Positions 1-45,174 of a stretch of DNA of 45,174 nt are shown here, piece by piece. The DNA lies in IMG/VR virus record IMGVR_UViG_3300009636_000184, positions 1-45,174 of that record; one strand, written 5' to 3'. The notes under the pieces were generated by a model. That model did not search any database. It was not told where the DNA came from and saw nothing but the letters and a program-made list of their open reading frames with translations. The stretch comes from a virus. The translations under genes were made by a program, and so were the position numbers. The stretch's first letter is position 1, and every line of letters starts with the position of its first letter.

Positions 1-1
1 G

Positions 2-754
2 ACAGGTACCACGACGCTATGGAATCCGTTATCTCCTGAGTACTTGGATTCTACGTCGCAGGTACAAGCCATTGGGGTGGCTGCTGGGTTTGTCAACAGT
101 GCGGTTGCTTCGAACCTTATCACTATCACGTATACCATCAGCGGTACGATTCTCGATGGTAGCAACAATCCAGTTGTTGGAGTAGCGATTACATGCACTG
201 GACAATCACCGACGACGACCGCGAGCGACGGAACTTATAGTTTCGCAGGATTGTCAAACGTCACTAGCTACACCGTGACGCCGTCGTTTACTGGCTGGAC
301 TTTTGCACCGACCGACCAAGTCGTGGCGGTTAATAGTGCGAACCAGCCGAATATCAATTTCACAGGCACGCACTTGCAGGTTGCAACGCCGACGTTCAGT
401 CCACTGCCGGGAACATTCGGCGTACCGACGACGGTCACTGTGTCCGATGTGGACTCTGCGTTCAGTGGCTTTGCGATGTATTATACCCTCGACGGCAGCA
501 CACCGACCACGGGTTCGACGCTATACACGGGACCAATTACAATCAGCACGACCCAGACGCTCAAGGTACTCGCGGTTGCGACAGCGTACAGCAATAGTGC
601 CATTGCGAGCGGAACGTATACCATCTCTTCAGGCGGAATCCTTCCGATATTTGGAACAGGAGTTACAAGCACAACGGGTGCAGATGCATCGCCTGAAATC
701 AATTCTAAGAAAACCTCGGTAACGGGGAGCGGTCGCACGGGGATAATTGGATGA
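2..754 (+). CDS. Beta-rich virion surface/fibre-like protein, 5' truncated
   Basis: The reading frame is open from base 2, so the start lies outside the window and only the last 250 residues are seen. From the first visible residues the order is: the end of one chitobiase/hexosaminidase C-terminal-like (CHB_HEX_C) repeat (ending VASNLITI); a carboxypeptidase-regulatory/SdrB-like domain of about 80 residues (YTISGTILDGSNNPVVGV start, DGTYSF core); a complete CHB_HEX_C repeat with the typical YYTLDGSTPTT strand and a SNSAIASGTYTI end; then a short polar tail. These domains are Ig-like or beta-sandwich folds found in surface and fibre proteins. Just upstream of terminase, a virion or host-binding role is plausible but inferred. 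An internal TTG at 44 could be mistaken for a start. Confidence 0.75.
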   Translation, partial: TGTTTLWNPLSPEYLDSTSQVQAIGVAAGFVNSAVASNLITITYTISGTILDGSNNPVVGVAITCTGQSPTTTASDGTYSFAGLSNVTSYTVTPSFTGWTFAPTDQVVAVNSANQPNINFTGTHLQVATPTFSPLPGTFGVPTTVTVSDVDSAFSGFAMYYTLDGSTPTTGSTLYTGPITISTTQTLKVLAVATAYSNSAIASGTYTISSGGILPIFGTGVTSTTGADASPEINSKKTSVTGSGRTGIIG

Positions 755-772
755 GCTAGGGGAGCAGCCCTA

Positions 773-2683
773 ATGTTAGACGTACACGTAGACCCAGACG
801 CACTTAAAAATTATCGAGAGTCATTCGACCCTAACATTCTTCCCAAGGGCGTTAGGGCATGGTATGACCACGCCTCGACAGAAGTCCTAGACCGTTGGTT
901 CTTGAATCGCTTCAAATGTCTGAAGAGCCATTTGTTTTTGAGCGGCTGGATTGATCTTGAGGAAGATAAACAAAAAGGTTTGCCTGCTGAGACGGTACCA
1001 ATCCTCGGGATGGATTTCCAACCAGACCCGCATCGGATTCTTTTCAACCAATTTCTCCAGAACCGTCCCGGCGAAGGTTTTGCTCTATCCGATCTAGAGA
1101 CGCTCACCAAGAAAATGATGATTCTCTGGCCTCGCGGTCTGTTCAAGACCTCGGCGGTCGTAGTCGATATCGTTCAGACCATTCTGAACTACCCCAACGT
1201 CCGCATATGCTTCCTCACGGGCGGCGATCAACTTGCCAAGCGTCAACTTGTTCGTGTGAAGCGTGTGTTCGAGCGACCGACTCAGACGTTTCAATATCTC
1301 TTCCCTGAATTCTGTCTGATAAGTGCACTCGACAAGAGGACAAATAAGTGGACAGACGTGAACGCGAAACTTGGCACCCTTCACGAGTTCACGGTGCCTT
1401 GCCGTACGAACACAACATTCGCTGAGCCGACGTTTGCGATATCCACCGCGAAGTCGGTTAAAGCTGGGTCGCACTTTGACAAAATCTACATCGACGACCT
1501 TGTGAACGAACAGAACTACAAGAGCGTAAAGGCACTCGAAAAGTGCTATCAGGACTATCTGGACATCTGCCCCTTGCTGGAGCCGACTGGGTTCATCATC
1601 ATGACGGGAACCCGCTACTCCTACGGCGACACGTACGAACGTATTCAGGAGAAGGCTCGGGAAGAAGAGAAGTTATTGGGACGTACCATTTGGCGTTTCT
1701 CGATTCGTGATTGCTGGAGTCACCCGTGCGTGAATTGCAACCACACCGACGTGTACCACAACAAAGACATAAATATCCTTCAGCCGCCGTGCATGGGGGT
1801 TGAATGCCACTGTCTGGGCTTCGCATCCACGGGTGCGAAGGGCGTGCTGTTTCCAGAGACTCGAACTATAGACGGTCGGTCCATCGGGCACACGATAGGG
1901 TTTCTGGAAGGCGAAAAAATTCGGCTCGGCGATGAATTCTTTGCGAACCAGTATGAGAACTGTCCTATCGCTATCGGGTCGCAGACATTCACCGATACGC
2001 TGATCGGTGCACAGACGCTATTCGACCTCAAACAGATACCAGAATACCTCACACCGGGAGCCTTCACCTTCGTCGTAGGCGACTTGGCGTATGTCGGGCA
2101 AGAGGACCGAGACTTTTCGGTGCTGTACGCCTGCCGATTGTTCAAGGGGCAAATTTACGTCTACGACTGCATGTTTGGCAACTGGGACTCGGGTGCGGTC
2201 GCAGAGAACACAATCAAAATGTTGCGGGACCATAGACCCGCCGTTATGTTCTACGAGCAGTTCAACGGGTGGGAGGCTTACAACAAAATCATCGAGGCCG
2301 AAGCAAATAAACAAGGCATCGTGAAAGTCCCGCTTCAATGGGAGAAGTGTTCTCGTAGTGCGGGCGCGAAGATTGTTCGCATCGGCACTATCAAGGGCAT
2401 GCTCACGAGCCGAAGATTGTGGCTCTACGCACTGATGGGGGTGCCGAAATTCGCGGTGGCGTACGACACCCTCGTTCAGCAGCTAGTGAAATGGCCGAAG
2501 TTGGGGCGGCATGATGACTTTGCGGACTGTTTGGGGATGGTAATTCAGGTTCCGACCGGTTTTCAGGTCCAATCGACGCCAACGGATACGGGTTTGCTGG
2601 GTTGGTTGCGTAAACTCAATCAGACACCAGTCGCGGACGATGACTACACCGACAACGGGTGCGGAACAGGCATAGTTTGTTGA
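773..2683 (+). CDS. terL: Terminase large subunit (DNA packaging ATPase/nuclease)
   Basis: 636 residues. It pumps DNA into the prohead and cuts the concatemer. A deviant Walker A (WPRGLFKTS, R121-T126) is followed by Walker B KIYIDDL (D241-D242) and a coupling motif MTGTR. The C-terminal RNase H-like nuclease shows D437 in VGDLAYVG, E495 in FYEQF and the D581/D582/D585 cluster in HDDFADC. An unusual Cys/His-rich insertion at residues 314-347 (C314, C319, C322, H324, C340, C345, C347) lies between the two domains and probably binds zinc. ATG at 773 has GGGGAG upstream. The portal gene follows after a 69-nt gap. No small terminase subunit is seen in the window. Family assignment is firm. Confidence 0.93.
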   Translation: MLDVHVDPDALKNYRESFDPNILPKGVRAWYDHASTEVLDRWFLNRFKCLKSHLFLSGWIDLEEDKQKGLPAETVPILGMDFQPDPHRILFNQFLQNRPGEGFALSDLETLTKKMMILWPRGLFKTSAVVVDIVQTILNYPNVRICFLTGGDQLAKRQLVRVKRVFERPTQTFQYLFPEFCLISALDKRTNKWTDVNAKLGTLHEFTVPCRTNTTFAEPTFAISTAKSVKAGSHFDKIYIDDLVNEQNYKSVKALEKCYQDYLDICPLLEPTGFIIMTGTRYSYGDTYERIQEKAREEEKLLGRTIWRFSIRDCWSHPCVNCNHTDVYHNKDINILQPPCMGVECHCLGFASTGAKGVLFPETRTIDGRSIGHTIGFLEGEKIRLGDEFFANQYENCPIAIGSQTFTDTLIGAQTLFDLKQIPEYLTPGAFTFVVGDLAYVGQEDRDFSVLYACRLFKGQIYVYDCMFGNWDSGAVAENTIKMLRDHRPAVMFYEQFNGWEAYNKIIEAEANKQGIVKVPLQWEKCSRSAGAKIVRIGTIKGMLTSRRLWLYALMGVPKFAVAYDTLVQQLVKWPKLGRHDDFADCLGMVIQVPTGFQVQSTPTDTGLLGWLRKLNQTPVADDDYTDNGCGTGIVC

Positions 2684-2690
2684 GGAAAGG

Positions 2691-2715
2691 GACTTTTTAC
2701 GCCGTATGTGAGGGG
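2691..2715 (+). promoter_or_regulatory. Late-element copy 1 (GACT-N5-CGCC) upstream of portal
   Basis: GACT, five bases, then CGCC and GTATGTGAGG. The same arrangement occurs upstream of the scaffold, the capsid gene and the 43140 gene. A 6-bp stem (TGAGGG/CCCTCA, 2709-2728) overlaps its end. The role as a promoter or RNA element is inferred from position only. Confidence 0.5.
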
Positions 2716-2752
2716 CTAAAAACCCTCAAACACCTAAAGGATTCGTAGGCTT

Positions 2753-5002
2753 ATGTCCGACAGAGACATCAAAGCAACCACTCATTTTCCCGCAATGGGG
2801 CAAATTCGCCTTCTTGACCTTCCGGGGGCTATTCCCTATGGTCAAACTGCTCTCCCGATTCAGTCTACACAGGTCGCATTTGCCGACCAGATACGTTCTG
2901 ATGAGTCGATGATGCAGGAAGCGAACCTCAACCGCGAGGAATCCGAGAACTTCATCGCTACCCGAGGTTTAATCGGTCGCTGGAACATGGCAGAAATCAT
3001 GCTTCGTGCGTGGGTGGACCCAATCAAGTGGAAAGGTAGCGATCAATTCCGCTCGCATCTCGGTGTTCCGCTTGTCGCCGAGCAATTCTACAGCATTCAC
3101 AGCGTTGTGAACCAAACTTTGTTCGGGGCGTACCAAGTTTTTCAGGTTGACGCCACTTCTGGCACGCCGTTGGAATGTGCCGAGGCTCAGCAGGCGATTT
3201 TGAACGCTGAAATGAGGACGTGCGGCTTCAAGGGTGTCTCAGCGAAGTCTGAATTCCGCGAAATCACATACGACGGCTTGTTTTACGGTTTCGGCGTCGC
3301 TCTCTACGGCTGGGAGACGACAAAACAGAACATCATCAAGAAGGTGCAACGGATGCACCCTGCAACAATCACCGTAAATGGCAATTCAATCGTGATTCCG
3401 CAGAAGGATGAAGACGATATCGAAGAAAAGTGCATCGGCGTCTGCGAAATCAACATGCCGAAGCTGGAACATGTGCCAATTCGACGATTTCGATACGCTC
3501 CTGACCTCCGACGCGGCGACCCGCGTGTCGCGGAGTGGTGCGGACGCATTATTTACCTGACCTCGTACGATTTGGACAAGCTACGCAACACCGACGGCTG
3601 GAAAGTTCCCAGTCGGGAAGAACTCGTGAAGCTGACGACGCCTCAATTGATGGACGAGTCGCCGACGAACCCACTGGAGACGCTCGGGTCGAACACTGGG
3701 AACCCGGTTTTTCAACAAACGACTACGCCGCAGAAGGCGTTTCCTGAAAATTACACTCAACGTACCACGCACGACCCGCTAATGCGGAAGTTCGAAGCAT
3801 TTGACTACTGGACTCCGTATCGTCACTGCATTATCTTGGGCAAAGAGTACTGCATTCTCAACGAGACTCACAAATTCGGGCGTCCGCCGTTCCTTGGCTT
3901 CTGCTTCCGCAACGCTCCTGACTCGGCACACGGGTACGGGATTGCGTATTGGCTGACAGACTTCCAGCGGGTGTGCCAAGGCGTCATAAACGCTTATCTG
4001 GACGATATGAACTTGAATTTGATGGGGACGTACACTTCGCCTGCAGGTGCGAACAACTCCGCACAGGCACAGTGGATTTTCCCCGGCAAGATTTTCAAGT
4101 CGGACCCACAAGGTAAACTCGAACCGATGACACGCAATGCGGTTGATGGGAAAGAACCGCTGACGGTCATTGCACAGATGAAAGAATGGGCGTCTTCCAT
4201 CAGCGGGGCTGGAGCGGGCACGCTGGGCGGGAACCCGGGCAAATCGGGCGACATGCGTACACCTGCGGGCGTCGCGGCGGTCACCGGCGGTGAGAACGTC
4301 AAGTTGGCAGACCTCGTGGACGTAATTTCGGAACAAGTCTTCGTTCCGTTCTTGGAATTTTGCATCGAGCAGAATCAGAAACTCAAGCCGTCGCAGATTC
4401 GTGCGATGCTCTCACAGGAATTGGGCGAGGCATTCAAGCAAACGCCGTTGGACATCCTCAACGGCACGTACCGTGTCGATATCTCGGCGGGTGCTCGGCT
4501 TCAGGCACGGGCGGCGTTGGAGAAGTACATCGGCGTGCTGGAGACATTCATACAGGCTCCCGGCACTGTGGAGAACCTCGCGGTTCAAGCGATGAAGATT
4601 GACTTCAACGGTATGTTCGAAGCCTTGTTCGACACCTTCGGCGTTCCGTACAAGGAAAAGATTATCGTCCCGATGACTGATGAAGACAAGGCTCGGAGGG
4701 CGGCTGAGAAGTCGATGGCAGCACAGCAGAACAGCAAGCTGGCTCAACTTCAGGCTCAAGGTGAAATCAAGAAGGGCGTCGATGACAACCAAGCCGAGAA
4801 CCGCATGCTCATCGAGACAGGCAAGCACACGCTGAAGGAACAGGGTAAGGGTACTGACCAAGCACATGAGTTGGATATGCAGGCACGGCAGCAAGCGGCG
4901 GACGCTAAGGCTGAGGCTGCGACGCCCGAGGCTCAAGGCTTAGATCGAGCCGCGAAGGGCGCGTTTGCGAATATGGACAAGGCGGCATTCGGCGGACAGT
5001 AA
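2753..5002 (+). CDS. Portal protein
   Basis: 749 residues, the expected size for a large podovirus-type portal. It forms the ring through which DNA enters and leaves the head and which docks terminase. Evidence is position between TerL and scaffold/capsid, length, an alpha/beta central region with a conserved phage-like stretch (GYGIAYWLTDFQR, residues about 394-406), and a long charged, Ala/Gln/Lys-rich helical C-terminus from about residue 645 that resembles a portal crown or barrel. No catalytic motif is present or expected. ATG at 2753 lies 14 nt after AAAGGA. A 70-nt leader containing late-element copy 1 precedes it. Function rests mainly on gene order and overall pattern. Confidence 0.85.
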   Translation: MSDRDIKATTHFPAMGQIRLLDLPGAIPYGQTALPIQSTQVAFADQIRSDESMMQEANLNREESENFIATRGLIGRWNMAEIMLRAWVDPIKWKGSDQFRSHLGVPLVAEQFYSIHSVVNQTLFGAYQVFQVDATSGTPLECAEAQQAILNAEMRTCGFKGVSAKSEFREITYDGLFYGFGVALYGWETTKQNIIKKVQRMHPATITVNGNSIVIPQKDEDDIEEKCIGVCEINMPKLEHVPIRRFRYAPDLRRGDPRVAEWCGRIIYLTSYDLDKLRNTDGWKVPSREELVKLTTPQLMDESPTNPLETLGSNTGNPVFQQTTTPQKAFPENYTQRTTHDPLMRKFEAFDYWTPYRHCIILGKEYCILNETHKFGRPPFLGFCFRNAPDSAHGYGIAYWLTDFQRVCQGVINAYLDDMNLNLMGTYTSPAGANNSAQAQWIFPGKIFKSDPQGKLEPMTRNAVDGKEPLTVIAQMKEWASSISGAGAGTLGGNPGKSGDMRTPAGVAAVTGGENVKLADLVDVISEQVFVPFLEFCIEQNQKLKPSQIRAMLSQELGEAFKQTPLDILNGTYRVDISAGARLQARAALEKYIGVLETFIQAPGTVENLAVQAMKIDFNGMFEALFDTFGVPYKEKIIVPMTDEDKARRAAEKSMAAQQNSKLAQLQAQGEIKKGVDDNQAENRMLIETGKHTLKEQGKGTDQAHELDMQARQQAADAKAEAATPEAQGLDRAAKGAFANMDKAAFGGQ

Positions 5003-5023
5003 ACATTTTGAACGGAGCATAAC

Positions 5024-5461
5024 ATGAGCGATATACCAGCAGGAAATCCTGAATCACCCGTATCCCCATTTGTGCCGACGACTACTCCCACTATTGATCG
5101 GGCGAATCGCTTGATAAGCGTTCGGTCCAATCCCGGGTTTCTCGACATCATCCGCATCTCACAAGACCTCGTGAAAGAAGCTGAGGAACAGAGCACAGAC
5201 TTCCGTGGCTGGGACCCGCAGCAAATCGTTATGCTGAAGTGCCGTTCGCAGGCGGCGAAAGAGCATCACGTCCTACTCCTATCAAAAATCAACGAAGCCG
5301 TGGAGCAAGGGGTAGCTGAAGCCCGAGACCTCATGGCTAAGTTTGCGGTTAAAACTGCCGCCGAGGCGGCTGAGCAAGGCGACTACGTCCGACAGAAAAT
5401 GCTGGAGACGTTCGACCAGATGGATAACCGCATCGCGGGCAGTTATACGCCCGAAGGGTAA
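5024..5461 (+). CDS. Hypothetical protein between portal and scaffold
   Basis: 145 residues, not recognised. The N-terminal 30 residues are Pro/Ser/Thr-rich and probably flexible; the rest is predicted helical, with charged segments (EAEEQSTDFRGW, AKEHHVLLLSKINEAVEQ) and an acidic end. ATG at 5024 has GGAG seven bases upstream, 22 nt after the portal stop, so it is probably co-transcribed with portal. Position in the head-assembly block suggests a minor head or assembly factor, but nothing in the sequence identifies a reaction or partner. No transmembrane or signal sequence is visible. Confidence 0.65.
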   Translation: MSDIPAGNPESPVSPFVPTTTPTIDRANRLISVRSNPGFLDIIRISQDLVKEAEEQSTDFRGWDPQQIVMLKCRSQAAKEHHVLLLSKINEAVEQGVAEARDLMAKFAVKTAAEAAEQGDYVRQKMLETFDQMDNRIAGSYTPEG

Positions 5462-5495
5462 TTTCTAATAGTTGCTGACATCTCGTTACAGAAAA

Positions 5496-5523
5496 TTGAC
5501 TAATTACGCCATGATTGTATAGA
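5496..5523 (+). promoter_or_regulatory. Promoter-like site and late-element copy 2 upstream of scaffold
   Basis: TTGACT (5496-5501), 16 bases, TATAGA (5518-5523) resembles a sigma-70 promoter. The same bases contain GACT-N5-CGCC (5498-5510) followed by ATGATTG, the repeated element seen before portal, capsid and the 43140 gene. Whether host or phage polymerase uses it cannot be told from the sequence. Confidence 0.5.
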
Positions 5524-5542
5524 GCATTCCAAGGAGCATATC

Positions 5543-6661
5543 ATGTCTGAAACCACACAAGCCTTGAACGTTGCCATGAACGCGGAGTTGCAAAAGGCTA
5601 TTAACGCCGCGACGGACCCGACTGCATTGCGAGCCGCAATTCTCGCTGAAGCTGAACGGCAAGCAACCATTGCACAAGAAGCTGCGGCTACGCAGGCTGC
5701 GACGGACGCTGCGGCGGCTGCTGCGGCTACGACGGCTGCGGCTAATGAAGCCGCGACGGGCTATACTCGTGTCGAAAATATCGGCGGTCGAGATTTCGAG
5801 TTCTCGGGTGCCAACGAAGACGAAGTCAATCAGATGATTCTCAACGCTTATCGTATAGCGTACACCGTCCGTGAAGACGCGGCTCCAATGGTTGAGACTG
5901 TGCACACAGTTGACCCTGCGGCGGAAGCAGCGGCTGTTGCGGCGGCTGCTGCAGCGGAAGCAACGGCGAAGGCTGAACTCGAATTGAAATTCAAACGCGG
6001 TGAAATTACTGCCGCTGACTACATCGAGCAGTCAGGTGCGATGGATGCATATCTTGCAGCAAAAGGCGTTCCTATTGAGGCTTTGAAAGCCACGGTTGAG
6101 CAATCACAGGACAGTCAAGAGCAGCAATCGTGGGCTGAAGCCAGCGAAGCGTTTTTGCATTCGGTGTCGGGTGCGGACTGGCCGGGTGGTGAACAGAATC
6201 GAAACCTGATTGGTTTGAAAGTTGCGGAGTTGGGTCTTGTCGATGAAAAAGATAAGGTCGCGGCTCTCGCAAAAGCATGGACCGAGATGAAGCATACCGG
6301 AATGGTTTTCAAGAACGAGACTGCTACGGACCCAGCGGTGCTGGCTGCGGCTGAAGCTGCGAGAGTGGCAGCGGAAGCTGCGACCCGTGGGGCGGCTCCG
6401 GCGGCTGCGGCTACGACGGCTGCTACGGCCCCTGCGGCTCCTGCGGCTGCTCCGAAAAATCCGTCGGGTTCATCTGCATTATTCGGTGCGAGTTCTGGCG
6501 TAGGCGCGGGTGCAGGCACCACGGAAAGAGCCGTTGCTCCGACGCTACAAATTTCCAAGGACGCGAGTCCAGCCGAGATTTTGCAAGCATGGAAAGACCA
6601 GATAATGGCTCAAGGACAGAGTCCAGACGCCGCCTTCACGGCTGCGTTTGCGAAGAAGTAA
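5543..6661 (+). CDS. Capsid scaffold/assembly protein
   Basis: 372 residues, extremely Ala- and Glu-rich, with several predicted coiled-coil stretches (about 20-75, 130-165, 270-300), Ala/Pro-rich linkers and a Lys-containing C-terminal helix (ILQAWKDQIMAQGQ near the end). This composition and its place directly upstream of the major capsid gene are typical of scaffolding proteins, which template prohead assembly and then leave. A more globular region (SGADWPGGEQNRNLIGLKV, residues about 210-228) may be shared with related phages. ATG at 5543 follows AAGGAG at good spacing. No protease domain or catalytic triad is evident. Function is inferred from order and composition. Confidence 0.75.
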   Translation: MSETTQALNVAMNAELQKAINAATDPTALRAAILAEAERQATIAQEAAATQAATDAAAAAAATTAAANEAATGYTRVENIGGRDFEFSGANEDEVNQMILNAYRIAYTVREDAAPMVETVHTVDPAAEAAAVAAAAAAEATAKAELELKFKRGEITAADYIEQSGAMDAYLAAKGVPIEALKATVEQSQDSQEQQSWAEASEAFLHSVSGADWPGGEQNRNLIGLKVAELGLVDEKDKVAALAKAWTEMKHTGMVFKNETATDPAVLAAAEAARVAAEAATRGAAPAAAATTAATAPAAPAAAPKNPSGSSALFGASSGVGAGAGTTERAVAPTLQISKDASPAEILQAWKDQIMAQGQSPDAAFTAAFAKK

Positions 6662-6681
6662 ATCGTTATCTCAAGAAAAGT

Positions 6682-6706
6682 GACTAAGGTCGCCATAACT
6701 GAGAGA
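6682..6706 (+). promoter_or_regulatory. Late-element copy 3 upstream of major capsid gene
   Basis: GACT-N5-CGCC followed by ATAACTGAGAG. It matches the 43022 copy at nearly every position of the right half. It ends 11 nt before the capsid start codon; the GAGAGAGG at its end also serves as ribosome binding site. Confidence 0.5.
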
Positions 6707-6717
6707 GGTATAATACC

Positions 6718-7713
6718 ATGATTCTGCCCCCGGGCGTACAGAGCACTACCCTTGCTGCTTTCCCGCAGATTGCTTACGACCGCACTGCGATTTTGGAATG
6801 GCAGTTCAACACTCCATTTCTTGAGGAACTTTGCGACTTCCGTCCGCTGCCCCGCCGGTCTGGTCGGACGCTCCAGTTTTACGGCCAACAGCCGTACGCT
6901 GCCGCGACCTACGACTTGTCCGAAGGTATTCCGGGTCCGTCGCTCCAGTTGGTCCAAGTCTTCAGCGATGCTTTCGCTGACGAATACGGCGACTGGATTG
7001 GCATTTCAAACGTCGCGCAACAGATGTTCCTCGCGGACATCACGATGGACGCTAGCCGCAACCTGTCGTATCGGGGCGCTTTGACCTCGAACCTGATTGC
7101 GATTAACGGCTTCGAAGCTGCCGCGACCGCACAGTCATCTGCCCGCATCGACCTCCTCGACAACGAGTTCATTCTGTCCAACACGATTCGGAAGTGCGAA
7201 TCCCAGTTGATGGGCAACGCGGTTCCGGGGCGTGATGGCGGGCTGTACACGTCGGCGATGCACCCGTACGTTGTGTACGACTTCATGTCGGACAACTCTG
7301 CCGGGTCCGCCGTTGACTGGATGAAGCGTGTCGAGTCTGGCCAGAACGTTGGCAAGACCGACATGACTCGCGGCTACACCGTCCTCGAATGGGCGGGCGT
7401 CCGCATCATCCGCACGCAGACCGTGCCGACGTACGCCAACTACCCCTCAACGGGTAAGACCGGCTACGCCACGTACGTGGTTGGCCGTGAGGCGATGATG
7501 GCTTCCGAGTTGCTGGGCAATCGCGTTCCGCGTAACCCCAGCTTCAAGGTGAACGTCAAGACCTTCGGCGATAACGACATCGACCTGTCGAACCCAATGT
7601 TGCAGACACGAGCAATCGTGAGCTACGACTGGTTCCTCGGGGTCGTTGCGAGACCGAACACGAATGGCACCCCGGGTTTTAGAAGGGTGAGATGCGAAGT
7701 GTCGGCGGTCTAA
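6718..7713 (+). CDS. Major capsid protein (N4-gp56-like)
   Basis: 331 residues. It builds the icosahedral shell. The pattern fits the N4-gp56 group of HK97-fold capsid proteins: an N-terminal arm, a basic strand (LPRRSGRTLQFY, about 42-53), a LSEG turn (about 64-67), an acidic DEYGDWIGIS segment (about 84-93), a long helical spine, and a central TSAMHPYVVYDF stretch (about 178-189). It directly follows the Ala-rich scaffold, the usual order. ATG at 6718 is preceded by GAGAGAGG. A TATAAT at 6709 is too close to the start codon to be its promoter. The host of highly used GC-ending codons suggests strong expression. The capsid assignment is firm, the subfamily less so. Confidence 0.85.
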   Translation: MILPPGVQSTTLAAFPQIAYDRTAILEWQFNTPFLEELCDFRPLPRRSGRTLQFYGQQPYAAATYDLSEGIPGPSLQLVQVFSDAFADEYGDWIGISNVAQQMFLADITMDASRNLSYRGALTSNLIAINGFEAAATAQSSARIDLLDNEFILSNTIRKCESQLMGNAVPGRDGGLYTSAMHPYVVYDFMSDNSAGSAVDWMKRVESGQNVGKTDMTRGYTVLEWAGVRIIRTQTVPTYANYPSTGKTGYATYVVGREAMMASELLGNRVPRNPSFKVNVKTFGDNDIDLSNPMLQTRAIVSYDWFLGVVARPNTNGTPGFRRVRCEVSAV

Positions 7714-7723
7714 AAGTTTTCGC

Positions 7724-7753
7724 TTGACTTTCGGTCGGGAGTTGTAGCATAAT
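7724..7753 (+). promoter_or_regulatory. Sigma-70-like promoter before endonuclease gene
   Basis: TTGACT (7724-7729), 18 bases, CATAAT (7748-7753). It lies just after the capsid stop and 21 nt before the next start codon, giving the inserted endonuclease gene its own promoter. No GTACT operator is present here. Confidence 0.6.
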
Positions 7754-7774
7754 GGCTTCGGGAGGTAACACCCG

Positions 7775-8179
7775 ATGCCTTACAAAGACCCGACAAGTCC
7801 AGCGGCGAAAGCCAGTGCCAAGCGCAGGCACAAGAAATACCTTGAGACGCATGGCGGTTACCGCGAGGTGACCAAAAACTATGAGTCTCGGCACCCAGAA
7901 GCACGACGGAATTCGTGGTACAAACACGAACACGGGGTGACGCTGGTTGAGTTTGAAGCGCAGATTGTAGCACAAGGTGGTTTGTGTCCTATCGGGAATC
8001 ACCCGTTCGGACCTCGTGGTAGGCAAGGCAACTCGCCCTGTCAAGACCACAACCATGAGAGTGGCAAAAATAGAGCCATTCTCTGCCGCAATCACAATGT
8101 GGCTCTTGGGTTGTTCAACGATTCGGTTGAGGACATGGAAGCCGCAATCGAATACGTGAAGCAGTACAAAACAGTTTAG
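7775..8179 (+). CDS. Endonuclease VII-like HNH (beta-beta-alpha-metal) endonuclease
   Basis: 134 residues. The C-terminal half follows the recombination endonuclease VII pattern: a HGVTLVEFEAQ helix, QGGLCPIG knuckle, CQDHNHESG catalytic loop (His residues of the beta-beta-alpha-metal site), then LCRNHN and VALG. Two of the four usual zinc-knuckle cysteines are replaced (CPIGNH and CRNH), so zinc may be bound by C/H pairs or partly lost. The N-terminal half is a basic helix likely to touch DNA. ATG at 7775 follows GGGAGG. It is wedged between capsid and a putative structural gene and has its own promoter, as expected for a homing-type insertion. It could instead resolve branched DNA. Confidence 0.8.
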   Translation: MPYKDPTSPAAKASAKRRHKKYLETHGGYREVTKNYESRHPEARRNSWYKHEHGVTLVEFEAQIVAQGGLCPIGNHPFGPRGRQGNSPCQDHNHESGKNRAILCRNHNVALGLFNDSVEDMEAAIEYVKQYKTV

Positions 8180-8194
8180 AATAGGAGAATTACC

Positions 8195-8797
8195 GTGGCT
8201 AACGCGAATACAGTTCGACGGCAGGTATCAGGTTCACAACAGTTGACGATTGCTCCGCAAGTCGGGCTTTTGTCCACTCATGTTGTGTTCCAACTCAACA
8301 ACAACGGGTTGACTCTGACTGGCGGGGGTCTCATTCCTCTGTCCGCTGGCACCTATGGGTTGTATCTCGGCACGGGTCAGGTCCTCAAGGTTGTGGCGAA
8401 CGGAACGCTCACGGGCATCGTCGGGGCAACGGACACTTTTGCCGTGAAACTTTTCGTGGTCACAGCGGCGGGTCTCGCGGTGCCTCCCACGAACGCAACG
8501 ATTATCGCTCCTAGCGGCGGGTCTTCGTTGGTTGCCGATTCTGGCACCATCGCAACTGTCGCAGGAACGTCAGCGTCATGGACCTTTCAGGCTCGGTTGC
8601 AACTTTCTGGGACGGGCATCCTCACGGGTGAGTTTACCGTGACCGTCGGCGGCGTCGATAAGGTGTACGCGACGACGGCTGCTGTTTCGGGTCTCGGCGA
8701 AGCGGACTTGAACTTCTTCTTCTCTCTCGCTGACCCGAACGGGGCGAACGCTTCGGCAACCGCCACGTTGGATGAATTCCGCATCGACTGGGAGTAA
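8195..8797 (+). CDS. Beta-rich putative virion protein
   Basis: 200 residues starting with GTG at 8195, with GGAG seven bases upstream. Composition is Gly/Thr/Ala/Val-rich with alternating strands throughout and almost no helix or Cys, as in phage decoration or baseplate jelly-roll proteins. The end (SATATLDEFRIDW) resembles the closing strand of a concanavalin-like sandwich; I cannot assign the family securely. It is the last gene of the virion block and is followed by a strong terminator at 8839. A decoration, head-fibre or other structural role is inference from position and composition. Confidence 0.6.
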   Translation: MANANTVRRQVSGSQQLTIAPQVGLLSTHVVFQLNNNGLTLTGGGLIPLSAGTYGLYLGTGQVLKVVANGTLTGIVGATDTFAVKLFVVTAAGLAVPPTNATIIAPSGGSSLVADSGTIATVAGTSASWTFQARLQLSGTGILTGEFTVTVGGVDKVYATTAAVSGLGEADLNFFFSLADPNGANASATATLDEFRIDWE

Positions 8798-8838
8798 ACG
8801 CAAGGGCGTCAAAAGAATCGGGCGTCAAGCCCAAAACC

Positions 8839-8878
8839 AAGCCCGAGGCTGGCAACACGCTTCGGGCTTTTTCTTTTT
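8839..8878 (+). terminator. Rho-independent terminator of the head-gene block
   Basis: Stem AAGCCCGA (8839-8846) pairs with TCGGGCTT (8862-8869) around a 15-base loop, followed by a T-rich run ending near 8878. It separates the structural genes from the protease gene. Confidence 0.85.
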
Positions 8879-8897
8879 CAGGACCACGGGAGGCTTT

Positions 8898-10034
8898 ATG
8901 AGGCTGTCGAAGGTAGTCCGCAGTATCGCTCTTGCGGTGGCAATGCTTCTGGTTCCTGCCGTCGCCTGTGCGAACGTCAAAGAGCCGAAGGGTTTCGATA
9001 AGAAAGTCTATGACAGTTCATTCGCTCTTTACGGCAGCAGTGCAATGGCGGGCGTACAAGACCGCTTTCTCTGTACTGTGACCGCATACCAAAAGGTCGA
9101 AGGTGGCTACCTGTTGATTGGTGCGGGACACTGCACCGGGGCGAACGTCGAACTTCCCCCCGACCTGACTTTTGCGGTACGTACTGACTTGGGCGCGACT
9201 AAATATCCGGTGGTGCTGCTCAAGTCCGTGATGGCTGAGCCGCTGGATTACGCCGTTTATTTTCTACCTACCACGGCGAAGTATCCGATGGTTGCACTGG
9301 GGAATGAAAGCAAGGACCGCATCAAAGATAAAACGGTCGATGTGAATTTCAGCCTCGGGGTTGCAAAGATTGTCAGCTACGGTATTATTTCTTCGGTGGT
9401 CATATCGAACTCGGGCGCACATGAAGACATAACTGGATTTTTTCTCGTAACGCAGTTTGATTCTCACGGAGCGAGCGGTTCCTCTGTGGTAAGCGAGAAG
9501 ACCCACAAGGTTATCGGGCTAGTCATTGCGGGCTGGGATGGCGAGACGATGCCTTCTGTCGTTGAGCCTATCTCTTCGGTCGAAAAAGAACTGGGAGATA
9601 TTCCCGCACGGTTGGCGAAAGCACGAACGCTACCGATTCCTGTGACGGTGATTACTGCACCGCCTGCAACCCAAGACCCTGACGATGAAGACGCACCCTT
9701 CGGATTCTGGGCGGCACAACATGGCGGGCGTCATCAGGGCGGGGCACGCGGCGGTAGACCAAACGAAGGTCGAGGTCGCGGCGAGGGTCGCGGCGACGGT
9801 CGCAATCTCGGCAGGGACGATCACCGTCGGATTGACCGGCACCAAGATGTGCGAGAACGCGGTGGGCATCGGGAGATTTTCTTTGGCGGCTTCTGGTTCA
9901 ATTGTGGACCCGTTGAATGGCCGCTCTGGGTATTTACCGACGACGTTTACGTGGTGATGGTAGGCGGTAATGAGTACATCATGTACGACTACAATGACCC
10001 ATACGACGAGGTGTTCGTTTACGTGGTCGAATAA
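8898..10034 (+). CDS. Secreted trypsin-like serine protease with Arg/Gly-rich tail
   Basis: 378 residues from ATG 8898, chosen because GGGAGG sits five bases upstream and the protein then begins with a clean signal peptide (MRLSKVV, hydrophobic ALAVAMLLVPAVA, cleavage near ACA/NV); a longer open frame from 8772 would run through the terminator. The chymotrypsin/V8-like triad is visible: H78 in GAGHC, D117 in PLDYAV, S193 in HGASGS. After the protease domain (about 40-230) comes a Pro-rich linker, an Arg/Gly/Glu-rich repeat region (about 275-325) and an aromatic acidic end. It would act outside the cytoplasm. It lies alone after a terminator, so it looks like an acquired moron. Substrate unknown. 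Confidence 0.8.
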   Translation: MRLSKVVRSIALAVAMLLVPAVACANVKEPKGFDKKVYDSSFALYGSSAMAGVQDRFLCTVTAYQKVEGGYLLIGAGHCTGANVELPPDLTFAVRTDLGATKYPVVLLKSVMAEPLDYAVYFLPTTAKYPMVALGNESKDRIKDKTVDVNFSLGVAKIVSYGIISSVVISNSGAHEDITGFFLVTQFDSHGASGSSVVSEKTHKVIGLVIAGWDGETMPSVVEPISSVEKELGDIPARLAKARTLPIPVTVITAPPATQDPDDEDAPFGFWAAQHGGRHQGGARGGRPNEGRGRGEGRGDGRNLGRDDHRRIDRHQDVRERGGHREIFFGGFWFNCGPVEWPLWVFTDDVYVVMVGGNEYIMYDYNDPYDEVFVYVVE

Positions 10035-10037
10035 GGC

Positions 10038-10066
10038 TTGACTTTCAAACGGGAACCGAGTATCGT
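10038..10066 (+). promoter_or_regulatory. Sigma-70-like promoter for the 10.1-11.9 kb genes
   Basis: TTGACT (10038-10043), 17 bases, TATCGT (10061-10066). It starts just after the protease stop and precedes a tightly overlapping run of genes from 10079. Confidence 0.65.
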
Positions 10067-10078
10067 AGTGAGGCGTTT

Positions 10079-10186
10079 ATGCCCAAGTGGCAGAGAACTT
10101 GCCCTCAGTGTAAGCGGGAGTTGGAGAAAATCCATCCTCCCGACCATGCGGTAGTTTGTCCCGCATGTAAGTGGATTTGGAAATGA
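10079..10186 (+). CDS. Tiny zinc-ribbon protein
   Basis: 35 residues, ATG at 10079, TGA at 10184-10186. Two CxxC knuckles (CPQC at 8-11 and CPAC at 27-30) and a Trp-rich end (CKWIWK) make a minimal treble-clef/zinc-ribbon. No good Shine-Dalgarno is seen beyond GTGAGG, and the predicted transcript start is only about six bases upstream, so the mRNA may be almost leaderless. The next gene begins four bases after its stop and is another CxxC protein, which supports both being real. Such mini-proteins in phages may bind nucleic acid or host proteins; no function can be assigned. Confidence 0.6.
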   Translation: MPKWQRTCPQCKRELEKIHPPDHAVVCPACKWIWK

Positions 10187-10189
10187 GCA

Positions 10190-10387
10190 ATGACAAGATG
10201 CCCACGGTGCGAGCGACCGGTATATCAAGACGTGTACGTTCACGTCCCCCGTTTGGTCTGCGATTGGTGCGACTGGGTCGAGTGGAAAACTCGGGAAGAA
10301 TTGTTGTACGATTATCTGCATAGCGCGGCGAGCGAAAGATTCGTAAACCCGCAATTGGAACAAAGGATAAATGGCGACGCAAGCTGA
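10190..10387 (+). CDS. Small zinc-ribbon protein
   Basis: 65 residues. CPRC (4-7) and CDWC (25-28) form a double-knuckle zinc ribbon followed by an acidic/aromatic helix (REELLYDYLHSA) and a polar tail. The start ATG at 10190 is four bases past the previous stop, so translation is probably coupled. Its 3' end overlaps the start of the next gene (10371) by 17 nt. It could be a nucleic-acid-binding or host-takeover protein; no catalytic motif is visible. Not recognised beyond the zinc ribbon. Confidence 0.6.
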   Translation: MTRCPRCERPVYQDVYVHVPRLVCDWCDWVEWKTREELLYDYLHSAASERFVNPQLEQRINGDAS

Positions 10388-10739
10388 AAGACAAAAACGA
10401 TATTATCTTCGTCATCCGCACCGTCATGCGGAAACCAACGCCCGATACCGAGTAAATCATCCTCGGAGTGCTGAGTTTCGGCGAGAAGAACATCTAAAAT
10501 ACACTCGCGCTTTCTGGGCAGCTAAGACTCAGCAGTATGAAAAACAAAAAGGTCTTTGCACGTTGTGTGGAGCACCGCTTCCCGAAGTGGAGAAATGCCA
10601 CTGGGACCACGATCATACCACTGGAGAAATGCGAGACGTTCTACACCGTCGATGTAACATTGCCTTAGGCTACATAGAAGATGATTTGTATCCAAAGGCG
10701 CTTGCGTATCTAAAGAGGTTCGCCCATGTTAAATCTTGA
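10371..10739 (+). CDS. Endonuclease VII-like HNH endonuclease
   Basis: 122 residues. A basic N-terminal helical half (RQKRYYLRHPHRHAE) is followed by a recombination-endonuclease-VII core: QKGLCTLCGAPL knuckle, HWDHDHTTGEMR catalytic loop, then LHRRCNIALGYIEDD and a terminal helix. One knuckle Cys is replaced by His (LHRRC). The enzyme class cleaves branched DNA or acts as a homing nuclease. It overlaps both neighbours (17 nt before, 14 nt after), so it is embedded in the operon rather than free-standing. It differs from the 7775 and 43298 homologues in its N-terminus, suggesting separate arrivals. Confidence 0.85.
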   Translation: MATQAERQKRYYLRHPHRHAETNARYRVNHPRSAEFRREEHLKYTRAFWAAKTQQYEKQKGLCTLCGAPLPEVEKCHWDHDHTTGEMRDVLHRRCNIALGYIEDDLYPKALAYLKRFAHVKS

Positions 10740-11343
10740 CCCCTCCCGTGAAATTATAGGTTACTTGGTTCGGCACGGAGAGCTAAAAAAAATGAACATT
10801 TGGGATGGATGGGGAGACTTCGATCTAAGCGAAACTGGTCGTGAGTCCGCCGAGAAAGCCGCTCAGTGGCTCTCGTTCGAGAAGATCGGTCGAGTCATCT
10901 CTTCTGACATTCCTCGGGCGATAGAAACTGCACAAGCCATCATGGACGCATGCAACGTGGCATGTCCTTTTCTGGCGTGTGACCCGAACCTGCGACCGCG
11001 AATGGTTGCGGACTTCACGGGCAAAGAGAAAACGCCTGCTCGGGTTGCTGAATTCAAAAAGTACATCGAGAACCCTGACCTCGTGATTCCCGGCGGCGAG
11101 AGCGGTACGCAGTTGAACCAGCGGATTCAGGTTATCTTTCAGTATCTCGCGGCACCGTACGAGGCGTTGCCTACAGTAGTGTCAACTCACAATTCTGTGA
11201 TTAAGTCGTTGCTGGGCGTTGAAGAAGTTGGAGAAGTCGTGGAACCGGGCGGCATCATTGCTGTCTACTTGGATGAGAAGGGTAACATTTCTTTTGAAGT
11301 AGTGCTGGGGGCTGTTACGACAAACTCCTCGGAGGTAAGCTGA
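10726..11343 (+). CDS. Histidine phosphatase superfamily protein (phosphoglycerate-mutase fold)
   Basis: 205 residues with the whole signature of the family: R16-H17-G18-E19 (phospho-accepting His17), R64 in SSDIPRA, E125 in GGES and the second catalytic His155 in VSTHN. Such enzymes remove phosphate from small molecules or proteins through a phosphohistidine. The short length and lack of the large mutase insertions favour a phosphatase. In phages the substrate is unclear; nucleotide, sugar-phosphate or a host protein are all possible. ATG at 10726 overlaps the preceding endonuclease gene by 14 nt, and the next ATG lies one base after its stop. No signal peptide, so it is cytoplasmic. Confidence 0.85.
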   Translation: MLNLDPSREIIGYLVRHGELKKMNIWDGWGDFDLSETGRESAEKAAQWLSFEKIGRVISSDIPRAIETAQAIMDACNVACPFLACDPNLRPRMVADFTGKEKTPARVAEFKKYIENPDLVIPGGESGTQLNQRIQVIFQYLAAPYEALPTVVSTHNSVIKSLLGVEEVGEVVEPGGIIAVYLDEKGNISFEVVLGAVTTNSSEVS

Positions 11344-11344
11344 A

Positions 11345-11941
11345 ATGAGCGACGGACAAACACCATTTGTAGACCACGCGGCACCGATTCTCGCCGGGGA
11401 CCCGGCTATCACTGACGAACAGCGGTCCAACCTGTGGGATATCTTCAACCAGTCCAAGGACGCGAATGAACTGGCGAAGCGTCTCGGGGCACCGGAGCAT
11501 CTCATGGTGCCGAACGATACCAAGCAGCGGCTATTTGAAAAGAAGCGGTCGCTATCGCAGTTGCCCGCTGCCGCGCCAATTGACAAGGTGACGGACGCTA
11601 TCCATCGGATAGCCCAGATGGACCCGCAGGAGCGCGAGGTCGCGGAAACCCATCCCAATCTCCTCAAGACCTTTGCGCAGGCAGCTACAGCCCCGGAAAA
11701 AGCGGCTGGGGAGGCTGCAGGCGAAGGCGGCTCAACGCTGAAGGGTAAGACGCAAGGCAAGGGCGCGAAGCCCGCGCCGCTGGTGCAACCGCCGAGAGTT
11801 GATGGTTTAGAGCACTATCCGCCGATTCCTGATGGACATTACCGTGTTCGGGCGAGCGACGGCGGGGTTCATGATATCCCAGCCGAGAACATTGACAAGG
11901 CTCGTGAGATTGACCCCCGGCTCATGGTCATGAATCCGTAA
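11345..11941 (+). CDS. Hypothetical protein paired with giant polyvalent protein
   Basis: 198 residues. The N-terminal 100 residues are helical and charged (DEQRSNLWDIFNQSKDANELAKRL is a typical stretch in parts); a Gly/Ala/Lys-rich linker spans about 115-150; the C-terminal 45 residues are more ordered (PPIPDGHYRVRASDGGVHDI), similar in style to a small beta domain. ATG at 11345 follows GGAGG. It ends 11 nt before the giant gene's GTG start, so the two are co-transcribed and perhaps packaged together. I do not recognise a family. A virion-internal or ejection-related partner is speculation. Confidence 0.6.
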   Translation: MSDGQTPFVDHAAPILAGDPAITDEQRSNLWDIFNQSKDANELAKRLGAPEHLMVPNDTKQRLFEKKRSLSQLPAAAPIDKVTDAIHRIAQMDPQEREVAETHPNLLKTFAQAATAPEKAAGEAAGEGGSTLKGKTQGKGAKPAPLVQPPRVDGLEHYPPIPDGHYRVRASDGGVHDIPAENIDKAREIDPRLMVMNP

Positions 11942-11952
11942 TTGGAGACCTT

Positions 11953-14900
11953 GTGGCCGACTCAACTGCGCCGCCGATACCAACACCGCCGCCAGCACCC
12001 CCAGTTGAAGAACTCGGGGCGGGCGGGGAACCTACTATTCAACCTGCGCCTCCCGCTGGCGTAGGCTCGTGGGATGAAACTCCTGCAATGCGGGAGTCCC
12101 GCGCACGTCATCACGAAACTGCCCCGCTGTACTCACCTGAAGAAAAAGAAGAACGAAAACAAGCCATCAAATCAACTGCTAAAGCTGCCGCTCAAGAAGT
12201 TGGTGGGGCTGTTGCTGGTGTTGGTCAAATGATTGGTGGACCCTCGGCAGGAACTGCTGCTCAACAAGCCGTCGATGTCGTGACGAGCGAGGAATTGCGC
12301 AAAGCGGAAGGTCGCTCGCTGCCGTATCGTGCGATTACGACCGCAACGGAAATGCTTGGTATTCCCACAGGAGCTAAGGGCGAAGAGGAAGCTGCAGCCC
12401 GAGGAGACACGGCAGGTGTGGTGGGGCATGCTCTTGGCGCAGGCGTTGTCGGAGTCGGAGCGACCGTCGGCTTGGGCGGACGAGGGGGTGAAGAAGGCGG
12501 AACTGCACTTGGTCGTCCAGCAGAACCACCCGAGGACGCAGAACCACCCGAGGGCGCAGAACCACTCAGAGAGATGAATCGGGAGACCGTGAATGATTTG
12601 ATGGACCTCGGATACTCGCGCTCGCAAATTACGAATCTGGGTACTATCACTGAGATTCGCCGAATCATCGCAAACAAAATTCCAGCCCCACCTGAACCTG
12701 TTATTGGAGCCACTGAGCCAAAACCCACACCGAAGCCTGCAGAAGTTTCGCCGACTACTGCAGCCGAACAGGTAGCAAAAGCACCCGCCGCTGAAGGTGG
12801 TGAAGTTCCTGACCACATCACTTTTGACAAAACGGCGGGCAGCAAAGAAGTAGCTCCCCCCGCGCAAGATGAAAGACGCGACCTCAGTACCCGAATTTTC
12901 CCCAGCGGTCGAAAGACAGGTGTTGGACGACTAGCTGATACGACGTTTAATCTCATTCGGCAATACGAAGCGGAAGCAAAAAGCGCAGTAGAAACCGAAG
13001 GCGAAAAACCGACGCCGCCGACCACCGATATGCACGGCGTGCCACTGCCAACCAGCGTCGCTAAAGGGCACGGTGTAGAGCCAATCAAAGCGCTTGAGGT
13101 TATACATAACGCCCGAAGTGCTAATCCCACTCACGAGCCGTTCTTTCAAGTTACAATAGGACCCGCAGCGACTCAAGGCGTAAGTTTTGATACCGCCAAA
13201 GCGTTCAGTCCAGAAAATCGGACCTATAACTTCTCGACGCGGGCCGAAGCACAATCCTTTGTTGACAGCCTACAACCCAAAGCAGCAGGTGAACCCACAA
13301 TAGAACACGTCGAGAATGCGTCGCCGTTCCTTGACCCTAGTAAACCGGGCGTCCCGGGTCAGAACATCGTTCGGTTGATGCAGAACGGCAAAGAAGTCGG
13401 ACGTGTCAATTACAAAATTGAGGGCACCACCGCCGCTATCACTGGTTCGTATGTTGACCCCAAGCTGCAGGGCAAAGGATACGCCCAACAGATGTATTTG
13501 CAGGCGGCGGATAAAGCCCGCGCCGCTGGCGCAACGTCGCTGACTTCCGACCTTCAGGGCAGTACCACCATGGATGCGGCTCGCGTATGGGATAGGCTGA
13601 CCGATAAAGGACACGCCGTTGAGAAGGTTCCATCCAAGCTAGGTTCGCCGGGATACAAAATGGATTTGACTCAGCCCGGGGCACCGAAGGGCGGCTTTCC
13701 AACGTGGCTCCAGAAGCCTCTCGCGGTAGATGCGCAAACACACGCTCAATCTGTGCCGGAGATTCCCGGTGCTGAGGGCGCGAGACGACGAATCGCCAAG
13801 CCGGATGTTCCTATCACGGCTCTTTCAGATTCAATGGCGAAGCTGGGCGGCAAGATGGTCACACCGCCGCCAGCAACGACACCAACAGTCAATCCTGTGG
13901 ATGCTCCGGCTGCTATAGCTCCTATGCCTAAACTCGACCGAACCCAAATTCAAGGCGGTACGTCCACGCAGCCTTATCCGACATACCACGAGGCCAGCGG
14001 CGACCAGACAAACCCATGGGTGCGGCGTTCCGTGGACCCGGCGAATAGCGCATCACCGACGAATGAGAATCGACTACTCATGGTGCAGTTCGCCTCCGAC
14101 CTGATTAACAAGGGCGCGACGGAAGTTAAAGACGACGCTTCGAACTACTACGACAAACTTTACTCAGGCGTGCGCCCGGGGTATGCGCGCATGCAGGACT
14201 TCTGGGAGATTCCACAATGGCACGGATTTGTCGCTCGTAACTTTCCCGATGCCGACGTGTACGTTGTCCGAGACATGGAGCAGGCGAAACAATTCCTGAA
14301 TGACGCGAAGTACGGGCGCGTGACATTCTCTGCACTGGATGTGAACAAGCACCTCATTCGAGACCTCGCCGCCAACTATCAGGGACATATTGATGTCGGC
14401 GGGTACGTGGCTCCCGGCACTTTTTCCGACCTGCCGAATGTGAAGTGGCACGACTCGATGGAATCGCTCACGAAGGATGCGGGCGTTGAGTACCGGGGCG
14501 GCGCAGACTATCGCCACTATGCAGGGTCAGACGTGATTCCGCGCCTCACGATGTCGAAGGGCTGCCTGCACAAGTGCGCGTTCTGCACCATCGAAAAGCA
14601 ATTGGTCATGCCATCATCGGACGACATCACTCAGCAAGCGGACGCGATTGCACAGTTGGGTTCGAAGCTGGTGTATCTGAATGACAAGACGTTCGGGCAG
14701 GCGAAAAACTATCAGGACTTGGCGGAATTGAATACCCGGATGAAAGAGAAGAACCCGAACTTTCAAGGGTTCGTCGTGCAGACGACTGCGGCGCAACTGG
14801 GAAAAATCCCATCCGAGTGGCTGGCGAAATCCGGCATCAAGTATGTGGAAATCGGCGTCGAGAGTTACAACGACCCCATCCTGAAGGCGATGCACAAACC

Positions 14901-17900
14901 CGCCACGGAGAGTCTTATCAACAAGACTGTGGATAAACTCCGGCAGAACAACATCACGATGATTCCCAACATCTTGATTGGATATCCCGGGGAGACGGCG
15001 GAAACGTACGCACACACGCTGCAGTTCTTGCAGGACAATCGTGACATCATTTCGCACGCGAACATCTACAACCTCGCGCTCTACGAGAACACCGAACTCG
15101 GGAAGACGATGACAACGGCGTCTCCCGGGGACTTCAATGAAAATGTGTTGGAGAAGTCTTTCCACAAGGACCCGGCGCTCCATCAGCAGTTTGCGGGTGA
15201 CCTGTACGGTATGGCGTCGAAACTGCTTGAAGCGAAACCCACACCCTTGCAGGCACCACCAGAGCCGCAGTTTTGGGATGCGCTTGCTCGCCGTGACCAG
15301 ATGCCCGGGCAGGATGTGAATCTTAGCGAAGCGTACGGTAAGACGGGCGGCTACGTCGGCGGGCATGTGGAGCATCGGCTGGATGGCAAGACTCGGGAAG
15401 AAGTTCATCAGGCGTATGTCGATAAACTCGGCGTTACGCATGGTCCCGAATGGGAATCAGTAATCCCCGAAGAGACGCTCGCCGAAGGAAATACACGTCA
15501 CAGCGTGGTCACACACGAAGACGGACACGTAGTTGAAGCTGCGCGTGTCGGGTGGCCTACAGATGGGCTTGTTGTTCATAGCCCGCTCCACCCGGGCGTG
15601 AGCGCGGGAGCAGCCGGGGCAACTGATTTTGGTCCTGTCTTCCGACAACTCCCGGGGGTTACCGAAACGGAACCCGGCAGGTTTCATTTTTCCGCTCAGG
15701 CGTTGAAGGATAACTGGACAAAAGCCCTTCGCGTTTACTTAGCGGGAGCGGTGAGTCAGGAACAAATTCACGGCATTCCCTTTAACTCCGAGTCCGGGTC
15801 AGCTTACGGCGACGTTCGGGTACTTCACCAACTCGGGAAGGCGATGGGCTTAACGCCAAAAGAAATTCAAGGCGGGATTGACAGTACGTTAACGACACTA
15901 AGAAAAGACTGGTCAGACCCCGCCGTTAATGGTATAGTGAAGCAGATGTCGGCAGTGCGAGAGGACGGTCTCTCGAAAGCCCTTTTGCAGAGCGAGGACC
16001 GGGTTCAAGATTTACTTCGGCAAGTCAGACAAGTGTGGGAGGCACAAAAACATGGCGACGTTGAAAGAGATAATGCAGCAGATGGTGGAGTCGTTCCAGA
16101 AGCTAAGCCCGGAGACGCAGGAAGAGGTGCGGCAGGCGATACGGGAGAAGACACTGGGGAAGCCCAAGGAAAACTCTTCACCCAAAAAGGCGTAAATCTC
16201 TTTGCACAGGCTGTAAAACAATACGGCACCACGGACGACATCAAGAAGGCGGGCTACGTCGGGCTTGACGGGAGCATGCTCGACTTCTCCGAGGGTCAAG
16301 CCACGCGCACACTAGACCATGGGGATATTGCGTCGATTCCCGGCGTCCAGTCCGCGCACAACTCGAATCCACGTTTCGACTTTGTGATGAAAACCGGGGC
16401 GATGCGCGTGATTGATATTCCACGGTCCAAGTATCTCGGGCTGATGATTTCGGCGAATCACCCTCCGACCCACGACCAGTTGGACCGGGTTTTACCCCTT
16501 TTAGCGGACGGCAGACAGGTCGATATTGATTTGATTCACCCGGACTGGGCGCAGCCCGGGGGCGCAAGCGCGAAAGATGTTCACGACATGGATGGGCTAC
16601 AACGCGTCATACGGGACGCTCAGAAAGAATCAGGCGTGTCGGGTGCCGTCGAAGCCCGCAAGGGTCCATGGCAGCAGATTGTGGACTTGCACAACACCAC
16701 TGGTGGGTCCACCTACAATATCGCGCAGGGCAAGAACATGATGGGCACCGATACATACGCCGTCGCAATACATCCTGACCGCAGTCTCTCGGTTTCGGGG
16801 GAATTGAAGCCTCAAGTCGTGCAGCAATACGCCAAGAAGAACGACGATCTTCTGTCGCAGCCGACGGAAAGCCTCGGCACTTGGAACAACAAGGCAGCCA
16901 AGACACACGTCCTCGATGTTGTGAAAACCACTCCCGACCGAGCGGAAGCTGTGCGGTTGGGTTTCCACCACGGGCAGGAAGCTATCTATCATTTGAAGGA
17001 CGGCGGCGAAGGCGAAATCTTCCTGAAGAACGAAGCACGCCCGATTGAGTCACCTACTGTGAGTACTCGCGTGCCGACTCGAACAGTGAAGGGCGAGACT
17101 ATCGAAGACCACACGAATCAGTCGCTCATTTCGGATATGGAGGCTGCGAAGGCTGCGCCCGGATACGTCGAGAAGATGGTGAAGCGAGTGCAGGACATCC
17201 CCGGGTTTGTGAAACCCGAAGGCGATGCTCAGACCACTGCCGATGCGTACATTCGGCACGCCGCAGATAACATCAAATTCAATTACCACAAGTTGACGCC
17301 TGCGGAGATTGCGTACAACGAGCAATGGTACCCAGTCGGCGCTCACGAGCGCGGGCTGGATGTCGCAAAGACACACGGCATCACTCCGAACCAAGCGTGG
17401 GCAGTGACCTCAGTTGAGTCTCCGATGACGGACTGGGACCAGAACACGGCGCTTGCCGAGCGGACGGCGGACATTTGGAAGAACCAACAGAACACAAAGT
17501 TCACACCTGAGATGCGGAAAGCAGCGGACGAGATTCTCGGCGTCCCGGCGATGGCAAAATTCGCGCCGCTTTTCAAATCTCTGCAAGGGAAAACACTTGC
17601 AGGACTGGCAAGCACGCCAGAAAAGCAAGCGTGGTGGTTGCGGTTGTACGACGAAGGTCATAATCCTCGGTCGTACCAGACATGGGGTCCCGACGGAAAG
17701 CAGCGCGGCCTCGCCAAGAATGTGGATGGGTCGGACGCCGCCGTGGGCTGGAGTTTCCAAAACCACATTCAGAAGGCACTTTCTATTTTGAGCGACGGGT
17801 CTCCCGAGAACATCAGCAAGCAACTCGGCTACGGGCACAAGGTTCGTAACTTCTACAACAACCAAGCCGCGCCGGACGACCCGCGATTCTTGACGATTGA

Positions 17901-18498
17901 CACGCACGCGGTCGCGGCGGCGCAGTTGCGCCCGATGTCAGGGAAGCATCCTGACGTGTCGTCGAACTTTGGAACCATCAGCAACGGTCCCCATGGACTC
18001 AGCGGTACATATCCGCTGCACGACGCCGCGTATCGCCTCGCAGCGAAAGAACTTGACATTCCCATACCGAGTAGGCTACAATCGCCAGTATGGGCGAAGA
18101 TACGCGAGGTCTTCACGGATGATTTTAAGACCGAGGAAAACCTCGACGCGGTAGATGCAATCTGGAGACAACACAATGACGGAAAAATCACAGCAGACGA
18201 AGCCCGAAATCAAATCTGGGACTACGCCGCCCGATGGCACGATGCAGTTGCTAGCGGAGTACGGAATTCCACTGACCAGAGAGAACTATTTGAATCTGGC
18301 GTTCGCGGGACACCCGCCAAAGGAACCGCTGGACGGGGAGATAGAGGCGGAACTTCCGTGGCAAATCAGGAACAAGGTACCCCTGAAGTAACTTCATTCG
18401 CTCGCCCCAAGAAACTTGAACAAGGTGGTCTGTCTCTCTCGTTCTTAAGCGGTCTTTCCAATCTCAGCAATCGCGGTCGATTCTTGCCCCCCAAATAA
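11953..18498 (+). CDS. Giant polyvalent protein with GNAT, radical SAM and M41-like peptidase segments
   Basis: 2181 residues from GTG 11953 (GGAG five bases before). Visible segments: Pro-rich N-terminus; a UBA-like helical patch (about 205-242); GNAT acetyltransferase-like domain (about 468-565, QGKGYAQ at 506-512); a Rossmann-like stretch (about 745-850) joined to a radical SAM barrel with Cys871-x3-Cys875-x2-Cys878 and YPGE; an FtsH/M41-like zinc peptidase (H1188-E-D-G-H1192, likely third ligand D1287); a module with G1434-Y-V-G-L-D-G and LDHGDI; a further domain about 1555-1700; and a DUF7178-like C-terminal domain (about 1710-2060, GYGHKVRNFYNN at 1959, IDTHAVAA at 1982). Multi-enzyme 'polyvalent' proteins of phages and conjugative elements are often injected with DNA to disarm the host. 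Delivery here is inference. Two genes are nested in its +1 frame. Confidence 0.85.
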   Translation: MADSTAPPIPTPPPAPPVEELGAGGEPTIQPAPPAGVGSWDETPAMRESRARHHETAPLYSPEEKEERKQAIKSTAKAAAQEVGGAVAGVGQMIGGPSAGTAAQQAVDVVTSEELRKAEGRSLPYRAITTATEMLGIPTGAKGEEEAAARGDTAGVVGHALGAGVVGVGATVGLGGRGGEEGGTALGRPAEPPEDAEPPEGAEPLREMNRETVNDLMDLGYSRSQITNLGTITEIRRIIANKIPAPPEPVIGATEPKPTPKPAEVSPTTAAEQVAKAPAAEGGEVPDHITFDKTAGSKEVAPPAQDERRDLSTRIFPSGRKTGVGRLADTTFNLIRQYEAEAKSAVETEGEKPTPPTTDMHGVPLPTSVAKGHGVEPIKALEVIHNARSANPTHEPFFQVTIGPAATQGVSFDTAKAFSPENRTYNFSTRAEAQSFVDSLQPKAAGEPTIEHVENASPFLDPSKPGVPGQNIVRLMQNGKEVGRVNYKIEGTTAAITGSYVDPKLQGKGYAQQMYLQAADKARAAGATSLTSDLQGSTTMDAARVWDRLTDKGHAVEKVPSKLGSPGYKMDLTQPGAPKGGFPTWLQKPLAVDAQTHAQSVPEIPGAEGARRRIAKPDVPITALSDSMAKLGGKMVTPPPATTPTVNPVDAPAAIAPMPKLDRTQIQGGTSTQPYPTYHEASGDQTNPWVRRSVDPANSASPTNENRLLMVQFASDLINKGATEVKDDASNYYDKLYSGVRPGYARMQDFWEIPQWHGFVARNFPDADVYVVRDMEQAKQFLNDAKYGRVTFSALDVNKHLIRDLAANYQGHIDVGGYVAPGTFSDLPNVKWHDSMESLTKDAGVEYRGGADYRHYAGSDVIPRLTMSKGCLHKCAFCTIEKQLVMPSSDDITQQADAIAQLGSKLVYLNDKTFGQAKNYQDLAELNTRMKEKNPNFQGFVVQTTAAQLGKIPSEWLAKSGIKYVEIGVESYNDPILKAMHKPATESLINKTVDKLRQNNITMIPNILIGYPGETAETYAHTLQFLQDNRDIISHANIYNLALYENTELGKTMTTASPGDFNENVLEKSFHKDPALHQQFAGDLYGMASKLLEAKPTPLQAPPEPQFWDALARRDQMPGQDVNLSEAYGKTGGYVGGHVEHRLDGKTREEVHQAYVDKLGVTHGPEWESVIPEETLAEGNTRHSVVTHEDGHVVEAARVGWPTDGLVVHSPLHPGVSAGAAGATDFGPVFRQLPGVTETEPGRFHFSAQALKDNWTKALRVYLAGAVSQEQIHGIPFNSESGSAYGDVRVLHQLGKAMGLTPKEIQGGIDSTLTTLRKDWSDPAVNGIVKQMSAVREDGLSKALLQSEDRVQDLLRQVRQVWEAQKHGDVERDNAADGGVVPEAKPGDAGRGAAGDTGEDTGEAQGKLFTQKGVNLFAQAVKQYGTTDDIKKAGYVGLDGSMLDFSEGQATRTLDHGDIASIPGVQSAHNSNPRFDFVMKTGAMRVIDIPRSKYLGLMISANHPPTHDQLDRVLPLLADGRQVDIDLIHPDWAQPGGASAKDVHDMDGLQRVIRDAQKESGVSGAVEARKGPWQQIVDLHNTTGGSTYNIAQGKNMMGTDTYAVAIHPDRSLSVSGELKPQVVQQYAKKNDDLLSQPTESLGTWNNKAAKTHVLDVVKTTPDRAEAVRLGFHHGQEAIYHLKDGGEGEIFLKNEARPIESPTVSTRVPTRTVKGETIEDHTNQSLISDMEAAKAAPGYVEKMVKRVQDIPGFVKPEGDAQTTADAYIRHAADNIKFNYHKLTPAEIAYNEQWYPVGAHERGLDVAKTHGITPNQAWAVTSVESPMTDWDQNTALAERTADIWKNQQNTKFTPEMRKAADEILGVPAMAKFAPLFKSLQGKTLAGLASTPEKQAWWLRLYDEGHNPRSYQTWGPDGKQRGLAKNVDGSDAAVGWSFQNHIQKALSILSDGSPENISKQLGYGHKVRNFYNNQAAPDDPRFLTIDTHAVAAAQLRPMSGKHPDVSSNFGTISNGPHGLSGTYPLHDAAYRLAAKELDIPIPSRLQSPVWAKIREVFTDDFKTEENLDAVDAIWRQHNDGKITADEARNQIWDYAARWHDAVASGVRNSTDQRELFESGVRGTPAKGTAGRGDRGGTSVANQEQGTPEVTSFARPKKLEQGGLSLSFLSGLSNLSNRGRFLPPK
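16052..16195 (+). CDS. Nested small gene in +1 frame of the giant gene
   Basis: 47 residues, wholly inside the giant gene in another frame. ATG 16052 has a near-perfect GGGAGG (16037-16042) nine bases upstream; TAA at 16193-16195. The product is a regular charged amphipathic helix (MATLKEIMQQMVESFQKL, then SPETQEEVRQAIREKT) with a Lys-rich end. Across these codons nearly all third bases are G or C in the nested frame, whereas the giant frame there has mostly A/T third bases and reads as a low-complexity Gly/Asp/Glu linker. That is how a selected nested gene should look. Function unknown. A TGGTCA-N17-TATAGT sequence at 15910-15938 could be its promoter but is weak. Confidence 0.6.
   Translation: MATLKEIMQQMVESFQKLSPETQEEVRQAIREKTLGKPKENSSPKKA
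18053..18082 (+). promoter_or_regulatory. Sigma-70 promoter inside the giant gene
   Basis: TTGACA (18053-18058), 18 bases, TACAAT (18077-18082), close to consensus, within coding sequence and 94 nt upstream of the nested ATG at 18176. The flank resembles other promoters of this genome (CTTGACATT). Confidence 0.65.
18176..18391 (+). CDS. Nested gene in +1 frame near the 3' end of the giant gene
   Basis: 71 residues, ATG 18176 with GGAG nine bases upstream; an in-frame ATG at 18155 lacks that signal. The middle (LLAEYGIPLTRENYLNLAFA, then GHPPKEPLDGEIEAELP) resembles a family of short bacterial and phage proteins of the form 'YGIPLTRENYL...G.PPEEL..E.EAELP' that I recall but cannot name. In this stretch the third codon bases are mostly G/C in the nested frame and mostly A/T in the giant frame, and the giant protein here is a Gly-rich tail past its last recognisable domain. 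Its own promoter lies at 18053. It ends 107 nt before the giant stop. Function unknown. Confidence 0.7.
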   Translation: MTEKSQQTKPEIKSGTTPPDGTMQLLAEYGIPLTRENYLNLAFAGHPPKEPLDGEIEAELPWQIRNKVPLK

Positions 18499-18526
18499 AA
18501 AACGGGGCGACTTTGAGCCGCCCCGT
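18495..18526 (-). terminator. Rho-independent terminator of the leftward secreted-protein gene
   Basis: Read leftward: ACGGGGCG pairs with CGCCCCGT (18519-18526 with 18502-18509) around a 9-base loop, followed by six Ts and more T-rich sequence. On the + strand there is no T run, so it serves the leftward gene. Confidence 0.85.
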
Positions 18527-18546
18527 CCCAAACACCTGCGGGAATG

Positions 18547-19434
18547 TTACCGCATGTTCTTGCTGACGCGAATCGGCATCCGGGGAATTGGCATCGAGTG
18601 CAATACCAACTTCGAGAACGGAGCATCCTCGCCTTGCGACCCGATGCAGACGCCACCCGTGACGAAGTAGGTCATGTAGATGTCGCCTGCCGCGTTCGTG
18701 TTGCCGTCCACACCAGTCGGAATACCAATGAAGCTGACCGTGTTCGTGCCATCTGTCGCGTTGAAGTAGTACACGTTTCCAGACTGCACGCTTGAGAATC
18801 CACCGATGGCATCCGCTGCCGCCGAGGACGTGAGGTTTTCAATACTAGGACCACCCGTGCAGAGTTTGGCGCTAATCTTCACGGTTGTGCCTGTCATCGA
18901 AAACGTTGAAGTGCTGATGGCAAACGTAACGAGCGCCGGTGCTCCAGTGTATCCCGAGGGGTCGTTGTTGTTGCCAGTGTTGCCGTCGAGTGTGCCGGTC
19001 CATGTTCCAGTCGGAATCGACTGAGCCATGAGGCAGAAACTACCGTGGTCTCCCGCCGAGCAACCACCGCTGGTCGCTGTGAACGTGCCAGTGCTTTGCC
19101 CGTAAGCGAGACTGAAAGTGAACACCGAACCATCAACGGGGGACTTGAACGTGAGGGTCTTCAACGAACCACTTCCCGAGAAAGACACCGTGGGCGAAGT
19201 GAATTGAGAATCGGCATTCGCACACGCTGAATTTGAGAGGATGTCCACGACGGTGCCGCTAGGCGTTACGTCGAAGGTGATCTGAAGCGGATTACCGTCA
19301 ACGGTGTTGCGGGCACTCTCGCTCGACGCCAGAATCACGTACGGACCATTGGCGTTTGACGATGCCTTAGCTGACATGCCAAAACTGACGACTGCAAGAA
19401 TCGTCAACAACATCGAAATCAAGGGCTTTTTCAT
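18547..19434 (-). CDS. Secreted beta-rich protein, probable lysogenic/cargo 'moron'
   Basis: 295 residues, leftward. The start at 19434 gives a textbook signal peptide (MKKPLISMLLTILAVVSF, cleavage near SAKA/SS) and has AAGGAAA upstream; the frame opens 13 codons earlier but that start lacks signals. The mature part is Gly/Ser/Thr-rich, strand-rich, with few charges and scattered Cys pairs (ACA, GGCSAG, KLCTGG, GVCIGS), plus GTWTGTLDGN, a style common among exported proteins of soil acidobacteria. No catalytic motif. It has its own promoter/operator (19523-19551) and terminator (18495-18526) and is opposed to all nearby genes, the classical layout of an independently expressed cargo gene. It may alter the host surface. 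Confidence 0.8.
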   Translation of the reverse strand: MKKPLISMLLTILAVVSFGMSAKASSNANGPYVILASSESARNTVDGNPLQITFDVTPSGTVVDILSNSACANADSQFTSPTVSFSGSGSLKTLTFKSPVDGSVFTFSLAYGQSTGTFTATSGGCSAGDHGSFCLMAQSIPTGTWTGTLDGNTGNNNDPSGYTGAPALVTFAISTSTFSMTGTTVKISAKLCTGGPSIENLTSSAAADAIGGFSSVQSGNVYYFNATDGTNTVSFIGIPTGVDGNTNAAGDIYMTYFVTGGVCIGSQGEDAPFSKLVLHSMPIPRMPIRVSKNMR

Positions 19435-19522
19435 TGTGTTTCCTTTTTCTCTTAGCCTGCCGCACGGTCGCACTGTGCGGTTCAGACAACGTCATCATCG
19501 CAGGAACCCTGCCCGAGCGTCA

Positions 19523-19551
19523 ATAGTACTAAAGTACCGATCTGCTGTGTA
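19523..19551 (-). promoter_or_regulatory. Leftward promoter with GTACT operator box
   Basis: Read leftward: TACACA (19551-19546), 17 bases, TACTAT (19528-19523). The -10 lies inside GGTACT-TTA-GTACTAT (19538-19523), the box also found at four rightward promoters. Predicted transcript start near 19516 leaves an 82-nt leader. Confidence 0.6.
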
Positions 19552-19562
19552 AAATTTACATC

Positions 19563-19591
19563 TTGACTTTGCTAGAGGAGGGGCGTACCAT
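19563..19591 (+). promoter_or_regulatory. Possible promoter overlapping the start of the 19590 gene
   Basis: TTGACT (19563-19568), 17 bases, TACCAT (19586-19591). If used, transcription would begin near 19598, one base before an in-frame ATG at 19599, making the message leaderless. GAGGAGGGG within the spacer is also a good ribosome site for ATG 19590, so the two readings conflict. Confidence 0.4.
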
Positions 19592-19904
19592 GGGCAGCAT
19601 GACGCTCGATCAAGCACTAATGGTGGGCGAACTATTGCTCTTGGCATGGGTGGTCGTGCAGGGCGAGTATGTCCGTTATTATGAACGAGAAGTCCACAGG
19701 ATGACCCGGGACCGATTCGAGGAGCGCAAAAAATGGCGGTTAGAAAAGCAAGAACAAGCGCGGAAAAAGAGCGAGCCAAAGACCTCCGACTCCGGCGCGA
19801 ATTCGGTATCACTCTCGCCGACCGAGAACAGCGAGCCAAAGACCAAGACAACAAGTGCGAAATCTGTGGCGGGGCGCTCGACGCCTTCGGACCCCCTTGT
19901 TTAG
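19590..19904 (+). CDS. Small membrane-anchored basic protein
   Basis: 104 residues from ATG 19590 (GAGGAGGGG just upstream); ATG 19599 is the alternative. An N-terminal hydrophobic helix (ALMVGELLLLAWVVVQ, about residues 9-24) is followed by a strongly basic/acidic amphipathic helix (REVHRMTRDRFEERKKWRLE) and a Ser/Thr/Lys/Pro-rich low-complexity tail. The last 172 nt overlap the next gene in another frame; the low-complexity tail may therefore be a by-product of that overlap, or the true gene may once have ended earlier. It looks like a single-pass inner-membrane protein. Function unknown; a superinfection or lysis accessory role is only a guess. Confidence 0.5.
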   Translation: MGSMTLDQALMVGELLLLAWVVVQGEYVRYYEREVHRMTRDRFEERKKWRLEKQEQARKKSEPKTSDSGANSVSLSPTENSEPKTKTTSAKSVAGRSTPSDPLV

Positions 19905-20200
19905 ACCACTTCCACTTCCGCGTAGCAGCATTCCGTCGAACGGCGGGCGACTTGCTAACTGGCAAGTGGATTGCTAGCGGGTTTGACGAACAAAACCGTG
20001 TATATATTACACGGTCGGCAGAGACGAAGGCGGCGGCGCTCGCCGAGGTGAAAAAAGTAATGATGCCGTGGTCGATTCGTGCCCTTTTATGCTGGAAGTG
20101 TAATAGGGGGTTAGGTTTCGTTGAGAAGTTTTTTGACGCGACGCGGCACCCGGATAACCTCCTGCCGATCATCGCGTACCTGAAGCGGCGGCTTAAATAG
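19733..20200 (+). CDS. Endonuclease VII-like HNH endonuclease with an insertion
   Basis: 155 residues; ATG 19733 has GGAG eight bases upstream. The knuckle CEICGGAL, catalytic loop CLDHFHF and closing LLCWKCNRGLG with a helical end (NLLPIIAYLKRRL) match endonuclease VII. Between the catalytic His pair and the second Cys pair there is an extra stretch of about 60 residues (RRTAGDLLTGKW to MMPWSIRA), where relatives have about 10. The core residues remain, so it may be active. It overlaps the preceding membrane-protein gene by 172 nt in another frame, consistent with insertion into or over that gene. Its stop codon TAG is part of the left inverted repeat of the next cassette. Confidence 0.8.
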   Translation: MAVRKARTSAEKERAKDLRLRREFGITLADREQRAKDQDNKCEICGGALDAFGPPCLDHFHFRVAAFRRTAGDLLTGKWIASGFDEQNRVYITRSAETKAAALAEVKKVMMPWSIRALLCWKCNRGLGFVEKFFDATRHPDNLLPIIAYLKRRLK

Positions 20201-20222
20201 GGGAATTATATAGATGACTCCC
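20194..20222 (+). repeat. Left inverted repeat of small-gene cassette 1
   Basis: TAAATAGGGGAATTATATAG then ATGACTCCC. It pairs with 20530-20552 at 20 of 22 positions over the core, and matches the 40095 copy at all 20 of its first bases. Confidence 0.8.
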
Positions 20223-20244
20223 GCAAGGGAACAAAGGAGATAAC

Positions 20245-20538
20245 ATGCACTACAGAAACGGACGCGAAGCAAAGAACGGAGACAAAGTAGTTCTTTTCTC
20301 GGGTTATGCGGCACCCGTGGTTGGTATTTTGTATGACGCCGTCGTTGGGAACGACTACTGCAACGGTAAAGTTGCCGTGACGAAACCGAACGACCCATCC
20401 CCGAACTTGCGAGAGGTCCTGCACTTAGACGATGTGCTGGCTCTCCTACCTGCTCGGACAGACGTTTTGGCAGACACGCACCCAGATGTTTTCAAGCAAA
20501 TTGAACTTGTGCCCGACAAGTCAAAAGTAGGGAGTTAA
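20245..20538 (+). CDS. Small phage protein inside inverted-repeat cassette 1
   Basis: 97 residues, ATG 20245 with AGGAG eight bases upstream. The N-terminal half (RNGREAKNGDKVV, then VVGILYDAVVGNDYCNGKVAV) looks like a small SH3-like beta barrel seen in other phages; the second half has LHLDDVLALLPART and an acidic end. No enzyme motif. The gene is enclosed by about 22-bp inverted repeats at 20194 and 20530, so 5' and 3' untranslated RNA could pair. Its leader is shared almost base for base with the unrelated 40150 gene, which points to a common regulatory or mobile cassette rather than to homology of the genes. Confidence 0.65.
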   Translation: MHYRNGREAKNGDKVVLFSGYAAPVVGILYDAVVGNDYCNGKVAVTKPNDPSPNLREVLHLDDVLALLPARTDVLADTHPDVFKQIELVPDKSKVGS

Positions 20539-20558
20539 CTATATAATTCCCTAAATAG
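20530..20558 (+). repeat. Right inverted repeat of cassette 1
   Basis: GGGAGTTAACTATATAATTC then CCTAAATAG; its first base lies in the final codons of the 20245 gene. The first 22 bases are the exact reverse complement of bases 40102-40123 in cassette 2. Confidence 0.8.
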
Positions 20559-20561
20559 ACC

Positions 20562-20590
20562 TTGACACGGACTCGGTACTTTGGTACTAT
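20562..20590 (+). promoter_or_regulatory. Promoter with GTACT operator box
   Basis: TTGACA (20562-20567), 17 bases, TACTAT (20585-20590). The box GGTACT-TTG-GTACTAT spans 20575-20590 and covers the -10. It sits four bases after cassette 1. Confidence 0.75.
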
Positions 20591-20602
20591 CGGACAGTGG
20601 TA

Positions 20603-20637
20603 TGGCGTCACTCGTGATGCATGCAGCGGGGACGCCA
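20603..20637 (+). other. Hairpin in the 5' leader of the 20667 gene
   Basis: TGGCGTC (20603-20609) pairs with GACGCCA (20631-20637) around 21 bases, beginning about six bases after the predicted transcript start. A comparable hairpin occurs in the leader of the 40534 gene. It may protect the 5' end or regulate elongation; no T run follows. Confidence 0.5.
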
Positions 20638-20666
20638 GCCATGCAGTTTTTACATAGTGAGGTCTT

Positions 20667-21434
20667 ATGACCGAAGTTGCAGCACCCGCAACCCCAGCGA
20701 AACCAGTTTCAGAAATCACCAAAATTGAGAACGACATCACATGGATTAAGGCGCACGTCATTATGGTCCTGCTCGCTGTCGCCTTGATTGCCGGGAGCAT
20801 CATCGGCGGCATTGCCCTGTTTGAAAGCCTCGTGGAGAAACACGACGCTCGGGTCGCCGCGACACAGCTTCAGAAGGAAGGCGTTGACACCGCTGCGCAG
20901 GCGGCGCTCGTCGCTGAGTTGGCGAAGGAACACTCGGACGACATGGTTCGGGACGCACAGCAAACGGCTCTCATTCAGACTCTAGTCCAGCAGATGGCGA
21001 CTCAGCGGGCGGCGACGGCGAAGCAAGTTGCCACGGATGCGACGCTCGATGCGAAATCGACAGCGGCACGTCTCACGTTGCAGACGGGCACCAATCCTAC
21101 GGAAGTGACGACCAACGGAGACTTTCTCACGATGGACTTAAACGTGAGTCATATCGTTATTTCTGATTTGGACCTGTTGAGGCAAGCACAGAGCGATGTG
21201 AACAATCTCAGTCAGCAGTTGGATGCACAGCAGACCATCACCGACGACAAGACGAAGGAACTGGACACCGCGAATCAAGTCATCGCGGCGGACAAGGTAG
21301 AACTGGTGCAGACTATCAAGGCGGATAACGCGGCGTGTGACGTTCGGGTTGACAAAGAAGCTGCGAAGGGTCGCAAGCGTACCTTCTGGGGCGTTGTCAT
21401 CACGGCTATCACCATGGGAGCCTTACTCAAATAA
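20667..21434 (+). CDS. Membrane-anchored coiled-coil protein, possible spanin-like
   Basis: 255 residues. An N-terminal cytoplasmic stretch of about 30 residues precedes a strong transmembrane helix (VIMVLLAVALIAGSIIGGIA, about 32-51), then long Ala/Gln/Asp-rich helical segments (about 60-115 and 170-225) predicted as coiled coil, and a second short hydrophobic helix at the end (TFWGVVITAITMGALL). Start ATG 20667 follows GTGAGG. It has its own promoter, operator and a hairpin leader. The plan resembles membrane-spanning lysis or virion-ejection proteins, but there is no lipobox or Rz/Rz1 pair and lysin is 22 kb away. Function uncertain. Confidence 0.65.
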   Translation: MTEVAAPATPAKPVSEITKIENDITWIKAHVIMVLLAVALIAGSIIGGIALFESLVEKHDARVAATQLQKEGVDTAAQAALVAELAKEHSDDMVRDAQQTALIQTLVQQMATQRAATAKQVATDATLDAKSTAARLTLQTGTNPTEVTTNGDFLTMDLNVSHIVISDLDLLRQAQSDVNNLSQQLDAQQTITDDKTKELDTANQVIAADKVELVQTIKADNAACDVRVDKEAAKGRKRTFWGVVITAITMGALLK

Positions 21435-21476
21435 ACACGCGGTCTCGGAGGCAGAATTTGAGCAAGAGGAGACTAC

Positions 21477-23087
21477 ATGTCGAAGGTAACTGACAAGCAA
21501 GTGGCAGTTGCATTCAAAGCAGCCAACGGGAATGTTTCGGAAGCTGCCCGCAGTTTGGGAACCGCACGTAGCACCGTTCGAAGACATATCAGTAAACTGG
21601 GTCTGGGTAAAAAGCCTATTGCGGCTGGGTCCACTACGGGCACCAAAGTAGTTCCGATGGCATTGCCCGAAGACGGCAAGGTTCTACGCTACATCTTGAC
21701 TTCCGCACAGAACAACACGTACGTCCACAAGAAAGTGTGGGAGAACATTCTAGCGTTGGCGAAGTACTACGACGCCAAGATTCTCGTCGGGACATTCTCG
21801 TACGACCAAAACTCGTACGGAGAACTTTCTGTTAAGGCGGGTAAGTATAAGGGCGGGGAGAAAGAATTGTGGTACGACCCGCAGGTAGCAGACTACATCA
21901 GCGATGAGCGGGTGCAACTTGGTTTGGGTCTAGTATGGTGCGGCGAGATGAACATTATCCCTACAGCCTCGGACCCGTTAGCTGGACTAGAGACTTACTC
22001 GGGGCGGCAGTCCGCTGTGTTTCCGCATGCAAAGATTTCTATGCGCAGCATCGCGTCAATTCAAGGAAGCGGCGCAAAGTTGAACTACACCACAGGCACT
22101 GTGACGCAGCGCAACTACATCCAGAAGCGTGCAGGTTTGACCGCTGAGTTTCATCACACGTATGGCGGATTGATTGTCGAAGTGGATTCGGACGGGATTT
22201 GGAAGGTGCGGCAGTTGGATGCCGAGGATGACACGGGCACTTTCTATGACCTGACGCTGAAGGTTCAAAACGGCAAGGTCACCGATGGGCATCGGGTTGA
22301 AGCCATCACCTGGGGAGACATTCACGCGACGATCATTGACCGAACGGTGCTTGACCTTTCGGCGCAGGTTAAGAACTGTATGCTTGATGTGTTGAAACCC
22401 AAATACCAGTTCGTTCACGATCTGATTGAAGGGGCTTCAGTCAACCATCACGGTGAGCGCAAGCCGATGGAGCGGTTCAAGAACGCAATGCGCGGGCTGA
22501 CTGTCATCCAACAGGAACTGATTATCAGCACGCGTGTGCTCGCGGTCTACCATCGGAACAACACTCAGATGGTCATCGTGAATTCCAATCACGACCGCTG
22601 GCTAGATCGTTGGCTGGACAACTACAATCCGCAGATTGACGACGCACGCAACGCCGAGTTGTATCACGCGGGGAACGCGGCTCGCTACAAGGCGGCTCGC
22701 GAAGGCTCCGACCTGAATGTGCTTGAATACCTGCTACGAAATCACGGCGACTGGACAATCCCTGCGAAGTTCCTCGGGCTGGACGAGTCTTTCTTGATTT
22801 GCAACAAGCGGCTGGAGTGCGGGCTGCACGGCGACCTTGGACCGAACGGCATACACGGGTCTCCTGCCTCGCTGGCGAAGGTGGGTCGTCGATCAAACGT
22901 CGGGCACTCGCACAGCGCGGGCATTTGGGACGGGCTGTACGTCGCTGGGACGAGCACGGAGTTTCGGATGGGCTACAACCACGGTCCCAGTTCGTGGACG
23001 CACAGTCATATCGTGACGTACGCGAACGGCAAACGGACCATCATCACAATGTTCGAGAGCGCCTGGAGGGCGGAAGAAAAACTGTGA
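21477..23087 (+). CDS. HTH-calcineurin-like metallophosphoesterase fusion
   Basis: 536 residues. Residues 1-40 are a Fis/resolvase-type helix-turn-helix ([20 protein letters not shown]). The remainder has the dimetal phosphoesterase signature in order: D281-x-H283 (WGDIH), N371-H372-D373 (NSNHD), H451 (LHGD) and H477-x-H479 (GHSHS). This fold includes nucleases of the Mre11/SbcD kind and, as I recall, the T5 A1 protein involved in host DNA breakdown. A DNA-targeted phosphoesterase is therefore a good reading; direct evidence for the substrate is absent. ATG 21477 lies after GAGGAG. Its TGA overlaps the GTG start of RecA by 4 nt, so the two are translationally coupled. Confidence 0.85.
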
Positions 23088-24094
23088 GCAAAGAGGATTC
23101 TAAGACAATCGGCGGTTCTCTCGACGACGCTGTCGCGGGAATTGAAAAGCAGTTCGGCAAAGGTTCAATCATGCTCCTCGGCAGCAAGAAGTTTGCCCCC
23201 GTGGACGTGATCCCCACCTCTTCGCTCGCGCTGGACGAGGCTTTGGGCATCGGCGGTATCCCTCGCGGGCGCGTCATAGAAGTCTACGGTCCCGAGTCGG
23301 GCGGCAAAACGACACTTACCCTCCACATGATTGCCGAAGCACAGAAACTCGGCGGCGTCGCGGCATTTATTGACGCGGAGCATGCTCTGGACCCCGTGTA
23401 CGCTCGCAAACTGGGTGTGGATGTTGACCATCTCCTCATTTCGCAGCCCGATAACGGCGAGCAGGCGCTTGAAATCACCGAAGCGCTGATTCGCTCGGGC
23501 AAAGTTGACATCGTGGTGGTTGATTCGGTCGCGGCGCTGGTGCCGAAGGCTGAACTTGAAGGCGAGATGGGGGAGCCGCAGATGGGCTTGCAGGCGCGAC
23601 TGATGTCGCAGGCGCTTCGGAAGCTGACGGCGATCACGAACAACACGAAAACCGTTCTGGTTTTCATCAATCAGATTCGTGAAAAGATCGGCGTGATGTT
23701 TGGGAACCCCGAAACCACTACTGGCGGGCGGGCGCTGAAGTTCTACGCTTCGGTGCGGCTCGACATTCGCAAGATTCAGATTATCAAAGACGGCGATAAA
23801 GCCATTGGCGCGGACACGCGCATCAAAGTCGTCAAAAACAAATTGGCAAGACCGTACACGGAGTGCGAAGTTCAACTTCTGTACGGCTTCGGGGTATCCC
23901 ACGAAGCGGACCTCCTGAGAATCGGCGCTCGGCAGGGCGTGCTGGAGAAGAGCGGCTCATGGTTCTCGTACAAAGGGGAGCGGCTGGGGCAAGGATTTGA
24001 CGGCGCTCGGCGATTCCTTGTGGAGCATCCCGACATTGCAAGCAAGATTGAAGTGGAATTGCGTAGTCAACTGTTCAAAAAGGATAAACCATGA
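23084..24094 (+). CDS. recA: RecA recombinase
   Basis: 336 residues from GTG 23084, which overlaps the previous stop (GTGA); an open frame continues upstream but RecA homology begins here (SKEDSKTI). It forms ATP-dependent filaments on single-stranded DNA and drives strand exchange. Visible: Walker A G69-PESGGKT-T77 (the usual second Ser is Gly), Walker B VVVDSVA, and the DNA-binding loop region with [20 protein letters not shown]. The acidic C-terminal tail of cellular RecA is missing. Together with ERF-type annealing protein, SSB and a Cas4/RecB-like nuclease it completes a phage recombination set. Phage RecA is uncommon but known. Gene identity is certain. Confidence 0.97.
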
Positions 24095-24447
24095 CCGAGA
24101 AGAAATTGCTGCTGCCGACTGAAGCTGGTGAACGAAAGAAATATCCGATAGGAACGGGAGTGTTGGACTATTTTCCAGCCGCACTTGCGGAAGTCGCCCG
24201 GGTTTCCTACATCGGCAACCAGCAACACAACCCCGGTCAACCGCTGCATTGGTCTCGCGGCAAGTCCACGGACCAAGCGGACACAATCATTCGGCACTAC
24301 ATGGAGCGCGGCGGTATTGACGCCGATGGCGTGCGGCACTCCGCGAAGATGGTGTGGCGTGCTCTGGCGATTCTGCAACTCGAACTGGAAGCCGAGGGTG
24401 CTCCGATGGCCCGAGGTGCGAGAGTGGACAAGGAAGAAAGTAAGTAG
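24091..24447 (+). CDS. dATP/dGTP diphosphohydrolase-like protein (DUF5664/MazZ-type)
   Basis: 118 residues. The pattern [21 protein letters not shown], split here as GTGVLDYFP then [12 protein letters not shown] and [11 protein letters not shown], with later RHYMERG and [11 protein letters not shown], fits the all-alpha MazG-like group annotated as dATP/dGTP diphosphohydrolase N-terminal domain. Relatives in Z-genome phages (MazZ) clip dGTP to dGMP, but no PurZ or DatZ gene is seen here, so aminoadenine DNA should not be assumed. It overlaps RecA by 4 nt (ATGA) and is followed by a deoxyribosyltransferase-like gene, suggesting deoxynucleotide pool control. Family 0.7, reaction less sure. Confidence 0.7.
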
Positions 24448-24457
24448 GAGACTAACA

Positions 24458-24925
24458 ATGAAGGTGTATCTTGCAGGGATGTTTTCTACAATTAAGACCC
24501 GGAAGGCGCAAGCAGCGGAGTTGCGGGCGCTTGGCATCGAGGTTACGTCTCGATGGATTGACGAAACGGTGCCGCACAACGTCGAGATGAAGGATATCTC
24601 GGACGCGTACCACGAAGAAACGGCGACTGCCGACATTGACGACATCGAAGCGTGCGACGTATTCGTGGAGTTTGTCCCGTCGGACGCGGAGTTGGTAGAT
24701 GCTACATTGCGGTCCAGCAGTCGAGGCGGACGCCACTTCGAGATGGGCTACGCATACAAGGCAGGAACGACTATCTTCGTAGTCGGGACCAAAGAGAATG
24801 TCTTTCATCACTTGCCTGCGGGATTTCGCAACAAGCCGGGTATCCGTCACTTCGCAACGTGGGAAGATGCGAAGTTCGCACTGATGGCAAGACGGTCGTA
24901 CGAAGAGAACGTCATCAACTTCTAA
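24458..24925 (+). CDS. Nucleoside 2-deoxyribosyltransferase-like protein
   Basis: 155 residues from ATG 24458 (TAGGAG upstream); the frame is open much further back over the previous gene but only this start fits the family. Typical features: MKVYLAGMFS opening, IDDIEACDVFVEF acidic strand, and RGGRHFEMGYAY with E95 as probable nucleophile. The family swaps bases on deoxyribose or hydrolyses deoxynucleoside monophosphates. In phages it may salvage or destroy particular nucleotides. Neighbours are the DUF5664 protein and a family-A polymerase, consistent with supplying or purging dNTPs at replication. Which base is used cannot be read from the sequence. Confidence 0.8.
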   Translation: MKVYLAGMFSTIKTRKAQAAELRALGIEVTSRWIDETVPHNVEMKDISDAYHEETATADIDDIEACDVFVEFVPSDAELVDATLRSSSRGGRHFEMGYAYKAGTTIFVVGTKENVFHHLPAGFRNKPGIRHFATWEDAKFALMARRSYEENVINF

Positions 24926-24934
24926 AGGCAAAGC

Positions 24935-27283
24935 GTGGATTTCCTCCATTTCGACTACGAAACATTCTCTCTTGCTGACCTGAAAGAAGTCGGCTTGGAC
25001 AACTACGCAAAGCACCCCTCGACTGGGATTTCGTGTATGGCGTGGGCACTGAACCACGAGGAACTAGAAGTGTGGCTTCCCCATCTCGGACCCCCGCCGA
25101 CAAAATTCATAGACGCTCTTCGCAATCCCGCCGTCATGAAGATTGCGTGGCACTCTGCGTTTGAATACAACATCACGCGTCGCGTACTTGTGCCAAAGTA
25201 TCTTCACGACGAGTGGTTTGTGCCGCTCGAACAATTCCGCGACCCGATAATTTTAGCGCACAACCTATCGCTGCCGGGGAAACTCGAAGACGTTGCAAAC
25301 ATCTTAAAGATGAAGGAACGAAAAGACCCCCGAGGCGCGGTTCTCATAAAAATGTTTTGTCATCCCGTGAACGAAAAACAACTTCTCAAGTTCAAAGAAA
25401 ACCCCGCAGTCCACATGGCGCTGTTCGGTCCTCCGCTGCCGTTGTTTCGAGACCACAACAGCCATCCTCGGGAATTTGCCGAGTATGTGGAATACTGTCG
25501 CCAAGATGTGCGAACTGAGCGCGACCTGTGGTATCGCATGGTGAAAGTGCCGTTCCCCGAGATTGAATGGCGCGGCTGGCTGCTCGACCAGAAAATCAAC
25601 GAGTTTGGCATGCCCGGGAATCGGCAGATGGCCGAGAAGATGTTGCGCATCGCCGAGCGGTTCATCGGGGAGCGGCAGGTTGAATTGAAGAAACTGACAG
25701 GGCTGGAGAATCCCAATTCCGATGACCAAGTGAAAGAGTGGTTGTCCACGCGAGGGTATGCGTGGGGTTCGCTAAATGCGAAGTACGTGACACTCGAATT
25801 GGACAACAAGGAGTCGAAGCTGACTCCCGAGGCTCGCACGGTTCTTACGCTCCGCAAAGCGGCTCGAAAATCATCGTACAAAAAACTAATTCGGTTCTTG
25901 TCGCAACTATCGGAAGACGACCGGCTGCGGTATCAGTTCAAATATATGGCTGCGCCGCGCACTGGTCGGTGGGCGGCAGGGAAGACGGACGACACGGACA
26001 GCGCGGTGCAAGTTCAGAACATGTCGAGGGGTGAGAAGGGCGTCAAGAAAAACCTGCAGCATGCTATCGACCTCGTGATGGCGGAAGACTACGATACGAT
26101 TTGTCGGGAGTTTATGGACATCCCCGACAAAAAGAAATCAGTCACGCCCGTCGAATTAGTCATCACCCTCATGCGTAGCTTGTTCCAAGCGAAGCCGGGA
26201 AAGAAACTCAATGTCGCCGACCTGAACGCCATCGAAAACCGTAAACTCGGATGGGCGGCAGGATGCAAAGCGATTCTCGATGTATTTCGTACCTGCAATA
26301 AGTGCGGGTACCTCGTAGAAGATTTGATTGGTCCGTTTCTCTGCCCGAAATGCGGCGGGCACAAGCACCGCTGCCCCTATCTTGCATTCGGCACGAACCT
26401 ATACAACAAAACGTATGCCGAGATGCTGGCGACCTTCGAGTCGGGCAACGAAGAGGAACGCCAGAACTCGAAGCCCGGGGTGCTTGGCGGCGGATATGGT
26501 CTCGGCGGCGGCGAACTGTACATCAACGAGAACAAGGATGAAGTTCGTGGCGGGTTGTGGGGATACGCCAAGAACGTCTGCGGCGTTGATATGCCACAGG
26601 AATTGGCGCACAAAGCCGTGAAGATTTTCCGAGCGACCTATACCGAAGTTGTTCGCCTCTGGGATGACCTAGAGGAAGCGTTCAAACAAGTCCTCAAGCG
26701 CGGCGGGCGCATTCGAGTCGGCGAAGTTACGTGGGACAAGAAGAACCACGAATGGATTGAGCACCCGACGAAGGGCAAGCAATGCGTCATTGAATTCCAG
26801 CGGCAAAAAATCGAAGGCGGTGGCTACATGATTCGGATGGTGCTCCCATCTGGGCGAGCACTGCACTATCTGAACGCTACCATCGAAGAGGAGAAACGCA
26901 CCAGCAAAAAAACTGGACTGCCGTACGCCGTGCAGACCATCTACTACGACGGCATCGAGCACAGTGCGTCCGAAGAAGCCGACGGCTCGCGGAAAAAGCA
27001 GAAGCACAAGTGGGGTCGGGTCAAGACGTACGGCGGCAAGATTTGCGAGAACGCAATTCAAGCGATGTCCCGCGATGATTTGCTCAATGGAATGTTCGAA
27101 GCCGACGCCATGGGGTTCCAGATTTTTGGAATGTTCCATGATGAATTGGCAACTGAAGACAATGACGATATGTTTGGACTTCGTCTTGAGGATTTGATAT
27201 ACTGTATGACGGTTGTACCAGATTGGGCACCCGGGATGCTTTTGGGTGCAGATGGGTATAGCGGACCTGTTTACCACAAGTGA
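24935..27283 (+). CDS. DNA polymerase I-like (family A) replicative polymerase with 3'-5' exonuclease
   Basis: 782 residues from GTG 24935 (AAAGG upstream). The exonuclease domain shows D7-Y-E9 (FDYETFS), AWHSAFEYN and YCRQDVRTE. The polymerase domain has motif A with D429 and DLNAIENR, motif B region KPGVLGGGYGLGGG, and motif C H-D736-E (MFHDELA). Between motifs A and B lies an extra zinc ribbon (CNKCGY from C454, CPKCGG, then HKHRC), which is not part of classical Pol I. No 5'-3' exonuclease domain is attached, as usual for phage versions. It ends 12 nt from the convergent leftward gene with no obvious terminator between. Assignment is certain. Confidence 0.95.
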   Translation: MDFLHFDYETFSLADLKEVGLDNYAKHPSTGISCMAWALNHEELEVWLPHLGPPPTKFIDALRNPAVMKIAWHSAFEYNITRRVLVPKYLHDEWFVPLEQFRDPIILAHNLSLPGKLEDVANILKMKERKDPRGAVLIKMFCHPVNEKQLLKFKENPAVHMALFGPPLPLFRDHNSHPREFAEYVEYCRQDVRTERDLWYRMVKVPFPEIEWRGWLLDQKINEFGMPGNRQMAEKMLRIAERFIGERQVELKKLTGLENPNSDDQVKEWLSTRGYAWGSLNAKYVTLELDNKESKLTPEARTVLTLRKAARKSSYKKLIRFLSQLSEDDRLRYQFKYMAAPRTGRWAAGKTDDTDSAVQVQNMSRGEKGVKKNLQHAIDLVMAEDYDTICREFMDIPDKKKSVTPVELVITLMRSLFQAKPGKKLNVADLNAIENRKLGWAAGCKAILDVFRTCNKCGYLVEDLIGPFLCPKCGGHKHRCPYLAFGTNLYNKTYAEMLATFESGNEEERQNSKPGVLGGGYGLGGGELYINENKDEVRGGLWGYAKNVCGVDMPQELAHKAVKIFRATYTEVVRLWDDLEEAFKQVLKRGGRIRVGEVTWDKKNHEWIEHPTKGKQCVIEFQRQKIEGGGYMIRMVLPSGRALHYLNATIEEEKRTSKKTGLPYAVQTIYYDGIEHSASEEADGSRKKQKHKWGRVKTYGGKICENAIQAMSRDDLLNGMFEADAMGFQIFGMFHDELATEDNDDMFGLRLEDLIYCMTVVPDWAPGMLLGADGYSGPVYHK

Positions 27284-27294
27284 AACCAGATGCC

Positions 27295-27519
27295 CTATCC
27301 CCCGAAGTCAGTCGGCACGGGGAACGTGTGAATGAGTTGGATAAGTAACTCGCGGGCTTCCCAATTGCCGTGTTCATCGGCGGTCAGTTGTCGCCAGCCG
27401 CCCTTGAAGTCATAGCGGCAGTCGGGGTCGGTGAGCAAAGCACCGAGAACCCGGAGAAGGATGGTTCTGCGGTCTTCGAGTTTGTATGTCGGGCATTCGA
27501 GGAGATTGGCGGTTCTCAC
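27295..27519 (-). CDS. Small leftward hypothetical protein
   Basis: 74 residues from GTG 27519, whose GTGA overlaps the stop of the upstream leftward gene. Sequence pattern: ECPTYKLEDRRTILLRVLGALL helix (in two parts), then CRYDFKGGWRQL and a helix ending HTFPVPTDFGG. The charge pattern and coupling argue it is real; I recognise no family. It is the second gene of a two-gene leftward operon facing the polymerase gene, probably early and controlled from 27950. No membrane segment or zinc site. Confidence 0.6.
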   Translation of the reverse strand: MRTANLLECPTYKLEDRRTILLRVLGALLTDPDCRYDFKGGWRQLTADEHGNWEARELLIQLIHTFPVPTDFGG

Positions 27520-27923
27520 ATGGCACCTACTTTCAGGGCGAACTCGATTTCGACCTCCCACGTATGGCGTTCTTCCGCTCCTCGGTTTCGACGAGCGACT
27601 TCGATGGCGTCTCGGTACCAGTCGTCAGAGCGACCCGTAAGCCTACGGATGAGGGTAACCTCGCGGCCATCGTCTGCGGGGTCCGCACAAATGTTCTCCG
27701 CGTACTCCCACAAGCCGCCTCGAACTTTAACCGAGTCGAGGTCGGGGTCGCCCCCGTATCCCATACCGAGGATGCGGTTCTTTGCAACAATTCTATCGTG
27801 CTCGGACTTGGGTCTTCCGCAAATCGTGCAGGCGGCGAACTCGGTTAGGGCACAGAACCCGTGTTTCAGTGGGTCCCCGGCGAACTCTTTTGTCGTAATC
27901 ACTGGTCTTGCCTCCAAACCCAT
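27516..27923 (-). CDS. Leftward hypothetical protein with zinc knuckle
   Basis: 135 residues from ATG 27923, which lies about 20 nt after the predicted transcript start; the longer frame would cross the promoter. The N-terminal part contains HGFC, CTICGRPKSEHD (a probable C-x2-C...H zinc site), then NRILGMGYGG, an acidic loop, a GGLWEYAENI segment and a charged helical end (DDWYRDAIEVARRNRGAEE). The small 'CTICGRPKSEH' form occurs in many phage accessory proteins but does not define function. First gene of the leftward operon, sharing a control region with the rightward gene at 28014. Confidence 0.65.
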   Translation of the reverse strand: MGLEARPVITTKEFAGDPLKHGFCALTEFAACTICGRPKSEHDRIVAKNRILGMGYGGDPDLDSVKVRGGLWEYAENICADPADDGREVTLIRRLTGRSDDWYRDAIEVARRNRGAEERHTWEVEIEFALKVGAM

Positions 27924-27949
27924 TGTCTCACATGCGAGATTGGAATGCA

Positions 27950-27963
27950 ATAGTACTAAAGTT
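27950..27963 (-). promoter_or_regulatory. Leftward -10/operator half-box
   Basis: Read leftward: ACTTTAGTACTAT with TACTAT at 27955-27950. The second GTACT half is degraded and no TTGACA-like -35 is present at 17 bases, so activity may need an activator. Predicted start near 27943. Confidence 0.45.
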
Positions 27964-27975
27964 TTGAAAAAGGGC

Positions 27976-28004
27976 TTGACTTTTGGGGAGTACTGAAGTA
28001 CTAT
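27976..28004 (+). promoter_or_regulatory. Promoter with GTACT operator box, near-leaderless
   Basis: TTGACT (27976-27981), 17 bases, TACTAT (27999-28004). The box AGTACT-GA-AGTACTAT occupies 27989-28004. The start codon at 28014 is only about three bases from the predicted transcript start. Confidence 0.75.
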
Positions 28005-28013
28005 GGAGAAACC

Positions 28014-28397
28014 ATGAGCAGCAGTGAGCAATCGAAGTCAAAATTCCATGTAGACCTACCGTCCGCCTGCGAGGTGGAATTCGTCAAACGACTCCGCGAG
28101 ATTGTGAAATTGGCAGGCGCAGAGTATTGTGGCATTCAGACCGCGATTATGGCAGGCGAAGACCTTTTGATGTTCACGAACCCGAATACCGATAGCACTC
28201 TTGCCGTGAAATTCAATCCCCTTCTTGAAACTGACACCAATGCCTTGACGGCGGCTATCCGCAAACGCCTTGCGGAGAACGACAGGGATTTTGCTGATCG
28301 GAAGATTACGGTCAAGGCGTCGGTGCTAGAAATGTGGCTCACGAACATGTACGTCCTATCTGGCGAATTAGAACGGATTCTAGGGAGAAAGAAATGA
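28014..28397 (+). CDS. Hypothetical early protein
   Basis: 127 residues, not recognised. An acidic/polar N-terminus is followed by alternating helix and strand (EVEFVKRLREIVKL, GEDLLMFTNPNTDSTLAVKF) and C-terminal charged helices. ATG 28014 is the first start codon of a transcript whose predicted 5' end is at about 28011, so GGAG at 28005-28008 would not be in the mRNA. Its stop overlaps the ERF gene start by 4 nt. Placement at the head of the annealing-protein transcript suggests an early replication/recombination role, nothing more. Confidence 0.65.
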   Translation: MSSSEQSKSKFHVDLPSACEVEFVKRLREIVKLAGAEYCGIQTAIMAGEDLLMFTNPNTDSTLAVKFNPLLETDTNALTAAIRKRLAENDRDFADRKITVKASVLEMWLTNMYVLSGELERILGRKK

Positions 28398-29383
28398 CAC
28401 TCAGAGAAAAACTTCACAAAGTCTATGAAGCCGTTGAATTTATTGACAAGGGCGGGCATAATAAATCGCAGGGGTACGACTTCGTAAAAGCGGTTGATGT
28501 GGTGCGTGCGGTTAGAAAACAACTCATTGATCAGCGAGTCTACGCCGAAATTAACTTCGATTTCGTCGGGGGACCGTATACCATCGCGCGGGAGAAAGCA
28601 CCGAACGCTCCGTTCTCGGCGGTGAACGTCAAGTGCTCTATCGTCTTCCACGATTTGGACTCCGCTGAGACCTTGACCGCCAGCGGTCTCGGCACTAGCG
28701 CCGATACGGGCGACAAGGCAGGCTACAAAGCCCAAACAGGTTCTATCAAGTACGCCCTGAAGAACGCCTTCCTCATTCCCGACGAGGCAGACCCCGAAGC
28801 CGACGAAACTGTGGACGAAGGGGCTAAGACCTCCCGTCCCACCTCTGTGGATGACATGCCTGATTACAGGGAGGCTCAGCACGCTGCGCCAGCCCCAAGG
28901 GTGGCACCGAAGCCCAAGGCGGCTGCTGAACGCCCTACGCAAGCCCCAGAGGCCAGCAAGCCCATAACTACGCAGCCTACGTCTACGACCTATGCGGCTT
29001 CTGCTCCCACTGCGGCGATGAATACCTCGGCGGCGGCTGTATCCGATGCCACACCGGCCCTTGGGCGTGAACCCGGGGATGATACGTCCACGGAATTGCC
29101 GACCGAGGCTGAGATGGAGATAATCCGCAAGAAGTGGAAGGCTCTTGGGGACGACTTAGCGGACCAGAACAAGGGCAACTTGAGAGCCAGCAACAAGTTA
29201 CCATCACATATCAAACTTCGCGTCTTCCTGCTCCACATTACGAAGGCGGCGGACCCCAGTCAAGTCACGAAGGCGGCGTGGGATGACTTCTTCGCCCGGG
29301 TTGACTCTGCGATTCAACTCGAAACCGGTTGGAAGGGTCTTGCGAAGCTCATCAACAAAGTGAACGGCATCGAAACGAAGTAA
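28394..29383 (+). CDS. erf: ERF-family single-strand annealing protein
   Basis: 329 residues from ATG 28394 (GGGAG upstream, ATGA overlap). The N-terminal 150 residues show the ERF pattern: LREKLHKVYEAVEFI, SQGYDFVKAVDVV, RAVRKQLIDQ, and GDKAGYKAQTGSIKYALKNAFLIP. ERF proteins anneal complementary single strands during phage recombination or circularisation. A long Pro/Ala/Thr-rich linker (about 160-245) leads to a C-terminal helical domain (EMEIIRKKWKALGDDLADQN) possibly contacting SSB or DNA. Followed by a strong terminator and then SSB, fitting a recombination module with RecA. Confidence 0.85.
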   Translation: MTLREKLHKVYEAVEFIDKGGHNKSQGYDFVKAVDVVRAVRKQLIDQRVYAEINFDFVGGPYTIAREKAPNAPFSAVNVKCSIVFHDLDSAETLTASGLGTSADTGDKAGYKAQTGSIKYALKNAFLIPDEADPEADETVDEGAKTSRPTSVDDMPDYREAQHAAPAPRVAPKPKAAAERPTQAPEASKPITTQPTSTTYAASAPTAAMNTSAAAVSDATPALGREPGDDTSTELPTEAEMEIIRKKWKALGDDLADQNKGNLRASNKLPSHIKLRVFLLHITKAADPSQVTKAAWDDFFARVDSAIQLETGWKGLAKLINKVNGIETK

Positions 29384-29385
29384 CG

Positions 29386-29409
29386 AACCCCCCGCTTTCG
29401 GGGGGTTTT
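29386..29409 (+). terminator. Rho-independent terminator after ERF gene
   Basis: CCCCCCG (29388-29394), CTTT loop, CGGGGGG (29399-29405), then TTTT. Perfect 7-bp GC stem. Confidence 0.9.
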
Positions 29410-29437
29410 GACGAACAAAATAACAGGAGGCACCACC

Positions 29438-29899
29438 ATGGGACAGTCAGTCAACAAAGCAATTCTTGTCGGTCGGCTTGGGCGTGATCCCGAAGTTCGA
29501 TACACGGGCGGCGGGCAGGCGGTCGCAAATTTCACGCTGGCGACCGACGAGTCGTTCAAGGACAAGAGCGGCGAGAAGCAGAAGAAAACGGAGTGGCATA
29601 ATCTCGTTGCTTGGGGCAAGACGGCGGAATTTATCGGGCAGTATATTCACAAGGGCGATCTGATCTACGCCGAGGGGCGATTGCAGACCCGCCAGTGGAC
29701 AGACAAGGAAGGCACCGTGAAGTATACGGTTGAAGTCGTCGTGAGCAACCTGCAGGGGCTGGTGTCCAACAGCAACGGGGATGCGAAGCCGACGGGGAAG
29801 CCTGCGGCGGCGAAGAACAAGGCGACAACCCGCACATCACAGCAAGCACCAGACGACGCGGGCGGCTTTGCACCGTCCGACGACGACATTGACTTTTAA
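29438..29899 (+). CDS. ssb: Single-stranded DNA-binding protein
   Basis: 153 residues from ATG 29438, preceded by AGGAGG; an upstream in-frame codon at 29408 lies in the terminator. The OB-fold hallmarks are clear: NKAILVGRLGRDPEVRY, VANFTLATDE, EWHNLVAWGKTAEFI, and GDLIYAEGRLQTRQW. A flexible Lys/Ala/Thr-rich linker leads to an acidic tip DDDIDF, close to the DDDIPF partner-binding tail of bacterial SSB but with Asp for Pro. It coats single strands and recruits partners. The next tiny gene starts within its stop (TAATG). Confidence 0.97.
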   Translation: MGQSVNKAILVGRLGRDPEVRYTGGGQAVANFTLATDESFKDKSGEKQKKTEWHNLVAWGKTAEFIGQYIHKGDLIYAEGRLQTRQWTDKEGTVKYTVEVVVSNLQGLVSNSNGDAKPTGKPAAAKNKATTRTSQQAPDDAGGFAPSDDDIDF

Positions 29900-30063
29900 T
29901 GGGCGTCCTTCGCTACATGTGGATAGGATTTTGTCAAGGCGTCGGCGTTGAGGTTTCATTTCTCGCGCTCTGGGTCGGTTGGCACTTCTTGCATCGGCGA
30001 ATGGCACCCAAGTTCGACCCGGAGCACTTTTTTCACACGATACATAGATACATCAATGACTAA
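29899..30063 (+). CDS. Small single-pass membrane protein
   Basis: 54 residues. ATG overlaps the SSB stop (TAATG at 29897-29901), and its own stop overlaps the next ATG (ATGACTAA), so both junctions support translation. A hydrophobic, aromatic helix (VGVEVSFLALWVGWHFL, about 15-31) is followed by a basic turn (HRRMAP) and an aromatic, His-rich tail. It would sit in the inner membrane. Not recognised; such mini-proteins next to replication genes may tether replication or modify the host membrane, but this is guesswork. Confidence 0.55.
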   Translation: MGVLRYMWIGFCQGVGVEVSFLALWVGWHFLHRRMAPKFDPEHFFHTIHRYIND

Positions 30064-30586
30064 AAGAATCAACTTAGCGGGTCGGCGTTTTGGTCTCTGG
30101 ACCGTCCTCGGATTTAGCGGGAAGGACCAACATGGAAATTTGTTATGGACATGCGTTTGTGATTGCGGCGCAAAGAAACCAGTAAGAGGGTCCGGGTCAA
30201 TTAAAAGTGCAGGTTGTTCTAGTTGCAGGTCTAAGAAAAAACGCGCGCCGTTCAAGGCGCTTTATACGTATTTCTTATCTGCCGCTCGTCGGTCAGACCG
30301 AGAAGTAAAACTAACGTTCGACGAGTTTCTTGCGTTTACTGCTATCATCGAATGCCACTATTGTGGCGGGGAGGTCGCTTGGACGAAGCATAACATATTC
30401 GCGGAGGGAAAATCGAATGCCTATAACCTTGATCGAAAAAACAACGCGATTGGGTACGTTCGAGACAATCTCGTTGTATGCTGCAAACGCTGCAATCGAG
30501 TTAAAGGGGCGTGTTTAACATACGACGAAATGATGCTAGTTGGCCGTCGCTTGAAACAAGAACGATTGACTGCGGAGGGCACATGA
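30056..30586 (+). CDS. HNH homing-type endonuclease with N-terminal zinc domain
   Basis: 176 residues from ATG 30056; a longer open frame from 29948 overlaps the previous gene and lacks signals. The N-terminal domain (FGLWTVLGFSG, WTCVCDCG, CSSC) is the Cys-rich DNA-recognition module common in phage homing HNH proteins. The HNH region has CHYCGG, YNLDRKNNAIGY and LVVCCKRCNRVKG. The expected catalytic His of the first strand is replaced by LDRK, as in this subgroup where D/N-rich motifs serve. It overlaps both the upstream membrane gene and the downstream helicase (ATGA), lying inside the replication operon. Confidence 0.8.
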   Translation: MTKRINLAGRRFGLWTVLGFSGKDQHGNLLWTCVCDCGAKKPVRGSGSIKSAGCSSCRSKKKRAPFKALYTYFLSAARRSDREVKLTFDEFLAFTAIIECHYCGGEVAWTKHNIFAEGKSNAYNLDRKNNAIGYVRDNLVVCCKRCNRVKGACLTYDEMMLVGRRLKQERLTAEGT

Positions 30587-32154
30587 GTGGTTTAGACCCC
30601 GATCAACAGGCGATTCTGAATGACCGTACGGGGGCGAGATGTGTAATAAGTGGTCCCGGTTCAGGAAAAACAACCACGATGACGGAGTTTATTCTTCAGT
30701 TGCTTCGGGGCGGCGTTTTACCTTCAGAAATTCGTGCGGTTACTTTCAGCAAGGAAATGGCAGAAACACTCTCGAAGCGTGTCGGTATTAGCGGCATCGT
30801 CTCGACCTTCCATAGCTTGGGGTATGCGATCTGCTCGGAAACCGAACGCAAGCCGGTCGAGCCAGAAAAGCGGCACCGTCTGATGTCGAAGCTGACTCGC
30901 AAGTGGAGACTCGATTATAAAGTGCTCGACATGTTCATTGCGAAGATGCGCCGGGAGAATACATCGAACCCCGGGGCAGGCGAGTATGATTACGGTCTCA
31001 CGAGTGCATATGCGGAATACGAGCGCGTGCGAGCCGAAGAAGGATGGATGGATTTCGACAGCATGCTCCGCGACGCGGTGGACTTGCTAGAGCAGAATCC
31101 CGACGCTCGTGCTCGCTGGCAGACTCGATATCTAATTGTGGACGAAGCACAAGACACGGATGACTTGCAGTGGCGTATGATGCAACTCATGTCGGAGAAA
31201 CACGGCAACATCACTGTCGTCGGCGACCCGAACCAAGCCATCTACGGTTTCCGTGGAGCGAAGCCGGATAACATCACGAACTTCAAGCAGTGGTTTCCCA
31301 GCGGCGAGTACTTCTACCTCGGGAAGAACTACCGTAGCACGCGAACTATCGTAAAGTTTGTTCGAGAAAACGCGCCTGATGACGCGCCAAAAGAACTGCT
31401 GAACAAGATGACGGCAGTTCGAGACGTAGAAGGTCAACCTATTGGTCTGAAGATGTATTGGAATGAGGATGACGAAGCGGAATCGGCGGTGAAGTTAGCG
31501 CAGGCGGACCCGTTGCAGAGTATTATCCTCGCTCGGACGAACCGCATGGTCGGTTTGCTGGAGCGCACATGCAACAAACATGGCATCAAGTATCACTTGC
31601 TCGGCAAATCCGGTTTCTGGAAACAGAACGAGATACGTAAGGCCATCGACGCTCTAAAATTTTTCCCGAATCTATCGGTCGAAGCCGCGTGCAATCTCAC
31701 GTTGCCGCACCTCGAAAGCAAATACGCTGTGGCCGACCGCACTGAGCGCGATAATGACGCGCTGGAGAATCTTCAGACGTTGCGAGTCATCGGAAAAGAC
31801 TTCAAGCGCACGAAGGATTTCACGGACTACGCCAACAAGATGATGCACCGGCGCAATGACCCGAAGGGCGTCACAATCTCGACTGTGCATCAGGCCAAAG
31901 GGTCGGAGTACAAGAACGTCTACGTTATAGGAGTGAAAGCGAACGGCATGCCGCACAAGAATGGGGACCCGAGAGAAGAGCAGCGTATCTACCTAGTCGC
32001 TATCAGCCGCCCAAAGGATTATCTGCGGGTGTCCTTCTCTGGCACGCCGTCGCCGTTCCTGCGGAAGTACATCTCGGAAGATATTCTCGACGCGCTGCGG
32101 GCGAAGGCGGAAGAGGTAGAACGGATTGAAGGGCAGCACAAACTTTTTGCGTAG
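30583..32154 (+). CDS. UvrD/Rep-type superfamily 1 DNA helicase
   Basis: 523 residues from ATG 30583 (4-nt overlap with HNH gene). Motifs in order: Walker A G24-PGSGKTT-31; Ia VTFSKEMAE; STFHSLG; II (Walker B) D187-EAQD; III GDPNQAIYGFRGA; IV FYLGKNYRST; V STVHQAKGSEYKNVYV; VI RIYLVAISRPKD. It unwinds DNA 3' to 5' by analogy with UvrD/Rep. It is shorter than UvrD (about 720), with reduced 1B/2B subdomains. Located among replication genes, a role in replication-fork restart or recombination is likely. An open frame upstream to 30511 is a by-product of overlap. Confidence 0.93.
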   Translation: MSGLDPDQQAILNDRTGARCVISGPGSGKTTTMTEFILQLLRGGVLPSEIRAVTFSKEMAETLSKRVGISGIVSTFHSLGYAICSETERKPVEPEKRHRLMSKLTRKWRLDYKVLDMFIAKMRRENTSNPGAGEYDYGLTSAYAEYERVRAEEGWMDFDSMLRDAVDLLEQNPDARARWQTRYLIVDEAQDTDDLQWRMMQLMSEKHGNITVVGDPNQAIYGFRGAKPDNITNFKQWFPSGEYFYLGKNYRSTRTIVKFVRENAPDDAPKELLNKMTAVRDVEGQPIGLKMYWNEDDEAESAVKLAQADPLQSIILARTNRMVGLLERTCNKHGIKYHLLGKSGFWKQNEIRKAIDALKFFPNLSVEAACNLTLPHLESKYAVADRTERDNDALENLQTLRVIGKDFKRTKDFTDYANKMMHRRNDPKGVTISTVHQAKGSEYKNVYVIGVKANGMPHKNGDPREEQRIYLVAISRPKDYLRVSFSGTPSPFLRKYISEDILDALRAKAEEVERIEGQHKLFA

Positions 32155-32163
32155 GAGAGAACA

Positions 32164-32625
32164 ATGAGCATCAATCGGTTTGAACGAACGGGACGAAGAC
32201 CAAGCATGCTATCGGAGTGGCAGAGAAGAATTGGTGAGGGGTCTAGCGACGGGCACGACCCTCGGTGCCGAATGATTGACGCGGATGGGGTCTACTGGTG
32301 TTTGCGTTGCCGCCCACCTGTACCTCTGGCGATTTTCGAGGAGTTTCAAGACCAGAGGGTCAGCATTGACGACAAGCCCCATGCATGTACTGAGCAACTA
32401 GGTCGGTTGTTGCATATCCCCGCATTCGTGGCAAAGAACCATCCAGACCGTCAGGACCCGTACACTGTGGTAAAGAATCTGCGAACAGGTAAGACGCATA
32501 AATATTATCTTCGGGAGTTCGCTGACTGGATTATGGACAAACTATACGGCAGGCATGAAGACGAGTTTCATGGCGGGGAGTACACTTGGAACGCTGAGCG
32601 CCAGCGGAGCGAGAAAAAGGCTTGA
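32164..32625 (+). CDS. Hypothetical protein with Cys/His motifs
   Basis: 153 residues, ATG 32164 after AGGAG. Contains DPRCRMIDADGVYWCLRC (C at three points, likely zinc with a later HAC), a PPVPLAIF segment, then KTHKYYLREFADWIMDKLYG and an acidic-basic end. Not recognised. It follows the helicase with a 9-nt gap, so it is probably part of that transcript. The end of the gene contains the -35 of the next promoter. A replication-associated zinc protein is possible but unproven. Confidence 0.6.
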   Translation: MSINRFERTGRRPSMLSEWQRRIGEGSSDGHDPRCRMIDADGVYWCLRCRPPVPLAIFEEFQDQRVSIDDKPHACTEQLGRLLHIPAFVAKNHPDRQDPYTVVKNLRTGKTHKYYLREFADWIMDKLYGRHEDEFHGGEYTWNAERQRSEKKA

Positions 32626-32650
32626 CTTTTGGCTGGTACTATCGTACTAT
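32622..32650 (+). promoter_or_regulatory. Promoter with GTACT operator box
   Basis: TTGACT (32622-32627), 17 bases, TACTAT (32645-32650). The box GGTACT-ATC-GTACTAT spans 32635-32650. A GTG at 32657 lies exactly at the predicted transcript start, but the ATG at 32705 has a far better ribosome site. Confidence 0.75.
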
Positions 32651-32704
32651 TGACGGGTGTCGTGGGTTGATGGCATCCTGACGATGTGGTCAGGAGAGGA
32701 CAAA

Positions 32705-33199
32705 ATGCCGACGTACGAAATATCTTACGAGTTTCCATTGGGTTCAGGAAAGCGAGTCAGCCGTGACATTCAGGCAGCAAACGAGGTCGAGGCTCGGAAG
32801 GACGCTCGGGTCGTCAACCCCACGCTTACGGTCACTAAGGTCGAGCGGAATCCAATCGCTCAGTACCTCAAAAGTGGGGACGGTCAACAGTTTGTGAATT
32901 TACTTCGTCAATTTGAAAACCGCATGTACGTCAAAGTGCGAAACGAGGACAAGTTTTTTAGTCGATATCGAGCACTCACGGGGGAACGCCTGACTCGTGA
33001 CACGCACGGTGTCTTGATTTCGGAGCAGGACGATAAGTGGGGAGATGAGATGATGATTACGTTTGAACTAGGCGACTTCGAGCCTAATTTCCCCGCCGAT
33101 GCGAAACCCCGAGTGTATGACGGCGGTCGTGGAATTTTGAACGACAACGACTACATTTGGTACTTGATTGAACAGCACGGTTTTCGTTTCGGCAGATAG
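32705..33199 (+). CDS. Hypothetical protein under operator-controlled promoter
   Basis: 164 residues from ATG 32705, chosen for AGGAGAGG five bases upstream; a leaderless GTG at 32657 would add 16 residues. The first 60 residues (YEISYEFPLGSGKRVSR, then ANEVEARKDARVVNPTLTV) look like a small beta-alpha domain; the rest has aromatic and acidic stretches (DKFFSRYRALTGERL, MMITFELGDFEPNFPAD). I recognise no family. First gene after a strong promoter, so probably early. Followed by a hairpin without a T run. Confidence 0.6.
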   Translation: MPTYEISYEFPLGSGKRVSRDIQAANEVEARKDARVVNPTLTVTKVERNPIAQYLKSGDGQQFVNLLRQFENRMYVKVRNEDKFFSRYRALTGERLTRDTHGVLISEQDDKWGDEMMITFELGDFEPNFPADAKPRVYDGGRGILNDNDYIWYLIEQHGFRFGR

Positions 33200-33203
33200 A
33201 TAT

Positions 33204-33221
33204 CCCCGACACAAATCGGGG
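33204..33221 (+). other. Hairpin after the 32705 gene
   Basis: CCCCGA (33204-33209), six-base loop, TCGGGG (33216-33221). It follows a stop codon but lacks a T run, so it is at best a weak or factor-dependent terminator, or a processing site. Confidence 0.35.
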
Positions 33222-33236
33222 CTGCGGGAGTCGTAT

Positions 33237-33878
33237 ATGCCACAAATTACGCCCGAGGTCCACTCGGGAAAAGACAGGGTTGGCACCTCGTCCTCTCGCT
33301 CCAATTCTTCGGCGCGTTTAGCCCACCTAGAGACCGCTATTCGGACCGGGCAGGCAGATTATGCGGCGGTCGGCGCGGCCCTGACCGAGATTCAAAGCAG
33401 CCGTCTTTATAAACCGCAGTACAATACCTTCGAGGAGTACTGCGAAAAGCAATGGGGATTCTCTCGACAGACCGCATACGACTATATTCATGCGGCGAGT
33501 GTGGTTGTACGGATATCCGTACAAAATCCGCCGTCTCTCGCCCAAGCCGTGGAATTATCGCGGCTAACACCTGAGCAGCAAGAAACGGTGGCGGCTGATT
33601 TTGACTTTAAGACCGCTACGGTCAAAGAGGTGAAGACGGCGGTCGATGAGGTGCTCGGCAAAGAACCCGCCCCCAAACCAAAAACCCCGAAGGAAACCGC
33701 GCTCGAATCCGCGCTCGACGCCTTTGTTCTTAAAATTGTGATGCAGCCGTATGGCTATTACGCTGCAAAATTTGCAACCTACTCGTTTCAACACTCGGCG
33801 GACTTAACGGTGATCGAAAAAGCCAAGGTCGAGGTGTACCAACAAATTGCTGAAATCTGCGCAACAAAACTACCATGA
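33237..33878 (+). CDS. Putative DNA-binding protein (HTH, ParB/partition-like style)
   Basis: 213 residues from ATG 33237 (GGGAG upstream); the frame opens at 33168 inside the previous gene. A segment RLAHLETAIRTGQADYAAVG leads to TFEEYCEKQWGFSRQTAYDYIHAA, a helix-turn-helix pattern common in plasmid and prophage regulators, then SLAQAVELSRLTPEQQETV, resembling ParB-type second helices. A Lys/Pro-rich linker separates a C-terminal helical domain. The 38359 protein has the same arrangement with little identity. It could regulate transcription or bind the origin. Its stop overlaps the next ATG. Confidence 0.55.
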   Translation: MPQITPEVHSGKDRVGTSSSRSNSSARLAHLETAIRTGQADYAAVGAALTEIQSSRLYKPQYNTFEEYCEKQWGFSRQTAYDYIHAASVVVRISVQNPPSLAQAVELSRLTPEQQETVAADFDFKTATVKEVKTAVDEVLGKEPAPKPKTPKETALESALDAFVLKIVMQPYGYYAAKFATYSFQHSADLTVIEKAKVEVYQQIAEICATKLP

Positions 33879-34672
33879 TGCCTGAACTTTACTTGACTTT
33901 TTGTAGCTCCTCTGATATCGTTGAGTTTGAGAAAAGACACTACGTGGAGAAAATGCTCGCCCTCGACAAATTATCCGAGTTAGAGCGGTCTCGATTGGGC
34001 CCTCTGTCAAAAAAAGAAGGAATGCCGCGCGGGCACCACGGACAACAAATTCATTTCTTAATTTGGTATCGGGGGAAAAACGTCGGAGCGATATCAGGCG
34101 GCGGCGCTGTTTATGCCACGGCAGTTCGAGATACTTTTTTCGGTATCAACCAAAATAACAGGGAACAAGTGCTAAACGGAATTATAGACAACACTGTTTT
34201 TCGACTTGAGTGCCCTGAGCGAAACCTAGCGACCCGCTGTCTAGCATTGTGGCGAAAAACCGTTGTGGGGTACTGGGAGTATTTGTACGGAGTCAAGCCG
34301 TATGGATTTGAAACATTCGTGCTGCGCGAGGAATTGGAGGATGGACGGCAGCGCGTCGGCTCTTTATACCGAGCGGATAACTGGGTGTTCGCGGGCGAAA
34401 CTTTCGGGAGCACAAAAAACCACATCGGTGTCGGCTTAACTGGAAGCGAGAAATGGGGCGGCAAGGGGTCTTTCGCCCGCGCCAAAGTTCAACCCAAACT
34501 GATTTTCTGCAAGTGGATTGGGGACTACACGGAGCCTCAATACTGCGAGTATAAATCGTCATGGAAAGCCGCCACAAAGGCGGGCACTCCCGAAGAAAAA
34601 GCACTCGCAAAGGAACGCATCGAACGTCGCAAAAAGTGCATGGGCACTTCGCACATATCGGAGGTCAAATGA
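33875..34672 (+). CDS. Mom/DUF4338-like GNAT-fold protein, putative DNA modification enzyme
   Basis: 265 residues from ATG 33875 (4-nt overlap). The core IHFLIWYRGKNVGAISGGG strand pair, FFGINQNNREQVLNG, NTVFRLECPERNLATRCLAL, YLYGVKPYGFETFV, GSLYRADNWVFAGETFGSTK and KLIFCKWIG segments follow the acetyltransferase-like fold shared by phage Mom (adenine modification) and DUF4338 (Druantia DruA). Mom converts adenine to a carbamoylmethyl form to escape restriction; whether this protein does so is inference. The catalytic Asn/Arg-Asn and Tyr-x-Ala-x-Asn-Trp positions are present. It is followed by a Cas4/RecB-like nuclease. Confidence 0.55.
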   Translation: MMPELYLTFCSSSDIVEFEKRHYVEKMLALDKLSELERSRLGPLSKKEGMPRGHHGQQIHFLIWYRGKNVGAISGGGAVYATAVRDTFFGINQNNREQVLNGIIDNTVFRLECPERNLATRCLALWRKTVVGYWEYLYGVKPYGFETFVLREELEDGRQRVGSLYRADNWVFAGETFGSTKNHIGVGLTGSEKWGGKGSFARAKVQPKLIFCKWIGDYTEPQYCEYKSSWKAATKAGTPEEKALAKERIERRKKCMGTSHISEVK

Positions 34673-35793
34673 GCAAACCGCATCTGTACATCAACTCGAA
34701 GGGGTACTACGTCACCCGCCACTCGTATAGCGGGTCTGACTCGTTCAACTACTGCGCCCGCAAGTACTACCTTGAGCGGGTGCAAGGCTGGTCTGAGAAA
34801 CAGGAAGGCGCAGCCAAGTTCTTCGGTATCGCGGTCGAACAAGCTGTCCAGTTCTACCACCAGCGCGGCATGGATGTCGCTGCAGCGGTCGCCGAGTTTC
34901 ACCGCCGCTGGGACGAAGCCAAAGACAAGCCGTATAAGTACAACAAGACTGACCTCGACTGGAATCGTCTGAACCTCACGGGTGAGGAAATGGTGAAACT
35001 CTATGCAATCAAGTACCCGACCTTTCCTTACGTCATCACTAACCCACAAGATAGTTTCCAAGTTGAAACAAATTTCGAAGTGTTCCCCGGTACTAAGTTG
35101 GCAGGACTTGAATTCACGTCCTATATCGACATCGTCGCACAAATCAAGGATACGTTCGAGCCGCTCATCATAGATGAGAAGACCTCGGGCAAGGATGTGC
35201 CAGAGTATTCAGTGCTCGACCCGCAGCTTCGCAGCTATGCATGGGTGAAGGGCTGGCCGAACGTCGCGTTCGTGTGGTATCGCAAGTGTGGGCGCACAAT
35301 CTCGAAGGGTGACACGGTCACGTTCTTGGAGCCGTATACCGGGTTTCAGCCCGGGGACGAAGCAATTGTGATGGGTCGAGACCCGCTTGGGTACTTGATT
35401 GTTACGCAGATTCAACACATTATCGACGACATGGACACGAAATTCGTCGGGGAAAGCAAAGCCGTGAAAGCTGACCGTGCGGTGTACATGGAATCCTACG
35501 GGAAGTGCGTTCCTGAAAAGGTCGTCACGAAGCAACAGGTGCTGTTCAAAATGGCGGTTACCACTCCCGAGAGCGCCGAGGATATCGGGCGGGCAATCAA
35601 GCGGGACATGATTGCGATTGCGCAGGCAACAGAAAAAGATTTCTGGCCTATGCAATCGGGGGTTCGATATCCAAATGAAAAGTGCCCGAACTGCCCGATG
35701 CGGGGCATTTGCGCCAACAAGCCTGAACTTCGTGACATGCTGTTGATGCGGAAACAGGTAGATGAACTGGACTTCGGCAAAGAGAGCGAGTAA
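34669..35793 (+). CDS. Cas4/RecB-like PD-(D/E)XK nuclease with Fe-S cluster cysteines
   Basis: 374 residues from ATG 34669 (GGAGG upstream, ATGA overlap). C29 in FNYCARKYYLERV, catalytic D154 in SYIDIVAQ, D169-E-K171 in IIDEKTS, then DPQLRSYAW as the Q-motif, and C339-x2-C342-x5-C348 (CPNCPMRGIC) near the end. This is the arrangement of Cas4/AddB-type nucleases holding a 4Fe-4S cluster. It likely resects DNA ends for annealing by the ERF/RecA proteins. Between the DEK strand and the C-terminal cluster is an insertion of strands (residues about 195-260). The primase gene starts three bases after its stop. Confidence 0.85.
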   Translation: MSKPHLYINSKGYYVTRHSYSGSDSFNYCARKYYLERVQGWSEKQEGAAKFFGIAVEQAVQFYHQRGMDVAAAVAEFHRRWDEAKDKPYKYNKTDLDWNRLNLTGEEMVKLYAIKYPTFPYVITNPQDSFQVETNFEVFPGTKLAGLEFTSYIDIVAQIKDTFEPLIIDEKTSGKDVPEYSVLDPQLRSYAWVKGWPNVAFVWYRKCGRTISKGDTVTFLEPYTGFQPGDEAIVMGRDPLGYLIVTQIQHIIDDMDTKFVGESKAVKADRAVYMESYGKCVPEKVVTKQQVLFKMAVTTPESAEDIGRAIKRDMIAIAQATEKDFWPMQSGVRYPNEKCPNCPMRGICANKPELRDMLLMRKQVDELDFGKESE

Positions 35794-35796
35794 CTC

Positions 35797-37677
35797 ATGA
35801 GCAAGATTCCCATTGAGTTGCAAAACGAAGACCGGTGGGTTGTGTGGCGGGAAGAAAAACGGAACGGGAAGAACACGAAGGTCCCGTACGACGCCAAGAC
35901 CGGGGACTTCGCCAAGTCGAACGATGCCGCAACGTGGGCAACTTACACCCAAGCCGCGACCGCAGCAGACCCACTCGCTGGGAAAAACTACGACGGGGTT
36001 GGCTTCATGCTTCAGGGGTCCGACTTCACCGGGATTGATTTTGACGGAGTTGTGGCCGACGGCGTCCCCGAGCCGTACGTCTTGAACATCATCTCACAGA
36101 TTGGCACACCGTACTGCGAAGTCACGCCGTCCTGCACTGGGTTGCGGGTGTTCATCAAAGGCTCCAAACTCCCGCCGGGGAATCGCAAATTCTCAGCGAA
36201 GAAGAAGGGCATCGAGAAATACGGGGCTGAAATTTACGCAGGCTCGGAAGGCGGTCGATACCTCACGATAACCGGGGAACGATACTCCGGCGAGGGAATT
36301 CCCCAGACCGTAAACATCGACATTGTGTACTTCCTGATTTCAAAGTTTGCCGACGAGCACTTCCGCCGTCTATGGATGGGAGATGCATCCGAGTATGAGA
36401 ACGACGATTCCCGGGTTGATTTAGCGTTGCTGGGCCTTCTTGCGAGAGCGTTCAGCGGCGACGAAGCCAAGGTAGTACGGTTTTTCGAAGCCTCTGTACC
36501 CGGGCATCGAGAGAAGTGGGTCGAGCGAGCCGATTACCGTGATATGACCCTCAACAAAGCAATGAACGGCATGTCCTTGTCCACCACGGCGTGGAATAAG
36601 TTTGTGGAGCAGCCTCGGAAAATCATCGAGTTTCGTGAGTCACCGACCGAACAGCAAAAGGAAAAGTGGACAGCCTTTGATTATGTGATTCAGGCGTCCG
36701 ATGGGCAGTTCGACGGTTGGTTTCCTTTGGGGAGTCCATCACTTCTTGGCGGCTCTTCCGGCAGCGGCAAGACAACCTTCATGTTGGACCTGTGCGTTAC
36801 GCAGGCGATGGGGGTTCCGTTTTACGGGCACCAAACACACAAACGCCCGTATCTGGTCCTGATGCTCGACCGAGGCAAGGACTCACACACTCGGACCATG
36901 CATCGGCTGGAATTCACAACTCAACAGGTTCCCATCAAATTCTTGAAGGCGGCGGTGGACGGCGAGGCAGCCCAACAGATTATCGACCAAATCGAGCAGA
37001 CGACACCCACACCAGAGTTGGTGTTCATCGAAGGCATTGACATGCTGGTGAGTGACCCGAACGCCCTAGAAGTCGTGATGCCGTTCATGCACGAAATGCA
37101 ACAGATTGCAACGCACTTCCATATTGCAATTGTCGGGAGTTGCGGTGCCCCGAAGACCAAACCGAAAGAAGGCTATGCGGCGAAGCGGGACACGATTTTC
37201 GGTTCGGCAGTCTGGTCTCGTATGAGTGAAACAGTCGTGACCATGCAATACCCGAGCGGTGATGACACGGCGGACAAGCGGACGATATCCGTTTTGCCTC
37301 GAAACGCCAAAGCCGAACAGTTCGAAACCGAATTTGTTCACGGAAAGTTGGTGATTGCAACTCCCGTGGAAAAGTCCGAGGTCTCCAGTGCCCAGCAGCG
37401 GGCACAAAACTTCATCGAGCGGTTCTTGCAAGACGGCTCAAAATTCGAGTCGGCAGTGGCGGACGCAGCGAAGTACGAACGAGGGGACGACGGTTTCGGT
37501 CAGAATGCTTTCCGAGACGCCGCAGCGTATCTCCGCAAAAAAGGCGTCTTGGTCATGACCAGAAACAGCAGCCATCGGTCGATATGGACGCTCCAGCCCG
37601 TCGGGGTGACTACCGCCCCGGAAGAGACGCTGGAAGAAGAGGGGAGCCATGAGACTAAGTTCTCCTTCGGTCGTTAA
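35797..37677 (+). CDS. Primase-polymerase (AEP) fused to RecA-fold ATPase
   Basis: 626 residues, ATG 35797. The N-terminal 210 residues match the NrS-1-type archaeo-eukaryotic primase/polymerase: DRWVVWREEKRNGKNTKVPY (first 20 of that stretch), DGVGFML and the catalytic pair in FTGIDFDG, then YCEVTPSCTGLRVFI. A linker helical domain follows, then a RecA/RepA-like ATPase with Walker A G318-GSSGSGKTT-327, LVLMLDRGKD and Walker B VFIEGIDML. A C-terminal winged-helix-like region ends it. It probably starts DNA synthesis and drives the fork. The AT-rich inverted repeat directly downstream may be the origin it recognises. Confidence 0.85.
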   Translation: MSKIPIELQNEDRWVVWREEKRNGKNTKVPYDAKTGDFAKSNDAATWATYTQAATAADPLAGKNYDGVGFMLQGSDFTGIDFDGVVADGVPEPYVLNIISQIGTPYCEVTPSCTGLRVFIKGSKLPPGNRKFSAKKKGIEKYGAEIYAGSEGGRYLTITGERYSGEGIPQTVNIDIVYFLISKFADEHFRRLWMGDASEYENDDSRVDLALLGLLARAFSGDEAKVVRFFEASVPGHREKWVERADYRDMTLNKAMNGMSLSTTAWNKFVEQPRKIIEFRESPTEQQKEKWTAFDYVIQASDGQFDGWFPLGSPSLLGGSSGSGKTTFMLDLCVTQAMGVPFYGHQTHKRPYLVLMLDRGKDSHTRTMHRLEFTTQQVPIKFLKAAVDGEAAQQIIDQIEQTTPTPELVFIEGIDMLVSDPNALEVVMPFMHEMQQIATHFHIAIVGSCGAPKTKPKEGYAAKRDTIFGSAVWSRMSETVVTMQYPSGDDTADKRTISVLPRNAKAEQFETEFVHGKLVIATPVEKSEVSSAQQRAQNFIERFLQDGSKFESAVADAAKYERGDDGFGQNAFRDAAAYLRKKGVLVMTRNSSHRSIWTLQPVGVTTAPEETLEEEGSHETKFSFGR

Positions 37678-37857
37678 CGTGTTTCCTCTGACACAACGAC
37701 ACAAAAAAAAGTTCTTATACCCCTCTATATATCATCATGTATGTATGTTTGTAACAAATAGTAACCATATACATACATACTCGCTCGCCCCCTTTAGGGC
37801 TGGAGAAAATTTATTTCGAGGCGAAAGTGAAACAAAAGCGAACAAAAGGAGCAAAAA
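37678..37857 (+). other. AT-rich intergenic region with inverted repeat, candidate replication origin
   Basis: A 180-nt gap without a credible gene. It has an A8 run, a CTCTATATATCATC stretch and a perfect 10-bp inverted repeat GTATGTATGT (37739-37748) / ACATACATAC (37771-37780) with a 22-nt loop. It is by far the most AT-rich gap seen, directly after the primase-helicase. No TTGAC-type promoter or T-run terminator was found. Origin function is inference. Confidence 0.45.
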
Positions 37858-38340
37858 ATGTCACTTGTAAAGGATATGCAGCGGATTGCTGCCCGAAAAC
37901 TGCACAACACCCGGGGGGTGCCTCGGAACATGAAGGACAAACTCGAACTGATTGATTTGGCGTTCGGTCGGGCGGCGGTACTGGTGGACTTCGAGGATTG
38001 GTGCGGCGAGAACGCCGACCGGAACCCCCAGTACCCGGTAACCGAGTACCTTCGAATGATTGATGCCCGCCTCGGGGCGACGCCGAAGGTAGACCCCAAT
38101 GACGAGCGGGTCAAGGACCTTATGGCGGTCACCTATGAACTGACGACGATTCTCCCTCACCTCCGGGCGGTTCGGGACCTGCTGGCGATTCACCCGGCGG
38201 AAGAAATCAAAGCGGCGTTGCGAGCGTACGTCCTCACTGTGGACGAAAAGGACATGAAATCCGCCATCTGGGCGTTCTATGATGACCTTGGTGCGAGTGC
38301 GGTTATCTACTCCATGAAGAAGCGTGATGTTCGCACATAA
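37858..38340 (+). CDS. Hypothetical helical protein
   Basis: 160 residues, ATG 37858 with AAAGGAG upstream. Predicted mostly helical with a basic N-terminus (MQRIAARKLHNTRG, NMKDKLELIDLAF) and acidic patches; ends VIYSMKKRDVRT. No zinc site, membrane segment or enzyme motif. First gene after the AT-rich candidate origin. Together with the next gene it could form a replication-initiation or copy-control pair, which is a guess from place only. Confidence 0.65.
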   Translation: MSLVKDMQRIAARKLHNTRGVPRNMKDKLELIDLAFGRAAVLVDFEDWCGENADRNPQYPVTEYLRMIDARLGATPKVDPNDERVKDLMAVTYELTTILPHLRAVRDLLAIHPAEEIKAALRAYVLTVDEKDMKSAIWAFYDDLGASAVIYSMKKRDVRT

Positions 38341-38358
38341 TGCGAACTCGGAGGTAAA

Positions 38359-38988
38359 ATGACAAGTATGAATGACGGAGATTCACTGCTTCACGAAATT
38401 GACGAGCATGCCATCAATATGGCGTCGGCGGAAGATGGACTCGAACGTGGTTACGCGCACATCGGTCTGATGCTTCTCGAAGCCGCTGAGATGGAGTATT
38501 GGCGTGTGCGGTTCGACACGTTCACGGACTACCTGAAGGCTGTCGGGGTAAAGGCGAATCGGTCGTCGGGGCAACTGAAGCAATATCTTTACACGGTTCG
38601 AGACTTGATGAGTACGTTCACGCCCGAGCAAATGGAGAGCATGGGCATCACAAAAGCGATGAAGATTCGCGGTGCCAAGGACTACGCTCTTGTGCTGCCT
38701 GCGTCGTTGAAAGCTGCCGCCCTTGACCCGAAAGTTTCCGTCAAAGACCTCAGGAAGCTGATATCCGAGACGCTGAAGATGCCCGAGGACGACGGGAACT
38801 ATCTCGACCTAGAATTTGAGTTTATGGTAAGTCCTGAACAGCGGGCGACCTTGGAGCAGGCGGTCGATGTGGCGATGCGCACAGAGCCTGTTACGAAACA
38901 GACCATTTCGAAGTCGGCGCAAAGACTTGACGTGGCGCTCAAACTGGCGATGGAATTTTTGTCAGTGCATTCAGGAGATGGAAATTGA
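38359..38988 (+). CDS. Putative DNA-binding protein, ParB-helix style
   Basis: 209 residues, ATG 38359 after GGAGG. The segment YWRVRFDTFTDYLKAVGV followed by RSSGQLKQYLYTVRDLM and then MGITKAMKIRGAKDYALVL parallels the helix-turn-helix layout of the 33237 protein (FEEYC...AYDYIHAA...LSRL). The last 70 residues (EFEFMVSPEQRATLEQAVDVA) form a second helical domain. No catalytic motif. It lies downstream of the candidate origin and could bind it or act as regulator; evidence is only by pattern. Confidence 0.55.
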   Translation: MTSMNDGDSLLHEIDEHAINMASAEDGLERGYAHIGLMLLEAAEMEYWRVRFDTFTDYLKAVGVKANRSSGQLKQYLYTVRDLMSTFTPEQMESMGITKAMKIRGAKDYALVLPASLKAAALDPKVSVKDLRKLISETLKMPEDDGNYLDLEFEFMVSPEQRATLEQAVDVAMRTEPVTKQTISKSAQRLDVALKLAMEFLSVHSGDGN

Positions 38989-39017
38989 CACATACCGAGT
39001 ATGCAGGGAGACGGGCA

Positions 39018-39374
39018 ATGAGCGATTTAGTGTGGGTGGAAATGGGGGGAGAATGCGGACAGGTTCTTCGCGTTCAGAAAATCTTCCGAAGTAGGAAGGC
39101 TGCAATTGTTTCGCATGCGCTTTTAGCTACGATGCCTCGCGCGGCTGCGGTATCCGAAATTCGTCATCAACTTTACGAGCGGTCAAAGGGCAACTGCGAA
39201 CTGTGTGGGGATATCGTGACTGAACAGTCCGCGCACATGCACGAGCGGAAACATCGCGGTCGCGGCGGCGAGATTTCCCTTGAAAATTCGGTGTTTATAT
39301 GCTATGCTTGCCATTTGGGACCGAGGGGGGCACACGGCGCTCGGCGACCTCGATTCGGGGAACACAACCAATGA
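39018..39374 (+). CDS. HNH endonuclease
   Basis: 118 residues from ATG 39018 (GGGAGA upstream); TTG 38985 is an alternative that would overlap the previous gene. After a basic N-terminal region (KIFRSRKAAIVSHALLA) comes SKGNCELCGDI, HMHERKHRGRGGEISLENSV (His-rich catalytic loop) and FICYACHLGPRG, the classical C-x2-C / H-x-H / N / C-x2-H HNH plan. It probably is a homing endonuclease. Its stop overlaps another HNH-type gene by 4 nt, giving two nucleases in tandem, an odd arrangement that suggests successive insertions or a module that moves together. Confidence 0.8.
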   Translation: MSDLVWVEMGGECGQVLRVQKIFRSRKAAIVSHALLATMPRAAAVSEIRHQLYERSKGNCELCGDIVTEQSAHMHERKHRGRGGEISLENSVFICYACHLGPRGAHGARRPRFGEHNQ

Positions 39375-39913
39375 TACGAAATCTGCTGAAACGAGCCGAG
39401 TATTTGAAGCAGTGGAAAGTTAAAAACCCCGAGAAAGTACAGGCATACGCCGCCAAGCATCGAGCCAAGCCTGAGTATCGAGAGTACCAACGTCGGTGGG
39501 CAAAAGAGCACTCCGATAAGATTCGATGCTATGGTCGTCGGCAGCGAGAGAATCATTATGAAACTCGCAGAGCATTAGAACAACAGGCGTCCCGAGTAGC
39601 TAGGCTTCGTCACCCACTGCGTGTTCTTTTGAGTACTGCGAAAACACGAGCGAAGCGGCGCGGGCTGGTTTTTGATTTGAAAGAGACCGACTTTTTGTAT
39701 CTTCCTTTGTTTTGTCCCGTTTTTGGAATTCGACTCCGATATCATAACCACAAACAAGCCCCTGACTCCGCATCCATTGACCGCATCAATTCCGATTTAG
39801 GGTATGTTCGTGGCAACGTCCAGATTATTTCGTGGCGAGCTAATCAACTGAAATCAGATGGGACAGCGCAAGAGCATTTTCTGATATCCCAGAAGGGTTT
39901 TGGCGGAAATTAA
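39371..39913 (+). CDS. HNH-like homing endonuclease (DRINSDxGY type)
   Basis: 180 residues from ATG 39371 (overlap ATGA). A long basic helical N-terminus (LKRAEYLKQWKVKNPEKVQA, EYREYQRRWAKEHSDKIR) is followed by LSTAKTRAKRRGL, FCPVFGIRLRYHNH and the core SIDRINSDLGYVRGNVQIIS with WRANQLKSD. This is the familiar phage HNH subgroup where D-R-I and N-V-x-x-I-S/C-W-R-A-N mark the active site; zinc cysteines are mostly absent (one FCPVFG). It probably promotes its own spread. The gene may also assist packaging, as HNH proteins next to terminase do, though it is distant here. Confidence 0.78.
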   Translation: MIRNLLKRAEYLKQWKVKNPEKVQAYAAKHRAKPEYREYQRRWAKEHSDKIRCYGRRQRENHYETRRALEQQASRVARLRHPLRVLLSTAKTRAKRRGLVFDLKETDFLYLPLFCPVFGIRLRYHNHKQAPDSASIDRINSDLGYVRGNVQIISWRANQLKSDGTAQEHFLISQKGFGGN

Positions 39914-39924
39914 CGGAGGAAAAA

Positions 39925-40101
39925 ATGAGTCAGTGCATCGGTACCACGCCAGAAGGAATACAGTGTAAGGTTGTTTCGCCGACCGACCCGCCATACCCCG
40001 AGCATCCGAATTGGCCGTACCTGTGCTCGGAGTGTGCGAACGCCGAGCCTCGCCGGGGCAGTCGTAATTCACACGGAATTGTGATGGAGGGACCTAAATA
40101 G
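39925..40101 (+). CDS. Small Cys-containing protein ahead of cassette 2
   Basis: 58 residues, ATG 39925 with GGAGG upstream. Cys at 4, 14, 34 and 37 (CSEC) suggest one zinc site; PPYPEHPNWPYL is Pro/aromatic-rich. Its stop codon TAG (40099-40101) is formed by the first bases of the left inverted repeat, as is the stop of the gene before cassette 1. That coincidence in two unrelated genes implies the repeat supplies the stop. Function unknown. Confidence 0.55.
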   Translation: MSQCIGTTPEGIQCKVVSPTDPPYPEHPNWPYLCSECANAEPRRGSRNSHGIVMEGPK

Positions 40102-40123
40102 GGGAATTATATAGTTAACTCCC
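40095..40123 (+). repeat. Left inverted repeat of small-gene cassette 2
   Basis: TAAATAGGGGAATTATATAG then TTAACTCCC. Identical to the 20194 copy over the first 20 bases; reverse-complements 20530-20551 perfectly over 22 bases and 40395-40416 with two mismatches. Confidence 0.8.
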
Positions 40124-40149
40124 ACAAGTAAACACAGGAGATAAAAGCC

Positions 40150-40395
40150 ATGAGTGAGACAAGAATCCAAGGATTGGCAGCCAAGCACGCGATTGTGACG
40201 CCGACTTGTCGGCAAAATCGTACGGCAATCGGTGCGTTGGATGAGGCCATTGAGCGGTTGCGACAAGAATATATCGCGTGTACCGAAGTGCTTGAGAATC
40301 AAGATGCAATTTATCACTTTGTGCTGACGGTAGAGCGTCCCGACATCGAAGCAGATAAAGAGTGGGCAAGGAAACAGCCGCACACGGCAGGCTAG
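40150..40395 (+). CDS. Small phage protein inside inverted-repeat cassette 2
   Basis: 81 residues, ATG 40150 with AGGAG 8-10 bases upstream. Contains AIVTPTCRQNRTAIG and a charged helix (EAIERLRQEYIACTEVLEN), ending with VERPDIEADKEWARKQP. Not recognised and not similar to the 97-residue protein of cassette 1, yet the two leaders (repeat, ACTCCC-CAAG, ACA-AGGAGATAA) are nearly the same. Its stop lies at the first base of the right repeat. The cassette context is the main clue to function. Confidence 0.6.
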   Translation: MSETRIQGLAAKHAIVTPTCRQNRTAIGALDEAIERLRQEYIACTEVLENQDAIYHFVLTVERPDIEADKEWARKQPHTAG

Positions 40396-40424
40396 GGATT
40401 TAAGTATATAATTCCCCTAAATAG
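40395..40424 (+). repeat. Right inverted repeat of cassette 2
   Basis: GGGATTTAAGTATATAATTC then CCCTAAATAG. It pairs with the left copy at 20 of 22 core positions and matches the right copy of cassette 1 through TATATAATTCCC and CTAAATAG. Confidence 0.8.
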
Positions 40425-40427
40425 TTC

Positions 40428-40455
40428 TTGACATTTACCGAGAGTTTGGTACACT
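40428..40455 (+). promoter_or_regulatory. Promoter after cassette 2
   Basis: TTGACA (40428-40433), 16 bases, TACACT (40450-40455). A decayed operator GGTACACTGGTAG covers the -10. Same distance from the cassette as the 20562 promoter. Confidence 0.6.
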
Positions 40456-40480
40456 GGTAGTGCATAGTGGAACATCGGAT

Positions 40481-40512
40481 GACGGGAGGGAGTGGGCAGA
40501 CTTTCTCCCGTC
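40481..40512 (+). other. Hairpin in the 5' leader of the 40534 gene
   Basis: GACGGGAG (40481-40488) pairs perfectly with CTCCCGTC (40505-40512), loop 16 bases. No T run. Equivalent in position to the leader hairpin at 20603. Confidence 0.5.
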
Positions 40513-40533
40513 AAAATCTTCGGAGGAGACGAT

Positions 40534-41139
40534 ATGAGCGATTCAAAGACAGCCAAAGCCGCAGCGAAAGCCGTGGCACGGTCGCAGCAAACCACAAAGG
40601 AAGAGCGGACTCCCCAACGGCGTATCGAGGATGTCATAAAGGGTGTCCGGTCGCATCGGTTTGTGCCGCCGCTTGAATTATTGTTCTTCGTGGAGCAGTT
40701 TGAGGCATATGCGACGGCATTGGTGACTCTATTGAATCGGGCGTTGAAGGCTGAAACTAAGGTCGCTGATTTGATCGCCAAGAACGAGGAATTCCGTGCG
40801 GTATACGAGCAAGAGAACCGCACCGCGTCCCTCAAGGTCGAGCGGGTTCTGGACGACGAAGTGAAGGTCTCGGCGGTTGCGGAGACCCCTGTGAGCTACA
40901 TCCTGTTCGACAAACAACCTCGCCAGCCGAATCGCAAGACCGACTGGTGGATTATTCGGGCATCGCGGGATAACAGCCCGCTCGGTCGCGTGTTCTTTTT
41001 TCTGCAATGGCGTAAGTTCGCGTTCGAGGGTATCACGGGCTACGTCTTTGACGCCGACTGCCTGCAAGAAATCACGGACTTCGTGAAAGAGCAAAACGAA
41101 AAACGGAAGCGGGGATACGGCATTGCGCCGATACTGTGA
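40534..41139 (+). CDS. Hypothetical protein downstream of cassette 2
   Basis: 201 residues from ATG 40534 (GGAGGAG upstream); earlier in-frame GTG 40492 lies in the leader hairpin. A Lys/Ala-rich N-terminus precedes RRIEDVIKGVRSHRFVPPLE, a helical stretch (EQFEAYATALVTLLNRALKA), coiled-coil-like acidic/basic residues, and an aromatic, strand-rich C-terminal half (TDWWIIRASRDNSPLGRVFFF). No family recognised. Controlled by its own promoter and hairpin leader; the next three genes overlap in series, forming an operon of small proteins. Confidence 0.6.
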   Translation: MSDSKTAKAAAKAVARSQQTTKEERTPQRRIEDVIKGVRSHRFVPPLELLFFVEQFEAYATALVTLLNRALKAETKVADLIAKNEEFRAVYEQENRTASLKVERVLDDEVKVSAVAETPVSYILFDKQPRQPNRKTDWWIIRASRDNSPLGRVFFFLQWRKFAFEGITGYVFDADCLQEITDFVKEQNEKRKRGYGIAPIL

Positions 41140-41336
41140 TTAAAATCGTCGAGCATGATACCTCGGTCGAGACTAAGGTGATGGGTCTCGACCACCTCCC
41201 GTACTCGTGCAATTTCACAGGCGTGCCGGATGCTATATCTCTCGCGGTTCGTGGCGGCTTTGGCTTCAACATCCCTGAATTCGACTGCCGTGCCACAGAA
41301 TGGGAGCCCCATGCACATTCACACAGAAATGACTAA
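41136..41336 (+). CDS. Small hypothetical protein
   Basis: 66 residues from GTG 41136 overlapping the previous stop (GTGA). Begins IKIVEHDTSVETKVMG, has a Cys pair (YSCNF and FDC) and a His-rich end (EPHAHSHRND). Not recognised. Translational coupling on both sides supports its being real. It may bind metal through the terminal His residues; no more can be said. Confidence 0.5.
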   Translation: MIKIVEHDTSVETKVMGLDHLPYSCNFTGVPDAISLAVRGGFGFNIPEFDCRATEWEPHAHSHRND

Positions 41337-41496
41337 CGGCGCGGTCAGCGTCGGCTACAACATCGAGGACGAAGCGACGGCTCGCCGGTGGTTCGACGGC
41401 GTTGTGAAATCGTTGACGGAGATGGGCTTCGTCGGCGATGTGGTTCTGTCGGACCTCGGAATCGACATGAAGCGGGAGACCATCCATGCTGCGTGA
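41311..41496 (+). CDS. Small hypothetical protein
   Basis: 61 residues from ATG 41311 (GGGAG upstream), overlapping the previous gene by 26 nt; ATG 41329 (ATGACTAA overlap) is an alternative. Pattern: HIHTEMTNGAVSVGYNI, then EATARRWFDGVVKSLTEMG, DVVLSDLGI. A ferredoxin-like beta-alpha-beta would fit. No enzyme residues. Part of the overlapping small-gene operon 40534-42145. Confidence 0.5.
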   Translation: MHIHTEMTNGAVSVGYNIEDEATARRWFDGVVKSLTEMGFVGDVVLSDLGIDMKRETIHAA

Positions 41497-41818
41497 CAAA
41501 GCTGGTAATCGGCTATATCGTCGGGTTGAAATCAAGATTTTCTTTCCCGACAAGATTTTCCCCGTTAAGAAAATGCACCAGTACGCGGAGCCGCATAAGG
41601 GTTTCAGCCCCGAAGGTATTGACGACCTGCTGATGCAGACGACCGACAAGCTGGACCAGCTTTATCCGTGGTGGGAATTCAAATGTGTAGAGTTGACCCC
41701 GGAAGGTCGCACTGCGCGGTACAATTTTGTGATGGTCGGCTATCGCACGGACTTCGTCGCGCTGAAGGAAAAGCTAGACGCCGTGCCGACCCCGCCCGAG
41801 GTGAAAAGTGAAGCATGA
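41486..41818 (+). CDS. Hypothetical protein
   Basis: 110 residues, ATG 41486 after GGGAG, overlapping the previous gene by 11 nt. Mixed alpha/beta: RRVEIKIFFPDKIFPVKKM, then GIDDLLMQTTDKLDQLYPWW, then RTARYNFVMVGYRTDFVAL. Ends with a Pro/acidic tail. Strand-helix-strand order resembles a small beta-alpha-beta fold. Not recognised. Its stop overlaps the GTG of the next gene. Confidence 0.55.
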   Translation: MLRDKAGNRLYRRVEIKIFFPDKIFPVKKMHQYAEPHKGFSPEGIDDLLMQTTDKLDQLYPWWEFKCVELTPEGRTARYNFVMVGYRTDFVALKEKLDAVPTPPEVKSEA

Positions 41819-41969
41819 ACTGTACGACATTTGGTTCGACGAAACCGCTCGGCGTCTTGCGTGGAAAGTTCAACTGATTGATTATGTGGCGGGGTTTGAG
41901 ACCGAGGGACAGGCTCAGCGGTATGTGACGGCGGTCAAGGCTGAACGCAAGAAGCTAGGGCTGAAATAG
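41808..41969 (+). CDS. Small helical hypothetical protein
   Basis: 53 residues from GTG 41808 with GAGGTG upstream; it overlaps the previous gene by 11 nt. Helical and charged: ELYDIWFDETARRLAWKV, then ETEGQAQRYVTAVKAERK. Such a short DNA- or protein-binding helix pair is common in phage early operons. Not recognised. Confidence 0.5.
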   Translation: MKHELYDIWFDETARRLAWKVQLIDYVAGFETEGQAQRYVTAVKAERKKLGLK

Positions 41970-41998
41970 CGTCTGGAATTTAACAGGGAGTTAAGAAA

Positions 41999-42145
41999 AT
42001 GAGATGGCTGCGGACGAAGTTGAAGCAAATAACGGAAGCGCGAAAAAGTCCATGTCCTGTTTGCAAAGCCCCGGTTGGGCAGATTTGTAAGAACTATCGA
42101 GGCGAAGGCGTTCAATACGTTCATGCCTCAAGGTATAAAACTTAA
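41999..42145 (+). CDS. Small zinc-finger protein
   Basis: 48 residues, ATG 41999 after GGGAG. CPVCKAPVGQIC (C19, C22, C30) followed by a later VHASRY (H42) forms a C-x2-C-x7-C-H site recurring in many phage and actinobacterial mini-proteins ('CP.C.A..G..C...H..R'). N-terminal half is basic (RWLRTKLKQITEARK), fitting nucleic-acid binding. Last gene of the small-gene operon; converges on the leftward pair at 42153. Confidence 0.6.
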   Translation: MRWLRTKLKQITEARKSPCPVCKAPVGQICKNYRGEGVQYVHASRYKT

Positions 42146-42152
42146 GGGCATC

Positions 42153-42329
42153 TTAACTCGTCGGAAATAGTGGTTTCGGCGTCATAAGCCAACACTCAGG
42201 CAGTCCACACGGGCATTTCTTGCACTCCGTAACGTGAGCCGCCAAGCAGGCTGTATATCCGCAAGTCCACTTTGCCCCGCAAACCTTGCAGACGTGCTCC
42301 TGAGTCCAGACTTCCTCGTTGGCTGCCAT
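42153..42329 (-). CDS. Leftward Cys-rich zinc protein
   Basis: 58 residues from ATG 42329, overlapping the upstream stop as TAATG. Eight Cys and a His (CKVCGAKWTCGYTACLAAH, then ECKKCPCGLPEC) probably hold two zinc ions. Second gene of a two-gene leftward operon divergent from lysin. Not recognised; DNA- or protein-binding is plausible. Confidence 0.55.
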   Translation of the reverse strand: MAANEEVWTQEHVCKVCGAKWTCGYTACLAAHVTECKKCPCGLPECWLMTPKPLFPTS

Positions 42330-42484
42330 TAGACGCCTTTGCTCACGAGCAGGGCGACGTGGATGACCTCGAAGTTGTAATCCTCGTCGGGTTCCTGTTG
42401 CCACCGCTCGAAAGCGGTGATGTCATTTCGAAGAGCGGCATCCCAGCGAATATAAGCTTCAACTAGCTGACGCAGACCTTCCAT
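42329..42484 (-). CDS. Leftward small hypothetical protein divergent from lysin
   Basis: 51 residues from ATG 42484, preceded by GGAGG and placed about ten bases after the predicted transcript start. Helical and acidic: GLRQLVEAYIRWDAAL, then DITAFERWQQEPDEDYN. Because its promoter shares -35 bases back to back with the lysin promoter, it could be a regulator or antagonist of lysis; that is inference only. Confidence 0.55.
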   Translation of the reverse strand: MEGLRQLVEAYIRWDAALRNDITAFERWQQEPDEDYNFEVIHVALLVSKGV

Positions 42485-42500
42485 GGTTGCCTCCACAGAC

Positions 42501-42529
42501 ATGATACGAAAAAGTTCTTGACTTGTCAA
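42501..42529 (-). promoter_or_regulatory. Leftward sigma-70 promoter, back-to-back with lysin promoter
   Basis: Read leftward: TTGACA (42529-42524), 17 bases, TATCAT (42506-42501). Near-consensus. Its -35 touches the -35 of the rightward promoter, together forming the near-palindrome TTGACTTGTCAA at 42518-42529. Confidence 0.75.
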
Positions 42530-42546
42530 CAGTACGAGAGTACTAT
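42518..42546 (+). promoter_or_regulatory. Lysin promoter with GTACT operator box, leaderless
   Basis: TTGACT (42518-42523), 17 bases, TACTAT (42541-42546). Box AGTAC-GAGA-GTACTAT at 42531-42546. Transcription is predicted to begin at the A of the ATG at 42553; no Shine-Dalgarno is present. Confidence 0.75.
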
Positions 42547-42552
42547 GTGTCT

Positions 42553-43017
42553 ATGGCAAGTTTCCAGATTGCGGTTGCACTGACCCTCCAGCACGAGGGC
42601 GGCTATGTCGATAACCCAGCGGACCCCGGCGGTGCGACGAACATGGGAGTTGAACAGCGAGACGTGCCGGACATTCCGATTCGGACACTCACTGTGGAGC
42701 AGGCAACGGCGTTCTACTCGGCGAATTACTGGAAGCCTTTTTATTCGCAAATTAACGACCAAGCCGGGGCATCAAAACTTTTTGACATGGGCGTGTTGTT
42801 TGGCATCACTGAAGCAGTCGAACAAATTCAGCGTGTGCTGCAAATCGAGCCTGATGGTGACTTTGGTCCTGAGACTCTATGCTACGTGAATGAAGCCGGG
42901 AGTGGTCTGCTCGCGGCGTACAAGGCGGCGATGCTGCAGCGGGCGAGAGCGATTACAGAAGAGAGACCCAGTGAAATCATATTCTTGAACGGCTGGATGA
43001 ATCGAATCAACTCGTGA
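42553..43017 (+). CDS. Endolysin, glycoside hydrolase family 108 muramidase
   Basis: 154 residues from ATG 42553; the frame opens ten codons earlier but only within the promoter. The family hallmark LQHEGGYVDNPADPGGATNM has catalytic E15, followed by the YWKPFYSQI helix region and a C-terminal peptidoglycan-binding-3-like part (QRVLQIEPDGDFGPET). It cuts the glycan chain of peptidoglycan to release progeny. No signal peptide or membrane anchor, so a holin is needed; the tiny hydrophobic gene at 43140 is a candidate. Transcription is from an operator-bearing promoter and may be leaderless. Confidence 0.9.
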   Translation: MASFQIAVALTLQHEGGYVDNPADPGGATNMGVEQRDVPDIPIRTLTVEQATAFYSANYWKPFYSQINDQAGASKLFDMGVLFGITEAVEQIQRVLQIEPDGDFGPETLCYVNEAGSGLLAAYKAAMLQRARAITEERPSEIIFLNGWMNRINS

Positions 43018-43021
43018 AACG

Positions 43022-43046
43022 GACTTTTTTCGCCATAAGTGAGAGA
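43022..43046 (+). promoter_or_regulatory. Late-element copy 4 after lysin
   Basis: GACT-N5-CGCC followed by ATAAGTGAGAG, the closest match to the consensus of the four. It lies 94 nt upstream of the small membrane gene at 43140. Confidence 0.5.
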
Positions 43047-43139
43047 ACAATTTGACCCAGTCGGCGGGGGACAAGACTTCACATGACAGGGAGTCTATAA
43101 AACCAAAGAAATACGCCGACACTTTTTCTGGAGGATAAC

Positions 43140-43301
43140 ATGTTTCATCATGCATTGGAGTTGGTTGGAGTTGTTGCGATTGGATACGCGATCTACAAGC
43201 ACTACGGCGCGGCGGTGTTGCTGGCGGACGTAAAGGCCGCTGTCGCGAAGGCTGAGGCAACGGTTGCGACAATCAAAGCCGACCTTGCAAAATACTTGTG
43301 A
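43140..43301 (+). CDS. Small single-pass membrane protein, holin candidate
   Basis: 53 residues, ATG 43140 after GGAGG. A short hydrophobic helix (ELVGVVAIGYAIYKHYGAAV, about 7-26) and an Ala/Lys amphipathic helix (KAAVAKAEATVATIKADLA). Location right after lysin and downstream of a late element makes a holin or antiholin role possible, though one weak transmembrane helix is minimal. Its stop overlaps the GTG start of the following HNH gene. Alternatively it is a minor virion or tail component. Confidence 0.55.
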   Translation: MFHHALELVGVVAIGYAIYKHYGAAVLLADVKAAVAKAEATVATIKADLAKYL

Positions 43302-43717
43302 ACGCAGAGACTAAGCGGAAGATTGGCAAAGCCAATCGAGGGCGGGTTCCATGGAACAAAAAGCCGCTCACGCTGGCAGAGCGTTCAGCTTTGTATCGCT
43401 GGCGTCACCCGGCAAAAGTTAAGCATGCGGTTCAAGTATGGCAGACGGAGCACCCAGACTATGACCGGCGCTGGCGATACGGTATAACGCAGGTCGAATT
43501 TAATCGGGTGTTGCACGAAGTTCAGCATGACCTATGTGCGGTTTGTGGGCTACCGTTTGAAAATAGTTTTGATACCACAATAGACCACAATCACGTAACG
43601 GGACAGTTTCGGGGCGTAGTCCATCGAAAATGCAACCGGTTTATTAGTCACGTCGAGCACAATGAGCCTTTGATTCAAAAGGCCCGGGAGTACTTGACTC
43701 GTTCGGAGAGTAAATGA
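43298..43717 (+). CDS. Endonuclease VII-like HNH with NUMOD3-type N-terminus
   Basis: 139 residues from GTG 43298 (GTGA overlap with the previous gene, no own ribosome site). Residues 3-25 (ETKRKIGKANRGRVPWNKK) match the NUMOD3 DNA-binding motif of homing endonucleases. The C-terminal half has YGITQVEFNRVL, CAVCGLPF, TIDHNHVTGQFR and VVHRKCNRFI, i.e. the endonuclease VII site with one Cys replaced by His. Clear homing-nuclease architecture. Inserted in the lysis-side operon. Confidence 0.85.
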   Translation: MNAETKRKIGKANRGRVPWNKKPLTLAERSALYRWRHPAKVKHAVQVWQTEHPDYDRRWRYGITQVEFNRVLHEVQHDLCAVCGLPFENSFDTTIDHNHVTGQFRGVVHRKCNRFISHVEHNEPLIQKAREYLTRSESK

Positions 43718-43962
43718 CAGTTCAGAGTTGCTTGGCTGAGCGGCCTGTGCCTGAGGTTGCGATGGGAGCCACAAGACTAATCTTCGAATTCAAGTGCCGT
43801 TTTGGACATAAGACGGAGCAGCGATTTCCTCCCGGGACTTCGTATGACGCGCATCCGCACATCATTTGCATGAAGTGTCCCCAAGGGGTTATCGAGCGTG
43901 CGTACTTGATCTTCGCCTGCCCAGAACGAGAGAAGAAGAGCGATGTCACAGGAAAGGCATAA
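43714..43962 (+). CDS. Small zinc-ribbon-like protein
   Basis: 82 residues, ATG 43714 (ATGA overlap). FEFKCRFGH and IICMKCPQGVIERAYL contribute C/H pairs for zinc; a FmdB-like 'FEFKCRFGH...F...C..CP' pattern is suggested. It ends with a basic tail. Not recognised with certainty. The next gene starts 20 nt before its stop. Confidence 0.55.
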   Translation: MTVQSCLAERPVPEVAMGATRLIFEFKCRFGHKTEQRFPPGTSYDAHPHIICMKCPQGVIERAYLIFACPEREKKSDVTGKA

Positions 43963-44275
43963 ATACTACTGCTCGCCGTGCAAGGAAATACTGTTCGGGA
44001 CGAACCCCGCCGCCCTTGCTGCCAATGTCAACGAGCACAACTTTGAACGTCACCCGATGTCATCCTGCATGTGGAACGAACACTCGATAACTCTCTCTGC
44101 TTACTATATCACCCCGGAAGACGACGGCGCACTTCCTCAACTCACAGACGGTGGCCCACGCCCAGAATACACAGTCCCATACATCAACAAAGAAGTGTGG
44201 GGCGACGCGAAGAAAGCACCCGACATCACATCGGAGGACATTCGCCTGTTGGCGATGAACAAAATTAAGTGGTAG
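43943..44275 (+). CDS. Hypothetical protein with C2H2-like knuckle
   Basis: 110 residues, ATG 43943. N-terminal YYCSPCKEILFG, then NEHNFERHPMSSC gives a C-x2-C ... H-x4-H-type zinc finger (about 10-37). The remainder is polar, with ALPQLTDGGPRPEY and a charged helical end. A DNA-binding or adaptor role is plausible. It overlaps both the preceding gene and the tiny membrane gene downstream. Confidence 0.55.
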   Translation: MSQERHKYYCSPCKEILFGTNPAALAANVNEHNFERHPMSSCMWNEHSITLSAYYITPEDDGALPQLTDGGPRPEYTVPYINKEVWGDAKKAPDITSEDIRLLAMNKIKW

Positions 44276-44361
44276 TTCTCAAACTAATTCTGCTTTGGCT
44301 TCTGATTACGTTTATCGGCGGGCTTGTGGACCGCATCATCATGACATGGAGGAGTAAATGA
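44269..44361 (+). CDS. Thirty-residue membrane micro-protein
   Basis: GTG 44269 lies inside the end of the previous gene and TGA (44359-44361) overlaps the next ATG. Sequence: VVLKLILLWLLITFIGGLV then DRIIMTWRSK, one clean transmembrane helix with a positive cytoplasmic end. No obvious ribosome site except coupling. Similar micro-proteins are lysis regulators or membrane toxins in phages; function here unknown. Confidence 0.45.
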   Translation: MVVLKLILLWLLITFIGGLVDRIIMTWRSK

Positions 44362-44585
44362 CGGACGCTGAGAATTGGTTTGAAAGTTGCGGAGTGCTGA
44401 TTACGGGTGGCAATGCGCTGGCTCGCAGCATCGGTCACGTCCCCGGACGGTGCCCGAAGATTTCGCCTACTATCCCATGCACCTGTGGGGCAGGCAAGCA
44501 GCAACAGCTTGCACTCGCCGACTGGGATAATCTGGTGCAGGACATCACAGGCGTGCCGACGGGGTCAAACTTCTACAAGAAATAG
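44358..44585 (+). CDS. Small Cys-containing hypothetical protein
   Basis: 75 residues, ATG 44358 after GGAGGAG. Contains ENWFESCGVL, GRCPKISPTIPCTCGAGKQQQ (three Cys, possible zinc with the first) and LADWDNLVQDITGVPTG. Not recognised. Ends just before a strong promoter. Confidence 0.5.
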   Translation: MTDAENWFESCGVLITGGNALARSIGHVPGRCPKISPTIPCTCGAGKQQQLALADWDNLVQDITGVPTGSNFYKK

Positions 44586-44586
44586 C

Positions 44587-44615
44587 TTGACATCGGTGCG
44601 GCGACGCAGTATACT
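44587..44615 (+). promoter_or_regulatory. Strong sigma-70 promoter for the last gene
   Basis: TTGACA (44587-44592), 17 bases, TATACT (44610-44615). One of the best promoters in the window; no GTACT repeat. It drives a leader of about 170 nt. Confidence 0.8.
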
Positions 44616-44661
44616 GATTCTGGCTCACAGTAGACGAGTCGTACGAAAGGGACGGTGCCAC

Positions 44662-44685
44662 ATGAGAGAATCCAAGACCCGCTAA
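44662..44685 (+). CDS. Possible leader peptide
   Basis: ATG at 44662 encodes MRESKTR and a TAA at 44683-44685. The stop sits in the loop of the CCCGC/GCGGG hairpin (44678-44692). AAAGGG lies about ten bases upstream. Such short coding units before structured leaders can act in attenuation, but this one may be chance. Confidence 0.3.
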   Translation: MRESKTR

Positions 44686-44771
44686 AGGCGGGACCCCCGA
44701 ATACTTAAATGAAAAAGCAGTGCATGACGGCGGTGCGGTGGAGGGAAATTTCCCAGTGAAGCCACACCGCC
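44678..44771 (+). ncRNA. Structured 5' leader
   Basis: CCCGC (44678-44682) pairs with GCGGG (44688-44692). A larger stem joins GGCGGT (44729-44734) to ACCGCC (44766-44771) and GTGG (44738-44741) to CCAC (44762-44765), enclosing the palindrome GGGAAATTTCCC (44743-44754). No matching riboswitch class is recognised. Confidence 0.4.
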
Positions 44772-44793
44772 AGTCGTGTTTTCGGAGCGCATT

Positions 44794-45174
44794 ATGGCAC
44801 TTGATTTGTGGTCCGCAGAATACTACGAGCAAAAATCATGGGAGCGGGTTAAGAATGCCACGCCTGCCGACTTCGAACCGTGGGAAGAAGCCCGGGAGCG
44901 GTATATCCAGCGGAAGATTGAGCCGACGCTGCAGTTGTACAGACAATCGGACCATGATTTCTTCAAGGACTGGAATAGACGCAAGGGCGAGGTCATGCAT
45001 TCGAGTGACTTAATCATTCGGCTGCAAAAGTTAAACTCTCACATTCAAGTTCAACAACAGTATAATTTTGAAAATGACTGGGGACTCTACTCGTCGGAGC
45101 GGGGGCGTCTCCAATTTCTGACCGGCATGCCGAAGGGCTGGCTCACTGAATTTTCGTACGCGATGGTGGATGAC
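44794..45174 (+). CDS. Hypothetical protein, 3' truncated by window end
   Basis: 127 residues visible and still open at base 45174. ATG 44794 follows GGAG. Helical and charged, rich in Trp/Tyr/Glu/Arg: EYYEQKSWERVKNATPADFE, then EPTLQLYRQSDHDFFKDWN, later QFLTGMPKGWLTEFSYA. No motif recognised. It is placed behind a strong promoter and a long structured leader, so expression is likely high or regulated. Being cut off, its family cannot be judged. Confidence 0.7.
   Translation, partial: MALDLWSAEYYEQKSWERVKNATPADFEPWEEARERYIQRKIEPTLQLYRQSDHDFFKDWNRRKGEVMHSSDLIIRLQKLNSHIQVQQQYNFENDWGLYSSERGRLQFLTGMPKGWLTEFSYAMVDD

Follow-up and report, generated by a model that had tools for sequence, protein, structure and literature searches.

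A small gene in the +1 frame of a giant phage gene, a probable companion of the DUF7178 domain

The closest known arrangement to the locus described here is that of the Rz/Rz1 spanins of phage lambda, in which, as here, a small phage gene lies within a larger one, in its +1 frame. Spanin genes occur in embedded, overlapped and separated architectures, the small gene is often missed by gene callers, and no spanin family that combines the embedded form with the others is reported in the paper on them (PMC6139136). In contrast, the one homologous pair described here shows embedded, overlapped, separated and also convergent forms. Moreover the layouts are alike while the types of protein are not: Rz1 is a lipoprotein with a lipobox cysteine, whereas the 71-aa product here has no cysteine and therefore no lipobox; and Rz is an inner-membrane i-spanin of the lysis cassette, whereas the host gene here encodes a giant protein with GNAT, radical SAM and DUF7178 domains. 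In this respect the host is similar to the phage polyvalent proteins (PMC5512222), as it unites several unrelated enzymatic domains in one giant protein of the phage late region. The word "overlapping" was not found in the text of that paper, and a literature search found no paper on "DUF7178". The family of the nested small gene appears to be undescribed so far.

The features of this locus are listed in Table 1, with positions in the window, i.e., the whole stretch of 45,174 nt of viral DNA that was analyzed.

Table 1. Features at the nested-gene locus, in window coordinates
Feature	Position	Strand	Description
Host giant gene	11953..18498	+	2181 aa, polyvalent type: GNAT, radical SAM and DUF7178 domains
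Second +1 nested ORF	16052..16195	+	47 aa, MATLKEIMQQMVESF..., 70% identical in L003
DUF7178 (PF23802 / phrog_3842) region of giant protein	17113..18267	+	all-helical model, pLDDT 92
Promoter-like TTGACA-N18-TACAAT	18053..18082	+	conserved in six related phages
Shine-Dalgarno-like GGAG	18164..18167	+	8 nt before ATG 18176
Nested small gene (candidate)	18176..18391	+	71 aa, +1 frame of giant gene; homologues, substitution pattern, model
Giant protein tail across small gene	18260..18498	+	poorly conserved; substitutions follow nested frame up to 18391

A sequence-only reading of this DNA had proposed a 71-residue ORF from ATG 18176 in the +1 frame of the giant gene, with a third-base codon bias in its favor, and both points held. 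The GC content at codon positions 1/2/3 is 0.56/0.40/0.67 in the nested frame and 0.67/0.56/0.40 in the host frame over the same stretch, the former being like that of the other window genes (0.57/0.42/0.64); likewise, codon usage over the stretch agrees more closely with the nested than with the host frame. An extra in-frame ATG lies upstream at 18155, and the relatives align from 18176 (M-EKSQ). The core of the product spans residues ~20-66, with a P-[LV]-T-[RK]-[ED]-N-Y-L motif and an acidic tail ending in LP, and was modelled as short helices (pLDDT 81-86 at residues 21-60), while the first ~20 residues are weakly constrained and predicted to be disordered (pLDDT ~48 at residues 1-20). Searches of Pfam, PHROG, NCBIfam, PADLOC and PDB returned no profile match, and those of plasmids and cultured phages no significant match; the best structure match among viral models was A0A516LVL4 (77 residues, 34% identical, E 0.0085).

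A first scan of viral contigs yielded one relative, 68% identical and nested at the same place, and alignment-based scans following that relative yielded many further homologues. In total there were 71 distinct motif sites, 69 viral, spread over dozens of uncultured phages, and two from one acidobacterial metagenome-assembled genome (MAG), which bears out the suggestion that the product is a recurring short protein form. A DUF7178 domain borders every one of the 69 viral copies, all selected by the motif, with the copy at its 3' edge: 56 copies are fully nested in +1, two are partly nested, ten overlap at the start only and one is convergent. In the acidobacterial MAG (L010, L011, L161:1345-1722 and L162) the same motif occurs in a ~125-aa protein that is present in three copies, one of them adjoining an integrase-like gene, and DUF7178 is absent from that genome. 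A cellular family was rejected as an explanation: the motif was found in this one acidobacterial genome of 199 searched, and there without DUF7178.

Since a motif search selects for the motif, the search was restarted from a DUF7178 alignment, itself built from motif-bearing loci, and the small core was then sought by profile. Among the best 80 of at least 582 DUF7178 matches, 72 of the 78 loci with room for it carried the small core: 54 nested in +1, two partial, 11 overlapping or adjacent in +1, and five separate in +2. The profile found no small gene at the other six, and none was recognizable in at least two cultured phages with DUF7178 (zth2-2 and CRP-738); thus the small gene is not always required. 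On the other hand, the linkage survives without overlap, as the five copies separate in another frame and the convergent one (L033) demonstrate; in L033 the small gene (3986-4150) and the DUF7178 gene (4145-8140) run tail to tail and are still adjacent. Homologues therefore exist outside giant-gene overlaps, and nesting in a giant gene, which the sequence-only reading had taken as the setting of the small gene, is one of several arrangements beside DUF7178. The only cultured phage found with a copy was Rhodobacteraceae phage LS06-2018-MD07, where a weak, diverged form (YTQENYL, E 0.016; L156:6979-7222) lies in the +1 frame inside an ORF annotated as a methyltransferase.

Substitutions revealed which of the two frames is under constraint. 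Across the core in 17 disjoint sister pairs, changes at nested codon positions 1/2/3 numbered 48/32/103 (p ~1e-10), a count that includes the motif octamer by which the loci were found; the 14 codons upstream of the octamer exhibited the same tendency (655/476/1114, in overlapping pairs). When the window was compared with L002, L008 and L017 over 18260-18391, changes piled up at host position 1 (which is nested position 3) and were depleted at host position 3, opposite to the region upstream, and in a sliding scan of the giant gene host position 3 changed least here for these three relatives. For example, against L017, a relative found via DUF7178 and not via the motif, changes at host positions 1/2/3 were 14/11/6 over 18260-18391 and 6/10/29 just upstream. 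The nested frame is thus constrained in its core, as substitutions fall on its third base, while the N-terminal third of the nested gene (18174-18260) was under host-frame constraint in most comparisons. Judged by these substitutions, the tail of the giant protein over the nested core is a secondary passenger. The notion of a small gene hidden in an older giant gene is thereby reversed: over the overlap it is the small frame that is constrained, and the giant tail that reads across it.

Two nested +1 genes had been claimed for this giant gene, and the second ORF (16052-16195) does show conservation, in one relative: host third-position change is depressed against L003, and no relatives were found outside a near-identical group of five contigs that includes L003. 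The other +1 ORFs (at 12329, 13730 and 15137) were dismissed because the sliding scan gave no consistent nested-frame substitution signal for them.

The near-consensus promoter-like site reported within the giant coding sequence was located, with TTGACA at 18053-18058, TACAAT at 18077-18082, 11 of 12 consensus matches and 93 nt between the end of TACAAT and ATG 18176. It is the top-scoring of five promoter-like matches in 11953-20700, a range where 3.9 are expected by chance. The third codon positions inside both hexamers are invariant across the six related phages (p ~7e-5 by a background estimate), among which about half of the synonymous codons differ in most pairs; within this clade a chance match is therefore unsupported. 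The site is absent from L002, L009 and most other lineages, and a second clade (L042, L052 and relatives) carries CTGACA-N18-TACAAT at a different position. Hence, of the claim that the nested gene has a promoter of its own, conservation in six close relatives stands and family-wide presence does not: the putative promoter inside the giant gene is a clade-specific addition. At the position of GGAG the relatives have AAGGAG or AAGGA, and a start codon with a Shine-Dalgarno-like site was found in 69 of the 71 copies, some of these matches being due to chance since the best site was chosen within each ORF. The longest invariant run over the six related phages is AAAATCACAGC at 18184-18194, right after the nested start; it is longer than the promoter hexamers, and dual coding or initiation are possible reasons.

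The DUF7178 model matched proteins of uncultured phages and, in PDB, nothing at E <= 0.001. The C-terminal domain of the giant gene is homologous to ~200-aa standalone phage proteins (hhalign probability 99.8%), in which DUF7178 was the only Pfam match; no small gene was recognized near the five standalone proteins examined. Two of the standalone proteins are annotated as N-glycosylases, Gordonia phage WilliamBoone gp181 (L251:1812-2435) and Synechococcus phage S-CRES3 gp63 (L252:1992-2591). Aligned by hhalign to E. coli Nth (a query recognized as HhH-GPD), DUF7178 gave a non-significant E of 0.28 with the Lys and Asp regions paired. These two annotations and the Lys/Asp pairing suggest a glycosylase fold, for which the tests yielded no significant similarity; DUF7178 may be a divergent DNA glycosylase. 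A terminator-like hairpin of 14 pairs (18499-18529) lies between the giant gene and a convergent gene (18547-19473).

Host ORFs vary widely: in some the protein ends with DUF7178, and others continue beyond the small gene for thousands of bases. According to a quick tree of 113 DUF7178 domains, whose deep forks are weak, the nested state must have been gained or lost at least 14 times, six of these changes being forced by well-supported branches; the tree scores L050 as "none", although a small gene was found further downstream, where the host frame is apparently broken. Through these changes the small gene is thus retained, and it is the host ORF that acquires the overlap or gives it up. Fusion with a neighboring gene was considered as the cause of nesting and set aside: when fused hosts were compared with unfused ones, the C-terminal extensions of the former had no match among ORFs downstream of the latter, and simple stop loss is therefore preferred. 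If fusion was involved, its partners would have to vary or be unrecognized. Under stop loss, removal of its stop codon would have let a host ORF run on over the small gene, which lies in another frame, and full nesting would be the result; such an event probably happened or was reversed several times.

Is the ORF a gene? Over the nested stretch the +1 frame stays open in 62% of protein-preserving codon shuffles, which also predict, per giant gene, ~2.9 +1 ORFs that begin with ATG and reach 71 aa or more, so that a frame of such length is expected by chance and is not evidence by itself; it is conservation that counts. A chance frame conserved as a by-product of the giant protein's own constraint is nevertheless hardly credible, because the core is less well conserved in the giant frame, whose synonymous positions there are the ones held fixed, and because homologues occur without any overlap; on the nested-core constraint and the separate copies this reading was discarded. 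Alternatively, ribosomes translating the giant gene might enter the stretch by a +1 frameshift, which would give the giant protein an alternative C-terminus. As 18174-18260 shows host-frame and not nested-frame constraint, substitutions alone would permit a shift there, yet we hold this to be quite improbable: nearly every copy has a Shine-Dalgarno-like site with its start codon, some copies are standalone, separate or convergent, no conserved shift site stood out on casual inspection, and in L009 and L111 a stop codon directly precedes the nested ATG, which disfavors frameshifting upstream of it. In our judgement from the sequence evidence, 18176-18391 is almost certainly a real protein gene that was missed, and ribosomes would start on it internally, at ATG 18176, guided by a Shine-Dalgarno site of its own, with a sigma-70-type promoter inside the giant gene probably adding a separate transcript in the clade of the window phage.

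As for the role of the product, homology, frame conservation, association with DUF7178, the substitution pattern and the changes of architecture were read in the sequences, and from them we infer that the small protein is expressed, binds DUF7178 and acts as a chaperone or inhibitor. The family is probably a dedicated companion of long-form DUF7178 in tailed phages: the small helical protein with its disordered N-terminus would most likely bind the DUF7178 part of a virion-associated polyvalent protein and hold it inactive or assembly-competent until packaging. In L041 and L052 an internal-virion-protein gene (phrog_6651) immediately follows the DUF7178 gene, a neighbor that fits the expectation for a virion or ejected protein. 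The same position of the pair is in favor of a different reading, in which the small gene is real and its product an independent minor virion or ejection-complex protein (or one with an unrelated role), merely the late-operon neighbor of DUF7178; this is possible though doubtful, since adjacency is kept when the genes are convergent, when they are separate in another frame and across very different host architectures. Such kept adjacency indicates a functional tie to the DUF7178 domain, to which we assign a good probability. Sequence alone fits a chaperone, an inhibitor and a minor virion component equally. A more specific and rather unlikely variant is a built-in antidote, in which the small protein would inhibit an injected, DNA-glycosylase-like DUF7178 effector and so shield the phage's own DNA; such inhibition, again a speculative suggestion, would act during the making and packaging of the effector, with the inhibitor encoded inside or beside the effector gene.

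Whichever role is preferred, it appears that a phage gene family of wide distribution has largely escaped annotation owing to its overlap with a larger gene. A single homologous pair displays all the stages, with the two genes apart, overlapping or one fully inside the other, and the proposed upstream-stop-loss route to embedded genes thereby becomes testable on real lineages. Moreover the small family offers a way to approach DUF7178, a domain of unknown function found in polyvalent proteins of the virion type.
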